From Pontibacillus chungwhensis (GTDB taxonomy: Bacteria; Bacillota; Bacilli; Bacillales; BH030062), in contig NZ_CP126446.1 of the NCBI RefSeq assembly GCF_030166655.1, positions 3,286,001 through 3,350,000 on the forward strand: 64,000 bases of DNA, written 5' to 3'. How positions within the stretch are numbered: position 1 is the first letter of the stretch; every line of letters begins with the position of its first letter. Shown here piece by piece: positions 1-64,000 of this stretch. A program made the position numbers and the translations under genes. The notes beneath the pieces were generated by a model. That model was not told the DNA's origin. It searched no databases and saw only the letters and a program-made list of their open reading frames with translations.

Positions 1-476
1 AAACCATCGATTTAGGCCAACACATCTTTCCCGTCCCACTGAATCACAATTACAGTTACAAAAACACATGGGGGGACCCTAGAGGTTTTGGAGGTCGACG
101 CATTCATGAAGGGACAGATATTTTTGCGAATTATGGAGTCCCTGTTCGCGCTACCTCGTACGGGGTAATTGAGATGAAAGGATGGAACAAATTCGGGGGA
201 TGGAGAATCGGTGTACGAGATATCCATAATATATACCATTATTTTGCCCATTTAAACGGATTTGAGAAAAATGTAAACGTCGGGCAAGTGGTTAAACCAG
301 GAGATGTCATTGGATATGTAGGTGCATCGGGATACGGACCGCCTGGAACATCCGGGAAGTTCCCTCCTCATCTTCACTATGGTATGTATAAAGATAATGG
401 CCATTCAGAGTGGTCTTTTGACCCCTACCCTCATTTGAAACTGTGGGAGCGCCAAACACGCCAATTGAAAAAATAA
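1..476 (+). CDS. lytH: LytH, sporulation-specific L-Ala-D-Glu endopeptidase (M23), 3' part
   Basis: The reading frame is open from base 3, so this is the C-terminal ~157 residues of a longer protein cut by the window edge. It carries an M23/LytM zinc peptidase domain: the HEGTD metal motif comes early and HLHYG late, with the linking YHYFAHLNGF strand. The end (FDPYPHLKLWER) resembles B. subtilis LytH, which trims spore cortex peptide side chains under sigma K. In B. subtilis lytH lies next to yunB; here yunB is 4 kb away with two transporters in between. The 5' part, including any membrane anchor, is outside the window. Confidence 0.88.
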   Translation, partial: TIDLGQHIFPVPLNHNYSYKNTWGDPRGFGGRRIHEGTDIFANYGVPVRATSYGVIEMKGWNKFGGWRIGVRDIHNIYHYFAHLNGFEKNVNVGQVVKPGDVIGYVGASGYGPPGTSGKFPPHLHYGMYKDNGHSEWSFDPYPHLKLWERQTRQLKK

Positions 477-477
477 C

Positions 478-518
478 AAATCCCTCTAACGCTTGTGCGT
501 AGAGGGATTTCCTTTATT
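478..518. terminator. Bidirectional terminator between lytH and the metS-type gene
   Basis: A 10-bp perfect inverted repeat (AAATCCCTCT / AGAGGGATTT) with a 13-base loop. A T-rich tail follows on the plus strand and the mirrored arm serves the converging minus-strand gene. Confidence 0.8.
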
Positions 519-611
519 TTATTTAGATGCTTTTACAGCGCGAACAATGCTGGCAATTAAACCTCCCCAGATCACAACTGCACCAATTACAAACATGATA
601 ATCCAGCTCAT
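519..611 (-). CDS. MetS-type small subunit of an NSS amino-acid importer (30 aa)
   Basis: This is a 30-residue single-span membrane peptide: MSWIIMFVIGAVVIWGGLIA, then a short basic tail ending VKASK. Its start lies 2 bases past the stop of the upstream NSS transporter, and the AAGGAGG ribosome site sits inside the end of that gene, so the two are translationally linked. Its size and sequence fit the MetS/MaAIMP family, whose Corynebacterium member is needed by the MetP sodium-coupled methionine/alanine importer (family knowledge). The substrate here is inferred only. Confidence 0.8.
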   Translation of the reverse strand: MSWIIMFVIGAVVIWGGLIASIVRAVKASK

Positions 612-613
612 GT

Positions 614-2131
614 TTAGCCAACCTCCTTCTCATCTTTTGATTCTGTTGGCATAGCCAGTTCATTGTTTGGCCATTTCCGTACCGTCATTAAGGCACCAAC
701 GAACATAGCCCCAATGGCAACCACCCATCCAAAGTAGAACAAGAATTCAATTGGATAATCCGCGTAGTTTTTCATAAGTTCCACACGTAGGTTTTGTAAT
801 AACATATAACCTAATACAACCGGAGTAATGATACTTAGGCAAAATCTCCACCAGTACCCTAACATAATATCGGACAGACTATTCGCATGGGCTTGGAGAT
901 TCTTAAGTTCTTTCGCAAACCAGGCAACAGCGACAACTTCAAACAATCCAGCAAGTGCTACGCCGTAACTGTTAATAAAGTGGTCAACCGTGTCTAGGTA
1001 GAATAGACCTCCCTTAGTTGCGTATAGAAGAGAAATAACGGCTGATAATCCCCCACCGATCGCAACAGCTGTTCCACGGGATAAGTTGAACTTCTCCTGA
1101 ACACCAGCTACATAGGTTTCCGTAATCGAAATTAATGAAGACAACCCTGCTAACACAAGAGAAGCAAAGAATAAGAAACCGAAGAACCCTGATAATACAG
1201 GCATTTCATTAATAATTTGTGGGAAGACCATAAACGCTAGACCAATACCACCATCTACAACATCCGTAACTTCCTGACCTGTTTGCATAGCCATAAATCC
1301 AAGAGCTGCAAATACACCAATACCAGCTAATAATTCAAAAGATGAGTTCGCAAAACCGGTAATAAAGGCGTTGTTTGTGATATCAGATTTCTTTGGTAAA
1401 TAAGAAGAATACGTAATCATAATTGCAAAAGCGATGGATAGACTGAAGAAAATCTGTCCATATGCAGCAACCCAAACAGCAGGATCCCCAATCGCGTCCC
1501 AATTTGGTTGGAAGAAAGCCTGTAGACCATCGACCGCTCCATCAAGTGTTAAAGCACGTACAACAATAATTAAGAATAAGACCACAAGTGTTGGAATGAA
1601 AATCTTGTTCGCCAGTTCAATACCTTTCTTAACTCCCATACCAAGAAACGTTAATGTAATAATCCACACGATCGCAAGTGGGATAAGAACTTTCATATTC
1701 ATGCCACCCATAACACCAGGTTCTGTGGCATTTAGAAAGTCTCCTCCGAAGAATGATGTCGTATCATCCCCCCATGCACCATTTAAAGCATAGCCTGCGT
1801 AAAGAACCGCCCAGGCGATAATAACAGCATAATAAGTAGAAATAACAAATGAGATCGCAACTTGCCACCAACCAATCCATTCAAACCCTTTCCGCATTCT
1901 CCCTAAAGATTTAGGTGCAGAACCACGGTATTTATGACCGATTGTGTACTCCATGATTAATAGTGGAATTCCGGCCGTTAGAAGTGCAAATAAATAAGGT
2001 AAGAAGAAAGCACCTCCGCCGTTTTCGTAAGCTGTCGCCGGGAATCTCCAAATATTACCGAGTCCAATCGCTGAACCCATTGCTGCTAGCAAAAATCCAA
2101 CGCGTGTTCCCCATTGAGCACGTTTTTCCAT
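614..2131 (-). CDS. Sodium-dependent NSS-family amino-acid transporter (MetP-like)
   Basis: A 505-residue membrane protein of the neurotransmitter:sodium symporter family. It opens with the family signature WGTRVGFLLAAMGSAIGLGN followed by IWRFP, the Na+ and substrate site of TM1, and has about 11-12 hydrophobic spans, the usual bacterial number. The downstream 30-residue partner suggests a MetPS-type importer for methionine, alanine or a related neutral amino acid. Substrate specificity cannot be read from sequence. The tail (MPTESKDEKEVG) is cytoplasmic and charged. Confidence 0.9.
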   Translation of the reverse strand: MEKRAQWGTRVGFLLAAMGSAIGLGNIWRFPATAYENGGGAFFLPYLFALLTAGIPLLIMEYTIGHKYRGSAPKSLGRMRKGFEWIGWWQVAISFVISTYYAVIIAWAVLYAGYALNGAWGDDTTSFFGGDFLNATEPGVMGGMNMKVLIPLAIVWIITLTFLGMGVKKGIELANKIFIPTLVVLFLIIVVRALTLDGAVDGLQAFFQPNWDAIGDPAVWVAAYGQIFFSLSIAFAIMITYSSYLPKKSDITNNAFITGFANSSFELLAGIGVFAALGFMAMQTGQEVTDVVDGGIGLAFMVFPQIINEMPVLSGFFGFLFFASLVLAGLSSLISITETYVAGVQEKFNLSRGTAVAIGGGLSAVISLLYATKGGLFYLDTVDHFINSYGVALAGLFEVVAVAWFAKELKNLQAHANSLSDIMLGYWWRFCLSIITPVVLGYMLLQNLRVELMKNYADYPIEFLFYFGWVVAIGAMFVGALMTVRKWPNNELAMPTESKDEKEVG

Positions 2132-2415
2132 GAATAGCCCTCCCCTTCTACAGTCATCTCCTGCGTTACAAGCTTATGCATATTGACCCAGGAGAATGTG
2201 TAATCTTTTTCTTTTTTCAGACTTTTCTAACTAATAGCTGTCTTTATTTTAACCACCCCATCACAGCTTGTAAAGTAATATTTAAAATTTTCAGATATTT
2301 ACATTTAGGCTTTTTGTCCTACACTTTTTCTCTAAATACATTCATTACCATTACGTCATCTTTTCGGTGATCCTCCAAGGATTTGCAACAGGTATGTCAT
2401 CTCCTAAATTCCATA
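2132..2415. other. Gene-free AT-rich spacer upstream of the NSS transporter
   Basis: About 280 bases with no credible gene, holding the transporter's 5' region on the minus strand. No riboswitch or operator is recognised. A short plus-strand frame of 64 codons is low-complexity and has no ribosome site. Confidence 0.5.
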
Positions 2416-2453
2416 AAAAAAGTCCGTTATGTATGATACATAACGGACTTTTT
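2416..2453 (-). terminator. Terminator of the lysine-controlled transporter gene
   Basis: An 18-bp perfect inverted repeat (arms 2416-2433 and 2436-2453, core AGTCCGTTATGTAT) with runs of A/T outside both arms. It lies 6 bases past the stop of the gene at 2459. Confidence 0.9.
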
Positions 2454-2458
2454 GATCT

Positions 2459-4027
2459 TTAAGCAGTTTTCGATTCGTTTACTTCTGAAGGTTTCCCTTT
2501 TGGATTAACAGCAAATACTATAAGCACTACAAGTAGAAGGGTAATCACAAGGGATAGGAATGCGCTAGATGTCATGCCATAAACCATGTATCCAACAGCA
2601 GTGGCTCCGGCACTAATTAGTGCATATGGCAACTGCGTCATAACGTGATCAATGTGGTTCGACCCTGCACCTGTAGAAGATAGGATGGATGTATCTGAGA
2701 TCGGTGAACAGTGATCCCCAAACACACTTCCGGCTAACACGGCTGCTAAAGCAGGCAAGAACATGCTGACATCTGTGTTTGCTGCAATATTACCTGCTAT
2801 CGGAAGCATAATCCCAAATGTTCCCCAAGAAGTTCCTGTTGAGAAGGCCATACCACCAGATACTAAGAAAACAAGCAATGGCAAGTAAGACGGATTAATA
2901 TTTAAGGATTCAAATTGATTCGCTAAAAACTCCCCTGTTTCAAGTTCACCAATAATCGCTCCGATCATCCAAGCAAAGACCAAAATATAAATAGCAGGCA
3001 GCATTGCTTTAGAACCTTCTAATCCCACTTTTCCAAGAGATGATTTATCTCCAGGTTGAGCAACATACAGAACAAATCCACTAAGAGCTGCAAATAGGCC
3101 GCCAGCAAACAATGAACGGTTCACATTTGTATTCTTGAAGATTTCAAGAATCGTTACGTTCCCCTCTGTCCCTTGAATGCCTGTAATCACCATTGCGACA
3201 ATCGTAGCTAGAATTAATACGATAATGGGTACAATAAGATGGTAAACGCGTCCGCTTTGAACGTCTTTAAATTCATTGTTTAAATCACCAGGAACATCTT
3301 TTGATTGGTCAACCAATTCCCCATTATATTCTGCTTTTTGCTCATGCTTCTTCATAGCGCCGATATCGAATTTGCGATAGATCGTTAAGAACACAAGTAA
3401 AATAGCAGCGAATACATATAGGTTCATTGGAATCATTTTAACAAAGGCTTCTAAGCCACTAAATTGGGTTAGCTCATTGGTAGCAATAATAGTTCCAATG
3501 GTTCCAATAATATAAGCACCCCAGCTTGAAATCGGAGAAATAACCGTAATCGGTGCTGAAGTAGAGTCAATCAAATAAGCAAGCTTTGCTCTTGATACTT
3601 TATAACGGTCCGTTAAAGGTCGTGCTACAGAACCAATGGCCAAACTATTGAAGTAGTCATCAATGAAAATAATAATACCTAGTACAGCTGGCATGGCTTG
3701 AGCACCTTTTCGTGTTTTCACACGTTGGATGGCCCATTCTCCGAAAGCACGACTACCACCAGAAGCTGTCATAAACGCTGTGGTAATCCCTAGTAATAGT
3801 AAAAAGCTGAGTAAGAATAAATTCCCTAAATTAAGGGCACCGTCCACATAGAAAATGGTATAGAATTGCTTCCATACTTCAGATAAGGTTGCGGACAAGG
3901 AAAAGTCGTGGAGCATAAAAGCACCTAGTAAAATGCCAACTCCTAATGAAATGAGTACTCGTCTTGTCACAAGAACTAAGACAAGCATAACTAGTGGTGG
4001 AATAAGTGAGTAAATCGTTCCTTCCAT
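2459..4027 (-). CDS. NhaC-superfamily transporter under lysine riboswitch control, probable lysine transporter
   Basis: A 522-residue NhaC/Na+-H+ antiporter superfamily membrane protein with about 12 hydrophobic segments and a charged central loop near residue 250. The ATG at 4027 is preferred because GGAGGG lies 8 bases upstream; an in-frame extension to 4123 has no such site. The leader contains a lysine riboswitch, so the likely substrate is lysine rather than only Na+/H+. Comparative genomics of the L-box named NhaC-type candidates of this kind lysW (established prediction). Import versus export, and the coupling ion, are inference. Confidence 0.85.
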   Translation of the reverse strand: MEGTIYSLIPPLVMLVLVLVTRRVLISLGVGILLGAFMLHDFSLSATLSEVWKQFYTIFYVDGALNLGNLFLLSFLLLLGITTAFMTASGGSRAFGEWAIQRVKTRKGAQAMPAVLGIIIFIDDYFNSLAIGSVARPLTDRYKVSRAKLAYLIDSTSAPITVISPISSWGAYIIGTIGTIIATNELTQFSGLEAFVKMIPMNLYVFAAILLVFLTIYRKFDIGAMKKHEQKAEYNGELVDQSKDVPGDLNNEFKDVQSGRVYHLIVPIIVLILATIVAMVITGIQGTEGNVTILEIFKNTNVNRSLFAGGLFAALSGFVLYVAQPGDKSSLGKVGLEGSKAMLPAIYILVFAWMIGAIIGELETGEFLANQFESLNINPSYLPLLVFLVSGGMAFSTGTSWGTFGIMLPIAGNIAANTDVSMFLPALAAVLAGSVFGDHCSPISDTSILSSTGAGSNHIDHVMTQLPYALISAGATAVGYMVYGMTSSAFLSLVITLLLVVLIVFAVNPKGKPSEVNESKTA

Positions 4028-4185
4028 CTTTTCGTTCCCTCCGTGTTGTTGAGTTATTCGTCTCCTTCGTGTTACAGGCCTGATGTCTCTTGAAGGAAAG
4101 GAACGATGGACATGACGACGCAAGTACTGTCGAGCTCAGATTGGTGTGGTAATCTGGCTTTAAAATGCAGAAGAGTAAGAGGAAA

Positions 4186-4454
4186 TAAAAAAACAGCAAA
4201 TAATGATAGAGAAAATAACCTATCATTACCTGCTGTTTTATAGCAAATAATATTGTTATCCTCCATCTCGATCAGTAGCGCATCATGCAATCCAACGTCC
4301 GGTTTGCATGACAGTACATTCTCTATTCGGGAATGCACCAGCGTAAGAAAGATTGACGCTTCGTTACGCTTCGGCAAGTAGCCCTTTCGCCAGTTCTCAT
4401 TGTTGTCATCCTCAAACTGGTTACTTATGCTAAATGCACCTCTACCTCATCGAT
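4186..4454 (-). promoter_or_regulatory. Lysine riboswitch (L-box) with intrinsic terminator
   Basis: Read on the minus strand, the aptamer (4454 to 4269) contains the conserved L-box blocks in order: GTAGAGGTGC, AAGTAACCAG, GCGAAAGGGC, TTGCCGAAGCG, GCTGGTGCATT and TACTGTCATGC. P1 pairs CGAT..GTAG with CTAC..ATCG. It is followed by a strong terminator hairpin (arms around 4191-4210 and 4221-4239) and a U-run, then by the transporter gene. By family behaviour lysine binding should favour termination and reduce transporter expression. Confidence 0.93.
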
Positions 4455-4513
4455 ATGATAAGGGTAGATGAAATTTAATTTTTGTGTAAGACATGTATTA
4501 TCATAACAAGATT

Positions 4514-5302
4514 TTAAGGTCCTGGCAAGGGGTTTGTTGGAACTTCGATAGAAGGATTCATCCCACCGCCACCGCCATTATAAAAATCAGGTACCTTTCC
4601 AATAATGACGTTATGAGCAATAGGAACTTCTGTATCTACCGTAATTAATTTAGTCGAAAACGGTAATAAAACCTGTAAGTTGACTTCAACTTTCAGATCT
4701 ATATCCACAACAAGCATATTGATTCCGTATTCTTTTTCTTCTTTCACCGCATCCGCCTTTACATTTCCGATATACGTAAAATGAACAGGAATTTCTGGTC
4801 CTAAATTTGATAATAGCGTGTTCCCTGTGGCTTGCCCTAAAGGAATGCGTGCAATCGTCCGCTTGTCTTGCACAATTTCTGAATTTGTTTCTTCTGGTTG
4901 ATCATAGTCCACGTCATAGGAAATGCCAGGATCAGGATCTTCTCCCTCTCCTAACCTTGTTAAGTATTGATTAACGCGAAATAGGGTATCTCGAGTGACT
5001 TTGTTAATGGCAGCCGAATTAAATCCGGCTGAAACAACATTCCCTTGATCATCATACGTATATTGAACGAGATCATTAACATTCAAATCCTCAGCCATCT
5101 TTTTACTGACGGTTTCTGCAATGGCTTCTTTGGCAAATTGTTCTGTTCTGGCTTCTGCGATTTCCATAATCTTAGGTTCAATTCCTTTATTTATAATCCA
5201 TAAGCTAACAAATGTGCTTATGAGAAAAAACATAAATGTAATGATAAAGATTTGTCTGGCTGGAGGTGGTGCCATTGTTCCCTTTCGCCTATTTCTCCCC
5301 AT
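4514..5302 (-). CDS. yunB: Sporulation protein YunB
   Basis: A 262-residue protein with one N-terminal membrane span (about residues 15-35) after a basic cytoplasmic start, then a soluble domain and a Gly/Pro-rich tail. The central RIPLGQATGNTLLSNLGPEI stretch and overall length match YunB, a sigma E-controlled mother-cell sporulation protein of unknown biochemical role in B. subtilis. The GGGGG ribosome site supports the start at 5302. In B. subtilis it neighbours lytH and yunC; here an HD-GYP gene separates it from yunC. Confidence 0.88.
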   Translation of the reverse strand: MGRNRRKGTMAPPPARQIFIITFMFFLISTFVSLWIINKGIEPKIMEIAEARTEQFAKEAIAETVSKKMAEDLNVNDLVQYTYDDQGNVVSAGFNSAAINKVTRDTLFRVNQYLTRLGEGEDPDPGISYDVDYDQPEETNSEIVQDKRTIARIPLGQATGNTLLSNLGPEIPVHFTYIGNVKADAVKEEKEYGINMLVVDIDLKVEVNLQVLLPFSTKLITVDTEVPIAHNVIIGKVPDFYNGGGGGMNPSIEVPTNPLPGP

Positions 5303-5356
5303 ATTAAAAACCCCCTCTCCTCATTCTTATGCAAGATGAGGACAGGGATTGACTGT

Positions 5357-6457
5357 TTATTTTGTTTTTCCAACCAACGTCGTATCACATTCCGTAATCA
5401 TGAGATTGAGTTCCTTTCCTAAATCTACCTCATAATAAGGAACGACAGCTTTTCCGTTCTCTTCTAATATCCTTATGTGAGGCCGGTCACTAACTTCAGT
5501 GTTTTGTCTAGAAACTACCCCTTTTCGCCCATCACTTAATGTGACACTTAATCCGTTCGGATAAACCGCTACACTTCTCCTAAATGCTTGAATCATATGT
5601 AAATCAAACTTCGTGCCAGAACCGGCATATAAAATCTCTAGACCTTCATGAGGAAGCATAGCTCTTCTGTAGACTCGGTTACTTGTGACGGCATCAAAGA
5701 CATCTGCGATTGCCAAAATCTTAGCATAGTAATGAATATCTTTATCGCACAACCCCCGTGGATAACCAGAACCATCAAGTCTTTCATGATGTTGATAAGC
5801 ACAGTGTGCAGCGACCAAGGACACACTCGGGGCCGCCCGGAGGATATTAAAGCCGGCCTCTGAATGCTCTTTAATAAGTTTAAATTCTTCATCATTCAAC
5901 TTTCCAGGTTTGAGCAAAACTTCTCTTGGAACTTTCACCTTCCCAACATCATGCAAAATCGCGCCAAACCCAAGCTCTTCTAACTTCTTAGAAGGTAACC
6001 CAAGTTCCGTGCCTAACGCTAATGTATAAATTGTTACATTAAGAGAATGAGTGAAAATATAGTCATCGTATGTAAATACATCTGAAAGCAACGAGACAGC
6101 CTTCTTGTGACCCTGAATATCTGATAGGATCTTCCGGACTACATCTTTCATCTTTTCCCCTGTACGATCGAAGATAAATGAATCTTTAATATTTGATGAC
6201 TTAATCTTATCAAACGTATCCGTAATGCGGTCAATCGCTTGATTACGGACCTGATCTGAAATGGGGAACTCCGTCACAATATCATTTGTGGCCTCATCTT
6301 CTATGTAAACATAGGTAACTCCGTAATCATTTAGCCGTTCAATCATCTTATTTGTTAATAATACACCCGAATGGATCAGAACCTTCCCTTTGTCATTATG
6401 AATCGGCTTAGCGAGTTCATGACCTGCTTCTAAAGAAAACGTTGATAGTAATCTCAT
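5357..6457 (-). CDS. HD-GYP domain protein, probable cyclic-di-GMP phosphodiesterase
   Basis: 366 residues. The N-terminal ~100 residues are helical and of unknown fold. The HD-GYP domain follows with the HD pair at H169-D170 (LHDVGKVKVP), HHERLDGSGYP at 223-233, and downstream ADVFDAVTSNRVYR. All expected metal and GYP residues are present, so it should be active on c-di-GMP or a related dinucleotide (family knowledge). A C-terminal ~70-residue extension (after about 290) resembles the beta-rich tail of many Bacillaceae HD-GYP proteins. It sits between yunB and yunC, where B. subtilis has no such gene. Confidence 0.92.
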   Translation of the reverse strand: MRLLSTFSLEAGHELAKPIHNDKGKVLIHSGVLLTNKMIERLNDYGVTYVYIEDEATNDIVTEFPISDQVRNQAIDRITDTFDKIKSSNIKDSFIFDRTGEKMKDVVRKILSDIQGHKKAVSLLSDVFTYDDYIFTHSLNVTIYTLALGTELGLPSKKLEELGFGAILHDVGKVKVPREVLLKPGKLNDEEFKLIKEHSEAGFNILRAAPSVSLVAAHCAYQHHERLDGSGYPRGLCDKDIHYYAKILAIADVFDAVTSNRVYRRAMLPHEGLEILYAGSGTKFDLHMIQAFRRSVAVYPNGLSVTLSDGRKGVVSRQNTEVSDRPHIRILEENGKAVVPYYEVDLGKELNLMITECDTTLVGKTK

Positions 6458-6551
6458 AACACCCCAACCTTATATAAAGCTTATCTCAGTATTCTTCCAC
6501 TTATGTAAACCGAGAGAACCTGAACCTCAAACTCCCCCGGACAGGCCTTGA

Positions 6552-6866
6552 TTAGTCGTCATCTTTCGCCAACTTTAACATAGCCTCTTTCCCAATCATT
6601 CCCTCTTCCCAACCGAAAGCTTTTGAGCCTATTGTGATTTTCTCTAAAGGAGCTTCCAAAAGATCTTGTATTGTGCGTACTCCTACCGCTCTTCCCGCTA
6701 CAATATTTCGATCAGACAGCTTTTCATTTAATAAATCCACATCTAAAGCTCCGCACATGATGTAGCCTTTATCATGAGTAACGACTAATAAATTCGTCTT
6801 TGGCAAAACAACAGAAACAGCTGTAAATGGCACTCCCTCAATCCATATCGGTTCGACCGTAACCAT
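6552..6866 (-). CDS. yunC: YunC, DUF1805 protein
   Basis: A 104-residue DUF1805 protein, full length for the family. Recognisable blocks are the start MVTVEPIWIEGVPFTAVSVV, the strand YIMCGALDVDLLNEKL and RAVGVRTIQDLLEAPL. No enzymatic residues can be assigned and the function is unknown. The position between the HD-GYP gene and yunD preserves the B. subtilis yunC-yunD adjacency and suggests co-transcription from the yunE side. Confidence 0.88.
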   Translation of the reverse strand: MVTVEPIWIEGVPFTAVSVVLPKTNLLVVTHDKGYIMCGALDVDLLNEKLSDRNIVAGRAVGVRTIQDLLEAPLEKITIGSKAFGWEEGMIGKEAMLKLAKDDD

Positions 6867-6922
6867 TGTAATCCACTCCCTTCTGCTACAATTTATGAAA
6901 GCAGCAAAAGAAAGTGCATGAT

Positions 6923-8314
6923 TTAAGGCATTTGCTTTAGTGTTTCTCGTAATAGATCACGCAGTAACTCTGGCATAAAGTATTCTTTTTTCGGGCTATT
7001 CGCGATCTCCGGCAAAAGACGTCCAAACGTAAACGTATCACCAGTAGCCACCGAATACGTGTGGGTCGGATCAATCTTCTCCCCTTCAATCATGACACTT
7101 GTTACGTATTCCTGGCCGTCTTGAGCCTTTTCGCTTTGCACTTCTATTCCTGCAAAGACCATACGCCCAATTACTTCACCCCGAAACCCAAAGCCTTTTA
7201 GTTTCAGTTCCATAAAACGTTTAGCATGAGCCTGACGAATAACTTCCATAAGCTGATCTCCTCGTAGCTCAACTTTACAAGGATTCATGGGATGAGGACA
7301 TTTCTGATGGATCGCTCCTCTTGTAACAGGCCCTTGAGGAAACCCTTCTAGCAAGACACCAGCATTTAACATCGCAACATCTGCGTCTGTCCACTTTTGC
7401 AGTGTCTCTACAAAACGTTTCATTAGCTCAGACGTTTGAAACCAATTGGCATTTTGATCTTGGCTTAAATGGGTCACCGTTTCATGTAACATGCCAGAAG
7501 CTTTATTTGCGTAATCTTCAATTATCTGCTTCGTTTCCTGATCTTCACTTTGCGTTTCTAGAGAATAAGCACTGGCAGACTTACGAGCTACTTCTTTATT
7601 ATCCTGATCCCATACTAAAGCAACTTGACCCACGTACATTCCGTGCTTACCCGCTGCGGATAAAAGCGTTCCATTAATAAATTCACCATCTTTAAATAAA
7701 TGGTGGGTATGACCCCCAATAATCACGTCTATGGCAGGGTAACGATTTGCAATCTCTTCATCATCATTAATACCAAGGTGCGACAATAACACTATAATAT
7801 CCGACTCCTCTTCCACCTCTTCTATTAAGGCGTCAAGCTTATCAAATGGAGAAACCACTTCCCACCCTAACTGCTTGTAAAAGGAGTAAAAAGGCGCTGT
7901 TAAACCAATGACGGCAATTCTTGTGCCTTGTGAAGTCGTCTGAATGGTATAAGGCTTTAACCACGCTGGATCAAGGTTATGGGTTGCTGATAAGTTTGCA
8001 CAGATTACGTCAAATTGAGCTTCATCATATAACGAGTATAAATCCTCGTGTCTTAAAGTAATCCCTTCGTTATTCCCTAAAGTAACCCAGTTATAACCTG
8101 CTTTATTCAATAAATCAATATTTGCTTTCCCCATCATCGCTTCTGAAATAGGATGAAACCGATCAACATGGTCTCCTACATCTAATAGAAACATATCTTC
8201 ATCCATTTTCTTATGATGATTCTTCCGATCTTTCCAATGCCCCACAATACGAGGCCAATTCTCAAAATGGCTATGTAAATCGTTTGTATAATAAAGATAA
8301 ATGTTTTCCTTCAT
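6923..8314 (-). CDS. yunD: YunD, 5'-nucleotidase/metallophosphoesterase-family protein
   Basis: 463 residues without a signal peptide, hence cytoplasmic. The N-terminal calcineurin-like metallophosphatase domain shows TNDLHSH, LDVGDHVDR, LGNNEG, LLSHLG and IGGHTHH, the full set of metal ligands. The C-terminal 5'-nucleotidase domain (from about residue 300) contains ADVAMLNAG. It probably hydrolyses nucleotides or a related phosphoester; B. subtilis YunD is not well characterised. AAGGAG precedes the ATG and the gene starts 12 bases after yunE ends. Confidence 0.9.
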   Translation of the reverse strand: MKENIYLYYTNDLHSHFENWPRIVGHWKDRKNHHKKMDEDMFLLDVGDHVDRFHPISEAMMGKANIDLLNKAGYNWVTLGNNEGITLRHEDLYSLYDEAQFDVICANLSATHNLDPAWLKPYTIQTTSQGTRIAVIGLTAPFYSFYKQLGWEVVSPFDKLDALIEEVEEESDIIVLLSHLGINDDEEIANRYPAIDVIIGGHTHHLFKDGEFINGTLLSAAGKHGMYVGQVALVWDQDNKEVARKSASAYSLETQSEDQETKQIIEDYANKASGMLHETVTHLSQDQNANWFQTSELMKRFVETLQKWTDADVAMLNAGVLLEGFPQGPVTRGAIHQKCPHPMNPCKVELRGDQLMEVIRQAHAKRFMELKLKGFGFRGEVIGRMVFAGIEVQSEKAQDGQEYVTSVMIEGEKIDPTHTYSVATGDTFTFGRLLPEIANSPKKEYFMPELLRDLLRETLKQMP

Positions 8315-8326
8315 CTAATCGACTCC

Positions 8327-9154
8327 TTACCTAATTCCATCCCAAATTAAGCGAATACCGATTAAAATGAGAATGATTCGTAAAATCCATTCCACCGTTT
8401 TCCCATTCATTCTTTGGTTTACCTTTGCCCCCATTGTCCCACCAATCCAGGCACCAGGTATAAAACATAACGTATAAATCCACGGAACATGCCCCAAAAG
8501 AATGTGGGTACTTGAGCTTGAAATACTAAGAAAGAATATAATAAACATGGAAGTTGCTGTTGCCACATGAGCTGGCAAACCAAACAGAAGTATCATAGCA
8601 GGCACCATAAGAGAACCGCCGCCAATACCAAATAAGCCCGACAAGGATCCCACAAAGAATGCCATAAAAAACCCACCAATGACAGGAATCTGATAATGAT
8701 AGGTGGTTTCATTCAACGTGAAAGAACGCTGAATATGAAGCTTCTTCTCTTCTGTAGATGGTTCTGATCGTTTAGGTCTTGGTAAGAAGAATAACAGGGA
8801 TATAACAATCATAAGAGCTCCAAAAGCTATGGAGAACAAATCCTTCTCAACAAATTGATTAAACCAAGATCCAAACACACCACCAGGCAAACATCCAACT
8901 AAAAAAATCAATCCGGTCTTATAGTCAATGCGCCTACTTTTCCAGTACGCAATCGTTGAAGAAAGTCCAGTAAAGATCATCACGACTACTGAGATCCCTA
9001 CAATCTTCTGTGGGGTCGCCCACTCAAATGCATCAGATATATTGTGTAAAAACAGCATAGACGGGACTAAAATGGTACCTCCGCCAATGCCTGCAATACT
9101 GCCAACAAAAGCTGTGAAAAAACCTATAATCAACATGATAAGAGCAACCAACAC
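8327..9154 (-). CDS. yunE: TauE/SafE-family membrane transporter (YunE)
   Basis: About 275 residues with 7-8 hydrophobic spans and two internally similar halves, each with the GIGGGTILVPS / GIGGGSLMVPA motif typical of TauE/SafE sulfite or sulfoacetate exporters. The GTG at 9154 is chosen because AAAGGA lies 7 bases upstream; a TTG two codons earlier is too close to that site. It heads a yunE-yunD-yunC run. The substrate, presumably a small sulfur or organic anion, is not shown. Confidence 0.88.
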   Translation of the reverse strand: MLVALIMLIIGFFTAFVGSIAGIGGGTILVPSMLFLHNISDAFEWATPQKIVGISVVVMIFTGLSSTIAYWKSRRIDYKTGLIFLVGCLPGGVFGSWFNQFVEKDLFSIAFGALMIVISLLFFLPRPKRSEPSTEEKKLHIQRSFTLNETTYHYQIPVIGGFFMAFFVGSLSGLFGIGGGSLMVPAMILLFGLPAHVATATSMFIIFFLSISSSSTHILLGHVPWIYTLCFIPGAWIGGTMGAKVNQRMNGKTVEWILRIILILIGIRLIWDGIR

Positions 9155-9310
9155 ACACAATTCCTTTCCATAAACAATTACTCATTCTATCATTATCTTA
9201 CCACCTTTTTCAGTTTAAAAACATGAGGAAAGCCACGTGTTCCACATAAGCCATCATATATGGTCCTCCTTAAGTTGAGAGAATGTTTCCGTTAGCTTTA
9301 GTCTGGGTGT

Positions 9311-9455
9311 AAGGTGGTTCGGTTTCCGCGGCCCCACACGAGGTTTGGAAAAGGTGATAAGCCTTTGGAAAAAAGATAGCTTGTCTCGCTAGGCCCTCCA
9401 CGCTGGAACTAGGCTGGCTCCACTTGCCGCAGGAGTCTCGCGATTTCCCGAACCA
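9311..9455. repeat. Foldback repeat, family B, copy 1 (internally deleted)
   Basis: It starts AAGGTGGTTCGG and ends with the inverted TTTCCCGAACCA. Compared with the long copy at 62204-62518 it keeps the TTCCGCGGCCCCACACGAGG block, the TTGGAAAAGG hairpin, the CCTCCACGCTGGAACT block and the right end. It lacks about 12 bases in the left arm and the segment of roughly 150 bases between the two inner blocks. Confidence 0.8.
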
Positions 9456-9500
9456 ACACTCCAAATTAATAATGGAATGGTGACTCTCACTTAAGCTGCG

Positions 9501-9678
9501 GGGCCGTTATTCAAATGAAGGCAGGGCTTGCCCGGGGACGACGAGATTCCCGCGGGGTAAAGAGCCTAGGGAAGACCTCGGAAGGCGGCCTGCCGTCTGA
9601 GGAGGCTTCCGAGCTCCCCGCAGGAAAGCGAGTTGTCCCCGGGCAAGCCCAAGCACTCATCAAATGTAGTAACGGCCC
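9501..9678. repeat. GC-rich foldback repeat, family A, copy 1
   Basis: A nested inverted repeat: outer arms GGGCCGTTA (9501-9509) and TAACGGCCC (9670-9678); inner arms GGGCTTGCCCGGGGAC (9524-9539) and GTCCCCGGGCAAGCCC (9635-9650). The centre is GC-rich and partly self-complementary. The second copy at 62594-62770 has the same architecture with different but matched arm bases. A family common in Bacillaceae intergenic DNA is likely (from memory). Confidence 0.88.
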
Positions 9679-9735
9679 GATTTCCACTCAACTACCTCAG
9701 CATAGAGATCCCAATATCAAACAGAGCCATACAAA

Positions 9736-9768
9736 AAGAGGACGAAATCGGGTTGATTTCGTCCTCTT
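9736..9768 (-). terminator. Terminator of the suf operon
   Basis: A 14-bp perfect inverted repeat (AAGAGGACGAAATC and its complement) with a 5-base loop. On the minus strand it ends in a T5 run, about 30 bases past the sufB stop. Confidence 0.9.
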
Positions 9769-9799
9769 ATAAAGTCTATTCGTTTATAACGAATACAGC

Positions 9800-11197
9800 T
9801 TAACCGATTGAACCTTCCATTTCGAATTTGATCAGACGGTTCATTTCGACTGCGTATTCCATTGGAAGTTCTTTCGTGAATGGCTCGATGAAGCCCATTA
9901 CGATCATTTCTGTCGCTTCTTCTTCAGAAAGTCCGCGGCTCATTAGATAGAACAGCTGCTCTTCAGAAACTTTAGAAACTTTCGCTTCGTGCTCAAGAGA
10001 GATGTTTTCGTTCATAATCTCGTTGTAAGGGATTGTATCTGATTTAGATTTGTTATCCATAATCAGCGTGTCACATTCAACGTTAGAACGGGCACCTTCC
10101 GCTTTACGACCGAATTGAACAATACCACGATACGTTACGTTACCACCTTGTTTAGAGATGGATTTGGATACGATTGTAGAAGACGTATTTGGTGCTAAGT
10201 GAATCATTTTCGCACCAGCATCTTGGTGTTGTCCCTTACCAGCAAGGGCAATTGAAAGAGTCATACCGCGTGCGCCTTCGCCTTTAAGAACAACAGACGG
10301 ATATTTCATCGTTAACTTAGAACCTAAGTTACCGTCGATCCATTCCATTGTTGCATTCTCTTCAGCAACCGCACGTTTTGTAACCAAGTTATAAACGTTG
10401 TTTGCCCAGTTTTGGATAGTTGTATAACGGCAGTAACCGCCTTTTTTGACATTAATCTCAACAACTGCACTGTGAAGAGAGTTTGTTGTATACACAGGTG
10501 CTGTACAACCTTCTACATAGTGTACAGAAGCACCTTCATCCACAATAATTAACGTACGCTCAAACTGACCCATATTTTCCGAGTTAATACGGAAGTAGGC
10601 TTGTAGTGGTGTTTCAACTTTTACGCCTTTTGGTACGTAAATGAAAGAACCACCAGACCATACTGCAGAGTTTAGTGCCGAGAACTTGTTATCTGCAGGT
10701 GGAATCACTTTACCAAAGTGCTCACGGAAGATCTCTTCATCTTCTTTAAGAGCTGTATCCGTGTCTTTGAATATGATTCCTTGTTCTTCTAAGTCTTCCT
10801 GCATGTTGTGGTATACAACTTCAGATTCATACTGAGCGGATACACCTGCAAGATACTTTTGTTCTGCCTCAGGAATACCTAATTTATCAAACGTTTGCTT
10901 AATCTCATCAGGTACCTCATCCCAAGAACGTTCAGACTTCTCAGATGGTTTTACGTAATACGTAATCTCATCAAAGTCTAATTCGTTTAAGTCGCCGCCC
11001 CATTGTGGCATTGGCATCTTATAGAATTGTTTAAGAGCTTTTAAGCGGAAATCAAGCATCCACTCTGGCTCATCTTTCTGTCTAGAGATCTCACGTACAA
11101 TTTCTTCAGTCAGTCCACGCTCTGTGCGGAAAATCGAAACGTCTTTGTCATGAAACCCGTACTTATACTCGCCGACCTCAGGTGCTTTTTTAGCCAT
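9800..11197 (-). CDS. sufB: SufB, Fe-S cluster scaffold subunit
   Basis: 465 residues, the normal SufB length. It contains [29 protein letters not shown] (a conserved Cys on the beta-helix) and the C-terminal [18 protein letters not shown]. SufB forms the SufBC2D scaffold that assembles [4Fe-4S] clusters from SufS/SufU-derived sulfur. It is the last gene of sufCDSUB, 37 bases after sufU, with the terminator just downstream. The order is the B. subtilis one. Confidence 0.97.
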
Positions 11198-11234
11198 CGG
11201 TCAAAACCTCCTTTAGGTGGTATATCACAAAAAC

Positions 11235-14195
<2,961 letters not shown>

Positions 14196-14213
14196 GATAT
14201 CCCTCCTAACTGA

Positions 14214-14999
14214 TTACGCTTCTTGACCTACTGTTTCGTCTTCAATGCCTAGTTCTTGCTTGATCCAGTCATAGCCTTCTTCTTCTAGTCGCTTAGCTAA
14301 TTCAGGACCACCTGATTTCACTACGCGACCTTGCATCATTACGTGTACTTTATCTGGTGTGATGTAGTCTAACAGACGCTGATAGTGAGTAATGATTAGG
14401 CAACCGAATGCTTCATCACGCATTTTGTTAATACCTTTAGAAACCACTTTAAGTGCGTCGATATCAAGACCAGAGTCAATCTCATCAAGGATTGCGATAG
14501 CTGGCTTAAGCATCATAAGCTGAAGAATCTCATTACGTTTCTTCTCACCGCCAGAGAAACCTTCATTCAGGTAACGCTGTGCCATGTTTTTATCCATTTC
14601 AAGTTCATCCATATTTCCGTCCATTTCTTTGATGAACTTCATAAGGTTGATTTCGTCGCCTTCCTCACGGCGAGCATTAATAGAAGAACGAAGGAAATCA
14701 GAGTTTGTTACACCACTAATTTCACTTGGGTACTGCATAGCTAAGAAAAGGCCAGCTTGAGCACGCTCGTCTACTTCCATTTCTAGTACGTCTTTGCCGT
14801 CTAGGTGAATGCTTCCACCCGTGATCTCGTACTTAGGATGACCCATGACTGCAGATGCAAGCGTGGATTTACCTGTTCCGTTTGGACCCATGACAGCATG
14901 GAATTCGCCACCATTTATTGTAAGGTTTACACCCTTTAAGATTTGTTTACCTTCAATTTCTACATGAAGATCTTTAATTTCTAGTGTTGATCCTGCCAT
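14214..14999 (-). CDS. sufC: SufC, ATPase of the Suf scaffold
   Basis: 261 residues, a soluble ABC ATPase: Walker A GPNGTGKST, signature FSGGEKKRNEI (the SufC-type variant), Walker B with D-loop LDEIDSGLDIDAL. It drives conformational change in SufBC2D and is not a transporter. First gene of the operon, with a GGAGG ribosome site directly upstream and a sigma A-type promoter 83 bases before the start. Confidence 0.97.
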   Translation of the reverse strand: MAGSTLEIKDLHVEIEGKQILKGVNLTINGGEFHAVMGPNGTGKSTLASAVMGHPKYEITGGSIHLDGKDVLEMEVDERAQAGLFLAMQYPSEISGVTNSDFLRSSINARREEGDEINLMKFIKEMDGNMDELEMDKNMAQRYLNEGFSGGEKKRNEILQLMMLKPAIAILDEIDSGLDIDALKVVSKGINKMRDEAFGCLIITHYQRLLDYITPDKVHVMMQGRVVKSGGPELAKRLEEEGYDWIKQELGIEDETVGQEA

Positions 15000-15081
15000 T
15001 TTGATACCTCCAATATGGTTTCTAACTATCGTAAATTAAGGATACGAAAAATGTATCGATTCTCAATCTATTCTCATTATA

Positions 15082-15110
15082 ATTTTAAATCATTTCGAAA
15101 GTAATATCAA
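15082..15110 (-). promoter_or_regulatory. Probable sigma A promoter of the suf operon
   Basis: On the minus strand: TTGATA, a 17-base spacer, TAAAAT. The predicted start gives a leader of about 75 bases before sufC. No Fur box or riboswitch is seen in the leader. Confidence 0.65.
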
Positions 15111-15282
15111 CTTTTTACCACGCGGTATTATAAGTTATCCCTATCAAGGTAGTGGAAACTTATGAGGGGTTTAAAACGTGATTTTCGCCTATAAACTTCC
15201 TATATAATATAGTAACAACAAAACCATCAGATTGAAAACCACCTGCCCCTGGCTGATTTAGCTAAAATGCTACACTTAGGCC

Positions 15283-15314
15283 AAAAAAAATAAACAGGCG
15301 AAAACGTTCGCCTG
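15283..15314 (-). terminator. Terminator after a small minus-strand gene
   Basis: An 8-bp stem (CAGGCGAA / TTCGCCTG) with a 4-base loop. On the minus strand it is followed by TTTATTTTTTTT, a good intrinsic terminator, about 35 bases past the stop of the small frame at 15351. Confidence 0.8.
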
Positions 15315-15350
15315 CTACAATTTATAAGTAAAGCCTTTTATAAACAATAT

Positions 15351-15527
15351 TTATCGATGGATTTGCCGATCAACTTCTGCTACAATTTGCCGACTTGCTT
15401 GGTACTCTGCTTCCCTACGCTGCTCTACCTTTAAACGTTGGTCGATTCGGCGACTATACTCTTGATAGCCTATTCCGTGAGACTGATGCATCGCCTTTTC
15501 CATCTCACTTGTGTAGTTTAAGTTCAA
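15351..15527 (-). CDS. Small charged helical protein, unknown (about 58 aa)
   Basis: A short frame between sufC and yurZ reading (from a possible TTG at 15527) LNLNYTSEMEKAMHQSHGIG and then a heptad-like basic stretch RRIDQRLKVEQRREAEYQAS ending DRQIHR. Its composition and the terminator just downstream suggest a real gene. The start is unclear: TTG at 15527, ATG at 15503, or an ATT at 15539 preceded by AAGGGATGG. No family recognised. Confidence 0.45.
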   Translation of the reverse strand: MNLNYTSEMEKAMHQSHGIGYQEYSRRIDQRLKVEQRREAEYQASRQIVAEVDRQIHR

Positions 15528-15727
15528 TTGGTCACTAATAGTGAATCCATCCCTTCAATTGTTTTCCAATTTAGTTTAGCATAAACCTTATTCCCAGAAC
15601 AAAGTCCATATAAACGCGATTTAAAGGGTGGTTTGACAATTTACAAAACCTAAAAGCGATACCTTTTCGTACCCTAAAATACATCGAAATTGCTCTTACT
15701 TACTCTCATTTATGCAATTTTCAGATA

Positions 15728-16084
15728 TTAATGCAGTTCCTGAATACTCTCATTTACCAGAGTTACAGCTTGACTTAAAGCTGCTCCTCCTCCAAAAGCT
15801 GCTGCCACACCGCACGCTTCCATCATCTCTTCTTTTGTGGCTCCATTATCAAGACAACCCTTAGAATGATAGATCATGCAATATTCATCTTGAGCTACAA
15901 CTGCAATAGCTAAAGCCATCAATTGTTTATCTTTTTTTGAGATCTTGCCTTCTTTAAAGCAAGCCTCCGAAAATTCACTAAAATGATGAGCCAAGTCTGG
16001 CATTTCTTTTTGGAATAATCCCATACCATGCTTGTACGTAAGTAACGCTTTTTCCGTTGAGTTCTGTGCTTGATGTTGTTCCAT
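15728..16084 (-). CDS. yurZ: YurZ, carboxymuconolactone decarboxylase/AhpD-like protein
   Basis: 118 residues with the AhpD/CMD core: LMALAIAVVAQDEYCMIYHS then KGCLDNGATKEEMMEA. AhpD enzymes use a CxxC plus His; here the corresponding segment reads CMIYHSKGC, so the pair is not a standard CxxC, though both Cys and the His remain. The role is probably in peroxide or thiol chemistry, substrate unknown. It sits between suf and met genes exactly as in B. subtilis. Confidence 0.85.
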   Translation of the reverse strand: MEQHQAQNSTEKALLTYKHGMGLFQKEMPDLAHHFSEFSEACFKEGKISKKDKQLMALAIAVVAQDEYCMIYHSKGCLDNGATKEEMMEACGVAAAFGGGAALSQAVTLVNESIQELH

Positions 16085-16171
16085 AAAAAATCCCTCCCAG
16101 GATAAAAGTAACTACCACTATTATGAGCGATGAGTTTACATTCTATCCAAGGAGGGAGTAGATGGTTTTAA

Positions 16172-17020
16172 TTATTTCACAGGTACAATAGCTCCATTAT
16201 ATTCTTCTTTAATGAATGTACGAATTTCTTCTGATTGAAGAACTTCTAAAACAGTTTGTAAAGCTTCACTATCTTTGTTTTCTGTTCTAGTCACAAGAAG
16301 GTTCGCGTATGGGGAGTCGTCCCCTTCAATAAACAAGGAATCTTCAGTCGGGTTTAAACCTGCTTCGATTGCATAGTTTGTATTAATGGCTACAAGTGCA
16401 TCTTCTTCTCTCTCATAGTTCTGCGGTAGAAGACCGGCATCAACATCGGGACTGAATTTCAGATTTTTAGGGTTTTCTGCAATATCATCAATTTTAGCTG
16501 ATTTCTTCTCTACGCCTTCCTTCAACGTAATTAGACCCTGCTTTTCGAATAATGAAAGAATACGACCATGCTCAGATTCAGAACGACGCATAATCACTTC
16601 AGTGCCTTCTGGAATCTCATCTATATCCGTAATGTTCTTTGAATATACGCCCATTGGTTCATTGTGAACAGGTCCAAGGCTTGTGAAATCGTAGTCAAAT
16701 TCTTCTTTCTGTTCTTTTAAATAAGGCGTGTGTTGGAAATAGTTCGCATCAATTGCCCCACTAGCCAAATCTTTATTCGGAAGGATATATTCCGTATAGG
16801 TATCGATCTGAAGGTCAATTCCCTTATCTTTTAAAATCGGCTTAGCTTTCTCTAAGATTTCTGCGTGCGGTGTACTTGAAGCACCAATAACCACTTTTTC
16901 CAAATCTTCTGAGCCAGAATCTTCTGAGCCATTGCTACTTGAGTCCTCTTCAGCTGATCCACAAGCTGCAAGTGCGAAAATAAATAAAGCACTAAGGAAT
17001 AACGTTAAAAACTTCTTCAT
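16172..17020 (-). CDS. metQ: MetQ, methionine-binding lipoprotein
   Basis: 282 residues. The lipoprotein signal peptide ends in the lipobox LAAC (lipidated Cys about residue 20), followed by an acidic Ser/Glu linker. The binding domain has the NLPA/MetQ signature (VIGASSTPHAEILEKAKPIL, then AIDANYFQHTPYL). It delivers D/L-methionine to MetNP. Last gene of metNPQ, expressed from the SAM-riboswitch leader. Confidence 0.95.
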   Translation of the reverse strand: MKKFLTLFLSALFIFALAACGSAEEDSSSNGSEDSGSEDLEKVVIGASSTPHAEILEKAKPILKDKGIDLQIDTYTEYILPNKDLASGAIDANYFQHTPYLKEQKEEFDYDFTSLGPVHNEPMGVYSKNITDIDEIPEGTEVIMRRSESEHGRILSLFEKQGLITLKEGVEKKSAKIDDIAENPKNLKFSPDVDAGLLPQNYEREEDALVAINTNYAIEAGLNPTEDSLFIEGDDSPYANLLVTRTENKDSEALQTVLEVLQSEEIRTFIKEEYNGAIVPVK

Positions 17021-17036
17021 TCTTTTTCTCTCCTTT

Positions 17037-17705
17037 TTATCGTTTATCTAATTTATTTGATATAAAATCTCCAACAAATTGGAATAGGAATACAATAATG
17101 ACAATTAATATCGTTGCTAAGAAGACAACATCGAAATCCCAGCGCTGGAACCCTTTAAGGTAAGCCAGGTCTCCAAGGCCACCGGCTCCAATAACTCCGG
17201 CCATGGCTGAATAGCTAATTAAATTAATAGATGTTACCGTAATCCCCGAAACAAGGGCTGGCATCGATTCCGGAAGCAACACTTTAAATATAATCGTCGA
17301 TGTCTTAGCTCCCATCGATTTAGCAGCTTCGATCACTCCCTTATCTACTTCTTTAAGAGCTATTTCTACGAGACGACCGTAGAAAGGAGCTGCACCAATA
17401 ATTAAAGCTGGAAGCGCCGCATTCGGCCCTCTAATTGTCCCAATTAAAAACTCAGTGAAAGGGAATAAGAGTAAAATTAATATAATGAACGGAATCGCTC
17501 GAAACACGTTTACAATCGTAGCGACGATAAAGTTCAATGGTTTATTTGCCCATATGTTCTGCTTTGATGTTAAGTAAAGCAGAAGACCAAGTAGCAGTCC
17601 TAATATAAAGGTCCCTACTACTGAGAGAGCAGTCATATATAAGGTTTCTTTCGTAGCAGTGACAAGATCTTCTATATTAGCGTTTGGAAATAACTCATGA
17701 AACAT
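17037..17705 (-). CDS. metP: MetP, methionine ABC permease
   Basis: 222 residues with five predicted membrane spans and the permease EAA loop (EAAKSMGAKTSTIIFKVLLP) that contacts the ATPase. The ABC methionine-permease family is clear from FRAIPFIILILLLFPF and MAGVIGAGGLGDLA. It overlaps the end of metN by 11 bases, indicating coupled translation. Confidence 0.95.
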   Translation of the reverse strand: MFHELFPNANIEDLVTATKETLYMTALSVVGTFILGLLLGLLLYLTSKQNIWANKPLNFIVATIVNVFRAIPFIILILLLFPFTEFLIGTIRGPNAALPALIIGAAPFYGRLVEIALKEVDKGVIEAAKSMGAKTSTIIFKVLLPESMPALVSGITVTSINLISYSAMAGVIGAGGLGDLAYLKGFQRWDFDVVFLATILIVIIVFLFQFVGDFISNKLDKR

Positions 17706-18726
17706 TATGATTCACCTCAACTTCGACAGACGTTTCTGATATATACTGGATGGCTTTCTTGATATCTTCATCTGTTCCATCGATGTGAACAAACAGAGTT
17801 CCATAAGCACCCTTTTTAGTCTGAGTGATCTTCCCTTGCAAGATATTAAAGCTTACGGAAGGAAACTCCCTCGATACTTCACTAATGAGAGCCTGATTGG
17901 TTTTCTCACCCACAAAGTGCAAACGAACGACTTGCCCAGTTTGATACTCAGCTAGCATCGTTTCCATGGTGTCATCTTGCTCCTGGTCACCCATTATTTG
18001 CTCTACGAAGCGTTTCGTAACTTTCTCTTTAGGATGAAGGAAGACGTCTAATACATCCCCTTCTTCCACAACCTTTCCTTCTTCCATGACCGCGACCCTA
18101 TGTGAAATTTTACGAATAACGTGCATTTCATGAGTAATGAGGATAATCGTTAAATCTAACTGTTCGTTAATGTTTACTAACAGATCTAAGATTTGATCCG
18201 TTGTCTCAGGATCTAAGGCAGAGGTTGCTTCATCACATAAGAGAACTTTTGGCCTGTTAGCCAGCGCCCTGGCAATACCGACACGTTGCTTTTGACCCCC
18301 GCTTAGTTGTGAAGGATAAGCATCTTCTCTTCCTGTTAAACCGACGAGTTTAATCAACTCATCTACACGCTCTTGACGCTCCTGTTTTGGTGTACCTGCT
18401 ATTTCTAAAGGAAAAGCAATATTCTCTCTGACAGTGCGAGACCAAAGAAGGTTAAAGTGCTGAAATACCATTCCAATTTCCTGCCTTGCTTTCCGTAACT
18501 GTCCTGCTCTAAGGTTGGCTATGTCTTCCCCGTCTATTACAATCTCACCGCTTGTTGGATCCTCTAGTCGGTTAAGCAAGCGAATAAAAGTACTTTTACC
18601 AGCACCGCTATATCCGATTACTCCGTAAATTTCTCCTTTTTCGATGTTCAAATTCACATCATCAACCGCTTGAACTTGGTTTGTACCAGATTTGAAAACT
18701 TTCTGTAAATTCTTGATTGAGATCAC
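17695..18726 (-). CDS. metN: MetN, methionine ABC ATP-binding protein
   Basis: 343 residues. The ABC domain has Walker A GYSGAGKST, signature [15 protein letters not shown] and Walker B VLLCDEATSALD. The C-terminal ~100 residues form an NIL domain, which in MetN binds methionine and inhibits transport when internal methionine is high (known for E. coli MetNI). First gene of the operon, about 70 bases after the proximal SAM riboswitch terminator. Confidence 0.95.
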   Translation of the reverse strand: MISIKNLQKVFKSGTNQVQAVDDVNLNIEKGEIYGVIGYSGAGKSTFIRLLNRLEDPTSGEIVIDGEDIANLRAGQLRKARQEIGMVFQHFNLLWSRTVRENIAFPLEIAGTPKQERQERVDELIKLVGLTGREDAYPSQLSGGQKQRVGIARALANRPKVLLCDEATSALDPETTDQILDLLVNINEQLDLTIILITHEMHVIRKISHRVAVMEEGKVVEEGDVLDVFLHPKEKVTKRFVEQIMGDQEQDDTMETMLAEYQTGQVVRLHFVGEKTNQALISEVSREFPSVSFNILQGKITQTKKGAYGTLFVHIDGTDEDIKKAIQYISETSVEVEVNHNVS

Positions 18727-18792
18727 GGTTGTTCCTCCTTTTCAAAAGCAATAACGCCCAGACCCTACCCTCTTCAAATATGGGTCCCTAAT

Positions 18793-18954
18793 AAAAAAAC
18801 CTTCCTATCCCACACGAGGACAGAAAGGTTTATCTAAACCGATTCGTCCTCTCATCTGTCTAAGCTATGCTTAGCAGGATTTGGCACCTTTCAAACAAAG
18901 TTTGATGGTTGCCGGGCTTCAAAGGGCCAGTCCCTCCACCTCTCGTGATAAGAG
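18793..18954 (-). promoter_or_regulatory. SAM-I riboswitch (S-box), proximal copy, with terminator
   Basis: On the minus strand the aptamer runs 18954 to 18848 and shows GAGGTGGAGGGACTGGCCC, TTTGAAGCCCGGCAACC, the P3 hairpin with AAAGGTGCCAAATCCTGC, and GATGAGAGGA closing P1 (with CTCTTATC). A terminator hairpin with arms at 18797-18810 and 18818-18831 and a U7 run follows. SAM binding is expected to promote termination ahead of metNPQ. Confidence 0.96.
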
Positions 18955-19003
18955 TAAAATCCTTTATTCAATTAACGCTTTAACTCTTTTAAGTCTAGAA
19001 AGA

Positions 19004-19033
19004 ATTCTAGCATGCGCTTTAACATTCAGTCAA
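19004..19033 (-). promoter_or_regulatory. Sigma A promoter serving the proximal SAM riboswitch
   Basis: On the minus strand: TTGACT, 18-base spacer, TAGAAT. It lies after the distal riboswitch terminator and 50 bases before the proximal aptamer, so the proximal leader can be transcribed independently. Confidence 0.75.
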
Positions 19034-19133
19034 TATAAAACTTTCACTCAATTCGTTTCATTCAGAATTTACCCACTAAACTCTTTACGCGAGCGTCAAC
19101 CTACACAATAATCACTTTCTACTACATAAATAT

Positions 19134-19284
19134 AAAAAAACGTTTCCCAAAGAGAGGGAAACGCAAATCACGTCAACTCTCTTATCACCCAAAGCTTTCG
19201 CTTCGCAGGAATTAGCACCGTTCCTAAAAAACAGGATGGTTGCCGGGTTTCAAAGGGCCAGTCCCTCCACCTCTCCAGATAAGA
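19134..19284 (-). promoter_or_regulatory. SAM-I riboswitch (S-box), distal copy, with terminator
   Basis: A second full aptamer on the minus strand (19284 to 19180): P1 TCTTATC/GATAAGA, then GAGAGGTGGAGGGACTGGCC, TTTGAAACCCGGCAACC, GGTGCTAATTCCTGC and a closing helix. It is followed by its own terminator (CGTTTCCC / GGGAAACG with a U7 run, 19134-19163). No gene lies between this terminator and the next promoter. Confidence 0.95.
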
Positions 19285-19311
19285 TCTGAAATCGATATAA
19301 AGTTAGGATAT

Positions 19312-19341
19312 ATGTTAGCATGGTGGTAGTTAATGAGTCAA
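19312..19341 (-). promoter_or_regulatory. Sigma A promoter serving the distal SAM riboswitch
   Basis: On the minus strand: TTGACT, 18-base spacer, TAACAT, ending 28 bases before the distal aptamer. It is laid out like the proximal promoter (same -35, same spacer). Its -35 lies 28 bases before the start of the divergent redoxin gene. Confidence 0.7.
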
Positions 19342-19368
19342 TATTTATAGGTTAAGGAGGCAAGCAAC

Positions 19369-19779
19369 ATGAGAGCACCTCACTTCACACTTCCAGCTAC
19401 AGATGGTAGTCAATATGAGTTGGAACAAGATTTAGGTAAAGTAATCGTTCTAACTTTTTTTACTTCGTGGTGTCCAGACTGTTCAAGAGACCTTCCAAAG
19501 AAAGAACACTTTTATCAGTCCTTAAATCGAAATGAAGTCAAAATGATGACGATTAATGTAACCGGAAGAGAAAGAAACGCTGAAGAAGGTATTGCGTTTG
19601 CTAATAAATTTCTGTCTCAACCTACCTTGATTGATCGAGGACGTGAAATTTATGACCTTTACGGATGTACAGGCGTCCCTACAACTGTAGTTATTAATCA
19701 GCAAGGGATGATTGAAGCAACCTTTGGAGATAAAGCAGACGTAATGGAAGTCATGAAAACCATTGGTACATTACTGTAG
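19369..19779 (+). CDS. Thioredoxin-fold thiol-disulfide oxidoreductase (AhpC/TSA-TlpA type)
   Basis: 136 residues without signal peptide or membrane anchor. The redoxin domain starts APHFTLPATDG, has the active-site pair in TSWCPDCSRDLPK (about residues 34-37) and the cis-Pro segment TGVPTTVVI. It most likely reduces disulfides or low-molecular thiols in the cytoplasm, unlike secreted ResA-type relatives. AAGGAGG precedes the ATG. It is divergent from the met leader and alone on the plus strand here. Confidence 0.88.
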   Translation: MRAPHFTLPATDGSQYELEQDLGKVIVLTFFTSWCPDCSRDLPKKEHFYQSLNRNEVKMMTINVTGRERNAEEGIAFANKFLSQPTLIDRGREIYDLYGCTGVPTTVVINQQGMIEATFGDKADVMEVMKTIGTLL

Positions 19780-19858
19780 TTCTACAGAAGCTACAGACAC
19801 GATTCGCCTAATTATTTCTCGGGAAATCATCTTTCGCCAATAACTGCAGACATACAGA

Positions 19859-19884
19859 AGAGGCTGTCCTATTGGACAGCCTCT
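19859..19884. terminator. Bidirectional terminator (redoxin / yusE)
   Basis: An 11-bp perfect stem AGAGGCTGTCC / GGACAGCCTCT with a 4-base loop, between converging genes. Confidence 0.85.
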
Positions 19885-19886
19885 TA

Positions 19887-20198
19887 TTATAGCTGATAAT
19901 AATTCATTTTTTCATAGAGATAAGGCACTGAGTGAAATGCATACAATTTCTCGAGCGTCGTTCCTTTGCGAAGTATTAAAAGACATGGGACACTTTCTAT
20001 TTGGTATTCCCACATAAAATCTGGGTGAACGGCTGCATTCAATTCACTGAGAGGGACTTCTTTTATCGCCTCTACTGTCTCCAACATCTTTCTTGCCAAA
20101 TGACAAGTCCCACAAAAGGGGCTATGAATAAAAAGAAAATCAACATCATTTTCACTTTGAGTGAACTGGTTTAAAGGTTGGTCAGATACTGTTTGCAA
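19887..20198 (-). CDS. yusE: YusE, thioredoxin-like protein
   Basis: 103 residues, thioredoxin-like fold: FLFIHSPFCGTCHLARKMLE with a CGTC active site at about residues 32-35, and cis-Pro SVPCLLILRKG. The unusual extra Cys beside the cis-Pro (VPC) is visible. It starts with TTG, supported by AGGTGG 6 bases upstream. It follows yusF by 14 bases, as in B. subtilis. Target proteins unknown. Confidence 0.85.
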   Translation of the reverse strand: MQTVSDQPLNQFTQSENDVDFLFIHSPFCGTCHLARKMLETVEAIKEVPLSELNAAVHPDFMWEYQIESVPCLLILRKGTTLEKLYAFHSVPYLYEKMNYYQL

Positions 20199-20212
20199 AG
20201 AAAACCACCTAA

Positions 20213-20572
20213 CTATGTTAAAAAAATAGGATCAACCGATATACTTCTGCTTACTAAAGCTGAAGCTAACTCTGCTTCTGGAGTAGCAGCCACTTCTCTA
20301 AATGAACGATCTATATAAATATGCTCAGCATGAGGAAGTTCGAAAGAGAGTTGCTTTCGTAACTTGTGACCTGAATGGTCTTCATCAACTAGTATAAAGA
20401 CGTCTTTATGATCCAGGTCATAGTCCAAAATAAGCTGTTCTAGCCGCTCTACCCCTAATGTTCCATTTGTGCATATAATCTCAACATCTTCATTAATTAC
20501 TTTTTGAATCTGCTGTTTATCAGTTTTGCCCTCTACGATAATCACTTTTTCAAGTGCACTGATTTCGTTCAT
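20213..20572 (-). CDS. yusF: YusF, TOPRIM-domain protein
   Basis: 119 residues from the ATG at 20572 (MNEISALEKV), which has AGGTGG 6 bases upstream; a TTG eight codons earlier is less likely. It is a single TOPRIM domain: the VIIVEGKTDK glutamate motif, then FILVDEDHSGHKLRK with the acidic DxD-like element. It is related to the small RNase M5/primase-type TOPRIM proteins. Substrate not known. Confidence 0.87.
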   Translation of the reverse strand: MNEISALEKVIIVEGKTDKQQIQKVINEDVEIICTNGTLGVERLEQLILDYDLDHKDVFILVDEDHSGHKLRKQLSFELPHAEHIYIDRSFREVAATPEAELASALVSRSISVDPIFLT

Positions 20573-20719
20573 CGCAACCACCTGTCTTTTTTCCAACGTA
20601 AGTGTTTCTTATTACTATATGTGATTTGGATTATAAATTCTCACTTCACCGCAAAAATAATAAAAAATAGGCCGCTATTGATATAAATAAAATTCCTGAT
20701 GATGAACATATAGATAAAG

Positions 20720-20747
20720 AAATGGCAGTGGAGCCCCACTGCCATTT
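20720..20747 (-). terminator. Terminator after the 57-aa gene
   Basis: A 12-bp perfect stem (AAATGGCAGTGG / CCACTGCCATTT) with a 4-base loop, 3 bases beyond the stop at 20751. The T-rich tail is short on the minus strand. Confidence 0.75.
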
Positions 20748-20750
20748 CCC

Positions 20751-20924
20751 TTAACACCAACCGTTTTCTTCATCACAATCTACATACTTATCAACGCGAG
20801 AAGGATCACTTGTCCCTCTCCACGATTGCTTCTGTTGCTTGTGCTTAGTGGTGTTCGTAACCTTCGCTCCCGGTACTGTTGCAGACCGAGTTCGTGGTGC
20901 GGAAGACTGACGATTATTCTCCAT
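20751..20924 (-). CDS. Small hydrophilic protein, unknown (57 aa)
   Basis: MENNRQSSAPRTRSATVPGA, then a Lys/Gln-rich middle and the tail VDKYVDCDEENGWC. It has a good ribosome site (AAGGGGTG, 7 bases from the ATG) and its own terminator, so it is very likely expressed. The basic N-terminal half and acidic, two-Cys tail are distinctive. It sits between yusF and gcvH. No family is recognised. Confidence 0.7.
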   Translation of the reverse strand: MENNRQSSAPRTRSATVPGAKVTNTTKHKQQKQSWRGTSDPSRVDKYVDCDEENGWC

Positions 20925-20982
20925 CTTAGTTCACCCCTTGTGCTTAAGGTGTCCTACGATTGAGGATAGTATGATGCCAATA

Positions 20983-21366
20983 TTAGTCTTCAGCAATCAT
21001 TTCTTGATATTTATCAGCTGACATTAATTTCTCAATTTGCGACTGGTCAGATGGTTCTACAATAACCATCCAAGCTTTATCATATGGCGCTTCGTTTACA
21101 AACTCAGGACTATCGTCAAGCTCACCATTGATGCCTACAACTTTACCAGAGATCGGCGCATAAAGTTCGGAAACGGTTTTTACAGATTCAACGCTACCAA
21201 AAGGTTCATCTGCTTCAATTGTATCTCCTACTTCAGGTAGTTCAACGAATACGATATCACCTAGTTCTGATTGTGCATGGTCTGTAATACCAATACGTAC
21301 TTTGTCTCCTTCTACTTTCACCCATTCGTGTTCTTCTGAATAATACAACTCTTTTGGTACGCTCAT
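20983..21366 (-). CDS. gcvH: GcvH, glycine cleavage system H protein
   Basis: 127 residues, full length. The lipoyl-lysine is K63 in [15 protein letters not shown]. The protein shuttles the aminomethyl group in glycine cleavage. In Bacillus, GcvH is also the relay for lipoate assembly by LipM/LipL, which explains why it stands apart from gcvT-gcvP (none in this window). Ribosome site GGAGGG. Confidence 0.96.
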
Positions 21367-21439
21367 TCATAACCCTCCATTTTACTTTTACATTTTAAAT
21401 GTATTAAACATGGCTCAAAGAGCCAGATGTTTTACTTCA

Positions 21440-21799
21440 TCAAGACTTCCAAGTATTTTCAAACGTTTCTTCTTTAAACCCAACTGTTACTTGATTTCCA
21501 TCTGTAACTATGGGCCGCTTGATCAACATACCATCATATGCTAGCCAAGATCTCATATCGGCTTCAGTCGCATCTTGAAGTTTGTCCTTCATGCCGAGTT
21601 CACGATATTTCTTGCCACTCGTATTGAAAAACTTCTTTGCTGGTAAGCCACTTTGTTCAATTAACGTTTTTAGCTGATCTTCAGATGGTGGATGTTCAAC
21701 TATATGTATCGTTTCGTAAGAGATGTTTTGGTCATCCAACCATTTCTTCGCTTTTTTACACGTACCACATTGTGGGTACCAGTAAACCGTTAACGCCAT
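21440..21799 (-). CDS. yusI: YusI, ArsC/Spx-family protein
   Basis: 119 residues of the ArsC/Spx superfamily. The N-terminal YWYPQCGTCKKAKKW redox pair and the C-terminal KRPIVTDGNQVTVGF block are clear. The family includes arsenate reductases and Spx-type regulators; this member matches the YusI group, which has neither an arsenate-operon context nor a shown RNA-polymerase role. It lies immediately upstream of gcvH as in B. subtilis. Confidence 0.85.
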   Translation of the reverse strand: MALTVYWYPQCGTCKKAKKWLDDQNISYETIHIVEHPPSEDQLKTLIEQSGLPAKKFFNTSGKKYRELGMKDKLQDATEADMRSWLAYDGMLIKRPIVTDGNQVTVGFKEETFENTWKS

Positions 21800-21894
21800 A
21801 GAAGGACCTCCTTTTTTATAATATGTGCCATTATTTTATCATATTTTACCGTAGCTTCCTAATTATTAGACAACAAATCCATAGGGTAAAATTA

Positions 21895-21980
21895 TGTGCA
21901 AGCGTGGCGCCTAGGACCGTACGGACAAGACAGCTTCCTCATGCCGCAGGAGTCTCGCAATTTTCCGAACCACTTCTGCC
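21895..21980. repeat. Foldback repeat, family B, copy 2 (right half only)
   Basis: It begins TGTGCAAGCGTGGCGCC, the same internal block as at 62361, jumps across the hairpin region, and ends with CCGCAGGAGTCTCGCAATTT followed by TCCGAACCACTTCTGCC. It lacks the left arm present in the other copies. It occupies the gap between yusI and the fad operon end. Confidence 0.8.
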
Positions 21981-22101
21981 AAATAGGGATTAACAAAAAC
22001 ATGCACAATTGACATATTCCATTGCTAAGAGGCTATGACCTCATCCAAATTAACAAAGCACAGCTTCAAGTCCTATGCTAAGTAAGCTTATATGAAAAAC
22101 A

Positions 22102-22135
22102 AACCCTCCCATTTGATCAAACAAATGGGAGGGTT
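22102..22135 (-). terminator. Terminator of the fadNAE operon
   Basis: A 14-bp perfect stem AACCCTCCCATTTG with its complement and a 6-base loop, 14 bases after the fadE stop. Confidence 0.88.
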
Positions 22136-22148
22136 TTGGGTTGGTCAA

Positions 22149-23933
22149 TTATAGGACGTATTTCTCTTCTTGAATTACTTTAGCTGCAACTTCACGTTTT
22201 TTCTTGATAACGTTTGTTGGTGTGTGACGCGTTAGTTTGCGAAGGGCTGATAGCATCATGCGCAGGGAATCTCCTTCTTCGCTTGCAATTAGCGTTTCTT
22301 TCGCATGTGCTTCAATGCGATTGAATGATTCTTGTGTATAAACTTGAGTCATAGCTAACTTTTGCATGTTTTTCTCTTCACCGCTTGATTGAATAGCTTT
22401 CTCTGTACGTAAGATTGCTGATTCCATATTGTAGATCTCCCCTACAATATCTGCGATGTTAACAAGAAGTTCTTGTTCTTGCTCAAGTTTCTCACCGAAT
22501 TTCTGAGCTGCTAATCCTGCTGCTAAGAGGCCTATTTTCTTAGCGTTCTTTAACAAGTATTTCTCTTGTTCTAATGTTTCTGTACCTGGCTCTTCTGGCA
22601 TCATCATCATAAGCTCTTCTTGTAACGTTTGAGCTTTTTGAAGAAGAGGTAGTTCACCTTTCATAGCTTTCTTCAATAGTGTACCTGGAACGATCATGCG
22701 GTTGATTTCATTTGTACCCTCGAAAATTCGGTTAATTCGAGAGTCACGATACATTCTCTCAACCTCATATTCAGCCATAAATCCATATCCGCCATGGATT
22801 TGAACCGCTTCATCCGTAACGTAATCCAGCAGTTCAGTACCAAATACCTTCGTTAACGAACACTCAATTGCATACTCAGCAATCGCTTCAGCGATTGCTT
22901 TTCCGTCCTTCAATTGCTCATCAGTTAGTTTACCCATTCGCTGTTCAAAGAGACCTACAGTTCGATAAACCGCACTTTCGTTTGCATACGTATTAGCAGC
23001 CATGGTGCCTAGCTTTTCCTGTGTAAGCGGGAAGCTAGAGATTGGCGTTTTGAACTGCTTTCTTTCATTCGCGTATTTAACGGCAAGTTCAAGAGCGCGT
23101 TTTGAACTACCAACACCACCAATAGCTAGCTTATAACGCCCAACATTTAGAATGTTAAAGGCAATCACATGACCTCGACCAATTTCGCCTAAAACATTTT
23201 CGACTGGAACTTCTGCATCTTCTAAGATCAGGGTACGAGTACTGGAACTCTTAATCCCCATTTTCTTCTCTTCAGGTCCTGTAGAAACGCCACCATAGTC
23301 TCGTTCTACGATAAAGGCTGTGAATTTATCTCCATCGATTTTCGCGTAAACAACGAATACATCAGCGAACGCTGAGTTTGTAATCCACTGTTTCTCTCCA
23401 TTTAACACATAGTGCGTACCCGCTTCATTTAATTTAGCTGTCGTTTTCGCTCCTAATGCATCCGATCCAGAGCCTGGTTCAGTTAGAGCGTAGGCAGCAA
23501 TTTTTTCACCTGTAGCAAGGAGAGGAAGGTACTTTTTCTTTTGTTCTTCATTACCAAAGAATACGATCGGAAGTGAACCAATACCTACGTGAGCACCGTG
23601 TGTAACGGAGAAGCCACCAGCTCTTGAGAATTTCTCAGTAATAAGAGATGAACTAATCTTATCAAGGTTAAGACCACCATATTCTTCTGGTACATCTACT
23701 CCTAGTAAGCCTAGTTCTCCCGCTTTCTTAAGTAAGGCAACAGAATGCTCAAATTCATGATTTTCAAGGTTCTCAATCTTTGGAACCACTTCACCTAAAA
23801 CAAAATCCTCTGCAGTCTTAGCAATCATTTTATGCTCATCTGTAAAGTCTTCTGGCGTAATAATATCTTCTGCCTGTAAATCTTCAACTAAAAAGCTTCC
23901 ACCTTTAAATACTCTTTCCTTTGTTTCACTCAT
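22149..23933 (-). CDS. fadE: FadE, acyl-CoA dehydrogenase
   Basis: 594 residues from the ATG at 23933 (MSETKERVFKGG); an in-frame extension into fadA to 24020 is rejected. Acyl-CoA dehydrogenase core: AYALTEPGSGSDAL, WITNSAFADVFVV, and the catalytic-base region MAEYEVERMYRDSRINRIFE with EGTNEINR. The ~200-residue C-terminal extension is typical of the long FadE form. It catalyses the FAD-dependent first step of beta-oxidation. Last gene of fadNAE. Confidence 0.95.
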   Translation of the reverse strand: MSETKERVFKGGSFLVEDLQAEDIITPEDFTDEHKMIAKTAEDFVLGEVVPKIENLENHEFEHSVALLKKAGELGLLGVDVPEEYGGLNLDKISSSLITEKFSRAGGFSVTHGAHVGIGSLPIVFFGNEEQKKKYLPLLATGEKIAAYALTEPGSGSDALGAKTTAKLNEAGTHYVLNGEKQWITNSAFADVFVVYAKIDGDKFTAFIVERDYGGVSTGPEEKKMGIKSSSTRTLILEDAEVPVENVLGEIGRGHVIAFNILNVGRYKLAIGGVGSSKRALELAVKYANERKQFKTPISSFPLTQEKLGTMAANTYANESAVYRTVGLFEQRMGKLTDEQLKDGKAIAEAIAEYAIECSLTKVFGTELLDYVTDEAVQIHGGYGFMAEYEVERMYRDSRINRIFEGTNEINRMIVPGTLLKKAMKGELPLLQKAQTLQEELMMMMPEEPGTETLEQEKYLLKNAKKIGLLAAGLAAQKFGEKLEQEQELLVNIADIVGEIYNMESAILRTEKAIQSSGEEKNMQKLAMTQVYTQESFNRIEAHAKETLIASEEGDSLRMMLSALRKLTRHTPTNVIKKKREVAAKVIQEEKYVL

Positions 23934-23946
23934 TATGGTTTCCCCC

Positions 23947-25122
23947 TTATATAAGTTCAAAGACTCCGGCAGCACCCATTCCGCCACCGATACACATTGT
24001 GACAACACCAAACTGTTCATTTCGACGCTTCATTTCATGAATCAAGCTTAAAGTCAGTTTAGTACCTGAACACCCAAGTGGATGACCTAAAGCAATGGCT
24101 CCACCGTTAACATTTACTTTTTCTTCATCAAGTCCAAGTTCACGAATGACTTGTATAGACTGTGATGCGAATGCTTCGTTTAACTCAAATAGTCCAATAT
24201 CTGATTGGCTCAAACCAGCAAGCTTTAACGCTTTTGGAATGGCTTTCACAGGCCCTACACCCATAATTTCTGGTTCTACACCAGCAACGGCGAATGAACG
24301 GAATTTAACAAGAGGTGTTAAGCCTTCTGCTTCTGCTTTTCCTCTTTCCATGACTAATACAGATGCTGCTCCATCACTCATTTGAGACGAGTTCCCCGCT
24401 GTTACGGAACCACCTACTGAAAAGGCAGGTCGCAGTTTAGCGAGTGCTTCCATATTCGTGCCGCTTCTGACGCCTTCATCCACACTAAACGTTAATTGCT
24501 TTTCGTGCTGTTTGTTATCAGCCCCTACAAAGCGGTGCATAACATCGACTGGTACAATTTCGTCTTCAAATTTTCCTTCTTTAATGGCACGAGCAGCCCG
24601 TTCATGACTCCTCACCGCAAATGCATCCTGCTCTTCTCGTGTTATACCAAAGCGCTTCGCAACTTCTTCTGCCGTGTATCCCATGCCCATGTAGTAACCT
24701 GGCGCATTCTCAACAAGTTTTACGTTAGGCTTTACCACATGCCCAGGGACAGGTACTAGACTCATAGACTCTGCACCACCAGCAATGATTGAATCGCTAT
24801 GTCCTAACATAATACGTTCAGATGCATAAGCTATGCTTTGAAGTCCGCTTGAGCAGTAACGATTAATGGTTATACCAGGTACATCATTCGGTAAACCTGC
24901 TAATCCGGCAATATTTCGGGCCATATTTGTGCCCTGCTCCGCTTCCGGTATGGCACAGCCGATAATAACGTCATCGATATTACCGTCATACCCTTCTGCC
25001 CGCCTTAATGTCTCTTGAATGGTCAGAGCGGCAAGATCATCTGGACGCGTATTTGCAAGCGTTCCTTTTTTAGCTTTTCCAACAGGCGTCCTGGCACCTG
25101 CAACGATTACAGCTTCCTTCAC
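23947..25122 (-). CDS. fadA: FadA, acetyl-CoA acyltransferase (3-ketoacyl-CoA thiolase)
   Basis: 391 residues. The thiolase catalytic residues are C90 (NRYCSSGLQS), H347 (GGAIALGHPLG) and C377 (CIGGGMG). It cleaves 3-ketoacyl-CoA to acetyl-CoA in the last beta-oxidation step. It lies 19 bases after fadN and 13 bases before fadE, in the B. subtilis operon order. Confidence 0.96.
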   Translation of the reverse strand: MKEAVIVAGARTPVGKAKKGTLANTRPDDLAALTIQETLRRAEGYDGNIDDVIIGCAIPEAEQGTNMARNIAGLAGLPNDVPGITINRYCSSGLQSIAYASERIMLGHSDSIIAGGAESMSLVPVPGHVVKPNVKLVENAPGYYMGMGYTAEEVAKRFGITREEQDAFAVRSHERAARAIKEGKFEDEIVPVDVMHRFVGADNKQHEKQLTFSVDEGVRSGTNMEALAKLRPAFSVGGSVTAGNSSQMSDGAASVLVMERGKAEAEGLTPLVKFRSFAVAGVEPEIMGVGPVKAIPKALKLAGLSQSDIGLFELNEAFASQSIQVIRELGLDEEKVNVNGGAIALGHPLGCSGTKLTLSLIHEMKRRNEQFGVVTMCIGGGMGAAGVFELI

Positions 25123-25141
25123 AATACTTCCCCCTATCTGT

Positions 25142-27541
25142 TTAGTTGCGTAGTGGTTTTCCTTTAACTAACATTTGTTGCATTCGTTGCTGAGATTTCG
25201 GTTCCCCAACTAAACTTAAGAATGCTTCTCTTTCCAAATCTAATAAGTACTGTTCATCAACAAGCGTCCCTTGAGCGACTTGGCCTCCAGCCAACACATA
25301 AGCGAGCTTTTGAGCAATTTTGATATCGTGTTCTGAGGCGTATCCACCAAAGCCCATCGTTTTAGCTCCAAGTAGCATCGTTGCATAACCTGCCTCGCCC
25401 ACTACAGGGATTTTCTCACGTTTCGGTGCTTTATAGCCTGCCTTGGCAAGACCTAGAACCTTTTGTTTTGCATCATGGATTAGGTGATCTCCATTCACGC
25501 TAATGGCATCTCGTTGATCTAAGAAACCAAGATCTTTTGCCTCTTCTCCCGATGTAGAGACTTTGGCAGTAGCGATCTTTTCGAACACTTCGTTTGCGAC
25601 TTTTTGCAAGTCAAAATCAACTGATTTCGGGATGCCTCGCAAATGCTTAATGTAAAGTTCTTTGTTTCCACCACCACCAGGTATGAGACCAACTCCTGGT
25701 TCAACAAGCCCCATATAGGTTTCTTGTGATGCTTGAACGGCACTTGCTGGTAACGTAACCTCTGTTCCTCCACCAAGTGTCATGCCAAATGGCGCAGCAA
25801 CAACAGGTTTGTCTGAATACTTAATATTCATCATAGCCTGCTGGAATTGCTTCACAACCATTTCAATTTCAATGAAGTTATAATCCTGTGCCTCCATTAA
25901 AATCATGCCTAGATTAGCACCAACGCAGAAATTCTTTGCCTGGTTTCCAATCACAAGACCTTTATAATTTCGACCCACTTCTTCTACAGCATAGTTAATC
26001 ATTTGGATAATATCTAAACCAATTGCGTTACTCTGGGAGTGGAACTCAAGTAAAGCAACATCATCTCCAATATCAATTAAACTAGCTCCTTTATTGCTCT
26101 TAATGACGCCATGAACTTCTTTATGACGTTTCAGGTGAATTTCTTTATCATTAAAGGATTGTTGTTTGTACTCCCCATTATGGTAAAAGTAAACGTTTCC
26201 ATTTTCTTTCTTATAGAATGATGAAATGCCTTTAGCGAGCATCTCTTCCACCCATTGAGGAACTTCTTCTCCTTCTTCTTTCATGCGAGCCACGGACTTC
26301 TCAACACCAATGGCATCCCACATTTCAAATGGGCCTAGTTCCCAGCCGAATCCCCACTTCATGGCATCATCAATACTAGGGAGGTCATCAGCAATTTCAC
26401 CAGCCAGTTGAGCAGAGTAAATTAAAACAGGCTTCACAACGTTCCATACCAAGTCTCCTGCACGATCACCTTTGGCTGAAACAAGTGCTTTCAACTTTCG
26501 TTTAGGGCCTTTCTCTTGCTTTACCATTTCAGTTGCTTTTGTCTTTAATTTCTTGCGATCTTCATATTCTAGGGTTTCAGGGTTTAATTCATAAATAACG
26601 CTACCTTTTTCCCCTTTTTTCTTCACGAAAAATCCTTGGCCTGCTTTCGCTCCGATCCACCCTTTTTCTTGCATTGTTTTCATAAAGGCAGGAGGATCAA
26701 ATACATCCTTTTCTTCACCTTCTACTTTGTCGTACACGTTCTTTGCGACATGAAGGAAAGTATCAAGGCCAACCACATCAAGCGTGCGGAACGTAGCGCT
26801 TTTTGGACGGCCGATCATCGGTCCGGTAACAGAATCCACTTCCCCTACACTATATCCACCGCTCATCATTTCTCTTACTGTAACAAGCAGTCCATATGTG
26901 CCGATTCGGTTTGCAATAAAGTTAGGCGTATCTTTTGCTTCAACCACACCTTTCCCTAATACATCTTCACCAAATGACTTCATGAATTGAAGCACATCTG
27001 AATCCGTATTCTTGGTAGGAATGACCTCTAATAGTTTCAAGTAACGAGGCGGGTTAAAGAAATGAGTGCCGAGGAAATGTTTCTGGAAATCTTCTGAACG
27101 ACCTTCAGCCATAGCCTCAACAGATATCCCTGATGTATTTGAACTTACAATTGCTCCTTGTTTACGGTACTCGTCAACAGAAGCAAATACCTTTTGTTTC
27201 ACTTCTAAATTCTCAACTACAACTTCAATAATCCAGTCAACTTCACCTAAACGTTCTAGATCATCCTCAAGGTTCCCCACCTCTATAAGATCTAAATTGT
27301 TTTTACTCGTTAAAGGAGATGGCTTTTGCTTTAATAGTCCTTGTTTGCCAGCTTGACTGATTCGATTTCGTACTTGTCGATCTTCTAATGTAAGCCCTGC
27401 ATTCGCCTCTTTCGCTGTCAGCTCCCGAGGTACAATATCGAGCATAATGGTTGATATTCCTACGTTTGCCAAGTGAGCAGCAATACCAGCTCCCATTACA
27501 CCCGAGCCTAATACAGCTGCACGCCTGATTGTTCGATTCAT
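25142..27541 (-). CDS. fadN: FadN, 3-hydroxyacyl-CoA dehydrogenase / enoyl-CoA hydratase
   Basis: 799 residues from the ATG at 27541, which has GGGGGAG 6 bases upstream. The N-terminal NAD domain has AAVLGSGVMGAGIAAHLAN and THFFNPPRYL; the C-terminal crotonase domain has GNQAKNFCVGANLGM. This is the inverted order typical of Gram-positive FadN. It performs hydration and oxidation of enoyl-CoA. The FadR box lies 20 bases upstream of the start, so the operon is expected to be repressed by FadR and released by long-chain acyl-CoA. Confidence 0.95.
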   Translation of the reverse strand: MNRTIRRAAVLGSGVMGAGIAAHLANVGISTIMLDIVPRELTAKEANAGLTLEDRQVRNRISQAGKQGLLKQKPSPLTSKNNLDLIEVGNLEDDLERLGEVDWIIEVVVENLEVKQKVFASVDEYRKQGAIVSSNTSGISVEAMAEGRSEDFQKHFLGTHFFNPPRYLKLLEVIPTKNTDSDVLQFMKSFGEDVLGKGVVEAKDTPNFIANRIGTYGLLVTVREMMSGGYSVGEVDSVTGPMIGRPKSATFRTLDVVGLDTFLHVAKNVYDKVEGEEKDVFDPPAFMKTMQEKGWIGAKAGQGFFVKKKGEKGSVIYELNPETLEYEDRKKLKTKATEMVKQEKGPKRKLKALVSAKGDRAGDLVWNVVKPVLIYSAQLAGEIADDLPSIDDAMKWGFGWELGPFEMWDAIGVEKSVARMKEEGEEVPQWVEEMLAKGISSFYKKENGNVYFYHNGEYKQQSFNDKEIHLKRHKEVHGVIKSNKGASLIDIGDDVALLEFHSQSNAIGLDIIQMINYAVEEVGRNYKGLVIGNQAKNFCVGANLGMILMEAQDYNFIEIEMVVKQFQQAMMNIKYSDKPVVAAPFGMTLGGGTEVTLPASAVQASQETYMGLVEPGVGLIPGGGGNKELYIKHLRGIPKSVDFDLQKVANEVFEKIATAKVSTSGEEAKDLGFLDQRDAISVNGDHLIHDAKQKVLGLAKAGYKAPKREKIPVVGEAGYATMLLGAKTMGFGGYASEHDIKIAQKLAYVLAGGQVAQGTLVDEQYLLDLEREAFLSLVGEPKSQQRMQQMLVKGKPLRN

Positions 27542-27560
27542 TTCAGCTCCCCCTATCATT

Positions 27561-27578
27561 TGAATGAATACTCATTCA
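27561..27578. promoter_or_regulatory. FadR (YsiA) operator of fadNAE
   Basis: TGAATGAATACTCATTCA is an 18-base palindrome matching the B. subtilis FadR consensus TGAATGAMTANTCATTCA at every position (from memory). It lies just upstream of fadN. A weaker CTCATTCGAT half-site follows about 30 bases away. Confidence 0.9.
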
Positions 27579-27697
27579 TTTTACGGCGAAAAAATAAATA
27601 GATCCTCATTCGATCTAATTCTACTTTTACTATAAATTATTTTCAGACATTTCGCAATCCTTTTTGCAGACAATTTTCTATTCTTTTACAAAGCTTT

Positions 27698-27721
27698 GGA
27701 CCGGTCTTTCAAAACCGGTCC
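27698..27721 (-). terminator. Hairpin downstream of fadM
   Basis: An 8-bp perfect stem GGACCGGT / ACCGGTCC with an 8-base loop just past the fadM stop. The tail is AAAGCTTTG rather than a clean U-run, so termination may be inefficient. Confidence 0.6.
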
Positions 27722-27730
27722 TTTCTTAAG

Positions 27731-28648
27731 TTATTTCCCAATGACACCTTTTACGACAAAGGCAACGTTAGCAGGCCTCTCTGCTAAGCGTCTCATGAAA
27801 TAACCATACCAATCGTCTCCATAAGGGACATAGACTCTCATTCGATACCCTTCAGCTACAAGCTCTTCCTGTCTCTCCGTACGGATTCCATACAACATTT
27901 GGAACTCGAACTGGTCTCTTGGGATATTGTATTCTTTTTCAATATGTTTCGTGTATTCAATCATTTGATCATCATGTGTAGCCACTGCCGTATAATTTCC
28001 GTTTAACATATGCATCTTAATAATCTTCTTAAAGTTAAGATCCACATCTTGCTTCGCAGGAAAAGCAACTTTCGGGGATTCCTTATAAGCTCCCTTTACT
28101 AATCGCAAATTCGGATTATAAGCATTCAATTCTTCGATATCCTCAACCGTTCTATACAAATAAGCTTGCAGAACAGTACCGATTCCATCATACTCGGATT
28201 TTAATTGTTTAAAGATTTCAAGCGTCTTCCCACACCGTTCGTAATCCTCCATGTCAATTGTGACAAAAACATTGTATTCCTTACCCGCATCCAGGATCCT
28301 GCGCATATTTTTAAGCACTAATTCTTCAGACACATCGAGCCCCATTGAAGTCATTTTCAAAGACAGCTGAGAATGCAATTGTTGCTCTGAAATGACTCGA
28401 ATAGCTTCAATACATTCCTCCGTTCGCTGCTTGGCTTCTGCCTCGTTGTCTACAAATTCTCCAAGATGATCGATGGTAACGTCCATCCCTTTAGCGTTTA
28501 ACTCTTGAATTACTTTTGCCGTATTACTCATCGTCTCCCCGGCTACGAAACGAGCTGCTCCGAATCTGAGACCGTATTTTCTAGCCATTTTCGTAAATGC
28601 TTTATTTTTAGAAAGGAACAAAAAGAAATTACGCAATACCTGTTCCAC
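27731..28648 (-). CDS. fadM: FadM/YusM, proline-dehydrogenase-family protein
   Basis: 305 residues, PRODH (beta/alpha)8 barrel fold: VTIDHLGEFV, SLKMTSMGLD, VTIDMEDYE, LRLVKGAYKES and the C-terminal YVPYGDDWYGYFMRRLAERP that binds FAD and proline. B. subtilis places its homologue next to the fad operon and under fatty-acid control, but its substrate there is proline-like at best. The paralogue at 55902-56819, next to putC, is the more likely catabolic proline dehydrogenase. Strong GGAGG site before the ATG. Confidence 0.88.
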   Translation of the reverse strand: MEQVLRNFFLFLSKNKAFTKMARKYGLRFGAARFVAGETMSNTAKVIQELNAKGMDVTIDHLGEFVDNEAEAKQRTEECIEAIRVISEQQLHSQLSLKMTSMGLDVSEELVLKNMRRILDAGKEYNVFVTIDMEDYERCGKTLEIFKQLKSEYDGIGTVLQAYLYRTVEDIEELNAYNPNLRLVKGAYKESPKVAFPAKQDVDLNFKKIIKMHMLNGNYTAVATHDDQMIEYTKHIEKEYNIPRDQFEFQMLYGIRTERQEELVAEGYRMRVYVPYGDDWYGYFMRRLAERPANVAFVVKGVIGK

Positions 28649-28852
28649 ATGATGACCTCCTACCTATTCAAACTCATGAAGTCGTTACACTTTATGCCTA
28701 CTTCTATTTTACCATTCAAAATTTAAATCGTGTATAATTTTCGCCCAATTCTGACATGTGCATCTATAGATATCCCAGAATTCATGGATAAGACTTTAAA
28801 ACTGTGGAAATCTAAGTTTGAAAAATATGTCTTATGTAAGGAGGTACCACTT

Positions 28853-29131
28853 ATGCAACAAAACCAAACCAACGCACAAAATCAAATGAACATTATGCCT
28901 CAACCGCCAACAATGGTGAGCACCAAGGATCAACTTTATATTTCTGACATGCTTTCATGGAACCTGATGGCTTCTAAGAAAGCTCACTTTTTCGCAGGAT
29001 TCTGCCAAAATCCTGAACTAAAAGCAGCGCTGGACCAAGCTGGACAAATGCACCAACGTCACTATGAAACGCTTTTGAAGCACCTAAACGAAAACCCAGC
29101 CCCAACCCAAAACAACCAGCCTTTAAACTAG
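28853..29131 (+). CDS. Probable spore coat protein (YusN/CotF-like), short form
   Basis: 92 residues from the ATG at 28853, 10 bases after AAGGAGG; the longer open frame from 28730 lacks a ribosome site. Gln/Asn-rich N-terminus, then a helical CotF-like core: LYISDMLSWNLMASKKAHFF, ALDQAGQMHQRHYETLLKHL. Spore coat or spore surface location is inferred from family and from synteny with B. subtilis yusN. It precedes a second coat gene by 17 bases. Confidence 0.78.
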   Translation: MQQNQTNAQNQMNIMPQPPTMVSTKDQLYISDMLSWNLMASKKAHFFAGFCQNPELKAALDQAGQMHQRHYETLLKHLNENPAPTQNNQPLN

Positions 29132-29148
29132 AAAGGAGGACCAAAGTC

Positions 29149-29478
29149 ATGAACCAACAACCAAGCCAAAAAGTACAAAACCCTGAAACATCTGTTCCAA
29201 AAAATGCTCAAATGAATGAACGTGACTTTATCAACGATATGTTAGCAACAGAAAAATACATGACGGATTCTTACTGCACAGCCATGAACGAAGCAAGTTG
29301 CGACCACCTTTACCAAGACGTCTCAACCATCTTCAACGAATCCCAAGACTGCCAAAGAAACCTATACAACCTCATGTTCAAAAACGGCTGGTACAGCATC
29401 GAAGCCGCCGACCAACAAAAAATGCAACAAACCTATCAACAATTTAGTGGATATACGAATCAATTGCCTTATAACTAG
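29149..29478 (+). CDS. CotF-family spore coat protein
   Basis: 109 residues. After a Gln/Asn/Pro-rich start the CotF domain reads ERDFINDMLATEKYMTDSYC and SCDHLYQDVSTIFNESQDCQ, ending in a Gln/Tyr-rich tail (QQTYQQFSGYTNQLPYN). It is co-oriented with the preceding coat gene and AAAGGAGG lies before the ATG. Expected in the spore coat, probably under mother-cell sigma factors, though no promoter can be assigned. Confidence 0.82.
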   Translation: MNQQPSQKVQNPETSVPKNAQMNERDFINDMLATEKYMTDSYCTAMNEASCDHLYQDVSTIFNESQDCQRNLYNLMFKNGWYSIEAADQQKMQQTYQQFSGYTNQLPYN

Positions 29479-29608
29479 AAAAGCGCAGGCGACTGTTTAG
29501 CCCCGTACGCATAAGCAAGCTGACGAAAGTTCGCGCAGCGGACTGCAGTCAGCTTGCTTATGACGCTAGGGGCTAGGAGCTGGAGCTGGACACCAGAAAA
29601 GCGCAGGC
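29477..29608. repeat. Foldback repeat, family C, with flanking 14-bp direct repeats
   Basis: AGAAAAGCGCAGGC occurs at 29477-29490 and again at 29595-29608. Between them is a long hairpin (29498-29575): TAGCCCC..ATAAGCAAGCTGAC on the left and GTCAGCTTGCTTAT..TAGGGGCTA on the right. The left direct repeat begins at the stop codon of the coat gene. Similar AAAAGCGnAGGC elements are widespread in Bacillaceae (from memory). Confidence 0.82.
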
Positions 29609-29690
29609 AGGCCATAGACCAAGTGGAAGTTCAACTAATACCGCCACTTCCTGTGCCAACGTCGAACGCCCCCTCCTAGTTTGGAGCCAC

Positions 29691-29735
29691 AGGGCTATCT
29701 CAAATGACCGTAATCTTTGGGATAGCTCTATTTTC
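29691..29735 (+). terminator. Terminator, probably of the coat gene pair, displaced by repeat C
   Basis: A 14-bp near-perfect stem (AGGGCTATCTCAAA / TTTGGGATAGCTCT) followed by TATTTT. It now lies about 210 bases past the last coat gene, with repeat C between. Confidence 0.7.
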
Positions 29736-29816
29736 ATTCAACCTCAAATTATTTTCCACATACTTCTAAAAATCCTTTATAATAGAGATACCAATATACA
29801 TGCAAGAGGTGGTTCT

Positions 29817-30413
29817 TTGAACATAAAAATGTGGCAACAATTCGCCCAGTTGCAAGCCATCCGGACGCTAGGTAGTGGGTCCTCCTCTACTTTTTCGACT
29901 TCATCACTATTTACTCAATTACTCGAGAGTGAGATGTCTAAGTCTTCGGCTATAATGCCTTCAACTGAAAAAGTGAGCGGGCCTCCTCCCATGGCTTCCG
30001 CACCCTATAGCTCTCTCCCTATTAAAGGGAGCTCGGAAAACTATCAATCTTATATTGATGAGGCATCAAAGCAATATAATCTAGATCCAAAGCTACTTCA
30101 TGCCGTTATTAAACAAGAATCTAACTATAACCCAACTGCACAGAGTCAGGCCGGGGCACAAGGGTTAATGCAACTTATGCCTTCGACAGCGAAAGGATTG
30201 GGCATTCAAAATGCTTTTGACCCACAGCAGAACATCCAAGGTGGGGCCAAGTATCTTCGACAAATGCTTGATCGTTACGACGAGGATACGGAACTAGCAC
30301 TCGCAGCTTATAACGCGGGGCCTGGGAATGTGGATCGGTATGGCGGCATTCCTCCTTTTGAAGAAACAAAGGCCTATGTGCCTAAAGTCATGCAACATTA
30401 CGCAAACGCATAA
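29817..30413 (+). CDS. Lytic transglycosylase, SLT domain (YjbJ/CwlQ-like)
   Basis: 198 residues. The first ~75 are Ser-rich and variable. The SLT domain has the catalytic glutamate in [15 protein letters not shown], then [32 protein letters not shown]. subtilis YjbJ (CwlQ) has the same arrangement and cuts peptidoglycan. It starts with TTG, with AGAGGTGG 4 bases before; the ATG at 29829 is an alternative. No classical signal peptide is seen. TATAAT at about 29779 fits a promoter. Confidence 0.87.
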
Positions 30414-30442
30414 AAAAAGGTGCCCCGTAGGGGCACCTTTTT
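30414..30442. terminator. Bidirectional terminator (SLT gene / katA)
   Basis: A 13-bp perfect stem AAAAAGGTGCCCC and complement with a 3-base loop. Both orientations end in a T run. Confidence 0.92.
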
Positions 30443-30455
30443 AGGTAAGAGCCAT

Positions 30456-31916
30456 TTATTTTACTTCTTCAGGTACTTTTAATCCTAAAGCATTGGCAAC
30501 ACGTTCACCATAATCAGGATCAGCCTTATAAAAATGTTTAATTTGGCGTAGCTGGATTTCTTCTTTACGCACTTCTTTCATGGAACCAACAATATTAGAA
30601 ACAAGGCGTTGTTTCTCATCTTCACTCATCAGGCGATATAAGTTACCTGGTTGAGTATAATGGTCGGCATGATCATATGGAGTGCTATCCGCTAGGCCTG
30701 AAACAGGATAAGTAGCCTGCTTCACACTCGGGTCTTCCACAGGTCCATCGTAACTATTTGGCTCATAGTTTTTAGAACCTCCGCCATTATCATCAAAGCG
30801 CATGGCTCCGTCACGTTGATAGTTATTCACTTCAACTTTTGGTCGGTTTACAGGCAATGTTTCATAATTCGCCCCTAAACGATAGCGATGGGCATCAGCA
30901 TAAGCAAATATACGGCCTTGAAGCATTTTATCCGGTGACACGTCGATTCCTGGAACAAAGTTACCAGGGCTGAATGCAGCTTGTTCAATGTCTGTAAAGT
31001 AGTTCTTCGGATTACGATTCAGAACCATTTTCCCTACTTCGATTAATGGATAGTCATCGTGAGGCCACACTTTGGTCACATCAAATGGATCAATTCCATA
31101 CGTATCTGCATCTTCTAGAGGCATAATTTGTACATACATCGTCCATGAAGGATAATCTTCTTTTTCAATCGAAGTAAATAGATCCTCTGTTTTGTAATCA
31201 GGGTTTTCACCTGCAATTTTGACAGCAGTGTCTTCATCTAACGTTTTATATCCTTGGTCTGTACGAATGTGGTACTTCACCCAAACAGATTCGCCTTCTG
31301 CATTCGTCCATTTAAACGTATGGCTTCCATACCCATGCATATGACGGAACGTCGCAGGTACACCGCGATCGGAATAAAGAATGGTAACCTGGTGTAGAGA
31401 TTCTGGTGATAGAGACCAGAAATCCCAAGCCATATCAGGGTCTTTCAAGTTCGTTTGAGGATCACGTTTTTGAGTATGAATGAAATCTGGGAATTTAATC
31501 GCGTCACGGATAAAGAAGACCGGTGTATTGTTCCCAACAAGATCGTAGTTCCCCTCTTCTGTATAAAACTTAAGAGAAAAACCACGCGGGTCACGTGCTG
31601 TATCAGCAGACCCTTTCTCTCCACCTACTGTAGAGAAGCGCGCAAGCATGTCAGTTCTCTTGCCTACTTCAGATAAGAAATCTGCTTTTGTATACTTAGA
31701 AAGATCATTTGTTACTTCAAAATAACCAAATGCACCTGCACCATTCGCATGCACAACGCGCTCAGGAATACGCTCACGGTTAAAATGGGCAAGCTTCTCA
31801 AATAAGTGAACATCTTGAATAATGGTAGGACCACGGTAACCTGCTGTCATTGAATTCTGATTATCGCCTACAGGAACGCCACCTTCAGTCGTCAGTGTCT
31901 TTCTCTTCTCACTCAC
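30456..31916 (-). CDS. katA: KatA, small-subunit haem catalase
   Basis: 486 residues from GTG at 31916 (preceded by AGGAGAGG), close to B. subtilis KatA. Active-site His is in [17 protein letters not shown], the Asn in VGNNTPVFF, and the proximal haem Tyr in [15 protein letters not shown]. It is a clade 3-type cytoplasmic catalase removing H2O2. A PerR-like box lies upstream. The second catalase in the window (48631-50673) is the large KatE type. Confidence 0.95.
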
Positions 31917-32007
31917 TATGTATCCTCTCCTTTTGTACGGGGGTCTCCCTATTCTACTTTCCTTATTCCCACCCCCATCCAATAAGAAACCTCATTACAA
32001 CAATAAA

Positions 32008-32022
32008 TTATATTAATTATTA
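32008..32022. promoter_or_regulatory. Candidate PerR box upstream of katA
   Basis: TTATATTAATTATTA reads on the minus strand as TAATAATTAATATAA, 12 of 14 defined bases of the PerR 7-1-7 consensus TTATAATnATTATAA. It is about 90 bases upstream of katA. AT-rich surroundings make chance matches likely. Confidence 0.45.
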
Positions 32023-32062
32023 AAAAAATACTCTTATAATCAGTTGTAATTAAGCGGTCCAA

Positions 32063-32094
32063 TAAAAAAAGCGGAATCATCAACGATTCCGCTT
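32063..32094 (-). terminator. Terminator of the csoR-copA-copZ operon
   Basis: A 10-bp stem AAGCGGAATC / GATTCCGCTT with a 6-base loop and a T7 run on the minus strand, 35 bases after copZ. Confidence 0.88.
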
Positions 32095-32129
32095 CATTAC
32101 TCTTTAAGAGTATTCATTTTATAGTAACC

Positions 32130-32336
32130 TTACGAAACAACGTCGTACCCTTGTTCTTCAATTGCTGATTCGATTTGTTCTTTTGATACATAAACATCAT
32201 CGTACGTAACGTCTACTTTGTTTGTATCTAAATGAACCTCTACACCTTGGATCCCGTTAAGTTCCTCAACGGCTCCCTTAACTGCTTTTTCGCAATGGCC
32301 ACAAGTCATGCCATGAACGGCTAATGTAATTTGCAT
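32130..32336 (-). CDS. copZ: CopZ, copper chaperone
   Basis: 68 residues from the ATG at 32336, which has AGGAAGG 9 bases upstream; an ATG three codons earlier is too close to that site. It is a single heavy-metal-associated domain with the Cu(I) motif MTCGHC. It hands Cu(I) to CopA. Last gene of csoR-copA-copZ, 16-25 bases after copA. Confidence 0.94.
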   Translation of the reverse strand: MQITLAVHGMTCGHCEKAVKGAVEELNGIQGVEVHLDTNKVDVTYDDVYVSKEQIESAIEEQGYDVVS

Positions 32337-32361
32337 GCTACTCATCCTTCCTAAAATATAT

Positions 32362-34749
32362 TTATATTTTAACTCTCTTCAATCGAAGGGAGTTAGAAAC
32401 AACACTCACTGAACTAAATGCCATCGCAGCACCTGCGATCCATGGAGCTAATAACCCTAAGGCTGCTACAGGAATTCCGGCAGTATTATAAGCTAAAGCC
32501 CAGAAAAGATTCTGTTTTATATTCTTCATCGTTTGATGACTAATACGAATGGCCTTTGGTATAAGAGAAAGTTCTCCTCCAAGGATCGTTACATCGGCAG
32601 CTTCAATCGCTACATCAGTCCCTGTTCCGATTGCAATCCCTATATCGGCTACCACAAGAGCTGGTGCATCATTAATACCATCCCCGACCATCGCTACAGA
32701 TTTACCGCTCTCCTGAAGCTTACGCACTTCTTCTGCCTTTCGCTCTGGAACAACTTCGGCAATTACGCGATCAATTCCTACCTGTGAGGCGATCGCTTGA
32801 GCGGTTCTTTCGTTATCACCTGTTAACATAACAAGTTCGATCCCTTGCTCTTTTAACTCAGCTAAAGCTCGAGCCGCTGAATCCTTCACTGTATCAGCTA
32901 CGGCAATAATCCCACTTGACTTCCCATCCACACTCAGGAGCATGGCTGTCTTTCCGTCATGTTCAAGCTCAACCATTTTCTCCTTGTATGAGCTATATTC
33001 CACATTTTCTTCCTCAAATAACTTCCTTGTTCCAATTAATACACGTTTGCCTTCCACTACAGCTTTTATACCATGTCCTGGAATGGCCTCAAAGGATTCT
33101 GCTTTTGGAATATGAACGCCTTTATCTTTCACATATTGAACAATGGCTTGAGCTAACGGGTGCTCTGAACTATTCTCAGCAGCTGCTACTAATCGTAATG
33201 CATCTTTATTTCCATCGAAATCTGTAACCACAGGCTTACCATTTGTTATGGTGCCCGTTTTATCGAATACAATTGTCTGGACGTGGTGAGTGGATTCTAA
33301 GTGCTCCCCGCCTTTAAATAAGATTCCCTGTTCAGCTGCTTTCCCCGTTCCAACCATAATGGAAGTTGGTGTAGCCAATCCAAGCGCACAAGGGCAAGCA
33401 ATTACTAGGACAGCTATAGATGCCTCAAGAGCTGCTGGCAAATTACCAGGATCCACTATGGCTATCCAGACGATAAAAGTCACAAGGGCTATCCCTACCA
33501 CAATCGGAACGAAATAACTTGAAATCACATCAGCCATGCGTTGAATGGGAGCTTTTGAGCCTTGAGCCTCTTCCACTACTTTAATGATTCCAGCCAGAGC
33601 TGTATCTTTCCCAACTTTCGTTGCCTCTAGTGTAATGGTTCCGTTCTTATTTATGGTAGAACCAATGACGGCTTCTCCAGTCCCTTTTTCAACAGGTATG
33701 GATTCCCCCGTAATCATTGATTCATCTATTGACGTTTGGCCCTCTATCACGGTTCCATCTACAGGAACCTTCTCACCTGGACGTACCCGTATGTGATCTC
33801 CTACAACGACTTGTTCAATCGGAAGCTTCATTTCTTCTCCGTTCCGAATGACCGTAGCCTCTTTCGCTTGTAGATTGAGGAGAGATGAAATAGCTTGCGT
33901 CGTACGTCCTTTAGCGATGGCTTCAAAGTATTTACCTAAAAGGATGAGCGTTATAAGGACGGCGCTTGTTTCAAAATACAAGTGAGGGGTATTTGTTGCC
34001 CCGATCGTTGCCTGAATCGCTTCTGATAAACTATAAAAATAAGCAGCGCTTGTTCCAAGGGCAACGAGCACATCCATATTTGCCGTCTTATTCTTCAGGT
34101 TCTTATAAGCCCCTTCATAAAACTGCCATCCGATAATAAACTGAACCGGAGTTGCTAGTGCAAACTGCACCCACGGATTCATGAGTAAGGATGGGACAGG
34201 TAAGCCGAATAAATGCTCAAACATCGTATAGAGAAGAGGAAGAGATAAGAGAGCCGATATAAGAAGTTTCACTCTTTTCATCTTCAACTCTTGTTCTTTC
34301 TGAGATGACTTTTCATCAGCATCTACACGAGGCTCTGCATCATAACCAAGCTTTTGGATCTTAGCTATAATTGAACTTAGGTCTTGCACTCCTGATTGAT
34401 ATTCCACAACGCCCGTTTCATTAGCCAGATTCACTGTCGCCGTTTGAATCCCATTCATTTTATTGAGTACTTTCTCAATACGTGATGAACAAGCTGCACA
34501 CGTCATACCGTAAATATCTAATTCTACTTTTTCCATCTGGACACCGTAACCTAGCTTTTCAATTCGGGCAGTAATATCTGAGGTGTTAACTTCATCTGGA
34601 TTGTACTCAATTTGAGCGGTTTCCATAGCAAGATTTACCCTTGCCTCGACGCCGTCCATTTTATTTAATACCTTTTCTATGCGCGTAGAGCAGGCTGCAC
34701 AGGTCATACCTGTAATACCTACATTCATTTGTTTTTCTTCACTACTCAT
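32362..34749 (-). CDS. copA: CopA, Cu(I)-exporting P1B-ATPase
   Basis: 795 residues. Two N-terminal metal domains, each with GMTCAAC (Cys 17/20 and 84/87), then eight predicted spans. The membrane Cu site is CPC in [15 protein letters not shown]; the phosphorylation site is DKTGT, followed by the HP motif (SSEHPLAQ) and [10 protein letters not shown]. It exports Cu(I) with ATP. It is 12 bases after csoR, under CsoR control. Confidence 0.97.
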
Positions 34750-34761
34750 AGAAGACCCTCC

Positions 34762-35082
34762 TTAGGACTTCGAGAACTGCTCCATTACTTTAATGAGTTC
34801 TTGAATGGCTTCATCACCATTTCCTTTATGAATGGCATCCGCTACACAGTGGTTTGTGTGTCTCTCCATTAAAGAAAAGCCAACTTTCTTGAGTGCAGCG
34901 TTAATCGCTGATATTTGTACGAGAACATCGACACAATACCGATCTTCTTCGATCATTTTTTGAATTCCACGAACTTGCCCCTCAATTCGTTTCAAACGAT
35001 TTAGTACTTTTTGTTTTTCTTCATCAGTACGGGGGGTTACAGGTTGTTTCCCGCTATCTTCAGGTAACATAGAGTGATCCAT
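34762..35082 (-). CDS. csoR: CsoR, copper-sensing repressor
   Basis: 106 residues with the all-helical DUF156 fold. The Cu(I) ligands are all present: C50 (DRYCVDV), H75 and C79 (ERHTNHC), and KRIEGQVRGIQ is the DNA-binding helix. Cu binding releases the repressor from the operator at 35117. First gene of the operon it regulates. Confidence 0.95.
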   Translation of the reverse strand: MDHSMLPEDSGKQPVTPRTDEEKQKVLNRLKRIEGQVRGIQKMIEEDRYCVDVLVQISAINAALKKVGFSLMERHTNHCVADAIHKGNGDEAIQELIKVMEQFSKS

Positions 35083-35116
35083 CGGTTCACTTCCTTATTT
35101 TGCTTAATTTATATAT

Positions 35117-35146
35117 TACTATACCCCCGTTAAGTATTTTAGTCAA
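35117..35146 (-). promoter_or_regulatory. csoR promoter with overlapping CsoR operator
   Basis: On the minus strand: TTGACT, 17-base spacer, TATAGT. The spacer and -10 contain TACTTAACGGGGGTATAGTA, which resembles the B. subtilis CsoR operator with its G run and flanking TA elements. Repressor binding there would block the promoter directly. Confidence 0.75.
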
Positions 35147-35156
35147 ACTTTAAACA

Positions 35157-35190
35157 TTAAAAAAGATCAGCAACCATAAGATTGCTGACC
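35157..35190 (-). terminator. Terminator after the DUF302 gene
   Basis: A ~10-bp stem (GATCAGCAAC / ATTGCTGACC, with mismatch) with a T6 run on the minus strand. Confidence 0.7.
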
Positions 35191-35233
35191 TCTCATTATT
35201 CGTTTCCTTTTTAATACTTGTTAGGGGTATTTA

Positions 35234-35620
35234 TTACTGTGCTGCCTTATCCATACAAGCAGCCATTCGCTCTTCAATATCCTTTGCTTGATCATTCAGT
35301 TCTTCATCTTCTAAGAATCCAATTAAAGAAGTAGGTTTTGGCATACCCATTTTCGTACTTCCATCTTGTTCGTATACAACCACCTTACAAGGAAGGAAAT
35401 AACTCGCTAAAGCATTCTTCTCAAGAATGTTCTTCGCTTCCCCAGGGTTACATACTTCTAGGATTCTATAGGTTGTATTAAAATCAAAACCTTTACTCTG
35501 TAATGTATCCTTCACATTAAAATCCCAGAGTACACCGAACTTTTCTTCCTTCAACTGTGTCTGAAGCGCGTCCACCGCTTCATCTAAGCTTTTAGATGTT
35601 TCTACTGTATAATGGAACAT
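35234..35620 (-). CDS. DUF302 protein
   Basis: 128 residues: MFHYTVETSKSLDEAVDALQ, then the DUF302 core FGVLWDFNVKDTLQSKGFDF, ILEVCNPGEAKNILE, and FLPCKVVVYEQDG. The Cys in CNPG and PCK are family features. DUF302 proteins often travel with copper or sulfur-response genes, fitting its place next to csoR-copA-copZ; a palindrome at 35658 may control it. Biochemical function unknown. Confidence 0.85.
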   Translation of the reverse strand: MFHYTVETSKSLDEAVDALQTQLKEEKFGVLWDFNVKDTLQSKGFDFNTTYRILEVCNPGEAKNILEKNALASYFLPCKVVVYEQDGSTKMGMPKPTSLIGFLEDEELNDQAKDIEERMAACMDKAAQ

Positions 35621-35657
35621 GGTAATGCCTCCTTCATAAAATATGATCCACTCAAAA

Positions 35658-35675
35658 TATACCCTTATTGGTATA
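35658..35675. promoter_or_regulatory. Palindrome between DUF302 and MFS genes, candidate operator
   Basis: TATACC-6-GGTATA, a perfect 6-bp inverted repeat. The TACCC part resembles CsoR/CstR-type operators, but the central G run of the csoR site is missing. Confidence 0.45.
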
Positions 35676-35808
35676 TCCTAAACAGGAGATTTTATGCTTC
35701 CTGTCTCCATCCGCTTATGAGAGTACATTGATTTTGGCATCATTTATTGCTACTATTTGCTATAGTTCAATGAAACGTTTTCACACTATTTTTTCTAGGA
35801 GGGACCAC

Positions 35809-37362
35809 ATGAACCGTCAACTAAAAGGAGCGCTTTTCGTATTTGCCATTGGCGTCTTTATGGCTGCATTAGATAACGGCATCATTACTGCTTCACTCAC
35901 TACTCTCATTTACGCCTTTGACGTTAGTGCGACCTGGGGTTCATGGACCATAACATTATATACATTAGGATTAGCCATATCCGTTCCCATTGTAGGAAAG
36001 TTATCCGATCAGTTTGGGCGTAAACGTTTATTTATGATTGAGGTAGCTCTATTTGGTATAGGGTCTTTATGTGTCGCTTTAAGCCCTACCTTCCCTCTCT
36101 TCCTAGCCTCTCGGTTCTTGCAATCATTAGGGGGCGGGGGCATCTTTATTATAGCGAGCTCCTATGTATTAAATACATTTCCAAAAGATAAACAAGGGCG
36201 TGCCCTTGGACTAATCGGCGGGATGAATGGGATTGCTGCCATTTTAGGACCAAACCTTGGAGCTATTATTCTCCAAGCGACAGGAAACTGGCATTGGCTG
36301 TTCTTGATTAACATTCCTATATCCGTTCTTCTCTTAATTATTGGTGGACGTTTTATCAAAGAAGAACAAGAACTTGTTAAAGAAAAAATGGATTGGGCGG
36401 GTATCGTTTTCCTTACTACAGCCGTCCTGTCTCTTATGTATAGTTTGACTTTATTAGAAGGAGAGGACCTTTTTAAAAGCCTTTTAAAGCCGACTTTCTT
36501 TACCTTCTTTCTATTAGCTATCGTGTTGTTCGCTGTGCTTTTCCAAGTAGAAAAGCGTGTAGGAGCAACTCGCGAACCCATCCTGCCCATGACCTTAATG
36601 AAGACTCCTACTTTCCGGTGGACATTGTTATTGGCCTCCTTCTCAGGGATGATTCTCGCTTCAGTGATCTTTATTCCAGGTTTCATCGAGCAATATTTGA
36701 ATATCCCCCGTGAACAAGCCGGGTATTGGTTTACTCCTCTTGCTCTTGCATCCGGTATAGGTGCTGGCGGAGGCGGGACGTTAGTCGATAAAAAAGGACC
36801 TATTTATACATTAGTCACTGCAAGTTTACTTGCTTTAACAGGATTTTTACTATTCCCTCTATGGGTTGAATCCTTGTGGCAAATGGCGGTCGCCAGTTCA
36901 TTTGTTGGTGCAGGGTTTGGTATGATGCTCGGTGCTCCGATTAATGTACTAGCTACAGAGAATACTTCAGAGCGGAAAGGGATCGCTCTTGGCACCACCT
37001 CTTTGTTTCGTCAGCTCGGCATGACGATTGGACCAACCATGTATGCAGGCTTTCTAGCCAGGTCACTCACGAACGTAGAAGAGAAGGTGTACAATCATTT
37101 ACCTAATGAAGCTGTACCAGCTCAAGCAGGCGTCACCTTTTATATGCCTGAGGGAGAAGGTCTTCAAGAAAAAGATTACCAATCCATTAAGAGTACATTT
37201 GAAGTTATACAAGATGAAGAGATAAGACAATCTATGCTTTCTGGTCTTCATCAAGTTGTAGGAAGCGGCTACAACGGATTGTTTCTCTCTTCCTTTTGCA
37301 TTAGTCTGCTTGCTCTTTTGGGAACATTACGTCTACGTAAGTTACGGAAAATGAGCTCATAA
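35809..37362 (+). CDS. MFS drug/proton antiporter, DHA2 (14-TM) family
   Basis: 517 residues from the ATG at 35809 (TAGGAGGG site 6 bases before); upstream in-frame codons to 35668 are not supported. About 14 spans, with motif A GKLSDQFGRKRLF, motif C-like GGGGIFIIASS, DNGIITASL in TM1. These features place it with EmrB/QacA multidrug exporters. Substrate unknown; its divergent neighbour is DUF302, so a metal-stress link is possible but unproven. Confidence 0.88.
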   Translation: MNRQLKGALFVFAIGVFMAALDNGIITASLTTLIYAFDVSATWGSWTITLYTLGLAISVPIVGKLSDQFGRKRLFMIEVALFGIGSLCVALSPTFPLFLASRFLQSLGGGGIFIIASSYVLNTFPKDKQGRALGLIGGMNGIAAILGPNLGAIILQATGNWHWLFLINIPISVLLLIIGGRFIKEEQELVKEKMDWAGIVFLTTAVLSLMYSLTLLEGEDLFKSLLKPTFFTFFLLAIVLFAVLFQVEKRVGATREPILPMTLMKTPTFRWTLLLASFSGMILASVIFIPGFIEQYLNIPREQAGYWFTPLALASGIGAGGGGTLVDKKGPIYTLVTASLLALTGFLLFPLWVESLWQMAVASSFVGAGFGMMLGAPINVLATENTSERKGIALGTTSLFRQLGMTIGPTMYAGFLARSLTNVEEKVYNHLPNEAVPAQAGVTFYMPEGEGLQEKDYQSIKSTFEVIQDEEIRQSMLSGLHQVVGSGYNGLFLSSFCISLLALLGTLRLRKLRKMSS

Positions 37363-37376
37363 CACATGATTTTACT

Positions 37377-37408
37377 ACCACCTCTCAGTCATAGAGGTGG
37401 TTTTTTTA
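37377..37408 (+). terminator. Terminator of the MFS gene
   Basis: A 9-bp perfect stem ACCACCTCT / AGAGGTGGT, 7-base loop, T7 run. Confidence 0.9.
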
Positions 37409-37418
37409 TCCCTCCCTA

Positions 37419-37463
37419 TTAAATCGGAATCATTCTTATTTACAAATCGGAATCGTTACGATA
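37419..37463. promoter_or_regulatory. Two adjacent Zur boxes upstream of znuA
   Basis: AAATCGGAAT occurs twice, at 37421 and 37444, each followed by a T/A-rich complement (CATTCTTATTTA; CGTTACGATA). Both resemble the Bacillus Zur box TAAATCGTAATnATTACGATTTA, the second more closely. They lie 50-95 bases before znuA, where the promoter should be. Confidence 0.8.
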
Positions 37464-37514
37464 CAATAACTAAGGTTTTGTGTTAAGGAACCTTTTAAAG
37501 GAGAGAATAAGAGA

Positions 37515-38456
37515 ATGAAGAAAATGATTACAAGTTTAGTTATGGGAAGTGTCTTGCTTCTAGTCACTGCTTGTTCATCTAATAATCATAATGAATCATC
37601 TATAGAAGATTTAACGATCTATACATCAATTTATCCCATTGAATATTTCACAGAAGAGATAGGTGGTAATACAGTTGACGTAGAAACCATCTATCCACCA
37701 GGAGCAGACGCTCATACATTCGAACCCACCGCTAAAACGATGGCCCATTTAGCTGAGAGTGATGCTTTCTTCTATTTAGGTGCTGGGCTTGAGGGGTTTG
37801 CAGAAAGCGCTGCGGATGCGCTAGAGGGAGAAGATGTAACGCTTGCAGAACTAGGAACTCATGAATCTCTATTTGCTCACGGAGAAGGTCATGAAGAAAA
37901 ATCCGCTCATGAAGGACACACCCACGGAGATAAAGATCCACATATTTGGCTTGATCCTGTTCGTGCTCAAGAACTGGCTCAGTATATTAAAGAAGAATTA
38001 ATAGAATTAAATCCAGAAGATAAAGAAGTATATGAACAAAACTTTAAACATTTGAACCAACAACTCACCCAGCTTAACGAAGACTTTCAAAAAGCCGTTG
38101 CTCAGGCAGATAAGAAGCAATTTCTCGTAGCGCACGGAGCTTATGGGTATTGGGAGGAACGATACGGGGTTGAACAAATCTCTGTAAACGGTATTTCCCC
38201 AAGCAGTGAGCCGTCACAACAAGACATTGAGCATTTAATTGAATTAGGTAAGAAGGAAAATATGAACTATATGATCTTTGAACAAAATGTTTCCAATCAG
38301 GTGGCAACCATTATCCAGAACGAAATCGGCGCCAAGGCTTTATCCATTCATAATCTTTCGGTACGAACCCAGGAAGATATTGATGAAGGGGACAATTACT
38401 TTGACTTAATGCGCGATAATCTTGATGTGCTTAAAACCGCGTTAAATAGCAAATAG
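37515..38456 (+). CDS. znuA: ZnuA/AdcA-type zinc-binding lipoprotein
   Basis: 313 residues. Signal peptide with lipobox VTAC (Cys about 20). Cluster A-1 substrate-binding fold with zinc ligands in DAHTFEPT, the DPHIWLDP strand, and VAHGAYGYW. A His-rich acidic loop (HGEGHEEKSAHEGHTHGD) before DPHIW is the mark of zinc, not manganese, binders. Membrane-anchored; feeds ZnuBC. First gene of znuA-C-B-zur. Confidence 0.94.
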   Translation: MKKMITSLVMGSVLLLVTACSSNNHNESSIEDLTIYTSIYPIEYFTEEIGGNTVDVETIYPPGADAHTFEPTAKTMAHLAESDAFFYLGAGLEGFAESAADALEGEDVTLAELGTHESLFAHGEGHEEKSAHEGHTHGDKDPHIWLDPVRAQELAQYIKEELIELNPEDKEVYEQNFKHLNQQLTQLNEDFQKAVAQADKKQFLVAHGAYGYWEERYGVEQISVNGISPSSEPSQQDIEHLIELGKKENMNYMIFEQNVSNQVATIIQNEIGAKALSIHNLSVRTQEDIDEGDNYFDLMRDNLDVLKTALNSK

Positions 38457-38473
38457 AAGGAGGTTCCATCACA

Positions 38474-39229
38474 TTGCCTACACCCGTATTAGATATTAAA
38501 GATGTCAGTTATTCCTATGAACAAAGAGATGTACTAGAGCACATTGACTTTACCATTCAGCCAGGTAGCTTTGTTGGCCTAGTTGGCCCAAACGGCTCAG
38601 GAAAAACCACGTTAATTAAACTGATCCTTGGACTCATGCACCAAAAACGAGGAGAGATTAACTTATTCGGAAAGCCTATAGATAAATTTAAAGAATGGGA
38701 CCGAATTGGCTTTGTCTCTCAGAAGGCCAACAGTTTTAATAGTGGTTTCCCAGCAACTGTCTATGAAGTTGTATCAATGGGTTTAACATCTAAAGTTGGT
38801 TATTTTCGATTCTTTAAGAAAAAACACGAGGAAAAGATTAAAGAAGCCGTAGAGTTGGTTGGTATGAGTGACTACCTTTATCAGAATATTGGCGACCTAT
38901 CAGGTGGACAACAGCAGCGTATCTTTATCGCCAGAGCTCTTGTCAGCGAGCCTGATTTCTTAATCTTAGATGAGCCGACGGTCGGAGTAGACACAGAAAA
39001 TGTGCATCGCTTTTATAAAATGCTCGCTGATTTAAACAGAAATAAAGGGATTACCTTACTTCTTGTTACTCATGACATCGGTACAATGACTTCATACGCA
39101 AGCGATATAGCCTGCCTGAACAAACAAATCCATTTTCACGGTGATCCAGAGTCATTTAATGATTTAAATGATCAAGATCTATCAAATATATACGGTCACC
39201 CCGTTCACGCTGTGACCCACGACCATTAG
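38474..39229 (+). CDS. znuC: ZnuC, zinc ABC ATP-binding protein
   Basis: 251 residues. Walker A GPNGSGKTT, signature LSGGQQQRIFIARAL, Walker B FLILDEPTVGVD, H-loop LLVTHD. It ends in a His-containing tail (YGHPVHAVTHDH) that is common in zinc ABC ATPases. Starts with TTG, 10 bases after AGGAGG. Lies 17 bases after znuA. Confidence 0.93.
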   Translation: MPTPVLDIKDVSYSYEQRDVLEHIDFTIQPGSFVGLVGPNGSGKTTLIKLILGLMHQKRGEINLFGKPIDKFKEWDRIGFVSQKANSFNSGFPATVYEVVSMGLTSKVGYFRFFKKKHEEKIKEAVELVGMSDYLYQNIGDLSGGQQQRIFIARALVSEPDFLILDEPTVGVDTENVHRFYKMLADLNRNKGITLLLVTHDIGTMTSYASDIACLNKQIHFHGDPESFNDLNDQDLSNIYGHPVHAVTHDH

Positions 39230-39242
39230 TGGAGGAATCTTT

Positions 39243-40094
39243 ATGTTATCAAGCTTTTTACAATATGAATTTTTAAGAAACGCACTATATACAGGGTTAC
39301 TGATCGGGTTCATTGGACCGCTCTTAGGAACGTTCGTTGTTGTTAGGAGACTTTCTTTAATTGCGGATGCCCTTTCCCATGTGACCTTATCTGGCATTGC
39401 CTTTGGTCTTATGCTTGATAAGAAATTCGGTGTTGGGATTAGTCCCTTCTATGCCGGAATGAGTTTCTCCGTTATCGGCTCTGTCTTCATTGAACAACTC
39501 AGACGCGTGTACAAAGCCTATCAAGAATTAGCGATTCCAATTATATTATCAGGCGGGGTTGGCTTAAGTGTTATCTTTATCTCTCTTGCCAATGGTTTTA
39601 ATACAGATTTATTCAATTATTTATTCGGTTCTGTGACAGCTGTCAGTCGTCAAGATTTATGGACAATTCTTATTGTAGCTGTTGTGGTTACGGCGCTCAT
39701 TGGTTTATTCTATAAAGAATTGTTTATGCTCTCGTTTGACGAAGAACACGCTGTTGTTTCAGGTATTCATGCAAGACGCATTCATTTCCTTTTTATCGTC
39801 TTAACAGCTCTGGTTATTGCTGCTTCTATCCGAATTGTTGGGGTCTTACTGGTATCAGCTCTCATGACCTTACCTGTAGCTGCGAGTATTCGGATTGCCC
39901 GCGGATTTAAGCAAGCCATTCTTTTATCGATTGTATTTGGTGAAATTTCGGTGATTAGCGGGCTCATCTTCGGCTATTATTTCGAAATTCCTCCCGGTGG
40001 CACCATCGTTTTAACGTCTATCTTAATCTTAGTAGTGACCATCCTTGTGAAGAAAGGAATCCAACGTACACGTACAAAGAGGGTGAAAACGTGA
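39243..40094 (+). CDS. znuB: ZnuB, zinc ABC permease
   Basis: 283 residues with 8-9 spans, ABC-3 family: RRLSLIADALSHVTLSGIAFG is the conserved ATPase-contact and metal-entry region. The basic C-terminus (IQRTRTKRVKT) is cytoplasmic. It overlaps zur by 4 bases (GTGA). Confidence 0.94.
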   Translation: MLSSFLQYEFLRNALYTGLLIGFIGPLLGTFVVVRRLSLIADALSHVTLSGIAFGLMLDKKFGVGISPFYAGMSFSVIGSVFIEQLRRVYKAYQELAIPIILSGGVGLSVIFISLANGFNTDLFNYLFGSVTAVSRQDLWTILIVAVVVTALIGLFYKELFMLSFDEEHAVVSGIHARRIHFLFIVLTALVIAASIRIVGVLLVSALMTLPVAASIRIARGFKQAILLSIVFGEISVISGLIFGYYFEIPPGGTIVLTSILILVVTILVKKGIQRTRTKRVKT

Positions 40095-40498
40095 ATTTAA
40101 ATCAAGCACTTGAAGAATTAAAAGAAAAAGGTCATAAGTATACAGATAAACGGGAAGATCTGTTACGCTTTTTCTATGAACAAAATGGTTACCGAACAGC
40201 TCGTGATGTGAAAGCAATGATGGAAGATAAATACCCAGGTATTAGTTTCGATACGATCTACCGCAATCTACACTTGTTCGTTGAGTTAGAATTGTTAGAG
40301 GTAACAGATCTTGAGGGTGAAAAGCACTTCCGTATGAAATGTGAGTCCAAGCACCACCATCATTTCATTTGTCTAGATTGCGGGAAAACAAAAGAAATTC
40401 ACACTTGCCCGATGCAACAGGTCTCAGGTGAACTAAAAGACTATGATGTAGAAAATCATAAATTTGAGATTTATGGAAAATGTCCGGCATGTAAATAA
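40091..40498 (+). CDS. zur: Zur, Fur-family zinc-responsive repressor
   Basis: 135 residues. Winged-helix N-terminus (KYTDKREDLLRFFYEQNGY, then ISFDTIYRNLHLFVELELL) and a His/Cys domain: HHHHFICLDCGKTKEI plus CPAC at the C-terminus, giving the structural zinc site C94, C97, C131, C134. Being the fourth gene of the zinc uptake operon behind two Zur boxes, it is probably autoregulated. A Fur or PerR identity is less likely given the context. GTG start overlapping znuB. Confidence 0.93.
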   Translation: MNLNQALEELKEKGHKYTDKREDLLRFFYEQNGYRTARDVKAMMEDKYPGISFDTIYRNLHLFVELELLEVTDLEGEKHFRMKCESKHHHHFICLDCGKTKEIHTCPMQQVSGELKDYDVENHKFEIYGKCPACK

Positions 40499-40546
40499 GA
40501 AGGGATTCGACTCTCTTCTCTATAAAAGGGAGTGAACGATAAAACC

Positions 40547-40930
40547 ATGTTTATGTACCTTGCGATTTTTATAGGAGGTGCTGTGGGGTCTTCTTTACGA
40601 TTCATCGTCTCTTTGTGGATTGAAGAGGCGTCTGTGTTTCCATACGAGACGCTTCTTGTTAACCTCATTGGCTGCTTTATCCTTACTTATCTAAGCACTC
40701 ACCCAACTCTTATGAGCAAGTTTTCTTCTTCTGTTAAGGTTGGAATCAGTACAGGACTGATTGGATCATTTACAACCTTTTCAACTTTCTCCACCGAAAC
40801 CTTACAGCTATGGCTCCATACTTCGCACATTCTAGCATTGATGTATGTGCTTATTAGCCTTGCAGGAGGATTAACCTTAAGCTGGCTAGGATTCTTTACT
40901 GCTCACAGTCGAAAGGAGCATGTAAAATGA
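40547..40930 (+). CDS. crcB: CrcB/Fluc fluoride channel subunit 1
   Basis: 127 residues from the ATG at 40547; a GTG at 40532 is possible but sits on the ribosome site. Four spans, with GGAVGSSLRF at the start, NLIGCF, and the Fluc signature GLIGSFTTFSTFSTE carrying the pore phenylalanines. Forms a dual-topology or heterodimeric fluoride channel with the next gene (family knowledge). It overlaps crcB2 by 4 bases. Confidence 0.92.
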   Translation: MFMYLAIFIGGAVGSSLRFIVSLWIEEASVFPYETLLVNLIGCFILTYLSTHPTLMSKFSSSVKVGISTGLIGSFTTFSTFSTETLQLWLHTSHILALMYVLISLAGGLTLSWLGFFTAHSRKEHVK

Positions 40931-41286
40931 TGTTTGCCTATGTAGCGCTAGGAGGCGGACTCGGTGCTCTTTGTCGATTCTTTTTAAGTGACTTCTTTAA
41001 TTCAAAGGGTTCGATTCCTTATGGAACTTGGCTAGCCAATATAGTTGGTTCGTTGCTCTTAGCTGGATTCATTGTACTTAGAACAAAAGAGGTTCTTCCA
41101 GAGTCCATCTGGCAACTCGCAGGTGTAGGGTTTTGCGGAGCTTTTACAACCTTTTCGACTTTTGGAAAGGAGACCATTCAGCTCTTGCAAACCAACAGAA
41201 TAAAGGAAGCCCTACTCTATGTAGCGTCTAGTCTGATCATAAGCCTGAGTGTTGTATGGCTCACCTTCTCCCTGTTTATAAAATGA
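40927..41286 (+). CDS. crcB: CrcB/Fluc fluoride channel subunit 2
   Basis: 119 residues, four spans: GGLGALCRFFLSD, NIVGSLLLAG, GFCGAFTTFSTFGKE. Overlap ATGA with crcB1 points to coupled production of a heterodimeric channel, as in B. subtilis and other Firmicutes. No fluoride riboswitch is visible upstream of the pair. Confidence 0.92.
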   Translation: MMFAYVALGGGLGALCRFFLSDFFNSKGSIPYGTWLANIVGSLLLAGFIVLRTKEVLPESIWQLAGVGFCGAFTTFSTFGKETIQLLQTNRIKEALLYVASSLIISLSVVWLTFSLFIK

Positions 41287-41292
41287 ATGGTA

Positions 41293-41335
41293 AAAGCGCC
41301 CTTTCCTAATTAGCTCTTTTAGGAAAGGGCGCTTT
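41293..41335. terminator. Bidirectional terminator (crcB pair / glutaredoxin-like gene)
   Basis: A 17-bp stem AAAGCGCCCTTTCCTAA with its complement, loop of 7-9 bases. Confidence 0.9.
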
Positions 41336-41336
41336 A

Positions 41337-41606
41337 TTAATGAATAACCCGGTTAATAGTAGATTTATTCGTGACATATCCCGAAAACACGGCACGCTTC
41401 TTTTTCCCAAACATACTCTTTTTGTCCACGATGATGGCCGGTGTAATGTTTGTGCCTGTGATCCCAAGTAATTCACTTTCTAAATCATTGGAATGACTAA
41501 TATCAATCTCATGATATGGTATTTGATCAGCTGATAGGTATTCTTTCAATGACTGGCTTTCATCGCATCCGGACCGGGTATAAATATAAATCGCTTTGCT
41601 CCCCAT
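41337..41606 (-). CDS. Glutaredoxin-like protein with a single Cys (CDES)
   Basis: 89 residues from the ATG at 41606 (AAAGGAGGG 7 bases before). Small thioredoxin-fold protein: KAIYIYTRSGCDESQSLKEY, GTNITPAIIVD (cis-Pro), FSGYV. The usual CxxC is CDES, keeping only the first Cys, so a monothiol or non-redox role is likely. Function unknown. Confidence 0.8.
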   Translation of the reverse strand: MGSKAIYIYTRSGCDESQSLKEYLSADQIPYHEIDISHSNDLESELLGITGTNITPAIIVDKKSMFGKKKRAVFSGYVTNKSTINRVIH

Positions 41607-41896
41607 GGAATTTCCCTCCTTTATGCAAGTATATGAACTTACCAAAAGCTACATGAGACAAAAACATTTTCAAACGATAGTGGAAATTCCATTATTAGGT
41701 CGTAAACGCGTATTGTTAATCGAATTACATATATATTTCCATTTTAGTATAGTAGTAAAACATATTTGTGCGGATTTTTTTAGTATTTGTTCTGTTAAGC
41801 AGTCTTATAAGGAAAAACTATAACTTTAATAGAGCCATTTATTATAGTAAAGGCATAAAAATAAGCCTTTTTTCTTCGATAGAAAAAAGGCTTCTC

Positions 41897-42667
41897 TTAT
41901 GCTCCATATCGATGGAGGGCTTCTTGTAATGAAGTAACAAATGATAAGTTAAAACGAATTTGTAAATGATGGAGCCGTTGGGCTTGAGATGGTTTAATCC
42001 CTACAATCACAATCTTCTTACCCATGTAAAGTAAACTCGTGAAGATGTCTTTCAGCACAGATACCCCGTCTTGGTGCATTTCTCCTACAGCTGTAAAATC
42101 AAACAATAAACAATCTGTTTCATGCGTATGGGCCTTCAAAAGTACTTGATCTTTAATCGTAAATAGCTTCTCTTCTGAAATATCACCAAACAAAGGAATC
42201 AAGGAGATTTCTGAAGTAAGCTGAATGAAGGGAGCAGATAACAAATTATTTTGATGAATCGCATCTTCTAGCTTTTCTTTTTCTTCTAACAGCTCGAAAT
42301 TTGTTTCATTTAAACGATTTTGCAATCGGTCCAGCATCTTACTTACGTGCTGGTTCTGCCCTTCTTTAGGAATGATCATAATTTCAGCCTGTAGATCATT
42401 TGCCCATTTCACATAAAGATCCACAAGTTCGACTTGTTTAGAGGCGGTAATGACATTAACCTCCACTTTAACTTTAGGCAGAGTGGGAACAATCCAATCC
42501 TTTACTTTCTTATGACTAGCTTCTTCTATGATTTCCCATAAAGAAGGAGTCAGATGAAACATCTCACTCGCTTCTTGCGTGTATTCAAGAATCGTATATT
42601 TTTTATTAATGGTTAGGGAGGGAACTGGAAAGTGATTGTTAACTTGTCGCATTAATGTCTTCTTCAT
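41897..42667 (-). CDS. STAS-domain protein, RsbR-like, last gene of the B12 module
   Basis: 256 residues. N-terminal ~120 residues may be a sensor-like domain (VPSLTINKKYTILEYTQEAS has a PAS-like start). A coiled-coil linker (about 120-145: DRLQNRLNETNFELLEEKEK) leads to a C-terminal STAS domain: PLFGDISEEKL, CLLFDFTAVGEMHQDGV, MGKKIVIVGIKPSQAQRL. This is the layout of stressosome RsbR paralogues; the phospho-Ser/Thr position is in DFTAVGEMHQ and is not the standard one. Overlaps the B12 gene by 29 bases (start ATG at 42667, or 42652). Confidence 0.8.
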   Translation of the reverse strand: MKKTLMRQVNNHFPVPSLTINKKYTILEYTQEASEMFHLTPSLWEIIEEASHKKVKDWIVPTLPKVKVEVNVITASKQVELVDLYVKWANDLQAEIMIIPKEGQNQHVSKMLDRLQNRLNETNFELLEEKEKLEDAIHQNNLLSAPFIQLTSEISLIPLFGDISEEKLFTIKDQVLLKAHTHETDCLLFDFTAVGEMHQDGVSVLKDIFTSLLYMGKKIVIVGIKPSQAQRLHHLQIRFNLSFVTSLQEALHRYGA

Positions 42668-43286
42668 TCCCCTCTATCCATGTTTCTAATTGATGTAAAT
42701 CTTTCATCACAACAACCCGTTCAGAAGCAAATGAACTTAAATCATATTCTTTCGCCATTCGGCCTCCTATTAACACTGTCGGCGACCACTCAAGGCGAGT
42801 TAAATGTTCAATCACTTCTTTTAGAACTGGGAGTCGATAAGACAAAGCAGCTGATACTCCAACCACATCTGGTTTATATCGATTCACTTGTTTCAGTGCG
42901 TGATCAAGGGGCAGGTTCGGTCCAAGATACCTGACATTCCACCCATACTCTCTAAAAGTAGAAGCGACCATTTTTAACCCCAGATAATGTTGTTCTTCTT
43001 CAATGCCAAATAACAATACCTTACTAGCATTCTGTTCGGATGCACGCTTCTTCATACTATCAAGCTGAGAAAGGACAAAATCACATACAGCTGTAGCTAA
43101 GTGCTCATCCGCTACGGAAATCTCATTGCGCTCCCAAAGATCCCCAATGTGATACATAGTCGGAGTAAGGAATTGCTCGTACAGATGAAGCCGATTTGGT
43201 GTTGTCCCCATTTGGGACAAATAGTGAACGGCATCATCTTCATTTCCTTCAAGAAATAACTTTGCAAGCTTAGAAAAATCGTCCAT
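42639..43286 (-). CDS. Cobalamin-binding protein with CarH-type signature, no DNA-binding domain
   Basis: 215 residues. A four-helix cap (about 1-80) has W51-x9-E61-H62, the Wx9EH signature of CarH/LitR-type adenosylcobalamin photoreceptors. The Rossmann B12 domain (about 88-205) has ExxHxxG with axial His H100 (EEEQHYLG), then GPNLPLD, PDVVGVSAAL and VLIGGRMAKEY. No MerR helix-turn-helix precedes the cap, so it cannot act on DNA alone. Placed 11 bases after the helical gene and overlapping the STAS gene, it probably signals through them. Light sensing is inference. Confidence 0.82.
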   Translation of the reverse strand: MDDFSKLAKLFLEGNEDDAVHYLSQMGTTPNRLHLYEQFLTPTMYHIGDLWERNEISVADEHLATAVCDFVLSQLDSMKKRASEQNASKVLLFGIEEEQHYLGLKMVASTFREYGWNVRYLGPNLPLDHALKQVNRYKPDVVGVSAALSYRLPVLKEVIEHLTRLEWSPTVLIGGRMAKEYDLSSFASERVVVMKDLHQLETWIEGNEEDINATS

Positions 43287-43297
43287 CTCCTCACCCC

Positions 43298-43657
43298 TTA
43301 CTCATTTGTTGCTCTCAAAAATTCAATACCATTCTTTAGATAGGACTGATAGGCTTTTTGTTCATCATGATCTTCAAGCCCCTCAAGGTGTCGATACAAC
43401 CGCTCATAATTATCAATAATTAATTCCGTGCCTACATCGCGGCTTGTTAATACCGTTTGCAACCACTTCGTATAATCCATAAAAAACTGCTCTTCTCCCA
43501 TTTCGTATGTTGTTGAGAGATGGTCTAAATGGTGATAATTATCCTCTTTTGTTCGTTTTCGACCATTTTCACCGAAACGTTCCCATAAAAAAGGATACGC
43601 CTCATAGATTTCGTTCACGATTTGATCAACAATGTGTTCTCGTTCTGAAGCTTTCAT
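43298..43657 (-). CDS. Small helical protein of the B12 module, resembling RsbRD/B12-sensor N-terminal domains
   Basis: 119 residues, all helical: FLWERFGENGRKRTKEDNYH, then HLDHLSTTYEMGEEQFFMDY, TKWLQTVLTSRDVGTELIID, YERLYRHLEGLEDHDEQKAY. The pattern HLxxL...F.DYxxWxxxxLxxR resembles the helical N-terminal domain fused to B12-binding sensors and to RsbRD-type proteins in other bacteria (from memory). Here it would be a free-standing version of that domain. Ends 11 bases before the B12 gene; overlaps the ABM gene by 4. Confidence 0.7.
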   Translation of the reverse strand: MKASEREHIVDQIVNEIYEAYPFLWERFGENGRKRTKEDNYHHLDHLSTTYEMGEEQFFMDYTKWLQTVLTSRDVGTELIIDNYERLYRHLEGLEDHDEQKAYQSYLKNGIEFLRATNE

Positions 43658-43959
43658 TCCGCCACCACTTTAAACTTTTTAACTTTCGGAGGAATGTTAG
43701 CAAGCGCTTTGTCAGGATAATTCTTCTCCAGTTCGTGTATTTTCTGGAACTCCTCACTTGTTGCCCATTTCATATAATGAGCCTTGGATTCCCATTCCAT
43801 ATGAACAGTTAATTCCCCAGGCTTTTTGTCGTTTTGAAGAAGTTGAAAAGAGCGAAAACCTTCCCATTGATCAACGCTCTTTGATCGGTTTTGATAAATC
43901 TCTATTAATTCATCTGCTTTTTCCTCTGGAACCACCACAGTAGAGTCAACGATATACAT
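43654..43959 (-). CDS. ABM-fold monooxygenase-like protein (HmoA/IsdG-related), first gene of the B12 module
   Basis: 101 residues, ferredoxin-like ABM fold. W65 and H75 have the 10-residue spacing of IsdG-type haem oxygenases (KWATSEEFQKIHE), and EWES precedes. The third catalytic residue of IsdG (Asn near position 7) is replaced by Ser/Thr (VDST). It could degrade haem, act on another substrate, or just bind a tetrapyrrole. Overlaps the next gene by ATGA. An AT-rich Fur/PerR-like palindrome lies upstream. Confidence 0.75.
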   Translation of the reverse strand: MYIVDSTVVVPEEKADELIEIYQNRSKSVDQWEGFRSFQLLQNDKKPGELTVHMEWESKAHYMKWATSEEFQKIHELEKNYPDKALANIPPKVKKFKVVAE

Positions 43960-43984
43960 CTTATTTCTCCTTCAAGCTCATTTT

Positions 43985-43999
43985 TAATAATTATTATTT
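43985..43999. promoter_or_regulatory. Fur/PerR-like palindrome upstream of the B12 module
   Basis: TAATAATTATTATTT; minus strand AAATAATAATTATTA matches about 11 of 14 positions of the 7-1-7 Fur box TGATAATnATTATCA. It lies 26 bases before the first gene, near a possible TTGAAA -35. The region is nearly pure A/T, so weak evidence. Confidence 0.35.
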
Positions 44000-44084
44000 T
44001 ATCATATTTTCAAGATTTTTTTAAGAAAGGTGCTGGTGGCACGCTTTAGAAAAATCTGTCACTTCATCTATGTAGGAAAACAAG

Positions 44085-44119
44085 AAAAAACTCTGCAACT
44101 CACTGTTGCAGAGTTTTTT
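44085..44119 (-). terminator. Terminator of the VLRF1-like gene
   Basis: A 15-bp perfect stem AAAAAACTCTGCAAC and complement, 5-base loop, T runs on both strands. Confidence 0.92.
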
Positions 44120-44128
44120 CTTTCTTTA

Positions 44129-44932
44129 TTACAATACCACTTCGTTAAGCACGTGAGTTTCTTCATGCTCAAGAAGGTTCTTTGGAACATGCTCATCAAT
44201 AGGCTTATTCATATGAGCTTGGATTTCATCCGTTTCGTCCTGGTTACCTACCAGATAAATACGTTCCCACTGTCCATCTTTTGCTAATTTGTCTAATGTA
44301 GGCGCAAGGCTCTTATACCAGCGCTGCTGATTAGCACGGTAGCGGTCTTCAAATTTTTCTTTACCTGGGTTTTTCCCACCTGAACCCATAGAAGGTTGGG
44401 CATGGTGAGGACCAGTGTGTAAGCGCCAATCTTCTGTATTAAGATCTAATTCATAATATTTGATGTCATCTACTGCACCTAATTCAGCTTCAATGACCTT
44501 CACGTCGTTCTGCTGAACAAGCACAACCCCGGTTTTAGGGAACTCTTTATGAAGCTCATGCATTTGATCCAATACAGGTGCTTCTTCCCAGAAGAACTCT
44601 GTTTTAACCGGCATTTGCACGGGCTGAGCGTGCCATAGGGAACCGTCTGTTGACGCAAAAACAATTAAACTTTTAGAAAGATCACGTTCATAGTCTGTCA
44701 CATATGTTTCTAATTGTTCTTTTAGATTACGGAAGTTTTTTAATTCATCCTTGTCTCCGCTCTCTTGCAAGTAATGTTCAAAGTTATTCATTCCATTTTT
44801 GAAATGGATCTTCCATTCACCGCCCTGTTGTTCAGGGTCAGCTAAATCTGTATTTAAGTACATTGTAAGTACTCGTTCAGGTTTTTCTGCATAGAAATTT
44901 TCTAGTTTCTTTAAGTCTTTTTGTAATGTCAT
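44129..44932 (-). CDS. VLRF1/aeRF1-like protein
   Basis: 267 residues. N-terminal VLTMYLNTDLADPEQQGGEW, then a Rossmann-like middle (SLIVFASTDGSLWHAQPVQM), PVLDQMHELHKEFPKTGVVL, and C-terminal ERIYLVGNQDETDEIQAHMN. This matches the bacterial VLRF1/Vms1-like family related to archaeal-eukaryotic release factor 1, thought to act on stalled ribosomes. No GGQ; a GSGGKNPG loop with many basic and aromatic residues is in the expected region. Stand-alone gene with its own terminator. Confidence 0.7.
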   Translation of the reverse strand: MTLQKDLKKLENFYAEKPERVLTMYLNTDLADPEQQGGEWKIHFKNGMNNFEHYLQESGDKDELKNFRNLKEQLETYVTDYERDLSKSLIVFASTDGSLWHAQPVQMPVKTEFFWEEAPVLDQMHELHKEFPKTGVVLVQQNDVKVIEAELGAVDDIKYYELDLNTEDWRLHTGPHHAQPSMGSGGKNPGKEKFEDRYRANQQRWYKSLAPTLDKLAKDGQWERIYLVGNQDETDEIQAHMNKPIDEHVPKNLLEHEETHVLNEVVL

Positions 44933-45112
44933 AATTAAACTCCACTCCTTATCGGGCTATTGAGTTTCTGCGTACTATCTATGTAACCGTAAAAAAGAGG
45001 GTTAAAACCTATAATCTAGTAAGTCTATTATGAAATGAAGTCAGATTAACTTTGTGAACAGCGGGTAATATAGAAATAAATCGCAAGAAGACATTCCATC
45101 GGGAGGGAAAAC

Positions 45113-45298
45113 ATGTTATACCTACTTGCTATTCTATTACCACCCATTGCGGTCTTGTTTGTAGGAAAACCCGTTCAAGCCATCATCAACTTAATACTTA
45201 CCATTTTAGGGGTTATTCCTGGTGCCATCCACGCTGTCCTTGTGGTTAAAGACCACAAAGATGATCAGCGTGCCAAAAAGTACGGAACAGTTGGATAA
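45113..45298 (+). CDS. YqaE/Pmp3-family membrane peptide
   Basis: 61 residues with two hydrophobic helices: LLAILLPPIAVLFVGKPVQA and LILTILGVIPGAIHAVLVV, then a charged tail. A Pmp3/UPF0057 protein, in yeast and plants linked to membrane potential and salt stress (family knowledge). GGGAGG lies 9 bases before the ATG and a strong terminator follows directly. It may support salt tolerance; unproven. Confidence 0.9.
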   Translation: MLYLLAILLPPIAVLFVGKPVQAIINLILTILGVIPGAIHAVLVVKDHKDDQRAKKYGTVG

Positions 45299-45302
45299 AT
45301 AG

Positions 45303-45339
45303 AAAAAAGGACTTTTCCTTAAGGGAAAAGTCCTTTTTT
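45303..45339. terminator. Bidirectional terminator (pmp3 / betaine-binding gene)
   Basis: A 16-bp perfect stem AAAAAAGGACTTTTCC and complement, ending in T runs both ways. Confidence 0.92.
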
Positions 45340-45350
45340 GTGTGCATTTG

Positions 45351-46241
45351 TTATTTTCCTAACCATTCGTTAATCAGTTCTTCGTTCTCATCTACCCATT
45401 TCTGAGCCCCTTCAGCTGGCTCATCAGCTTCTTTTACCATGTTCATTAAGCTTCCTAGCTGTTGATCGTCCATTTCCCAAGTGTTGATATACTCTGTCAC
45501 TTCAGGAAAGTCGTCTGTGAAACCTTGACGGGACATCCAAATAATATTTTCTTCATCGCCATATACATTCTTTGGATCTTCTAAGAACTTAAGCTCGTAT
45601 TCCGCAAACACCCAGTGAGGCTTCCAAAGCGTTACTAGGATTGGTTCTTCTTTACGAATCGATTCTCCAAGTTGAGTCGTCATAGCCGGTCCTGAAGAAG
45701 AAGCCGTAGTGTAATCTAAACCATATTCATCAAGAGCTTCATCCGTTAAGCCCATAAGACTTGAGCCTGGGTCGATCCCATAAATCTTACCATCTTCAAA
45801 CAAATCTTTATTGTCGTTTAATTCTTCAATGCTATTTACATCTACATAACTAGGTACTGCAAGTCCTAGAGTCGTACCATTAAACCAAGGTTGATCTTTA
45901 TGGAAATCCACATCTTCTTTGTAATCTTCATAGAAAGCTTCATCTGTGTGTGGTAACCATACTTCTAATGCAAGGTCTAAATCATCTGATTCAAGCGCCT
46001 GATATAAAGGCCCTTTTTCTGTCATATTTAATTTAACTGAATATCCTTCATCTTCTAAAATAATCTTCCACATATTCGAAACTGCCACGTTCTCTGCCCA
46101 GTTATTCAAGCCAATTTCGATGGTTTTATCTTCCTTATCAGATCCATCCCCATCTCCTGAACTGGAATCATTTCCACAAGCTGCCAGCACAAGTAACATT
46201 CCGATAAAAAGTGCCGGGAGTATTCTTTTTAGTGCTTTCAT
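45351..46241 (-). CDS. Glycine-betaine/choline-type substrate-binding lipoprotein (OpuAC-like), orphan
   Basis: 296 residues from the ATG at 46241 (GGGGGAA before). Lipobox LAAC (Cys about 23), acidic Ser/Gly/Asp linker, then OpuAC domain: IGLNNWAENVAVSNMWKIIL, LALEVWLPHTDEAFYEDY, TLWKPHWVFAEYELKFL. Trp-rich aromatic cage residues (W in LNNW, VWLP, WKPHWVF) suit binding of betaine or another quaternary amine. No permease or ATPase is adjacent, so it must pair with one elsewhere. Fits a halotolerant lifestyle. Confidence 0.9.
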   Translation of the reverse strand: MKALKRILPALFIGMLLVLAACGNDSSSGDGDGSDKEDKTIEIGLNNWAENVAVSNMWKIILEDEGYSVKLNMTEKGPLYQALESDDLDLALEVWLPHTDEAFYEDYKEDVDFHKDQPWFNGTTLGLAVPSYVDVNSIEELNDNKDLFEDGKIYGIDPGSSLMGLTDEALDEYGLDYTTASSSGPAMTTQLGESIRKEEPILVTLWKPHWVFAEYELKFLEDPKNVYGDEENIIWMSRQGFTDDFPEVTEYINTWEMDDQQLGSLMNMVKEADEPAEGAQKWVDENEELINEWLGK

Positions 46242-46432
46242 GCGTATATTCCCCCAAAGTATTGTAGTAGTTTCATAAGTTTCATGCTTATCTATGTAAC
46301 TAACATGTCCGAATAAGCACAAAACTTATACTAACATGTATGATATGTGTTCGCAAGTTTCATTCCTTACATTTCCTTTTCTGAGAATCTTATAGAATTC
46401 TTAGGTTATATTTCATTGAATAGGGTGCTAAT

Positions 46433-46690
46433 GTGGCTCTCGCTCCCTTCCTTGAACTTGGGCCGCTACCAACTGATTCGAGCCAATTCTGCCTAACTTA
46501 AGCCGCTTCCGCCCCACTTAAGCCTCTCTCCCCTGACTTAAGTCGTTATTTTTTCCTCTTGAGCCGTTATGCGATTTTCTTAAGCCGTTCCCCACAAGCT
46601 TGAGCCGTTGCTCCCCCGCACGAGCCAATTCTAGCTAACTTGAGCCGCGCCCGCCCACTTGAGCCACTCCCCTCCGCTCGATTCTTATCC
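46433..46690. repeat. Array of about 12 degenerate ~20-bp units with CTTRAGCCG core
   Basis: Units recur every 18-23 bases, each opening CTTGAGCCG, CTTAAGCCG, TTCGAGCCA or a close variant, followed by a pyrimidine-rich variable part. Clear units begin near 46462, 46482, 46502, 46522, 46542, 46562, 46583, 46603, 46641 and 46660. The array lies in the gap between the betaine-binding gene and the GntR regulator, ends before the terminator at 46727, and has no open frame. Confidence 0.7.
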
Positions 46691-46720
46691 ATAACTTCCG
46701 CTCCCCCTCACATCGCTCAT

Positions 46721-46753
46721 AAAAAAACGCTTTAGCCTAAAGACTAAAGCGTT
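46721..46753 (-). terminator. Terminator of the GntR gene
   Basis: A 10-bp perfect stem AACGCTTTAG / CTAAAGCGTT, 7-base loop, T7 run on the minus strand. Confidence 0.88.
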
Positions 46754-47462
46754 ATCCTCGTGTTTCTACAGTAAAATCAAAGAAAGTTGGCAAATATTTG
46801 GTTCTGCAATATTCCAGAGGAGACTGGTCGATCCCTAGTGTAATTCTTGTCATATCAACTAACGGGTCCCCTGCTACGATGCCGAGGAAGTCAGCTTCAT
46901 ATGTATTCGCAAGAGAGGCTGAAACATATTCTTTAGAATAGTTTGGCTGCATTCCCTTCTCTTCTAGATGAGCATGGAAATCAAAAACGAGCAAATCCTC
47001 GTCCGTCAAACTCTCTACGATGTGTTCAGGTATAAAAAGTTGTTGAAAGGCGATCGGGACTCCATCTGCCAAGCGCAAACGCTCATACATGTAGACGGCT
47101 TGTTCTTCCGAAAGACCTAACATCTTTTTTGCATAGTCCATTTTCTTCCCATGAACGTTTCGTATGATTTGGACACTGAATTCAGTTCCTTTTTCTCGTT
47201 GAATAACGCCTGGATTTTTCACATGATCCGATGGCTTCTTCTTAACGGTCGTAGATTTCCCTCGTTTTGTTTCGAGTATCCCTTCTTGAGCTAATTGAGT
47301 AATCGCTTGCCTGATGGTAGAACGACTCACTTGATATTCCTGCATAAGCTGATTTTCAGAAGGTATTTTTTCACCGGGCTTCCAGCTCTGATTTTTAATG
47401 TTTTCAATAATGCTGTGTTTTACTTGAAGATAGTAAGGCACGCGATTTTGGCGTTGGGTCAT
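46752..47462 (-). CDS. GntR/HutC-family transcription regulator
   Basis: 236 residues from the ATG at 47462 (GGGAGGGGAAGG before). Winged helix: YYLQVKHSIIENIKNQSWKP, GEKIPSENQLMQEYQVSRST, IRQAITQLAQEGILETKRGK. The C-terminal UTRA ligand domain (about 90-235) includes YERLRLADGVPIAFQQLFIP and PLEYCRTKYLP. The ligand is a small metabolite, not identifiable. No sugar or amino-acid gene is next to it, so its target is unclear. Confidence 0.88.
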   Translation of the reverse strand: MTQRQNRVPYYLQVKHSIIENIKNQSWKPGEKIPSENQLMQEYQVSRSTIRQAITQLAQEGILETKRGKSTTVKKKPSDHVKNPGVIQREKGTEFSVQIIRNVHGKKMDYAKKMLGLSEEQAVYMYERLRLADGVPIAFQQLFIPEHIVESLTDEDLLVFDFHAHLEEKGMQPNYSKEYVSASLANTYEADFLGIVAGDPLVDMTRITLGIDQSPLEYCRTKYLPTFFDFTVETRG

Positions 47463-47509
47463 ACCCTTCCCCTCCCTTGCTTGTATAATCGAAAGACCTA
47501 TTATACCTA

Positions 47510-47545
47510 AAAAAGGACTTAATCCCAACAGATTAAGTCCTTTTT
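47510..47545 (-). terminator. Terminator of the 79-aa gene
   Basis: A 15-bp perfect stem AAAAAGGACTTAATC and complement with a 6-base loop. Confidence 0.9.
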
Positions 47546-47568
47546 ATCATTTGTTTTCCTTATGTTCT

Positions 47569-47808
47569 TTATACTTTCTCCACAATATAAGCTTTTTTAT
47601 TCCGATAATATTTCTCGCCATTATCAGAAGAGTGCTCAAAGAAACCTGCAAATTCGCCTGTTACTTTATACTCCCGATCAGGCTCTGTAAAGAGTTGGTT
47701 CTCATTACTAGATAGAAGCACAGCATCTGTTGTAGAAACAAAACTGTCTAGTTCTTGTGCAGAATAATTCTCCCCTTGTACAAGTTCACTTAATCGTTTC
47801 TCAGACAT
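47569..47808 (-). CDS. Small acidic protein, unknown (79 aa)
   Basis: MSEKRLSELVQGENYSAQEL, then LFTEPDREYKVTGEFAGFFE and YYRNKKAYIVEKV. Soluble, mixed beta pattern in the second half. AGGAGG precedes the start and a strong terminator follows, so it is very probably expressed. No family recognised. Confidence 0.75.
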   Translation of the reverse strand: MSEKRLSELVQGENYSAQELDSFVSTTDAVLLSSNENQLFTEPDREYKVTGEFAGFFEHSSDNGEKYYRNKKAYIVEKV

Positions 47809-47953
47809 GGTTAGCCTCCTAATATTAATTCTTAGTACTCACTTTCCCTGTTTCCTGGGAAGAATAAACATAAGGAACACATGCCTCTATTTTCCCTTTA
47901 CTTAATCTAGCGTATAATAGATGTAGCAAGTTGAGTAAAGGGAGAGGTAGACT

Positions 47954-48499
47954 GTGGCCATAAGATATGCCCTTCTCGGATTGTTGACGAAAGAACCTCA
48001 TTCTGGCTATGACTTACATAGCACATTTAAGACACAGCACATCTATTTTTGGAATTCTACTCATTCACAAGTGTATCAAGAGTTGAACAAAATGCGAGAT
48101 GAAGAGCTTGTCACATTTGAAACAATCGTCCAAGAAGGAAGCCCAAATAAGAAGTTATATACAATCACCCCAAAAGGGGAAAAACGTTTGATTGAATGGA
48201 TGATGGAAGAAGCCATCAAACCTGCCAAGATAAAAGACGAGTTTCTGCTTCGCGTTTCAGCATTTCAAGCAATCACTATTGATGAAGCTATCGCTTTGCT
48301 TGAAAGAATTTTAGCAAGGGAAAAAGCTATATTAGATGGCACCTCGAAATGGCAACAGGAACATTACGGAGAAGACGGTCCTCCGAATTACCTTCATATT
48401 GGTAGCTATCTGACTTCTGAATTTGGGAAACGATACGCTAAAATGTATGTAGAATGGTGCCAGTGGGCATTAGAAACACTAGAATCATATCGCACTTAA
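47954..48499 (+). CDS. PadR-family transcription regulator
   Basis: 181 residues from GTG at 47954 (GGGAGAGG before). PadR winged helix: IRYALLGLLTKEPHSGYDLH, VYQELNKMRDEELVTFETIV, KLYTITPKGEKRLIEW. The C-terminal ~90 residues form the dimerising helical domain of the PadR-s/AphA type (ISDALNLLERILAREKAI-like pattern). Ligand unknown, and the gene has no obvious divergent partner. Confidence 0.92.
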   Translation: MAIRYALLGLLTKEPHSGYDLHSTFKTQHIYFWNSTHSQVYQELNKMRDEELVTFETIVQEGSPNKKLYTITPKGEKRLIEWMMEEAIKPAKIKDEFLLRVSAFQAITIDEAIALLERILAREKAILDGTSKWQQEHYGEDGPPNYLHIGSYLTSEFGKRYAKMYVEWCQWALETLESYRT

Positions 48500-48584
48500 A
48501 TAGATCAGAACCTCGGTAATCGAACAACCACCTATTCCCGGTACTTGGAAATCCTAATAATAAAGGTTTCCTTTATTTCACTTG

Positions 48585-48620
48585 AAAAAGGAATCCGTCA
48601 AAAAAGACGAATTCCTTTCA
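48585..48620 (-). terminator. Terminator of katE
   Basis: A ~13-bp stem AAAGGAATCCGTC / GACGAATTCCTTT with one mismatch, 6-base loop, T-rich tail on the minus strand. Confidence 0.82.
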
Positions 48621-48630
48621 AGCTTTTTCC

Positions 48631-50673
48631 TTATAGGATTTGTCGATCCCAATGGCGGTGAGCAGCAATAGCCTTGCTGAACTCTTTCGCAAACTGGGTT
48701 GAGTCTTCCCCTGTAATGACACCGGCATGCCCTGCTAACCCTTCTTCTTTCAACCATTCAGTTCCTTTCTGACTAGCTCCAATTGGTTTAAAATGAGAGA
48801 AGGCCTCATGCATAAACGCATTAGCATCGCTACGGAACTTTTTGCTTACGCTTTCGCCACCTACAACGAAGATGCCATCAAATAATACAGAGTCAGCGGT
48901 TAAGAAGGTATGCTGTACTTCAAACGATTTACCATCTTTCCCTTTCTGCTCTCCAAACGTTTCCCCGATGATCGCAGATTGAATGCCATCAGATTTAAGA
49001 CTTTCAAGAATTTGTTCAAGTTCTCCCCCATCAAAATCTTCCCCTACTAAGACAGCAATTTTGCGCGTATCAGGTTTATAATTACTTTGCATTTGACTTA
49101 ATGCCGGCGAAGATTTCGTAACATTTGAACCACCTTCTTCAGGTGATTTCACCCCAATATTATTAGCTACCTCTTGTGCTAAAGACAGATTTATATTGGC
49201 TAACATATCAACAACTTGCTGCCTAACAGATTCATCTCCCACTTTACCCAGCTCAAAGCTAAAGGCTTGTGTGATATGACCTTTTTCAGGCTCACTCATA
49301 CTATTCCAAAACATTGTGGCTTGGGAGAAGTGGTCTTTAAAACTTTCACTTCTTGAACGAACTTTACGACCTTCTACTTTTTCTTCATAATGCTTGTACC
49401 CCCCAGCTTCTGGCGCTGCAGGAGTCGGAGTATTTTGAGCAAGTGAATTCTTGTGATAGGCTACTTGGCCCCGGTTAATCGTTTGACGGTGCATCCCGTC
49501 TCGCTGATTGTTATGAAATGGACAAACCGGCTTGTTGATCGGTAACTCGTGGAAGTTCGGCCCACCTAAACGAGTTAACTGAGTATCCGTGTAAGAGAAT
49601 AGTCGCCCTTGAAGCAATGGATCGTTAGAGAAATCAATGCCAGGCACTACATGCCCAGGATGAAACGCGACTTGTTCGGTCTCCGCAAAAACATTATCAA
49701 CGTTACGATTTAACGTCATCTTCCCAATAATCTTTACAGGAACTTCTTCCTCAGGCCACACTTTTGTAGGATCGAGTACATCAAAATCAAACTTAAATTC
49801 ATCTTCTTCCTCGATGACCTGAACACCTAATTCCCACTCAGGATAATCACCGTTTTCGATCGCCATGTATAAATCACCACGATGAAAGTCTGCATCCTTA
49901 CCAGAAATCTTCTGGGCTTCGTCCCATACTAATGAGTGCACACCAAGCTTTGGCTTCCAATGGAACTTAATGAAACGGGCTTTTCCTTCCTCGTTCACAA
50001 ACCGGAACGTGTGAACTCCGAACCCTTCCATCATGCGAAAACTACGAGGAATCGAACGATCAGACATCGCCCACATAGCCATATGAGCCGATTCTTGATT
50101 GTTCGCAATAAAATCCCAGAACGTATCATGGGCAGAAGCAGCTTGTGGCATCCCATTATGGGGTTCAGGCTTAAGAGCATGAACTAAATCAGGAAATTTA
50201 ATGGCGTCCTGAATAAAGAAGACAGGAATATTGTTACCAACCAGATCAAAGTTCCCTTCCTGGGTATAAAACTTTGTCGAAAAGCCTCTTACGTCTCGAA
50301 CCGTTTCAGATGACCCTTTGGAACCTGCAACTGTCGAGAAGCGTACAAAGACTGGAGTTTTCACAGAAGGATCTTGCAGGAAGTGAGCACTTGTGAGTTC
50401 TTTCATCGATTCGTATACTTCAAATTCTCCGTGTGCAGCATATCCTCGTGCGTGTACAGCTCGCTCAGGAATACGCTCATGATCAAAGTGAGTCATTTTC
50501 TCTCTAAAATGAAAGTCTTCCATTAATGTCGGACCACGTGCTCCCGCTTTTAAAGAAAATTCATCTTCAGAAACCTTTGTCCCCTGGTTCGTTGTCATAT
50601 CCTTTCCATGATCATCCACCTTATGCTGCTCTAACTGTTCATTCTTCTCATTCTCATGATTCTTGTTTGTCAT
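48631..50673 (-). CDS. katE: KatE, large-subunit (HPII-type) catalase
   Basis: 680 residues, the clade 2 size. Catalase core: catalytic His in [17 protein letters not shown], Asn in VGNNIPVFF, haem Tyr in [16 protein letters not shown]. The last ~150 residues form the DJ-1/PfpI-like domain ([31 protein letters not shown]) of HPII. In Bacillus the KatE type is a general stress/sporulation catalase; no sigma B promoter could be assigned here. Confidence 0.95.
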
Positions 50674-50890
50674 GCTTCCCCTTCTTTCTATCCTAATATG
50701 TAACGCTATATGGATACTTTTCCCATGTTATTGATATGGAGAAACATGTATATAATATAAGTCATTTTAGGACTCTTACCCCTTTATGGATGACGAACGT
50801 TCAGGCATACTATTAGGGAATCTTGTAAAATAATAGAATATTCTTCCTTGCATAGGGTATGGAATAAGTGACGAAGAGAGGAGTGGTTTT

Positions 50891-52303
50891 TTGAAAATTT
50901 TACGTTCCCTGGCATGCTTATGTTTCCTTCTTACAGCCTGCCAATCTGATTCCTCTTCCACCCCAGAAGAACAGGAACAGGAACAGACAACCAATACACA
51001 AGCAGAATCATCTTCTAATGAAGCTCAGACAGCAGAAGCCATTTCTTTTGAGAAGGATGGAGAAGCCTTCATTCATAATGAAGCAGGTGAAATGTATAAA
51101 TCGTATGTGCCAGAATCAGAATCAGCTGACCAAGATGATTCTGAACAGGCCACGGAACTAGCAATATCGGATTACATAGAGGAAGTTCAAACGAAGGACA
51201 CAGAAGAATGGACGGCCGAACAATGGGCTACCTCCCTTCTAAACGGTCTAAGAGCCAATTACGATCAAGCTTTTTCTCCCGTCCAGGATTTTAAAGTCAC
51301 CTATGAATCTTTAAAACTCCCAGACGGTCGCCTTCTTCAAGACGTAACCGAAGAGGAATTAAACAATCGCCCCGACAAGGTGAATGTTGCTATGCTGATT
51401 GATTCTAGCGGAAGTATGAAGAAAGAAATTAATAGCGAGAAGAAAATGACTGCAGCGAAAGAAGCCGTTCAATCTTTTGCTAGCGAACTTCCAGAAGATG
51501 TACAGGCTTCTCTCTACGTATTTGGACACAAAGGATCTGAAAAGGAACAAGATAAAGACGTGTCATGTAAAAGTATTGAATCCGTCTATCCCTTATCGAC
51601 CTACAACAACGATACATTCACAGATTCCATGGATTCTTTCTCCGCTAAAGGTTGGACTCCTTTAGCTGGTGCCATTCAGCAGGCTACTTCTGACTTAAAA
51701 GAAAATAGCACAGACGAAACCAAAAACTTCATCTATATTGTGAGTGATGGAAAAGAAACTTGTGGAGGAAATCCTGTGGAGGCTGCCAAAGGAGCTACGA
51801 ATCAAGGAATGGATGTTGAAGTCCATATCATCGGTTTCCAGGTAGACACAGAAGCGAATCAACAACTTAAAGAAGTCGCCGAAGCTGGTGGTGGGGCCTA
51901 CACATCAGTGGACAACCCTCAACAATTAGACGAGGAAGTGATGAAATCCTGGAAGGAAACCATCTCGAAAACAACATGGCGCTTTTGGTCAGCAGGAAAT
52001 CATAACAACTTAAACTGGGATTCTGTAGGAATGTCCACAGACCTTCGTAATTTATATGCCAATTTCCAAAGTGTAAAAGACCAAGAATTTTGGCGGATTA
52101 ATAATACTCTTGACCGATTATTAGAAAAAGAAATCATTACGTTTGAACAAAAAGGGGAGATCCAGGATCTTCTTAAGAAACGAAAAGAGGCCATTACGGA
52201 ATATACCTCAGCTATCTACGACGAGAAGGATAAAGAAATTTTCGATGAGGCAGATCGACTCAAAGAAATGATTGATAAGATTACAGAAGATCTGGATTTA
52301 TAG
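50891..52303 (+). CDS. VWA-domain lipoprotein
   Basis: 470 residues. Starts with TTG (GAGAGGAGTGG before). Signal peptide with lipobox LLTAC (C17), then a long Glu/Gln/Ser linker. The VWA domain (about 164-350) has an intact MIDAS: DSSGSM (171-176), the Thr loop GWTPLAGAI and YIVSDGKETCGG. A charged helical C-terminus (about 370-470) ends the protein. Extracellular, membrane-anchored, probably adhesive or protein-binding; a pair of Cys (DVSCKS, ETCGG) may form a disulfide. Specific role unknown. Confidence 0.88.
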   Translation: MKILRSLACLCFLLTACQSDSSSTPEEQEQEQTTNTQAESSSNEAQTAEAISFEKDGEAFIHNEAGEMYKSYVPESESADQDDSEQATELAISDYIEEVQTKDTEEWTAEQWATSLLNGLRANYDQAFSPVQDFKVTYESLKLPDGRLLQDVTEEELNNRPDKVNVAMLIDSSGSMKKEINSEKKMTAAKEAVQSFASELPEDVQASLYVFGHKGSEKEQDKDVSCKSIESVYPLSTYNNDTFTDSMDSFSAKGWTPLAGAIQQATSDLKENSTDETKNFIYIVSDGKETCGGNPVEAAKGATNQGMDVEVHIIGFQVDTEANQQLKEVAEAGGGAYTSVDNPQQLDEEVMKSWKETISKTTWRFWSAGNHNNLNWDSVGMSTDLRNLYANFQSVKDQEFWRINNTLDRLLEKEIITFEQKGEIQDLLKKRKEAITEYTSAIYDEKDKEIFDEADRLKEMIDKITEDLDL

Positions 52304-52309
52304 CAATGA

Positions 52310-52340
52310 AAAAAGCGGATGCTTATGGGCATCCGCTTTC
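52310..52340. terminator. Bidirectional terminator (VWA gene / PucR-type gene)
   Basis: An 11-bp perfect stem AAAGCGGATGC and complement with a 6-base loop. Confidence 0.88.
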
Positions 52341-53620
52341 TATTTCTTCAAATGAACCGATATGGCTTCCTGGTAACGCTTATAATAGCCTGGCACATTA
52401 TTGAGCAAAAGCAACTCTGTATATAAATAACTTTTCATATTAAAGTCCTGTAAATTAATATTGGTTAAGTCTAATATTTGTTTCAGCCTATAGTTCAATG
52501 TGTTGGGGTGAATAAACAGTTCAGCAGCGGTCTGCTTTGCTTTCCCATTATTGGCTAAGTACACTTCGAGGGTTTGTAAAAGGTTCGTTTGTCCTTCTGT
52601 ATCCTTTTTCATCAGTTCTAGCAGATCTTCACTGAAATAATCTTCCGAGCTATTCTTTTCGTAAAGTGTGGCCAGGTATCTGTAAACACCTAATTTTGCA
52701 AACTCTCTTGGCATCGTTTCTGGCCGAGGCTCAATAAAGTTAGCCGTTTCAATAACCTCAAGTGCTTCTAGAAAACTCTTTCGGATATCAATTAACTTCG
52801 TATACTCTTTCCCAAGCCCAATCATAAAGTAATAAAAAGACTCCCCGTCCAAGTTCTGCTTAACCTCGTCAATAAAAGTCCTTGCCGTATCGGTGGCACT
52901 AAAAGGAGCCCCTGCTCGCCCGTGAACAAACATGACAATTTGAAACTCCGTCTTTAGAAACTGAATGTCTTTTCGCAGTGGAGAGTGGATTACTAGTTCT
53001 TTTAACGTACCTAGCAAATCATTGTATTGGGGATCCGTTATGGAGAAGATTAAAACCACACAACGCTCCGGGAGACGAAGCTTCACTAGTTTCGCATCGT
53101 GTCTAAACTGAGTTTCACTCCCATATTCATGATGGATTAATTTCCATAACAGTTCATCCTTACGTCCCTCTTTAACATTGACTCTCGAATAAGCATCATA
53201 AATGAGTTTTCCGATATGGGACGTAATTTCTTCTAAAAAGATCAAATCTTCCTCTTTTAACAAAGACGTAGATTCCTGCACCCAAATATACCCCATAGTA
53301 TGACCAAGATGTTTCGCAGCAATTACAATTCTCTGATAGAACCCTAGCTCTTCAATAGGTTCAATGCGAATAGGCTCAGGTTTACTTTCTAACTTTTGAA
53401 CAATCCCCTCTTTCTTCAGCCGATCAATAATAAAGACAGGACACTTCTTAGATAGAATCGTTTTTTGTTGCGTTTGATCAAACTCTTCGAATGAGGAACT
53501 GTAGGCAATTAATTCAAAATTTTTATTTTCGACAATGACTGGTTTATCAAGCTTCGAACTAATAAACTCAGTCGCTTTGTGTATATCTTCTGTTTGAAGA
53601 ATGAGCTCCTTTTGATCCAT
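52340..53620 (-). CDS. PucR-family activator, probable proline-catabolism regulator (PutR/PrcR-like)
   Basis: 426 residues from the ATG at 53620 (AAGGGA before). Long N-terminal sensing region (LILQTEDIHKATEFISSKLD) and a C-terminal helix-turn-helix: NNGKAKQTAAELFIHPNTLN followed by YRLKQI, the PucR/CdaR mark. The neighbouring putC and putB, with a TTGTGG element at the putB promoter, suggest it is the proline-responsive activator known as PutR/PrcR in B. subtilis. The location is separated by one VOC gene. Confidence 0.8.
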   Translation of the reverse strand: MDQKELILQTEDIHKATEFISSKLDKPVIVENKNFELIAYSSSFEEFDQTQQKTILSKKCPVFIIDRLKKEGIVQKLESKPEPIRIEPIEELGFYQRIVIAAKHLGHTMGYIWVQESTSLLKEEDLIFLEEITSHIGKLIYDAYSRVNVKEGRKDELLWKLIHHEYGSETQFRHDAKLVKLRLPERCVVLIFSITDPQYNDLLGTLKELVIHSPLRKDIQFLKTEFQIVMFVHGRAGAPFSATDTARTFIDEVKQNLDGESFYYFMIGLGKEYTKLIDIRKSFLEALEVIETANFIEPRPETMPREFAKLGVYRYLATLYEKNSSEDYFSEDLLELMKKDTEGQTNLLQTLEVYLANNGKAKQTAAELFIHPNTLNYRLKQILDLTNINLQDFNMKSYLYTELLLLNNVPGYYKRYQEAISVHLKK

Positions 53621-53842
53621 AGTTAATCCCTTACCTTTCAACAGCAGAGTCGAACAAGAAAACCTAATGTTCATTATAGCGACTTTTCTCATAAAAGGGA
53701 AAGGCAATGTTGCAGAGTATTACTAGTCTTTTTAATATTCTGTTTATAATTTCTGATATTGTGATGAATAAAGAAGCTCTATAAACAGTAGACAAAGACA
53801 GTATGATACAATGGTTCCACTAATAAAACGAGGAGAATGAAC

Positions 53843-54259
53843 ATGGAGAAACATTTGGACCATATCGGCGTAGCCGTTCGAAATATAGAAGAAAGTATTC
53901 ATTTTTATGAAAATGTATTGGGCGCAACGATGATTGACCATTACCGTAGTGAAGCCACTGGAGTTGAAAGTGAAATCGCCATAATGGATGTAAATGGATT
54001 CCGCACCGAGCTCTTAATGCCAACGAATAATACAACTTCACCTATTGCACGGTTCATCAAACAAAAAGGAAAAGGCGTTCACCATGTGGCTTATCAAGTA
54101 GATGATCTGGATGAAGCCATAAAAGAACTAGAAGAAAAAGGCATCCGCATACTAGAAGGAAGCTTGCGTACGAATAAGCACGGAAGAAGATTAATATATG
54201 TAAACCCAGCAGATACAGAAGGAACGATCGTGGAATATTGCGACTATCCTAGCCAATAA
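53843..54259 (+). CDS. VOC-family protein, methylmalonyl-CoA epimerase/glyoxalase-like
   Basis: 138 residues from the ATG at 53843 (GAGGAG 7 bases before; the ATG at 53837 is too close). Two beta-alpha-beta-beta-beta units: LDHIGVAVRNIEESIHFYEN and KGVHHVAYQVDDLDEAIKEL with metal ligands H (LDHIGVAV), E (FRTELL), H (GVHHVAY) and E (EGTIVEY). Length and motif order fit methylmalonyl-CoA epimerase. It lies divergent from the PucR gene and is of uncertain link to proline use. Confidence 0.8.
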   Translation: MEKHLDHIGVAVRNIEESIHFYENVLGATMIDHYRSEATGVESEIAIMDVNGFRTELLMPTNNTTSPIARFIKQKGKGVHHVAYQVDDLDEAIKELEEKGIRILEGSLRTNKHGRRLIYVNPADTEGTIVEYCDYPSQ

Positions 54260-54273
54260 ACATCACTAATGAA

Positions 54274-54307
54274 AAAAAAGCTTCTCACCAAAGTGAGAAG
54301 CTTTTTT
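54274..54307. terminator. Bidirectional terminator (VOC gene / putC)
   Basis: A 15-bp perfect stem AAAAAAGCTTCTCAC and complement, 4-base loop, T runs on both strands. Confidence 0.92.
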
Positions 54308-54310
54308 CTA

Positions 54311-55858
54311 TTAATACATTTCGGAAATTGTTTTAGCTTGCATGTGAAGAGCGATATAATCAGGTCCTCCTGCTTTAGAGTCAGTACCTGACATCTTGAA
54401 ACCACCGAATGGCTGATACCCAACAATAGCTCCAGTACAATTACGATTAAAGTAAAGGTTACCAACATGGAAGTCGCGAGCAGCAATTTCTAAATGCTGG
54501 CGATTATCAGAAATAACCGCTCCTGTTAAACCGTATTCTGTATTGTTTGCAATCTCGATCGCGTCATCGAAATCTTTAGCTTTGGTAAAGCAAACAACAG
54601 GACCGAAGATCTCTTCTTGTTGCATACGTGACTCTGGAGCAAGGTCAGCGAATACCGTCGGCTCAATAAAGTAACCTTTGGAATCGTCGCCTTTACCACC
54701 TGTCATGAGACGTCCTTCTTCTTTACCAACTTCCATATAAGACATGATCTTCTCATATGCTGATTGGTCTACAACTGGTCCCATATACACATTTGACTCT
54801 GCTGCGTTACCTACAGAAAGTTCTTTCGTACGAGCTACAACACGTTCTAGTACTTCATCGTATACATCTTGGTGTACGACAGCACGGGAACCAGAAGAAC
54901 ATTTCTGACCTGAGAATCCGAACGCTGAAACAACGATTGCCTCAACAGCCGTTTCGATGTTTGCTTCTTTGTCAACCACAACGGTGTCCTTACCACCCAT
55001 TTCAGCAATAACTTGCTTAAGGTGGTTTTGGCCATTCTGTCGGACAGAAGCTTTTTCCATAATACGAAGGCCTACATCTCTAGAACCTGTAAAGGAAATT
55101 AAAGCCGTCTTTGGATGCTCAATCAGATAGTCCCCAACTTCGCCGCCGCTGCCTGGTACGAAGTTTAGAACACCTTTAGGAAGTCCGGCTTCTTCTAAAA
55201 TTTCAACAAATTTCGCCGCGATTACCGGGCTATTACTTGCTGGTTTCATAACCACTGTGTTACCTGCTACAAGAGGTGCCACTGTTGTTCCTGCCATAAT
55301 AGCAAGTGCAAGATTCCATGGTGGAATAACGACCGTTACCCCAATTGGTTGGTAAACATAACGGTTGCGCTCACCAGGACGGCTTTCTACATGCTTTCCT
55401 TTATCAATTTCAAGCATTTGACGCGCATAATATTCTAAGAAGTCAATAGCTTCAGCTGTATCTGCATCCGCCTCTTTCCAAGGCTTACCTACTTCATAAA
55501 CGAGATAAGCGGAAAGTTCATGTTTACGTCGACGCATAATAGCTGAGGCGCGAAGTAAAAGTCCTGCACGAGCTTCAGCAGACCATTTTCTCCAAGACTC
55601 AAACGAGTTAGAAGCTGCTTGCATGGCTTTTTCTGCAAGTTCTTGTGTAGCCTTTGATACACGTCCAACAACTTGTTCAGTGTTCGCTGGATTTGTGGAA
55701 ACGATTCTATCATCCGTTAAGATGCGTTCTCCGTCCACTAGCAAATGGTGATCCTGACCTAGTTGGCTTTTCACCTGCTGTAGCGCATCCTCAAAAGCTT
55801 TCTTATTTTCTTTAACTGTGAAATCTGTGAATGGTTCGTGTTTGTACGGTTGTACCAT
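54311..55858 (-). CDS. putC: PutC/PruA, L-glutamate-gamma-semialdehyde (P5C) dehydrogenase
   Basis: 515 residues from the ATG at 55858 (GGGG 9 bases before), the B. subtilis PutC length. Aldehyde dehydrogenase fold: NAD site [11 protein letters not shown], Glu in [11 protein letters not shown], catalytic Cys in [13 protein letters not shown], and [16 protein letters not shown]. It oxidises glutamate semialdehyde to glutamate, the second step of proline breakdown. 43 bases after putB, so co-transcribed. Confidence 0.95.
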
Positions 55859-55901
55859 CAATCATTTCCCCTTTCTCTTCGTTATTCAAGCAGTAGCTAA
55901 T

Positions 55902-56819
55902 TTATTTACTAAAGAGCCCTTTCACCGCAAAAGCGATGTTCGCTGGGCGCTCTGCTAACCTTCTCATAAAGTATCCATACCAGTCTTCTCCATATGGGAG
56001 ATAGACCCGAACTTTGTAACCTTCCTTCAAAAGATCAAGTTGCATTTGATTTCTCATGCCATAAAGCATTTGGAACTCAAATTGATCTTTAGGAATGTTG
56101 TTCTTCTCTACAAATTCTTTTGTAAACTCAATCATTGCCTCATCATGTGAAGCGATAGCGGTATAATTCCCATTTAATAAATGCTTAGCAATCAACTTCT
56201 TCAGATTGTCATCCACCATTGATTTTTCTGTAAAAGCAACTTTTCCTGATTCTTTATAAGCCCCTTTTACCAGGCGGAGATAAGCATTGTAATCACTTAA
56301 TTCCTCAACATCTTGGTTTGAACGGAACAGATACGATTGAATGACTGTACCCAAGTTGTCATACTCTGTCTTGAAGTGTTTATACAATTCCAACGTCTTC
56401 TCTGTTCGTGAGGAATCCTCCATATCGATTGTTACAACCACATCATATTGTTTAGCTGCTTCTAATATGCGCGTCATATTTTCATAGACGAGATCGTGAC
56501 TGATATCAAGTCCAAGAGAGGTCAATTTTAAACTGAGCTGCGTATTCAACTGATGATTATGAATAGCCTGGATTGTACTTATACATTCCTCTGTACGCTC
56601 TCTGGCTTCCGCCTTAGAGTTAACGTACTCTCCGAGGTGATCCACCGTTACGTGCAGCCCCTGACTATTCAACTGTTGGATTAATGGAATGGCCTGGTCA
56701 AACGACTCTCCCCCCACAATCTTATCCGCACCCAAACGCGGCCCCCATTTCTTGGCCATCTTATCAAGCACTGAACTATTGGATAATAATAAGAAGAAAT
56801 TCTTACTTAACGCTTCCAC
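55902..56819 (-). CDS. putB: PutB, proline dehydrogenase
   Basis: 305 residues from GTG at 56819; this start aligns with the fadM paralogue and has AAGGGG 10 bases before. Earlier GTG codons (to 56828) are possible. PRODH barrel: VTVDHLGEYV, SLKLTSLGLD, VTIDMEDSSR, LRLVKGAYKES, YLPYGEDWYGYFMRRLAERP. FAD-dependent oxidation of proline to P5C. Nearest partner is putC, so this is the catabolic copy; fadM at 27731 is its paralogue. Confidence 0.95.
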   Translation of the reverse strand: MEALSKNFFLLLSNSSVLDKMAKKWGPRLGADKIVGGESFDQAIPLIQQLNSQGLHVTVDHLGEYVNSKAEARERTEECISTIQAIHNHQLNTQLSLKLTSLGLDISHDLVYENMTRILEAAKQYDVVVTIDMEDSSRTEKTLELYKHFKTEYDNLGTVIQSYLFRSNQDVEELSDYNAYLRLVKGAYKESGKVAFTEKSMVDDNLKKLIAKHLLNGNYTAIASHDEAMIEFTKEFVEKNNIPKDQFEFQMLYGMRNQMQLDLLKEGYKVRVYLPYGEDWYGYFMRRLAERPANIAFAVKGLFSK

Positions 56820-56907
56820 GACCACCACACCCCTTCACCGTTGATGTAACGTTTTCTTTTGATTAAAGGAATACATTTATTGTGCTAAATGTTTTTCTAT
56901 TAAGAAA

Positions 56908-56937
56908 ATTATAACTTCTATACGACCTATACCACAA
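56908..56937 (-). promoter_or_regulatory. Candidate putB promoter with TTGTGG element
   Basis: On the minus strand: TTGTGG, 18-base spacer, TATAAT. The -35 overlaps CCAC-3-GTGG (56932-56942), and another TTGTGG lies at 56970-56975 on the plus strand. The weak -35 with TTGTGG/CCACAA elements fits an activator-dependent promoter; B. subtilis PrcR is reported to use such elements (from memory). Confidence 0.5.
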
Positions 56938-57337
56938 CGTGGCCGAGTAACAAACTTCACTCGCAAATTTTGTGGTTTATACACAACTACCACTGAAAGC
57001 GCTTCACCACGCATTATGTGTACCCTGAATCCACTTGTATAAACCTGTATTTACAAATCTTTTCCATCCTTCCGTTTATATAGATTCATCCAGTAAAGCA
57101 CAATGACTTAAAGTACCCATGCCAATGTAAAATAGTATGAATTTAACTATCTCAAACTAAAGGTATTATGTTATAATCAATTTGTAACTGAAACAGCCGG
57201 GTGTGCCATCAGTGCATACCTTGGTGAAAAAACGGGTATAGGACAAGCATATACATGAAATATAGCCTATGCCTTTCTTCTACAATTACATTAATAGTTG
57301 AGGAACAAATTCCCTTCTTTTTGGGAAGAATATCATT

Positions 57338-57366
57338 TTGAACAGTTCCATACCAAGTGGTATACT
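57338..57366 (+). promoter_or_regulatory. Strong sigma A promoter of spx with overlapping palindrome
   Basis: TTGAAC, 17-base spacer, TATACT with TGG just before (extended -10). ATACCA-AG-TGGTAT (57350-57363), a perfect 6-bp palindrome, covers the spacer and -10. A second extended -10 (TGTTATAAT) lies near 57169-57177, so two start sites are possible. Between 56820 and 57337 no gene is seen. Confidence 0.65.
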
Positions 57367-57459
57367 AGGGAATGTAAGTCAGCTTACATTTTTTAAATCC
57401 ATATAATGTATTGTTAGAAAGTAAGGTAACATTCAAATGACCAATAGGAGGTTCATTGC

Positions 57460-57855
57460 ATGATTACACTTTATTTATCTCCAAGTTGCACATCTTGCCG
57501 TAAAGCGAAAGCTTGGTTTGAAGAGCATAACTTAGAGTACACAGAACGCAACATCTTTTCTGAGCCTTTATCTGCAGACGAAGTGAAAGAAATTGTTCGT
57601 ATGACAGAGGATGGAACAAAAGAGATTATCTCTGAACGTTCTAAGGTCTTTAAAGAATTAGATGTCGATTTAGATGATCTTTCTATGCGTGAACTTTATG
57701 AACTGATCGAGCAAAATCCAAGCATCTTAAAGCGCCCGATTATGCTTGATGAGAAGCGTATGCAAGTTGGCTTCAACGAAGATGAAATTCGCAGCTTCCT
57801 TCCACGCAAAGTTCGCACATATCAGCTTGAAGAAGCACTACAAAGCGCTAACTAA
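57460..57855 (+). CDS. spx: Spx, RNA polymerase-binding stress regulator
   Basis: 131 residues, full length. Redox switch C10-x2-C13 (SPSCTSC), G52, and R92 in LKRPIM that binds the polymerase alpha C-terminal domain. Spx activates thiol-stress genes after disulfide formation and is kept low by ClpXP. AGGAGG lies 9 bases before the ATG. The 3' neighbour pepF is near spx in B. subtilis too. Confidence 0.97.
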
Positions 57856-57892
57856 TTCTAAGAATACAAAAGCCTTTGTATGGGATAACACG

Positions 57893-57927
57893 AAAAAGCC
57901 CTCTATTTCTTAATAGAGGGCTTTTCT
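57893..57927. terminator. Bidirectional terminator (spx / ABC operon)
   Basis: A 14-bp perfect stem AAAAGCCCTCTATT and complement, 3-base loop. Confidence 0.9.
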
Positions 57928-57932
57928 TATGC

Positions 57933-58649
57933 TTACAATACTTTCTGTAAGAAAGATTGTGCTCTTTCAGTAGAAGGATGATTAAAGAACTGGAGGGGGG
58001 TTGTTTCTTCTACGACCGCTCCCTGATCAAGGAAGATAATACGATCGGCTACTTCACGGGCAAATGCCATTTCGTGTGTCACAATAACCATCGTCATTCC
58101 AGTGCTTGCGAGTTGTTTCATCACATCTAAGACTTCTTTTACCATCTCTGGGTCAAGCGCTGAAGTTGGCTCATCAAACAGCATAATCTCAGGGTGCATG
58201 GCAAGAGCTCTAGCGATCGCTACTCTTTGTTTTTGCCCACCTGATAGTTGATTCGGATAACTGTGTGCTTTATCTGATAACCCAACCGTGTTAAGAAGCT
58301 TCATGGCATTCTCTTCAGCTTCTTTCTTGCTCTTCCCATGTGTCTCCATAGGAGCGAACGTAATATTTTGAAGTACAGTCATATGAGGAAAGAGGTGAAA
58401 ATGCTGAAACACCATTCCTGTCTTCTCGCGAATTTGAGTCACATTTTGCTCATTTAGCTGGGTTCCATCAATATAGACTTGTCCTTCTGTTGGCTGTTCT
58501 AATCCATTTAAACAACGAAGAAACGTTGATTTACCAGACCCAGAAGGTCCAATGACAGCCACGACTTCTTTCTTATTAATCTCAGTCGTAATAGAATTTA
58601 AAACAGGCGTCTTTTTAAATGTTTTCGATAATTGATTAACTTTAATCAC
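57933..58649 (-). CDS. Polar amino-acid ABC ATP-binding protein (GlnQ/ArtM type)
   Basis: 238 residues, full length. Walker [10 protein letters not shown], signature [15 protein letters not shown], Walker [14 protein letters not shown]-loop VIVTHE. Overlaps the permease gene by 8 bases. Third gene of a three-gene importer (binding protein, permease, ATPase), single permease hence a homodimeric channel. Confidence 0.94.
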
Positions 58650-59289
58650 TGTAACTCAACCTTCTTTCTACTCTGGATCCGTACATTTCTAATACCCGAA
58701 CCATAAGGAAGTACAAGATTAATGGGATGGTTAAGGCACCAATATAGTTGTATGTGTCCGCTGCTACAATTTGCCCTCTGCGCATAATATCTGAAACCCC
58801 AATGACAGAAATAACAGCTGACTCTTTTAGTAACATGATTCCTTCATTCATTAAAGCAGGTAAGATGTGTTTGATTGCCTGAGGCAGTATGATTTTACGC
58901 ATCGCTTTAAAATAAGGGATATTCAGAGCTTTAGCTGCTTCAAATTGGCCTTTATCAACAGATTGGATACCTGCTCTTATGATTTCAGAAATGTATGCAG
59001 CTGAGTTTAGGGAGAAAGCAATCACCCCTGCTACAAACGGCTCAATATTCCATGGTGTCAATTGTGGAATGACATAATAGATATAAACAAGCTGCAGGAT
59101 CAGAGGAGTCCCTCTGAAGAAAGCTGTATAAGCACCTGCCAGTTTGCCTAAGAATTTGTTGTTACCAAGCTTCGCAAGAGCCACTCCAATTCCTAGAATG
59201 AATCCTATTACAGCAGATAGTAGTACAAATTTTAATGTTATTAGAATTCCCTCTAAAATAAAGGGAATGGATGGGATGATCTCTTCCAT
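58642..59289 (-). CDS. Polar amino-acid ABC permease (HisM/GlnP type)
   Basis: 215 residues with five spans and the EAA loop ([20 protein letters not shown]) that docks the ATPase. [20 protein letters not shown] is the family start motif. 18 bases after the binding-protein gene. Confidence 0.94.
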
Positions 59290-59307
59290 ATCACTCAGCT
59301 CCTTGCC

Positions 59308-60099
59308 TTATTCGGACTTTCCTCCGTTTTCAAACCACTTCTTGATTAACTCATCCATTTTTCCGCTTTCTTTCATTTTCTCAATTTCTTTATTAAACTC
59401 TTCTACAAGCTCACTATCCTCTGGGAAAGCAGCTGCTGAACCTTTTGATGCATTTGGATCCATAATAAACTGAGTTAGCTTTTCATTCTTCTCTAAATAA
59501 CCGCTAGTGACACTATCTTCAATGATGGCTGCATCAATGCGTCCTGTCTTTAGCTCCTCTACGAGTTGAGGGATCAGGTCACGCTGAATCACTTCAATTC
59601 CATCATATTCTTCTTGAAGTTCTTTGGCTTTATCTTCTTGAATCGAACCGAGCTGTACCCCGATCTTCTTCCCTTCCAAATCTCCTAACTCTTTAATAGA
59701 AGCATCCTCCATAGAAATCACAGCATTGTGTGCTTCGTAATAGATATCAGAGAAATCTACTTGCTTTTCGCGTTTTTCATTCGGCGACATTCCGGCAAAG
59801 ACAAAATCTACTTTGTTACTATTAAGTGCTGCAATCAATCCGCTAAAGTCCATGTTTTCAATCTTCAATTCATAACCCAGTTCGTCTGTTATATGTTTAG
59901 CAATATCAATGTCAAACCCTACAATTTCATCACTGTTTGCCGTATCTATGAATTCAAATGGTTTATAATCAGCTGATGTACCCATAACGATTGTCTTCTT
60001 TCCGTTCTCTCCTTCTCCATTTGCTGCTTCAGAACTCCCGCAAGCTGAGAGTACAGCCATCGTTGCTACTATTGATAGAATAAGTGCAAGTTTCTTCAT
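59308..60099 (-). CDS. Polar amino-acid-binding lipoprotein
   Basis: 263 residues from the ATG at 60099 (GGGGGA before). Lipobox LSAC (Cys about 20), then SBP_bac_3 fold: GTSADYKPFEFIDT, EIVGFDIDIAKHITDELGYE, DFVFAGMSPNEKREKQVDFS. The motif set suits cationic or polar amino acids (arginine, glutamine, cystine); the exact substrate cannot be named. First gene of the operon. Confidence 0.92.
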   Translation of the reverse strand: MKKLALILSIVATMAVLSACGSSEAANGEGENGKKTIVMGTSADYKPFEFIDTANSDEIVGFDIDIAKHITDELGYELKIENMDFSGLIAALNSNKVDFVFAGMSPNEKREKQVDFSDIYYEAHNAVISMEDASIKELGDLEGKKIGVQLGSIQEDKAKELQEEYDGIEVIQRDLIPQLVEELKTGRIDAAIIEDSVTSGYLEKNEKLTQFIMDPNASKGSAAAFPEDSELVEEFNKEIEKMKESGKMDELIKKWFENGGKSE

Positions 60100-60373
60100 T
60101 GTTAGTCCCCCTGTGAATGTATGTTTATTAGATATAATGTATAATAACACATAAATAATCATTGTGAATACCTTTATTTAAATTTTTATACAAAGTTTTG
60201 TATATCCTATTCATTCTCATAAAAAGAGGCTAGCGATCTCTTCAACTATGTAAGCGATACACATCCCTTTAAATAGGAGTTTTCCTATTTCAAGGAGTAT
60301 TTTACAAGTTTGATTTTGGAATTTTCTGTTTTATGATAAAATGCAGAAGTACTTATAAAGGGGGAAATATAGA

Positions 60374-62077
60374 ATGTCTACTTTTTATCAAGAACGCTTT
60401 GATTTCTCAAAACCAGAAACCATCGAAACAGAATTCGAGCGCCTCGTACAGGAACCTATAGATTCTGTGGAAAAACTAGAGTCGTGGATCCTCGATCAGG
60501 CTCAAATTTTTGATGCCATTAATGAAGGATTAAGGGGACACTACATCGACTTTCAAAGTCATAGCGATAGCCAAGTGGCCAAAGAAAAGGTCGAGCGCGA
60601 TCAGGAGAAGATTGAACCACTTCTAAAGCGATATCAGGCGTTATTAGATCAGAAATTTATCGATACACCTTATAAAGATGAATTAGACCAGGATACATAT
60701 GGGCGATTTATGAAAATGAAAGAAAATGCATTGGATTTATTCCGAGAAGAAAATATCGATCTAGAAGTAGAAGAAGATCGATTGACGAACCAGTATTTCG
60801 AAATTACAGGAAGTTTAACAGTAGATTGGTACGGTGAGGAGAAAACACTTAGTCTGATGAGCTCTTATCTACAAGACTCCAACCGTGACGTAAGAAAACA
60901 AGCTTTTACAAGTATAAATGACGTGCGATTAAAGCATAAAGATTCTCTTCAATCCATTATGGATGAGCTCATAGCGTTACGTCAGAAGAAGACAACGAAC
61001 GCAGGACTAAACACGTTTACAGACTATATGTTTAAAGAATATGAACGATTTGATTACACCCCGGAAGACTGTAAACAGCTAGCTGAGTCCATTCGTGAGC
61101 ATGTGGTCCCTCTAAAAAATGAACTAATGGAGAAAGAGAAAGAAAGACTTCAAGTAGATACATTGAAACCGTGGGACTTAAGTGCATCTCCTGCAGGGCA
61201 AAGTCCACTTAAACCATTTCATACAACGGAAGAGCTAATTGAGAAGTCCTCATCCATTTTCACCAAATTGGATGCTTCCTTCGCAAGTTTATTAACAGAT
61301 ATGCAGAAGAAGGGCACACTCGATCTTGATACTCGAAAAGGAAAAGCACCTGGAGGATTTTGCGACTTTCTACCACTATCCCAGTCGTCGTTTATTTTCA
61401 TGAATGCTGACACTTCCCATGACGATATGATCACCCTTCTTCACGAAATGGGACACTGCATTCATAACCATCGAAGCGAGGATATCAAGCTCCCTTCCTA
61501 TCGTGAGGCACCAATGGAAAGTGCTGAACTTGCCAGTATGACGATGGAACTTCTTACAATGGACTATTGGGATCACTTCTATGACGATGAGGAAGATCTG
61601 TTGCGTGCCAAGCGGGAACAGTTAGAAGGAATTATCCATTTCCTTCCTGGTGGTATCGTGATTGATCAACTACAACACTGGATGTATGAACACCCAAACC
61701 ATACAGCCGTGGAGCGAAATGCTAAATTTAAAGAATTAAAACAAAATTTTGGCACAGAGAGAGTCGATTGGTCTGAGCATGAAGAGACGCTTGAGAACAG
61801 TTGGTTAAAGGTGCTCCACATTTTTGAAGTGCCATTTTACTATGTTGAATATGTGATTGCTCAGCTTGGAGCCGTTCAAATGTATAAGCAATACAAAGAG
61901 AATCCGAAACAAGCTTTAGAAAATTATAAGAATGCCTTATCCCTTGGAAACACTAAATCACTGCCTGAAGTCTATCAGACAGCTGGCATCCGTTTTGATT
62001 TCTCTGCAGAAACGATTCAGGACCTCATGACATTTATTAAGCAGGAATTAGACGCCCTGGAAACTTCACAATCCTAG
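60374..62077 (+). CDS. M3-family oligoendopeptidase (PepF/YjbG-like)
   Basis: 567 residues, thimet-type zinc peptidase. HEMGH at 357-361 (LLHEMGHCIH) gives two zinc His and the catalytic Glu; the third ligand is a Glu in MESAELASMTMEL. Cytoplasmic, cuts short peptides. Related to B. subtilis YjbG, which lies near spx. Ribosome site AAAGGGGG. Its terminator has been split by the repeat block downstream. Confidence 0.92.
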   Translation: MSTFYQERFDFSKPETIETEFERLVQEPIDSVEKLESWILDQAQIFDAINEGLRGHYIDFQSHSDSQVAKEKVERDQEKIEPLLKRYQALLDQKFIDTPYKDELDQDTYGRFMKMKENALDLFREENIDLEVEEDRLTNQYFEITGSLTVDWYGEEKTLSLMSSYLQDSNRDVRKQAFTSINDVRLKHKDSLQSIMDELIALRQKKTTNAGLNTFTDYMFKEYERFDYTPEDCKQLAESIREHVVPLKNELMEKEKERLQVDTLKPWDLSASPAGQSPLKPFHTTEELIEKSSSIFTKLDASFASLLTDMQKKGTLDLDTRKGKAPGGFCDFLPLSQSSFIFMNADTSHDDMITLLHEMGHCIHNHRSEDIKLPSYREAPMESAELASMTMELLTMDYWDHFYDDEEDLLRAKREQLEGIIHFLPGGIVIDQLQHWMYEHPNHTAVERNAKFKELKQNFGTERVDWSEHEETLENSWLKVLHIFEVPFYYVEYVIAQLGAVQMYKQYKENPKQALENYKNALSLGNTKSLPEVYQTAGIRFDFSAETIQDLMTFIKQELDALETSQS

Positions 62078-62082
62078 AAAAC

Positions 62083-62096
62083 GAAAAGCCCCTCTT
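62083..62096. repeat. Left arm of a split terminator / terminal inverted repeat
   Basis: GAAAAGCCCCTCTT just after pepF; exact inverted complement at 62852-62865. Similarity goes on inward for about 12 bases (AGGCTCT shared). Confidence 0.7.
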
Positions 62097-62203
62097 AAAT
62101 GAAGGCTCTGCTAAAGTTGGTTGTTGATTTTTTACACGTTATATATAAGTCCCTAATATGGAGTACCGGAAAGTGAGAATGTTTCTAGCGTTAGTCTGCG
62201 CGT

Positions 62204-62518
62204 AAGGTGGTTCGGGAAATCACTCGCTTTCCGCGGCCCCACACGAGGTGGGGTCGTTCGACGTTGGCGATTGACGTGACGGTCTTAGTCGAACTTCATT
62301 ATTCCCTTAAAAGCCTCCTCGTTCGCTTGCGCTCTCTGTGGGGTCTCCCCTAGATAGAAATGTGCAAGCGTGGTGCCTAGGACCGTACGGACAAGACAGC
62401 TTTTTGGAAAAGGCGATAAGCCTTTGGAAAAAAGATGACTTGTCTCGCTAGGTCCTCCACGCTGGAACTGGACTGGCTCCTTCTGCCGCAGGAGTCTCGC
62501 AATTTCCCGAACCACCTT
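62204..62518. repeat. Foldback repeat, family B, copy 3 (longest)
   Basis: A perfect 17-bp terminal inverted repeat: AAGGTGGTTCGGGAAAT (62204-62220) and ATTTCCCGAACCACCTT (62502-62518). Inside are the TTCCGCGGCCCCACACGAGG block, the TGTGCAAGCGTGGTGCCTAG block shared with 21895, and a hairpin GGAAAAGGCGATAAGCCTTT. No transposase and no long frame, so a MITE-like or REP-like element. Confidence 0.82.
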
Positions 62519-62593
62519 TGCCATATTTAGAAGAACGGAAAACATGCCATATTAGAAAATAGAGTTGAATCTACGCGACCACCCACAGCTGGA

Positions 62594-62770
62594 GGGCCGT
62601 CTCATCAAACTTAGATAAGGGGTGTCTGGGGAACGGGGAGACTCCTGCGGGAGAAAGAGGTCGACGAGACCCCGCAGGGCACGATTTTTGCCCGAGGAGG
62701 CTCGACAGCTCGCCCGCGGAAAGCGAGTCGTTCCCCAGACACCCCAAGCACTAGTCAATAAAGACGGCCC
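62594..62770. repeat. GC-rich foldback repeat, family A, copy 2
   Basis: Outer arms GGGCCGTCT (62594-62602) and AGACGGCCC (62762-62770); inner arms GGGTGTCTGGGGAAC (62620-62634) and GTTCCCCAGACACCC (62730-62744). Same layout and near-identical size (177 bp) as copy 1 at 9501-9678, with different arm bases that still pair. Sits 75 bases after a family B copy, as copy 1 does after 45 bases. Confidence 0.88.
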
Positions 62771-62839
62771 CATCTACACTTAAATGTCTCAGCTCTTGGT
62801 ATTGAACAAGCCTTTAAAATAATAACACTAAACTATAAA

Positions 62840-62865
62840 AGAGCCTAATGAAAGAGGGGCTTTTC
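62840..62865 (-). terminator. Right arm of a split terminator, weak hairpin after the VOC gene
   Basis: AGAGCCTAATGAAAGAGGGG flanked by AAAA and CTTTTC can form a poor stem by itself. AAGAGGGGCTTTTC (62852-62865) is the exact complement of the left arm at 62083. Confidence 0.6.
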
Positions 62866-63212
62866 TATGTTTGTGACGATACAATGGTAACGGGCATGCC
62901 ATTTGGAGCTTGTACCGAATAGATCTTCTCCCCGTTCTCCTCAATTGGTCCATGTATTTCGACACCTTGTTCTTTTGCAAAAGACGCAAAGTCATCTCCT
63001 TCATCAACAACGATCTGGAGCATCGTTAAAGCGTTCATGCATTCATTCTTATGCCAGAATTCAAGCCAGCTCTCGCCAGCCTTAAAGATCCCGCCCCGGT
63101 AGTCTTCTGTATCCTCCCAGGAATTCTTCAAGCCAAGCTTATTCTGCAGAAAATCCACCATTGCCTCGCTGTGTTCCGATACTTCCCCATAGCGATACCC
63201 TAACACCTTCAT
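62865..63212 (-). CDS. VOC (glyoxalase/bleomycin-resistance fold) family protein
   Basis: 115 residues from the ATG at 63212, 8 bases after AGGAGG; an ATG two codons earlier is too close. VLGYRYGEVSEHSEAMVDFL, FKAGESWLEFWHKN, LTMLQIVVDEGDDFASFAKE, YSVQAPNGMPVTIVSS. Glyoxalase fold, metal use uncertain as only some ligand positions are kept (the first His is absent). Its function is unknown; 12 bases after the next membrane protein's gene. Confidence 0.8.
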   Translation of the reverse strand: MKVLGYRYGEVSEHSEAMVDFLQNKLGLKNSWEDTEDYRGGIFKAGESWLEFWHKNECMNALTMLQIVVDEGDDFASFAKEQGVEIHGPIEENGEKIYSVQAPNGMPVTIVSSQT

Positions 63213-63224
63213 CTTCATGTCCTC

Positions 63225-64000
63225 CTAAATAGAATATTCATCTTGCACAGGGTCATAAAAGATCAAATCATAAAACTGATCTCTAAGAGAAGAATCGTCA
63301 CGATCTTCTGAGTTCAACTGCTCCCATTCATTCTCATCTAACATAACAATTGTAAGTTGGATTCCTTCTTGGTCAATCTTCTTTTGCAATTGGAAGCTTT
63401 GTTTCACATCACGCTCATTGTAATAGAAATTATCAAACGTATAGACCTTGCCATTCTTTGTTTGAAAACTAAACTCCCATTTAAATGACTCTTCACTACC
63501 TTCTCCTATCCCACCTGAGACATACGGGTCTAGTTCAGCTTTTTCAACCTCATCCCAACCGATTATTTCTTTATTACCAAATTGGGAGAACACAATCTGC
63601 TCATCGCGAATCGCTCGGTAATCATCCTTGGTGAGAAACATAACAAAAGGATTTAAAACAAATAAGAGAAAGAACAATCCGATTTCATATCCTTTCAGTG
63701 ATTTGAAACCTTTTATATACAGAACGGAGAAAAGGATCGCTAACCCTGAAAGTAGTAGAATCTTCACACTTATGATCCACTGAGCAGAATTGGTGTCAAA
63801 ATGAATATCATTAGATGTTTTAAGGGCGGCTTTATAATCAATGAAACCATATTCAATGATAAACATATAAGCAGGAAAGAGTAATGTAACAAACGTATAC
63901 ACTCTTAAGTACATAAACCACGAATCCTTCAGACGCTCTCGTCCCTTCGCTAAAAGAAACCCTAGCGATACAGGGAGCGCACTAAAGAAAACATATTGGA
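63225..64000 (-). CDS. Membrane protein of unknown family, 5' end outside the window
   Basis: The frame stays open from the ATG at 63914 to the window edge (QYVFFSALPVSLGFLLAKGR is encoded there), so the protein is at least 257 residues and its start is not visible. Four hydrophobic segments lie in the N-terminal part (one in the edge extension, then around YTFVTLLFPAYMFII, WIISVKILLLSGLAILF and GLFFLLFVLNPFVMFL), followed by a soluble acidic C-terminal domain (from DEQIVFSQFGNKEI). No family recognised. Likely co-transcribed with the VOC gene. Confidence 0.7.
   Translation of the reverse strand, partial: QYVFFSALPVSLGFLLAKGRERLKDSWFMYLRVYTFVTLLFPAYMFIIEYGFIDYKAALKTSNDIHFDTNSAQWIISVKILLLSGLAILFSVLYIKGFKSLKGYEIGLFFLLFVLNPFVMFLTKDDYRAIRDEQIVFSQFGNKEIIGWDEVEKAELDPYVSGGIGEGSEESFKWEFSFQTKNGKVYTFDNFYYNERDVKQSFQLQKKIDQEGIQLTIVMLDENEWEQLNSEDRDDSSLRDQFYDLIFYDPVQDEYSI

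Follow-up and report, generated by a model that had tools for sequence, protein, structure and literature searches.

Four adjacent minus-strand genes of Pontibacillus chungwhensis, found within a stretch of 64,000 nucleotides that was analysed as a whole (the window), form what is, to judge from sequence, one real and strongly conserved operon. It is reasonably probable that this operon encodes a split photocobilin, the state of which is read by the fourth protein and passed on to the stressosome. The reading draws on the linkage of the genes, the homology of their products, the conserved cofactor residues, the swappable outputs, and the co-occurrence with RsbS. Photocobilins themselves are known already; what would be new is the division over separate genes, the partner resembling IsdG, and the reader with its exchangeable outputs.

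The four open reading frames, confirmed in the window, follow each other with a 4-base overlap, an 11-base gap, and a 29-base overlap when gene 4 is counted from its first ATG (42667). An alignment of eight loci places the start that gene 4 has in common with its relatives at the second ATG (42652), which reduces the last overlap to 14 bases. All four gene profiles occur in the same order and on one strand in 79 of 80 loci, these being the best 80 of 124 relatives, and the linkage is therefore more than chance. The single operon of the original prediction, and the gene order expected to be kept across genomes, thus both hold. The one deviating locus, L110, contains just genes 3 and 4; L086 has a broken copy of gene 1, and in L113 both gene 1 and gene 3 are broken. 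The first two genes share 4 bases in 69 of 79 loci and a single base in 8. A sigma-A-type (sigma-70-type) promoter match, its -10 element preceded by TG (TTAAAA-17-TAAAAT; 43996..44024, minus strand), ends 37 bases ahead of gene 1, and terminator-like stems lie past gene 4 (41863..41893, minus strand) and in the interval separating the operon from the gene before it (44082..44122, no strand assigned), all three being consensus matches only. An extended -10 pattern is carried by 63 of the 78 upstream regions, compared with 22% of shuffles. Autoregulation by sigma B was considered and discarded, since 1 of the 78 regions has a sigma-B-like pattern, under the shuffle rate of 7%. No RNA switch was matched by Rfam in the window between 38000 and 50000.

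Gene 3 (42639..43286, minus strand) encodes a CarH/photocobilin-type protein of 215 aa that is predicted to bind adenosylcobalamin (AdoCbl). Pfam detects B12-binding_2 (5.3e-13) and B12-binding (8.1e-16) in it and no MerR or other DNA-binding domain, and its best PDB match is the photocobilin SasPcob (2.1e-15), with CarH at 2.2e-11. In the printed PDB alignments, Trp61, Glu71, and His72 of SasPcob correspond to W51, E61, and H62, and His108 to H100, so that both the W-x-EH cap and the E/DxH lower-ligand motif of photocobilins are present; W51, E61, H62, E98, and H100 occur in every one of the 80 sequences, counted after removal of L113. The earlier sequence-based proposal of an AdoCbl site like that of CarH, with no DNA-binding domain attached, is thereby corroborated. 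The protein shares this photoreceptor site with CarH/LitR and AerR. AerR likewise is not known to have a DNA-binding domain of its own. Unlike CarH/LitR, gene 3 has no MerR domain (64 bits against a cut-off of 400 for the NCBIfam CarH model), and its signal would leave through a STAS, kinase, or GGDEF protein instead of a repressor. A role as corrinoid methyltransferase partner was rejected, as the NCBIfam scores are far under the cut-offs.

Gene 2 (43298..43657, minus strand) encodes a stand-alone globin of 119 aa. Pfam gives no match for the window protein, and the PDB profile matches are to SasPcob (0.0021), phycocyanin alpha (0.018), and AbPcob (0.15). Comparison with hhalign yields an E value of 2.7e-11 against Streptomyces photocobilin globins and 0.47 (probability 0.1) against an RsbR control profile of four divergent sequences only, and the RsbR-type helical domain first suggested for this gene has accordingly been abandoned. 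A heme globin was also dismissed, with no Globin family match and Protoglobin in 2 of 81 members (best 0.013). D39 and W65, each invariant in 80 of 80 proteins, are placed by the printed PDB alignments at Asp270 and Trp296 of SasPcob, which touch biliverdin in the photocobilin crystal structure (PMC10979010). By these homologies gene 2 is a globin of photoglobin/phycobiliprotein type, the bilin-binding half of photocobilins, and a second, bilin chromophore, absent from the first suggestion, is therefore likely. T36 aligns with the phycobiliprotein attachment Cys, a position occupied by Thr in 69 of 80 family members and by Cys in 11; Cys is also found there in 36 of 66 further ORFs, a set in which four proteins are from Streptomyces and some genes appear twice. 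The phycobiliprotein CXRD motif reads TxED in the window protein, its Asp being kept in 80 of 80.

Some observations speak against a split photocobilin. Pfam Phycobilisome is matched by 13 of 81 single family members (best 3.8e-4), about as often as the unrelated LPD22 (11 of 81, best 1.6e-4). His129 of gene 3, equivalent to the bilin contact His137 of SasPcob, is kept in just 52 of 80 sequences. It was discarded as a mark of bilin contact for its lineage-confounded distribution: it is present in 57 of 108 sequences with an adjacent gene 2, in 3 of 17 where gene 2 lies elsewhere, and in 2 of 15 without gene 2. The globin is also dispensable, because gene 2 goes unmatched in no fewer than 20 gene-3-positive genomes and W51, E61, H62, and H100 are kept in the 15 loci checked.

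The same dispensability, seen also in L110, favours a sensor based on B12 only, in which gene 3 alone would detect green light or the AdoCbl level, and the globin would be structural or heme-handling and bilin-free here. AbPcob, with His in place of Asp270, is a poor biliverdin binder and yet light-active (PMC10979010), and an HO-1-type heme oxygenase was matched in 0 of the 299 genomes of the order searched. The invariant Asp270 and Trp296 equivalents argue against this explanation, as do the Cys at the attachment position in many relatives and the behaviour of gene 1, which directly precedes gene 2 in 18 of the 23 fetched loci where gene 2 lies apart from gene 3; the B12-only sensor is considered unlikely.

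Gene 1 (43654..43959, minus strand) encodes an ABM/IsdG-like protein of 101 aa. Its ABM fold is indicated by Pfam (1.4e-16) and by a PDB profile search with 32 selected relatives (alignment A8), which finds 8avh (3.5e-9), IsdI (2.6e-7), and IsdG (1.7e-6); heme-degrading models are its best NCBIfam matches, at scores far under their cut-offs. The catalytic triad of the IsdG family is Asn-Trp-His (PMC5557675). Gene 1 resembles the IsdG/HmoB heme monooxygenases in fold and in the triad Trp and His, and differs from them in its linkage to a globin gene and in having Ser for the catalytic Asn, S6, W65, and H75 being kept in 78 of 78 sequences (L086 and L113 removed before counting). The idea that it makes or binds a tetrapyrrole finds support in its fold only, and the missing Asn counts against a split photocobilin and in favour of the B12-only sensor. 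A tentative, rather doubtful extension of the split-photocobilin reading is that, in place of biliverdin, the second chromophore is a bilin of IsdG type (staphylobilin- or mycobilin-like), coming from gene 1 or from the HmoB-like enzyme encoded elsewhere in the genome, and carried on the stand-alone globin, which in many Bacillales has the phycobiliprotein attachment Cys, to feed the stressosome beside a blue-light LOV-STAS input. The IsdG fold could also point to a heme-catabolism operon with a B12-dependent enzyme and only incidental signalling, and gene 3 has some likeness to corrinoid methyltransferase proteins too. This is very improbable: the operon holds no methyltransferase or other B12 enzyme, the cap residues of gene 3 are of the photoreceptor type, and gene 4, in every form seen, either carries a signalling output or is truncated at its end.

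Gene 4 (41897..42652, minus strand) ends in a STAS domain (41918..42217; Pfam 1.2e-7). Its first domain (42325..42652; alignment A9) is possibly PAS-like: PF00989 is matched by 3 of 27 members of the alignment (best 0.0025), and Pfam finds no domain, PAS included, in this part of the window protein. A PDB search with it returned only a chance match and the engineered protein 4rzp (2.5e-7, over 33 positions with no stretch passing alone), to which no weight was given. In relatives the domain is joined to STAS, histidine kinase, or GGDEF outputs, which makes it a putative reader with interchangeable outputs. NCBIfam and PDB both place the STAS domain nearest to YtvA (57 bits against a cut-off of 250). 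YtvA/RsbL-type LOV-STAS proteins are thus the most similar and also have a small sensor domain before a STAS domain without RsbT sites; gene 4 differs in that Pfam finds no LOV domain in it, and the light-absorbing parts would be on other proteins. The RsbT phosphorylation positions are Glu and Gln in the window protein, and Ser or Thr is found at the T171 and T205 positions in 11 and 7 of 81 sequences, respectively. Gene 4 thus differs from RsbR in having no Rsbr_N-type globin domain and no Thr at either position, and its STAS domain is exchanged in relatives. The RsbR likeness first proposed is refined by these points, and a stressosome-type STAS partner is supported by the sequence. The missing phosphosites also speak against the split-photocobilin reading.

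They equally suit an output other than the stressosome, in which the STAS domain would serve a different partner-switching or kinase pathway, its association with RsbS being a lineage effect. Kinase or GGDEF forms occur in related genomes, including the RsbS-positive G057, G088, and G168, and no RsbT-like or RsbW-like gene adjoins the operon in the window. Against this, all 97 genomes with a full-length STAS-type gene 4 have RsbS, compared with 230 of 299 Bacillales genomes overall (Fisher p 2e-14, with shared ancestry ignored and therefore confounding). The 97 remain of 103 after removal of the kinase-type G057, G070, G094, G181, and G206 and the G091 remnant. Six gene-3-positive genomes are RsbS-negative: four carry the kinase form, one has GGDEF next to a globin-B12 frame, and in one the gene 3 match is CarH-like. 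Moreover, the STAS domain is nearest to those of YtvA and RsbR, and in 20 genomes from two families a distance of 6.7-8.8 kb separates gene 3 from rsbS, at places picked by eye; the survey took 121 gene 2 places, 153 gene 3 places among the matches listed, and 23 rsbS places chosen by eye, without gene 2 paralogs and most fragments. A non-stressosome output is thus a minority possibility. The window genome itself encodes RsbR, RsbS, a PAS-STAS protein, and a GAF-STAS protein.

Genes 2 and 3 co-occur: across the 299 genomes, 117 have both gene 2 and gene 3, 20 gene 3 alone, 7 gene 2 alone, and 155 neither, in counts that ignore shared ancestry. The 137 with gene 3 include at least G184 (CarH-like) and G049 (a fusion with another domain), and the 124 with gene 2 include the paralog-only or fragment cases G038, G091, and G109. 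The adenosyltransferase family is found in 296 of 299 genomes and in the window genome too; as a correlate it was set aside as near universal and uninformative, and AdoCbl is probably available in these genomes because of it. This availability would also serve a cofactor-level sensor without any role for light, in which dark cofactor turnover would inform the stress response about the state of heme, bilin, or AdoCbl. The IsdG-like partner suggests heme or iron metabolism, and every sensor residue would be equally suited to ligand sensing. Such a sensor is nevertheless improbable, given that light-responsive proteins have this Wx9EH cap and lower His and that a bilin-site globin next to a B12 cap is the photocobilin arrangement.

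Photoglobins (Schneider et al. 2022, cited in PMC10151467) are reportedly non-heme globins linked with B12-binding domains and signalling outputs, and gene 2 resembles them in its partners. The photocobilins SasPcob and AbDPcob (PMC10979010) have the same B12 cap and ligand residues as gene 3 and a globin homologous to gene 2, fused in one polypeptide; in the window and the fetched loci each of the two is encoded on its own, an IsdG-like gene and a distinct reader protein being added, and in L183 the globin and the B12 start share one frame. STAS and PP2C partners have been proposed in an interaction network of SasPcob (PMC10979010). The BBAG-2 proteins of Myxococcota and others (PMC10151467) bind biliverdin, are accompanied by heme oxygenase in the same genomes, and come from clusters that also have separate globin and B12-binding genes; as described there, they are tied to an HO-1-type heme oxygenase and pre-PcyA, unlike the present operon with its IsdG-like gene and STAS reader and with HO-1 unmatched across the 299 genomes.

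For the split photocobilin we infer a scheme of bilin binding and identity, photochemistry, contacts of gene 3 with genes 2 and 4, stressosome entry, and direction of effect. Gene 3 would form a dimer around AdoCbl, with W51 as the cap, E61 and H62 reaching across the interface, and H100 as the lower ligand. The globin would dock on it, holding against D39 and W65 a linear tetrapyrrole that gene 1 may make, modify, or hand over and that would widen light capture to the red. Light would break the Co-C bond, and the loss of the adenosyl group would reshape gene 3, a change that gene 4 would sense through its first domain. In the window genome, the STAS domain would then modulate the RsbR-RsbS-RsbT stressosome and thereby sigma B, like the LOV-STAS protein YtvA; in relatives, the same reader domain would drive a histidine kinase or a diguanylate cyclase.

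If this reading is true, a B12 photosensor module would be present in nearly half of the sampled Bacillales (137 of 299, at least two of them other B12 proteins), in most cases with a bilin-type globin and in hosts with no HO-1 heme oxygenase match. Because a single reader domain occurs with three kinds of output, the signal path is open to direct testing, and the naturally pre-separated parts of a two-chromophore sensor would be useful for light switches. Red-light effects on sigma B are reported for Bacillus and Listeria, and the module, adding green and red input to the stressosome, would be a candidate for such effects in firmicutes. Should the second chromophore be an IsdG-type bilin, bacterial bilins of this type would have a signalling role.

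The four genes lie on the minus strand at 41897-43959 and form a single tight operon, comprising an ABM/IsdG-like gene (gene 1, 43654-43959), a gene for a putative stand-alone globin (gene 2, 43298-43657), one for a B12-binding protein (gene 3, 42639-43286) and one for a reader protein (gene 4, 41897-42652). Terminator-like stems flank the operon on both sides, and a sigma-A-type promoter match stands at its head. The preceding gene (44129-44932) matches baeRF family 5 (1e-51) and, weakly, a family of ribosome hibernation factors, and the following one (41337-41606) encodes a glutaredoxin-like protein, nearest the Uxx-star proteins but under the cut-off. Two adjoining small membrane proteins at 40532-41286 look, by eye, like a paired fluoride exporter.

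The genome comprises 4.17 Mb in two contigs. Of the matches listed, the nearest with a name are Pontibacillus contigs, at 91% for gene 3. Scanning genome contigs with a gene 3 alignment yielded 124 relatives; the best 80, retained for analysis, come from Pontibacillus, Halobacillus, Thalassobacillus, Evansella, Sporosarcina, Planococcus, Fictibacillus, Peribacillus and others. All four gene profiles occur in the same order and on one strand in 79 of these best 80, confirming the operon of the original prediction. The overlap between genes 1 and 2 is 4 bases in 69 of the 79 loci and 1 base in 8. Broken genes were found in two of the 80 (gene 1 in L086, genes 1 and 3 in L113); locus L110 is without genes 1 and 2, and L027, from a genus close to that of the window, holds a decayed gene 1 remnant with genes 2 to 4 intact. 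Among 299 genomes sampled from the taxonomic order, 137, spread over 48 of 116 genera, have gene 3 (threshold E 1e-20), a count that takes in at least two other B12 proteins (genomes G184 and G049); 124 have gene 2 (threshold E 1e-6), the two occurring together in 117.

Pfam finds both B12 domains in gene 3 but nothing that binds DNA, and its best PDB matches are the photocobilin SasPcob (2.1e-15), in which a B12 domain is fused to a bilin-binding globin, and then CarH (2.2e-11). Residues W51, E61, H62, E98 and H100 are invariant in 80/80 relatives, so the CarH-type signature originally proposed for a protein lacking a DNA-binding domain holds. That gene 3 is an adenosylcobalamin (AdoCbl) protein is predicted with more confidence than the chain as a whole. 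Because W51, E61, H62 and H100 are also kept in 15 gene 3 loci from genomes without a gene 2 match, AdoCbl is, judging from the alignments, central to the module and the globin a dispensable extra. Elsewhere in the same genome, L006:1423-2334 (G000 C1 about 2257916-2258827) encodes a protein reading like a full CarH, with a MerR start and Wx9EH; the genome may thus hold two B12 photosensors.

Gene 2 had been likened to the helical domain of RsbR-type proteins, an assignment that did not survive profile-profile comparison: against four RsbR first domains from the same genome the probability was 0.1 (E 0.47, with a thin control alignment), versus 97.3 (E 2.7e-11, 88 columns) against the globin regions of four photocobilins from Streptomyces. 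The window protein itself has no Pfam, NCBIfam or PHROG family match. A profile of eight relatives gave five matches up to E 10 among all PDB sequences, the top two being SasPcob chains (0.025), and one of 81 members gave seven: SasPcob (0.0021 and 0.0022), phycocyanin alpha (0.018), the photocobilin AbPcob (0.15) and three unrelated proteins (0.34 to 0.68). Single members match Pfam Phycobilisome in 13/81 cases; counter to a photoglobin reading, 11/81 match the unrelated Pfam LPD22. Gene 2 is most probably a photoglobin, a prediction firmer than that of the whole chain. The genome also encodes a second gene 2-like globin (L164:2992-3357, G000 C1 about 2034565-2034930; profile E 2e-25), located after a PAS histidine kinase gene (Pfam) and before an aconitase-like gene, an order repeated at L166:1995-2363; it is possibly a further bilin-globin input.

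In SasPcob, according to passages of PMC10979010, Asp270 contacts pyrrole rings A to C and Trp296 contacts ring D and the corrin; Trp61, Glu71, His72, His108 and His137 are also named there. The numbering of that paper equals the PDB chain position plus 6, and the residue letters agree at all seven places in the alignments. Asp270 and Trp296 correspond to D39 and W65 of gene 2, both invariant (80/80), and the other five to W51, E61, H62, H100 and H129 of gene 3, the last kept in 52/80. Alignment with phycocyanin places D39 opposite the Asp, and position 36 opposite the Cys, of the CXRD motif (PMC10151467); position 36 is Thr in 69/80 and Cys in 11/80, and 36 of 66 further ORFs have Cys there. 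Four full-length ORFs among those 66 are without D39, three with no adjoining gene 1 (L169, L172, L173) and one with a divergent gene 1 (L180). These cases, although few, agree in direction with gene 1 serving the bilin.

Gene 1 has an ABM fold nearest to heme-degrading enzymes in profile searches of the PDB (8avh 3.5e-9, IsdI 2.6e-7, IsdG 1.7e-6), in line with the earlier suggestion that it makes or binds a tetrapyrrole. Characterized IsdG-family enzymes require an Asn-Trp-His triad and yield staphylobilin or mycobilin, not biliverdin, as stated in passages of PMC5557675 and PMC6018153. Gene 1 keeps the Trp and His but has Ser at the Asn position in 78/78 and is, because of this, not classed with the IsdG heme oxygenases; it could be a modified enzyme or a carrier. 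Among 23 gene 2 loci located away from gene 3, 18 have gene 1 immediately upstream of gene 2; gene 1 is divergent in L171 and L180. The HO-1 family (PF01126) was found in 0/299 order genomes, with 3/14 controls positive. An HmoB-like protein of the window's genome (L231) has, read by eye, the full triad.

Gene 4 opens with a domain of some 110 residues, after which come a coiled stretch and a STAS domain. The first domain is only weakly PAS-like (PF00989 in 3/27 members, best 0.0025, with no match in the window protein). The stressosome-like STAS domain foreseen for gene 4 was recovered, nearest YtvA (57 bits in NCBIfam, cut-off 250; 1.6e-9 in the PDB, versus 3.4e-6 for RsbR). At what we take to be the two RsbT-phosphorylated Thr positions of RsbR, located by aligning gene 4 with the RsbR of this genome, the window protein has Glu and Gln; Ser/Thr occurs there in 11/81 and 7/81 members. 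Relatives join the first domain to HisKA/HATPase (confirmed with Pfam in L138, L146, L160 and L186), to GGDEF (L148 and L189, which the gene 4 profile matches weakly, at 6e-4 and 7e-7), or to a short helical end with no STAS, kinase ATPase or GGDEF (L125, L128, L130, L134, L136, L150, L154).

A full-length gene 4 of STAS type turned up at 104 places in 97 genomes, at least 101 of these places adjoining gene 3. All 97 encode RsbS, versus 230/299 overall (Fisher p 2e-14); this and the comparisons that follow take no account of relatedness. Six gene-3-positive genomes are without RsbS: four hold the kinase form (G070, G157, G181, G206), which is present in RsbS-positive genomes too, G109 has a GGDEF gene next to a broken globin-B12 frame, and G184 has a CarH-like match. 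In at least 20 genomes of two families, 6.7 to 8.8 kb separate gene 3 and rsbS (places picked by eye; L224 to L226 opened), a proximity that more likely reflects a shared chromosome segment than one operon. The window's genome encodes RsbR, RsbS, an RsbT-like gene, a GAF-STAS protein and a PAS-STAS protein reading like a LOV protein.

Independent actinobacterial support comes from fused photocobilins on Streptomyces plasmids. Three of the four opened (L119, L120, L122) lie between an upstream PP2C phosphatase gene and a STAS gene that overlaps the photocobilin 3' end by 4 bases; the fourth (L121:2257-5417) directly precedes gas-vesicle genes. STAS and PP2C proteins are among the SasPcob partners proposed in a passage of PMC10979010. 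A further fused form, in G109 of the 299-genome sample (L183:2387-3547), has a domain order opposite to that of the Streptomyces proteins, globin then B12, and an apparently broken frame, running in one frame to mid-B12 with the rest in another; a GGDEF gene follows.

The original prediction is borne out in part: its B12/STAS module is retained, with gene 2 now read as a photoglobin carrying a probable bilin chromophore. We hold with moderate confidence the chain as a whole, in which a split photocobilin would feed a STAS reader; the stressosome as its target and the nature of the bilin are both more tentative. Already known are AdoCbl photoreceptors of the CarH type, photocobilins in fused form, photoglobins, and BBAG-2 clusters, in which the globin and B12 genes stand apart. 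As far as searched, four features appear to be new to the literature: the four-gene Bacillales operon, the association of an IsdG-like gene with the globin, a reader encoded separately whose outputs can be exchanged, and the connection with RsbS genomes. The 2022 photoglobin paper may include some of these sequences.
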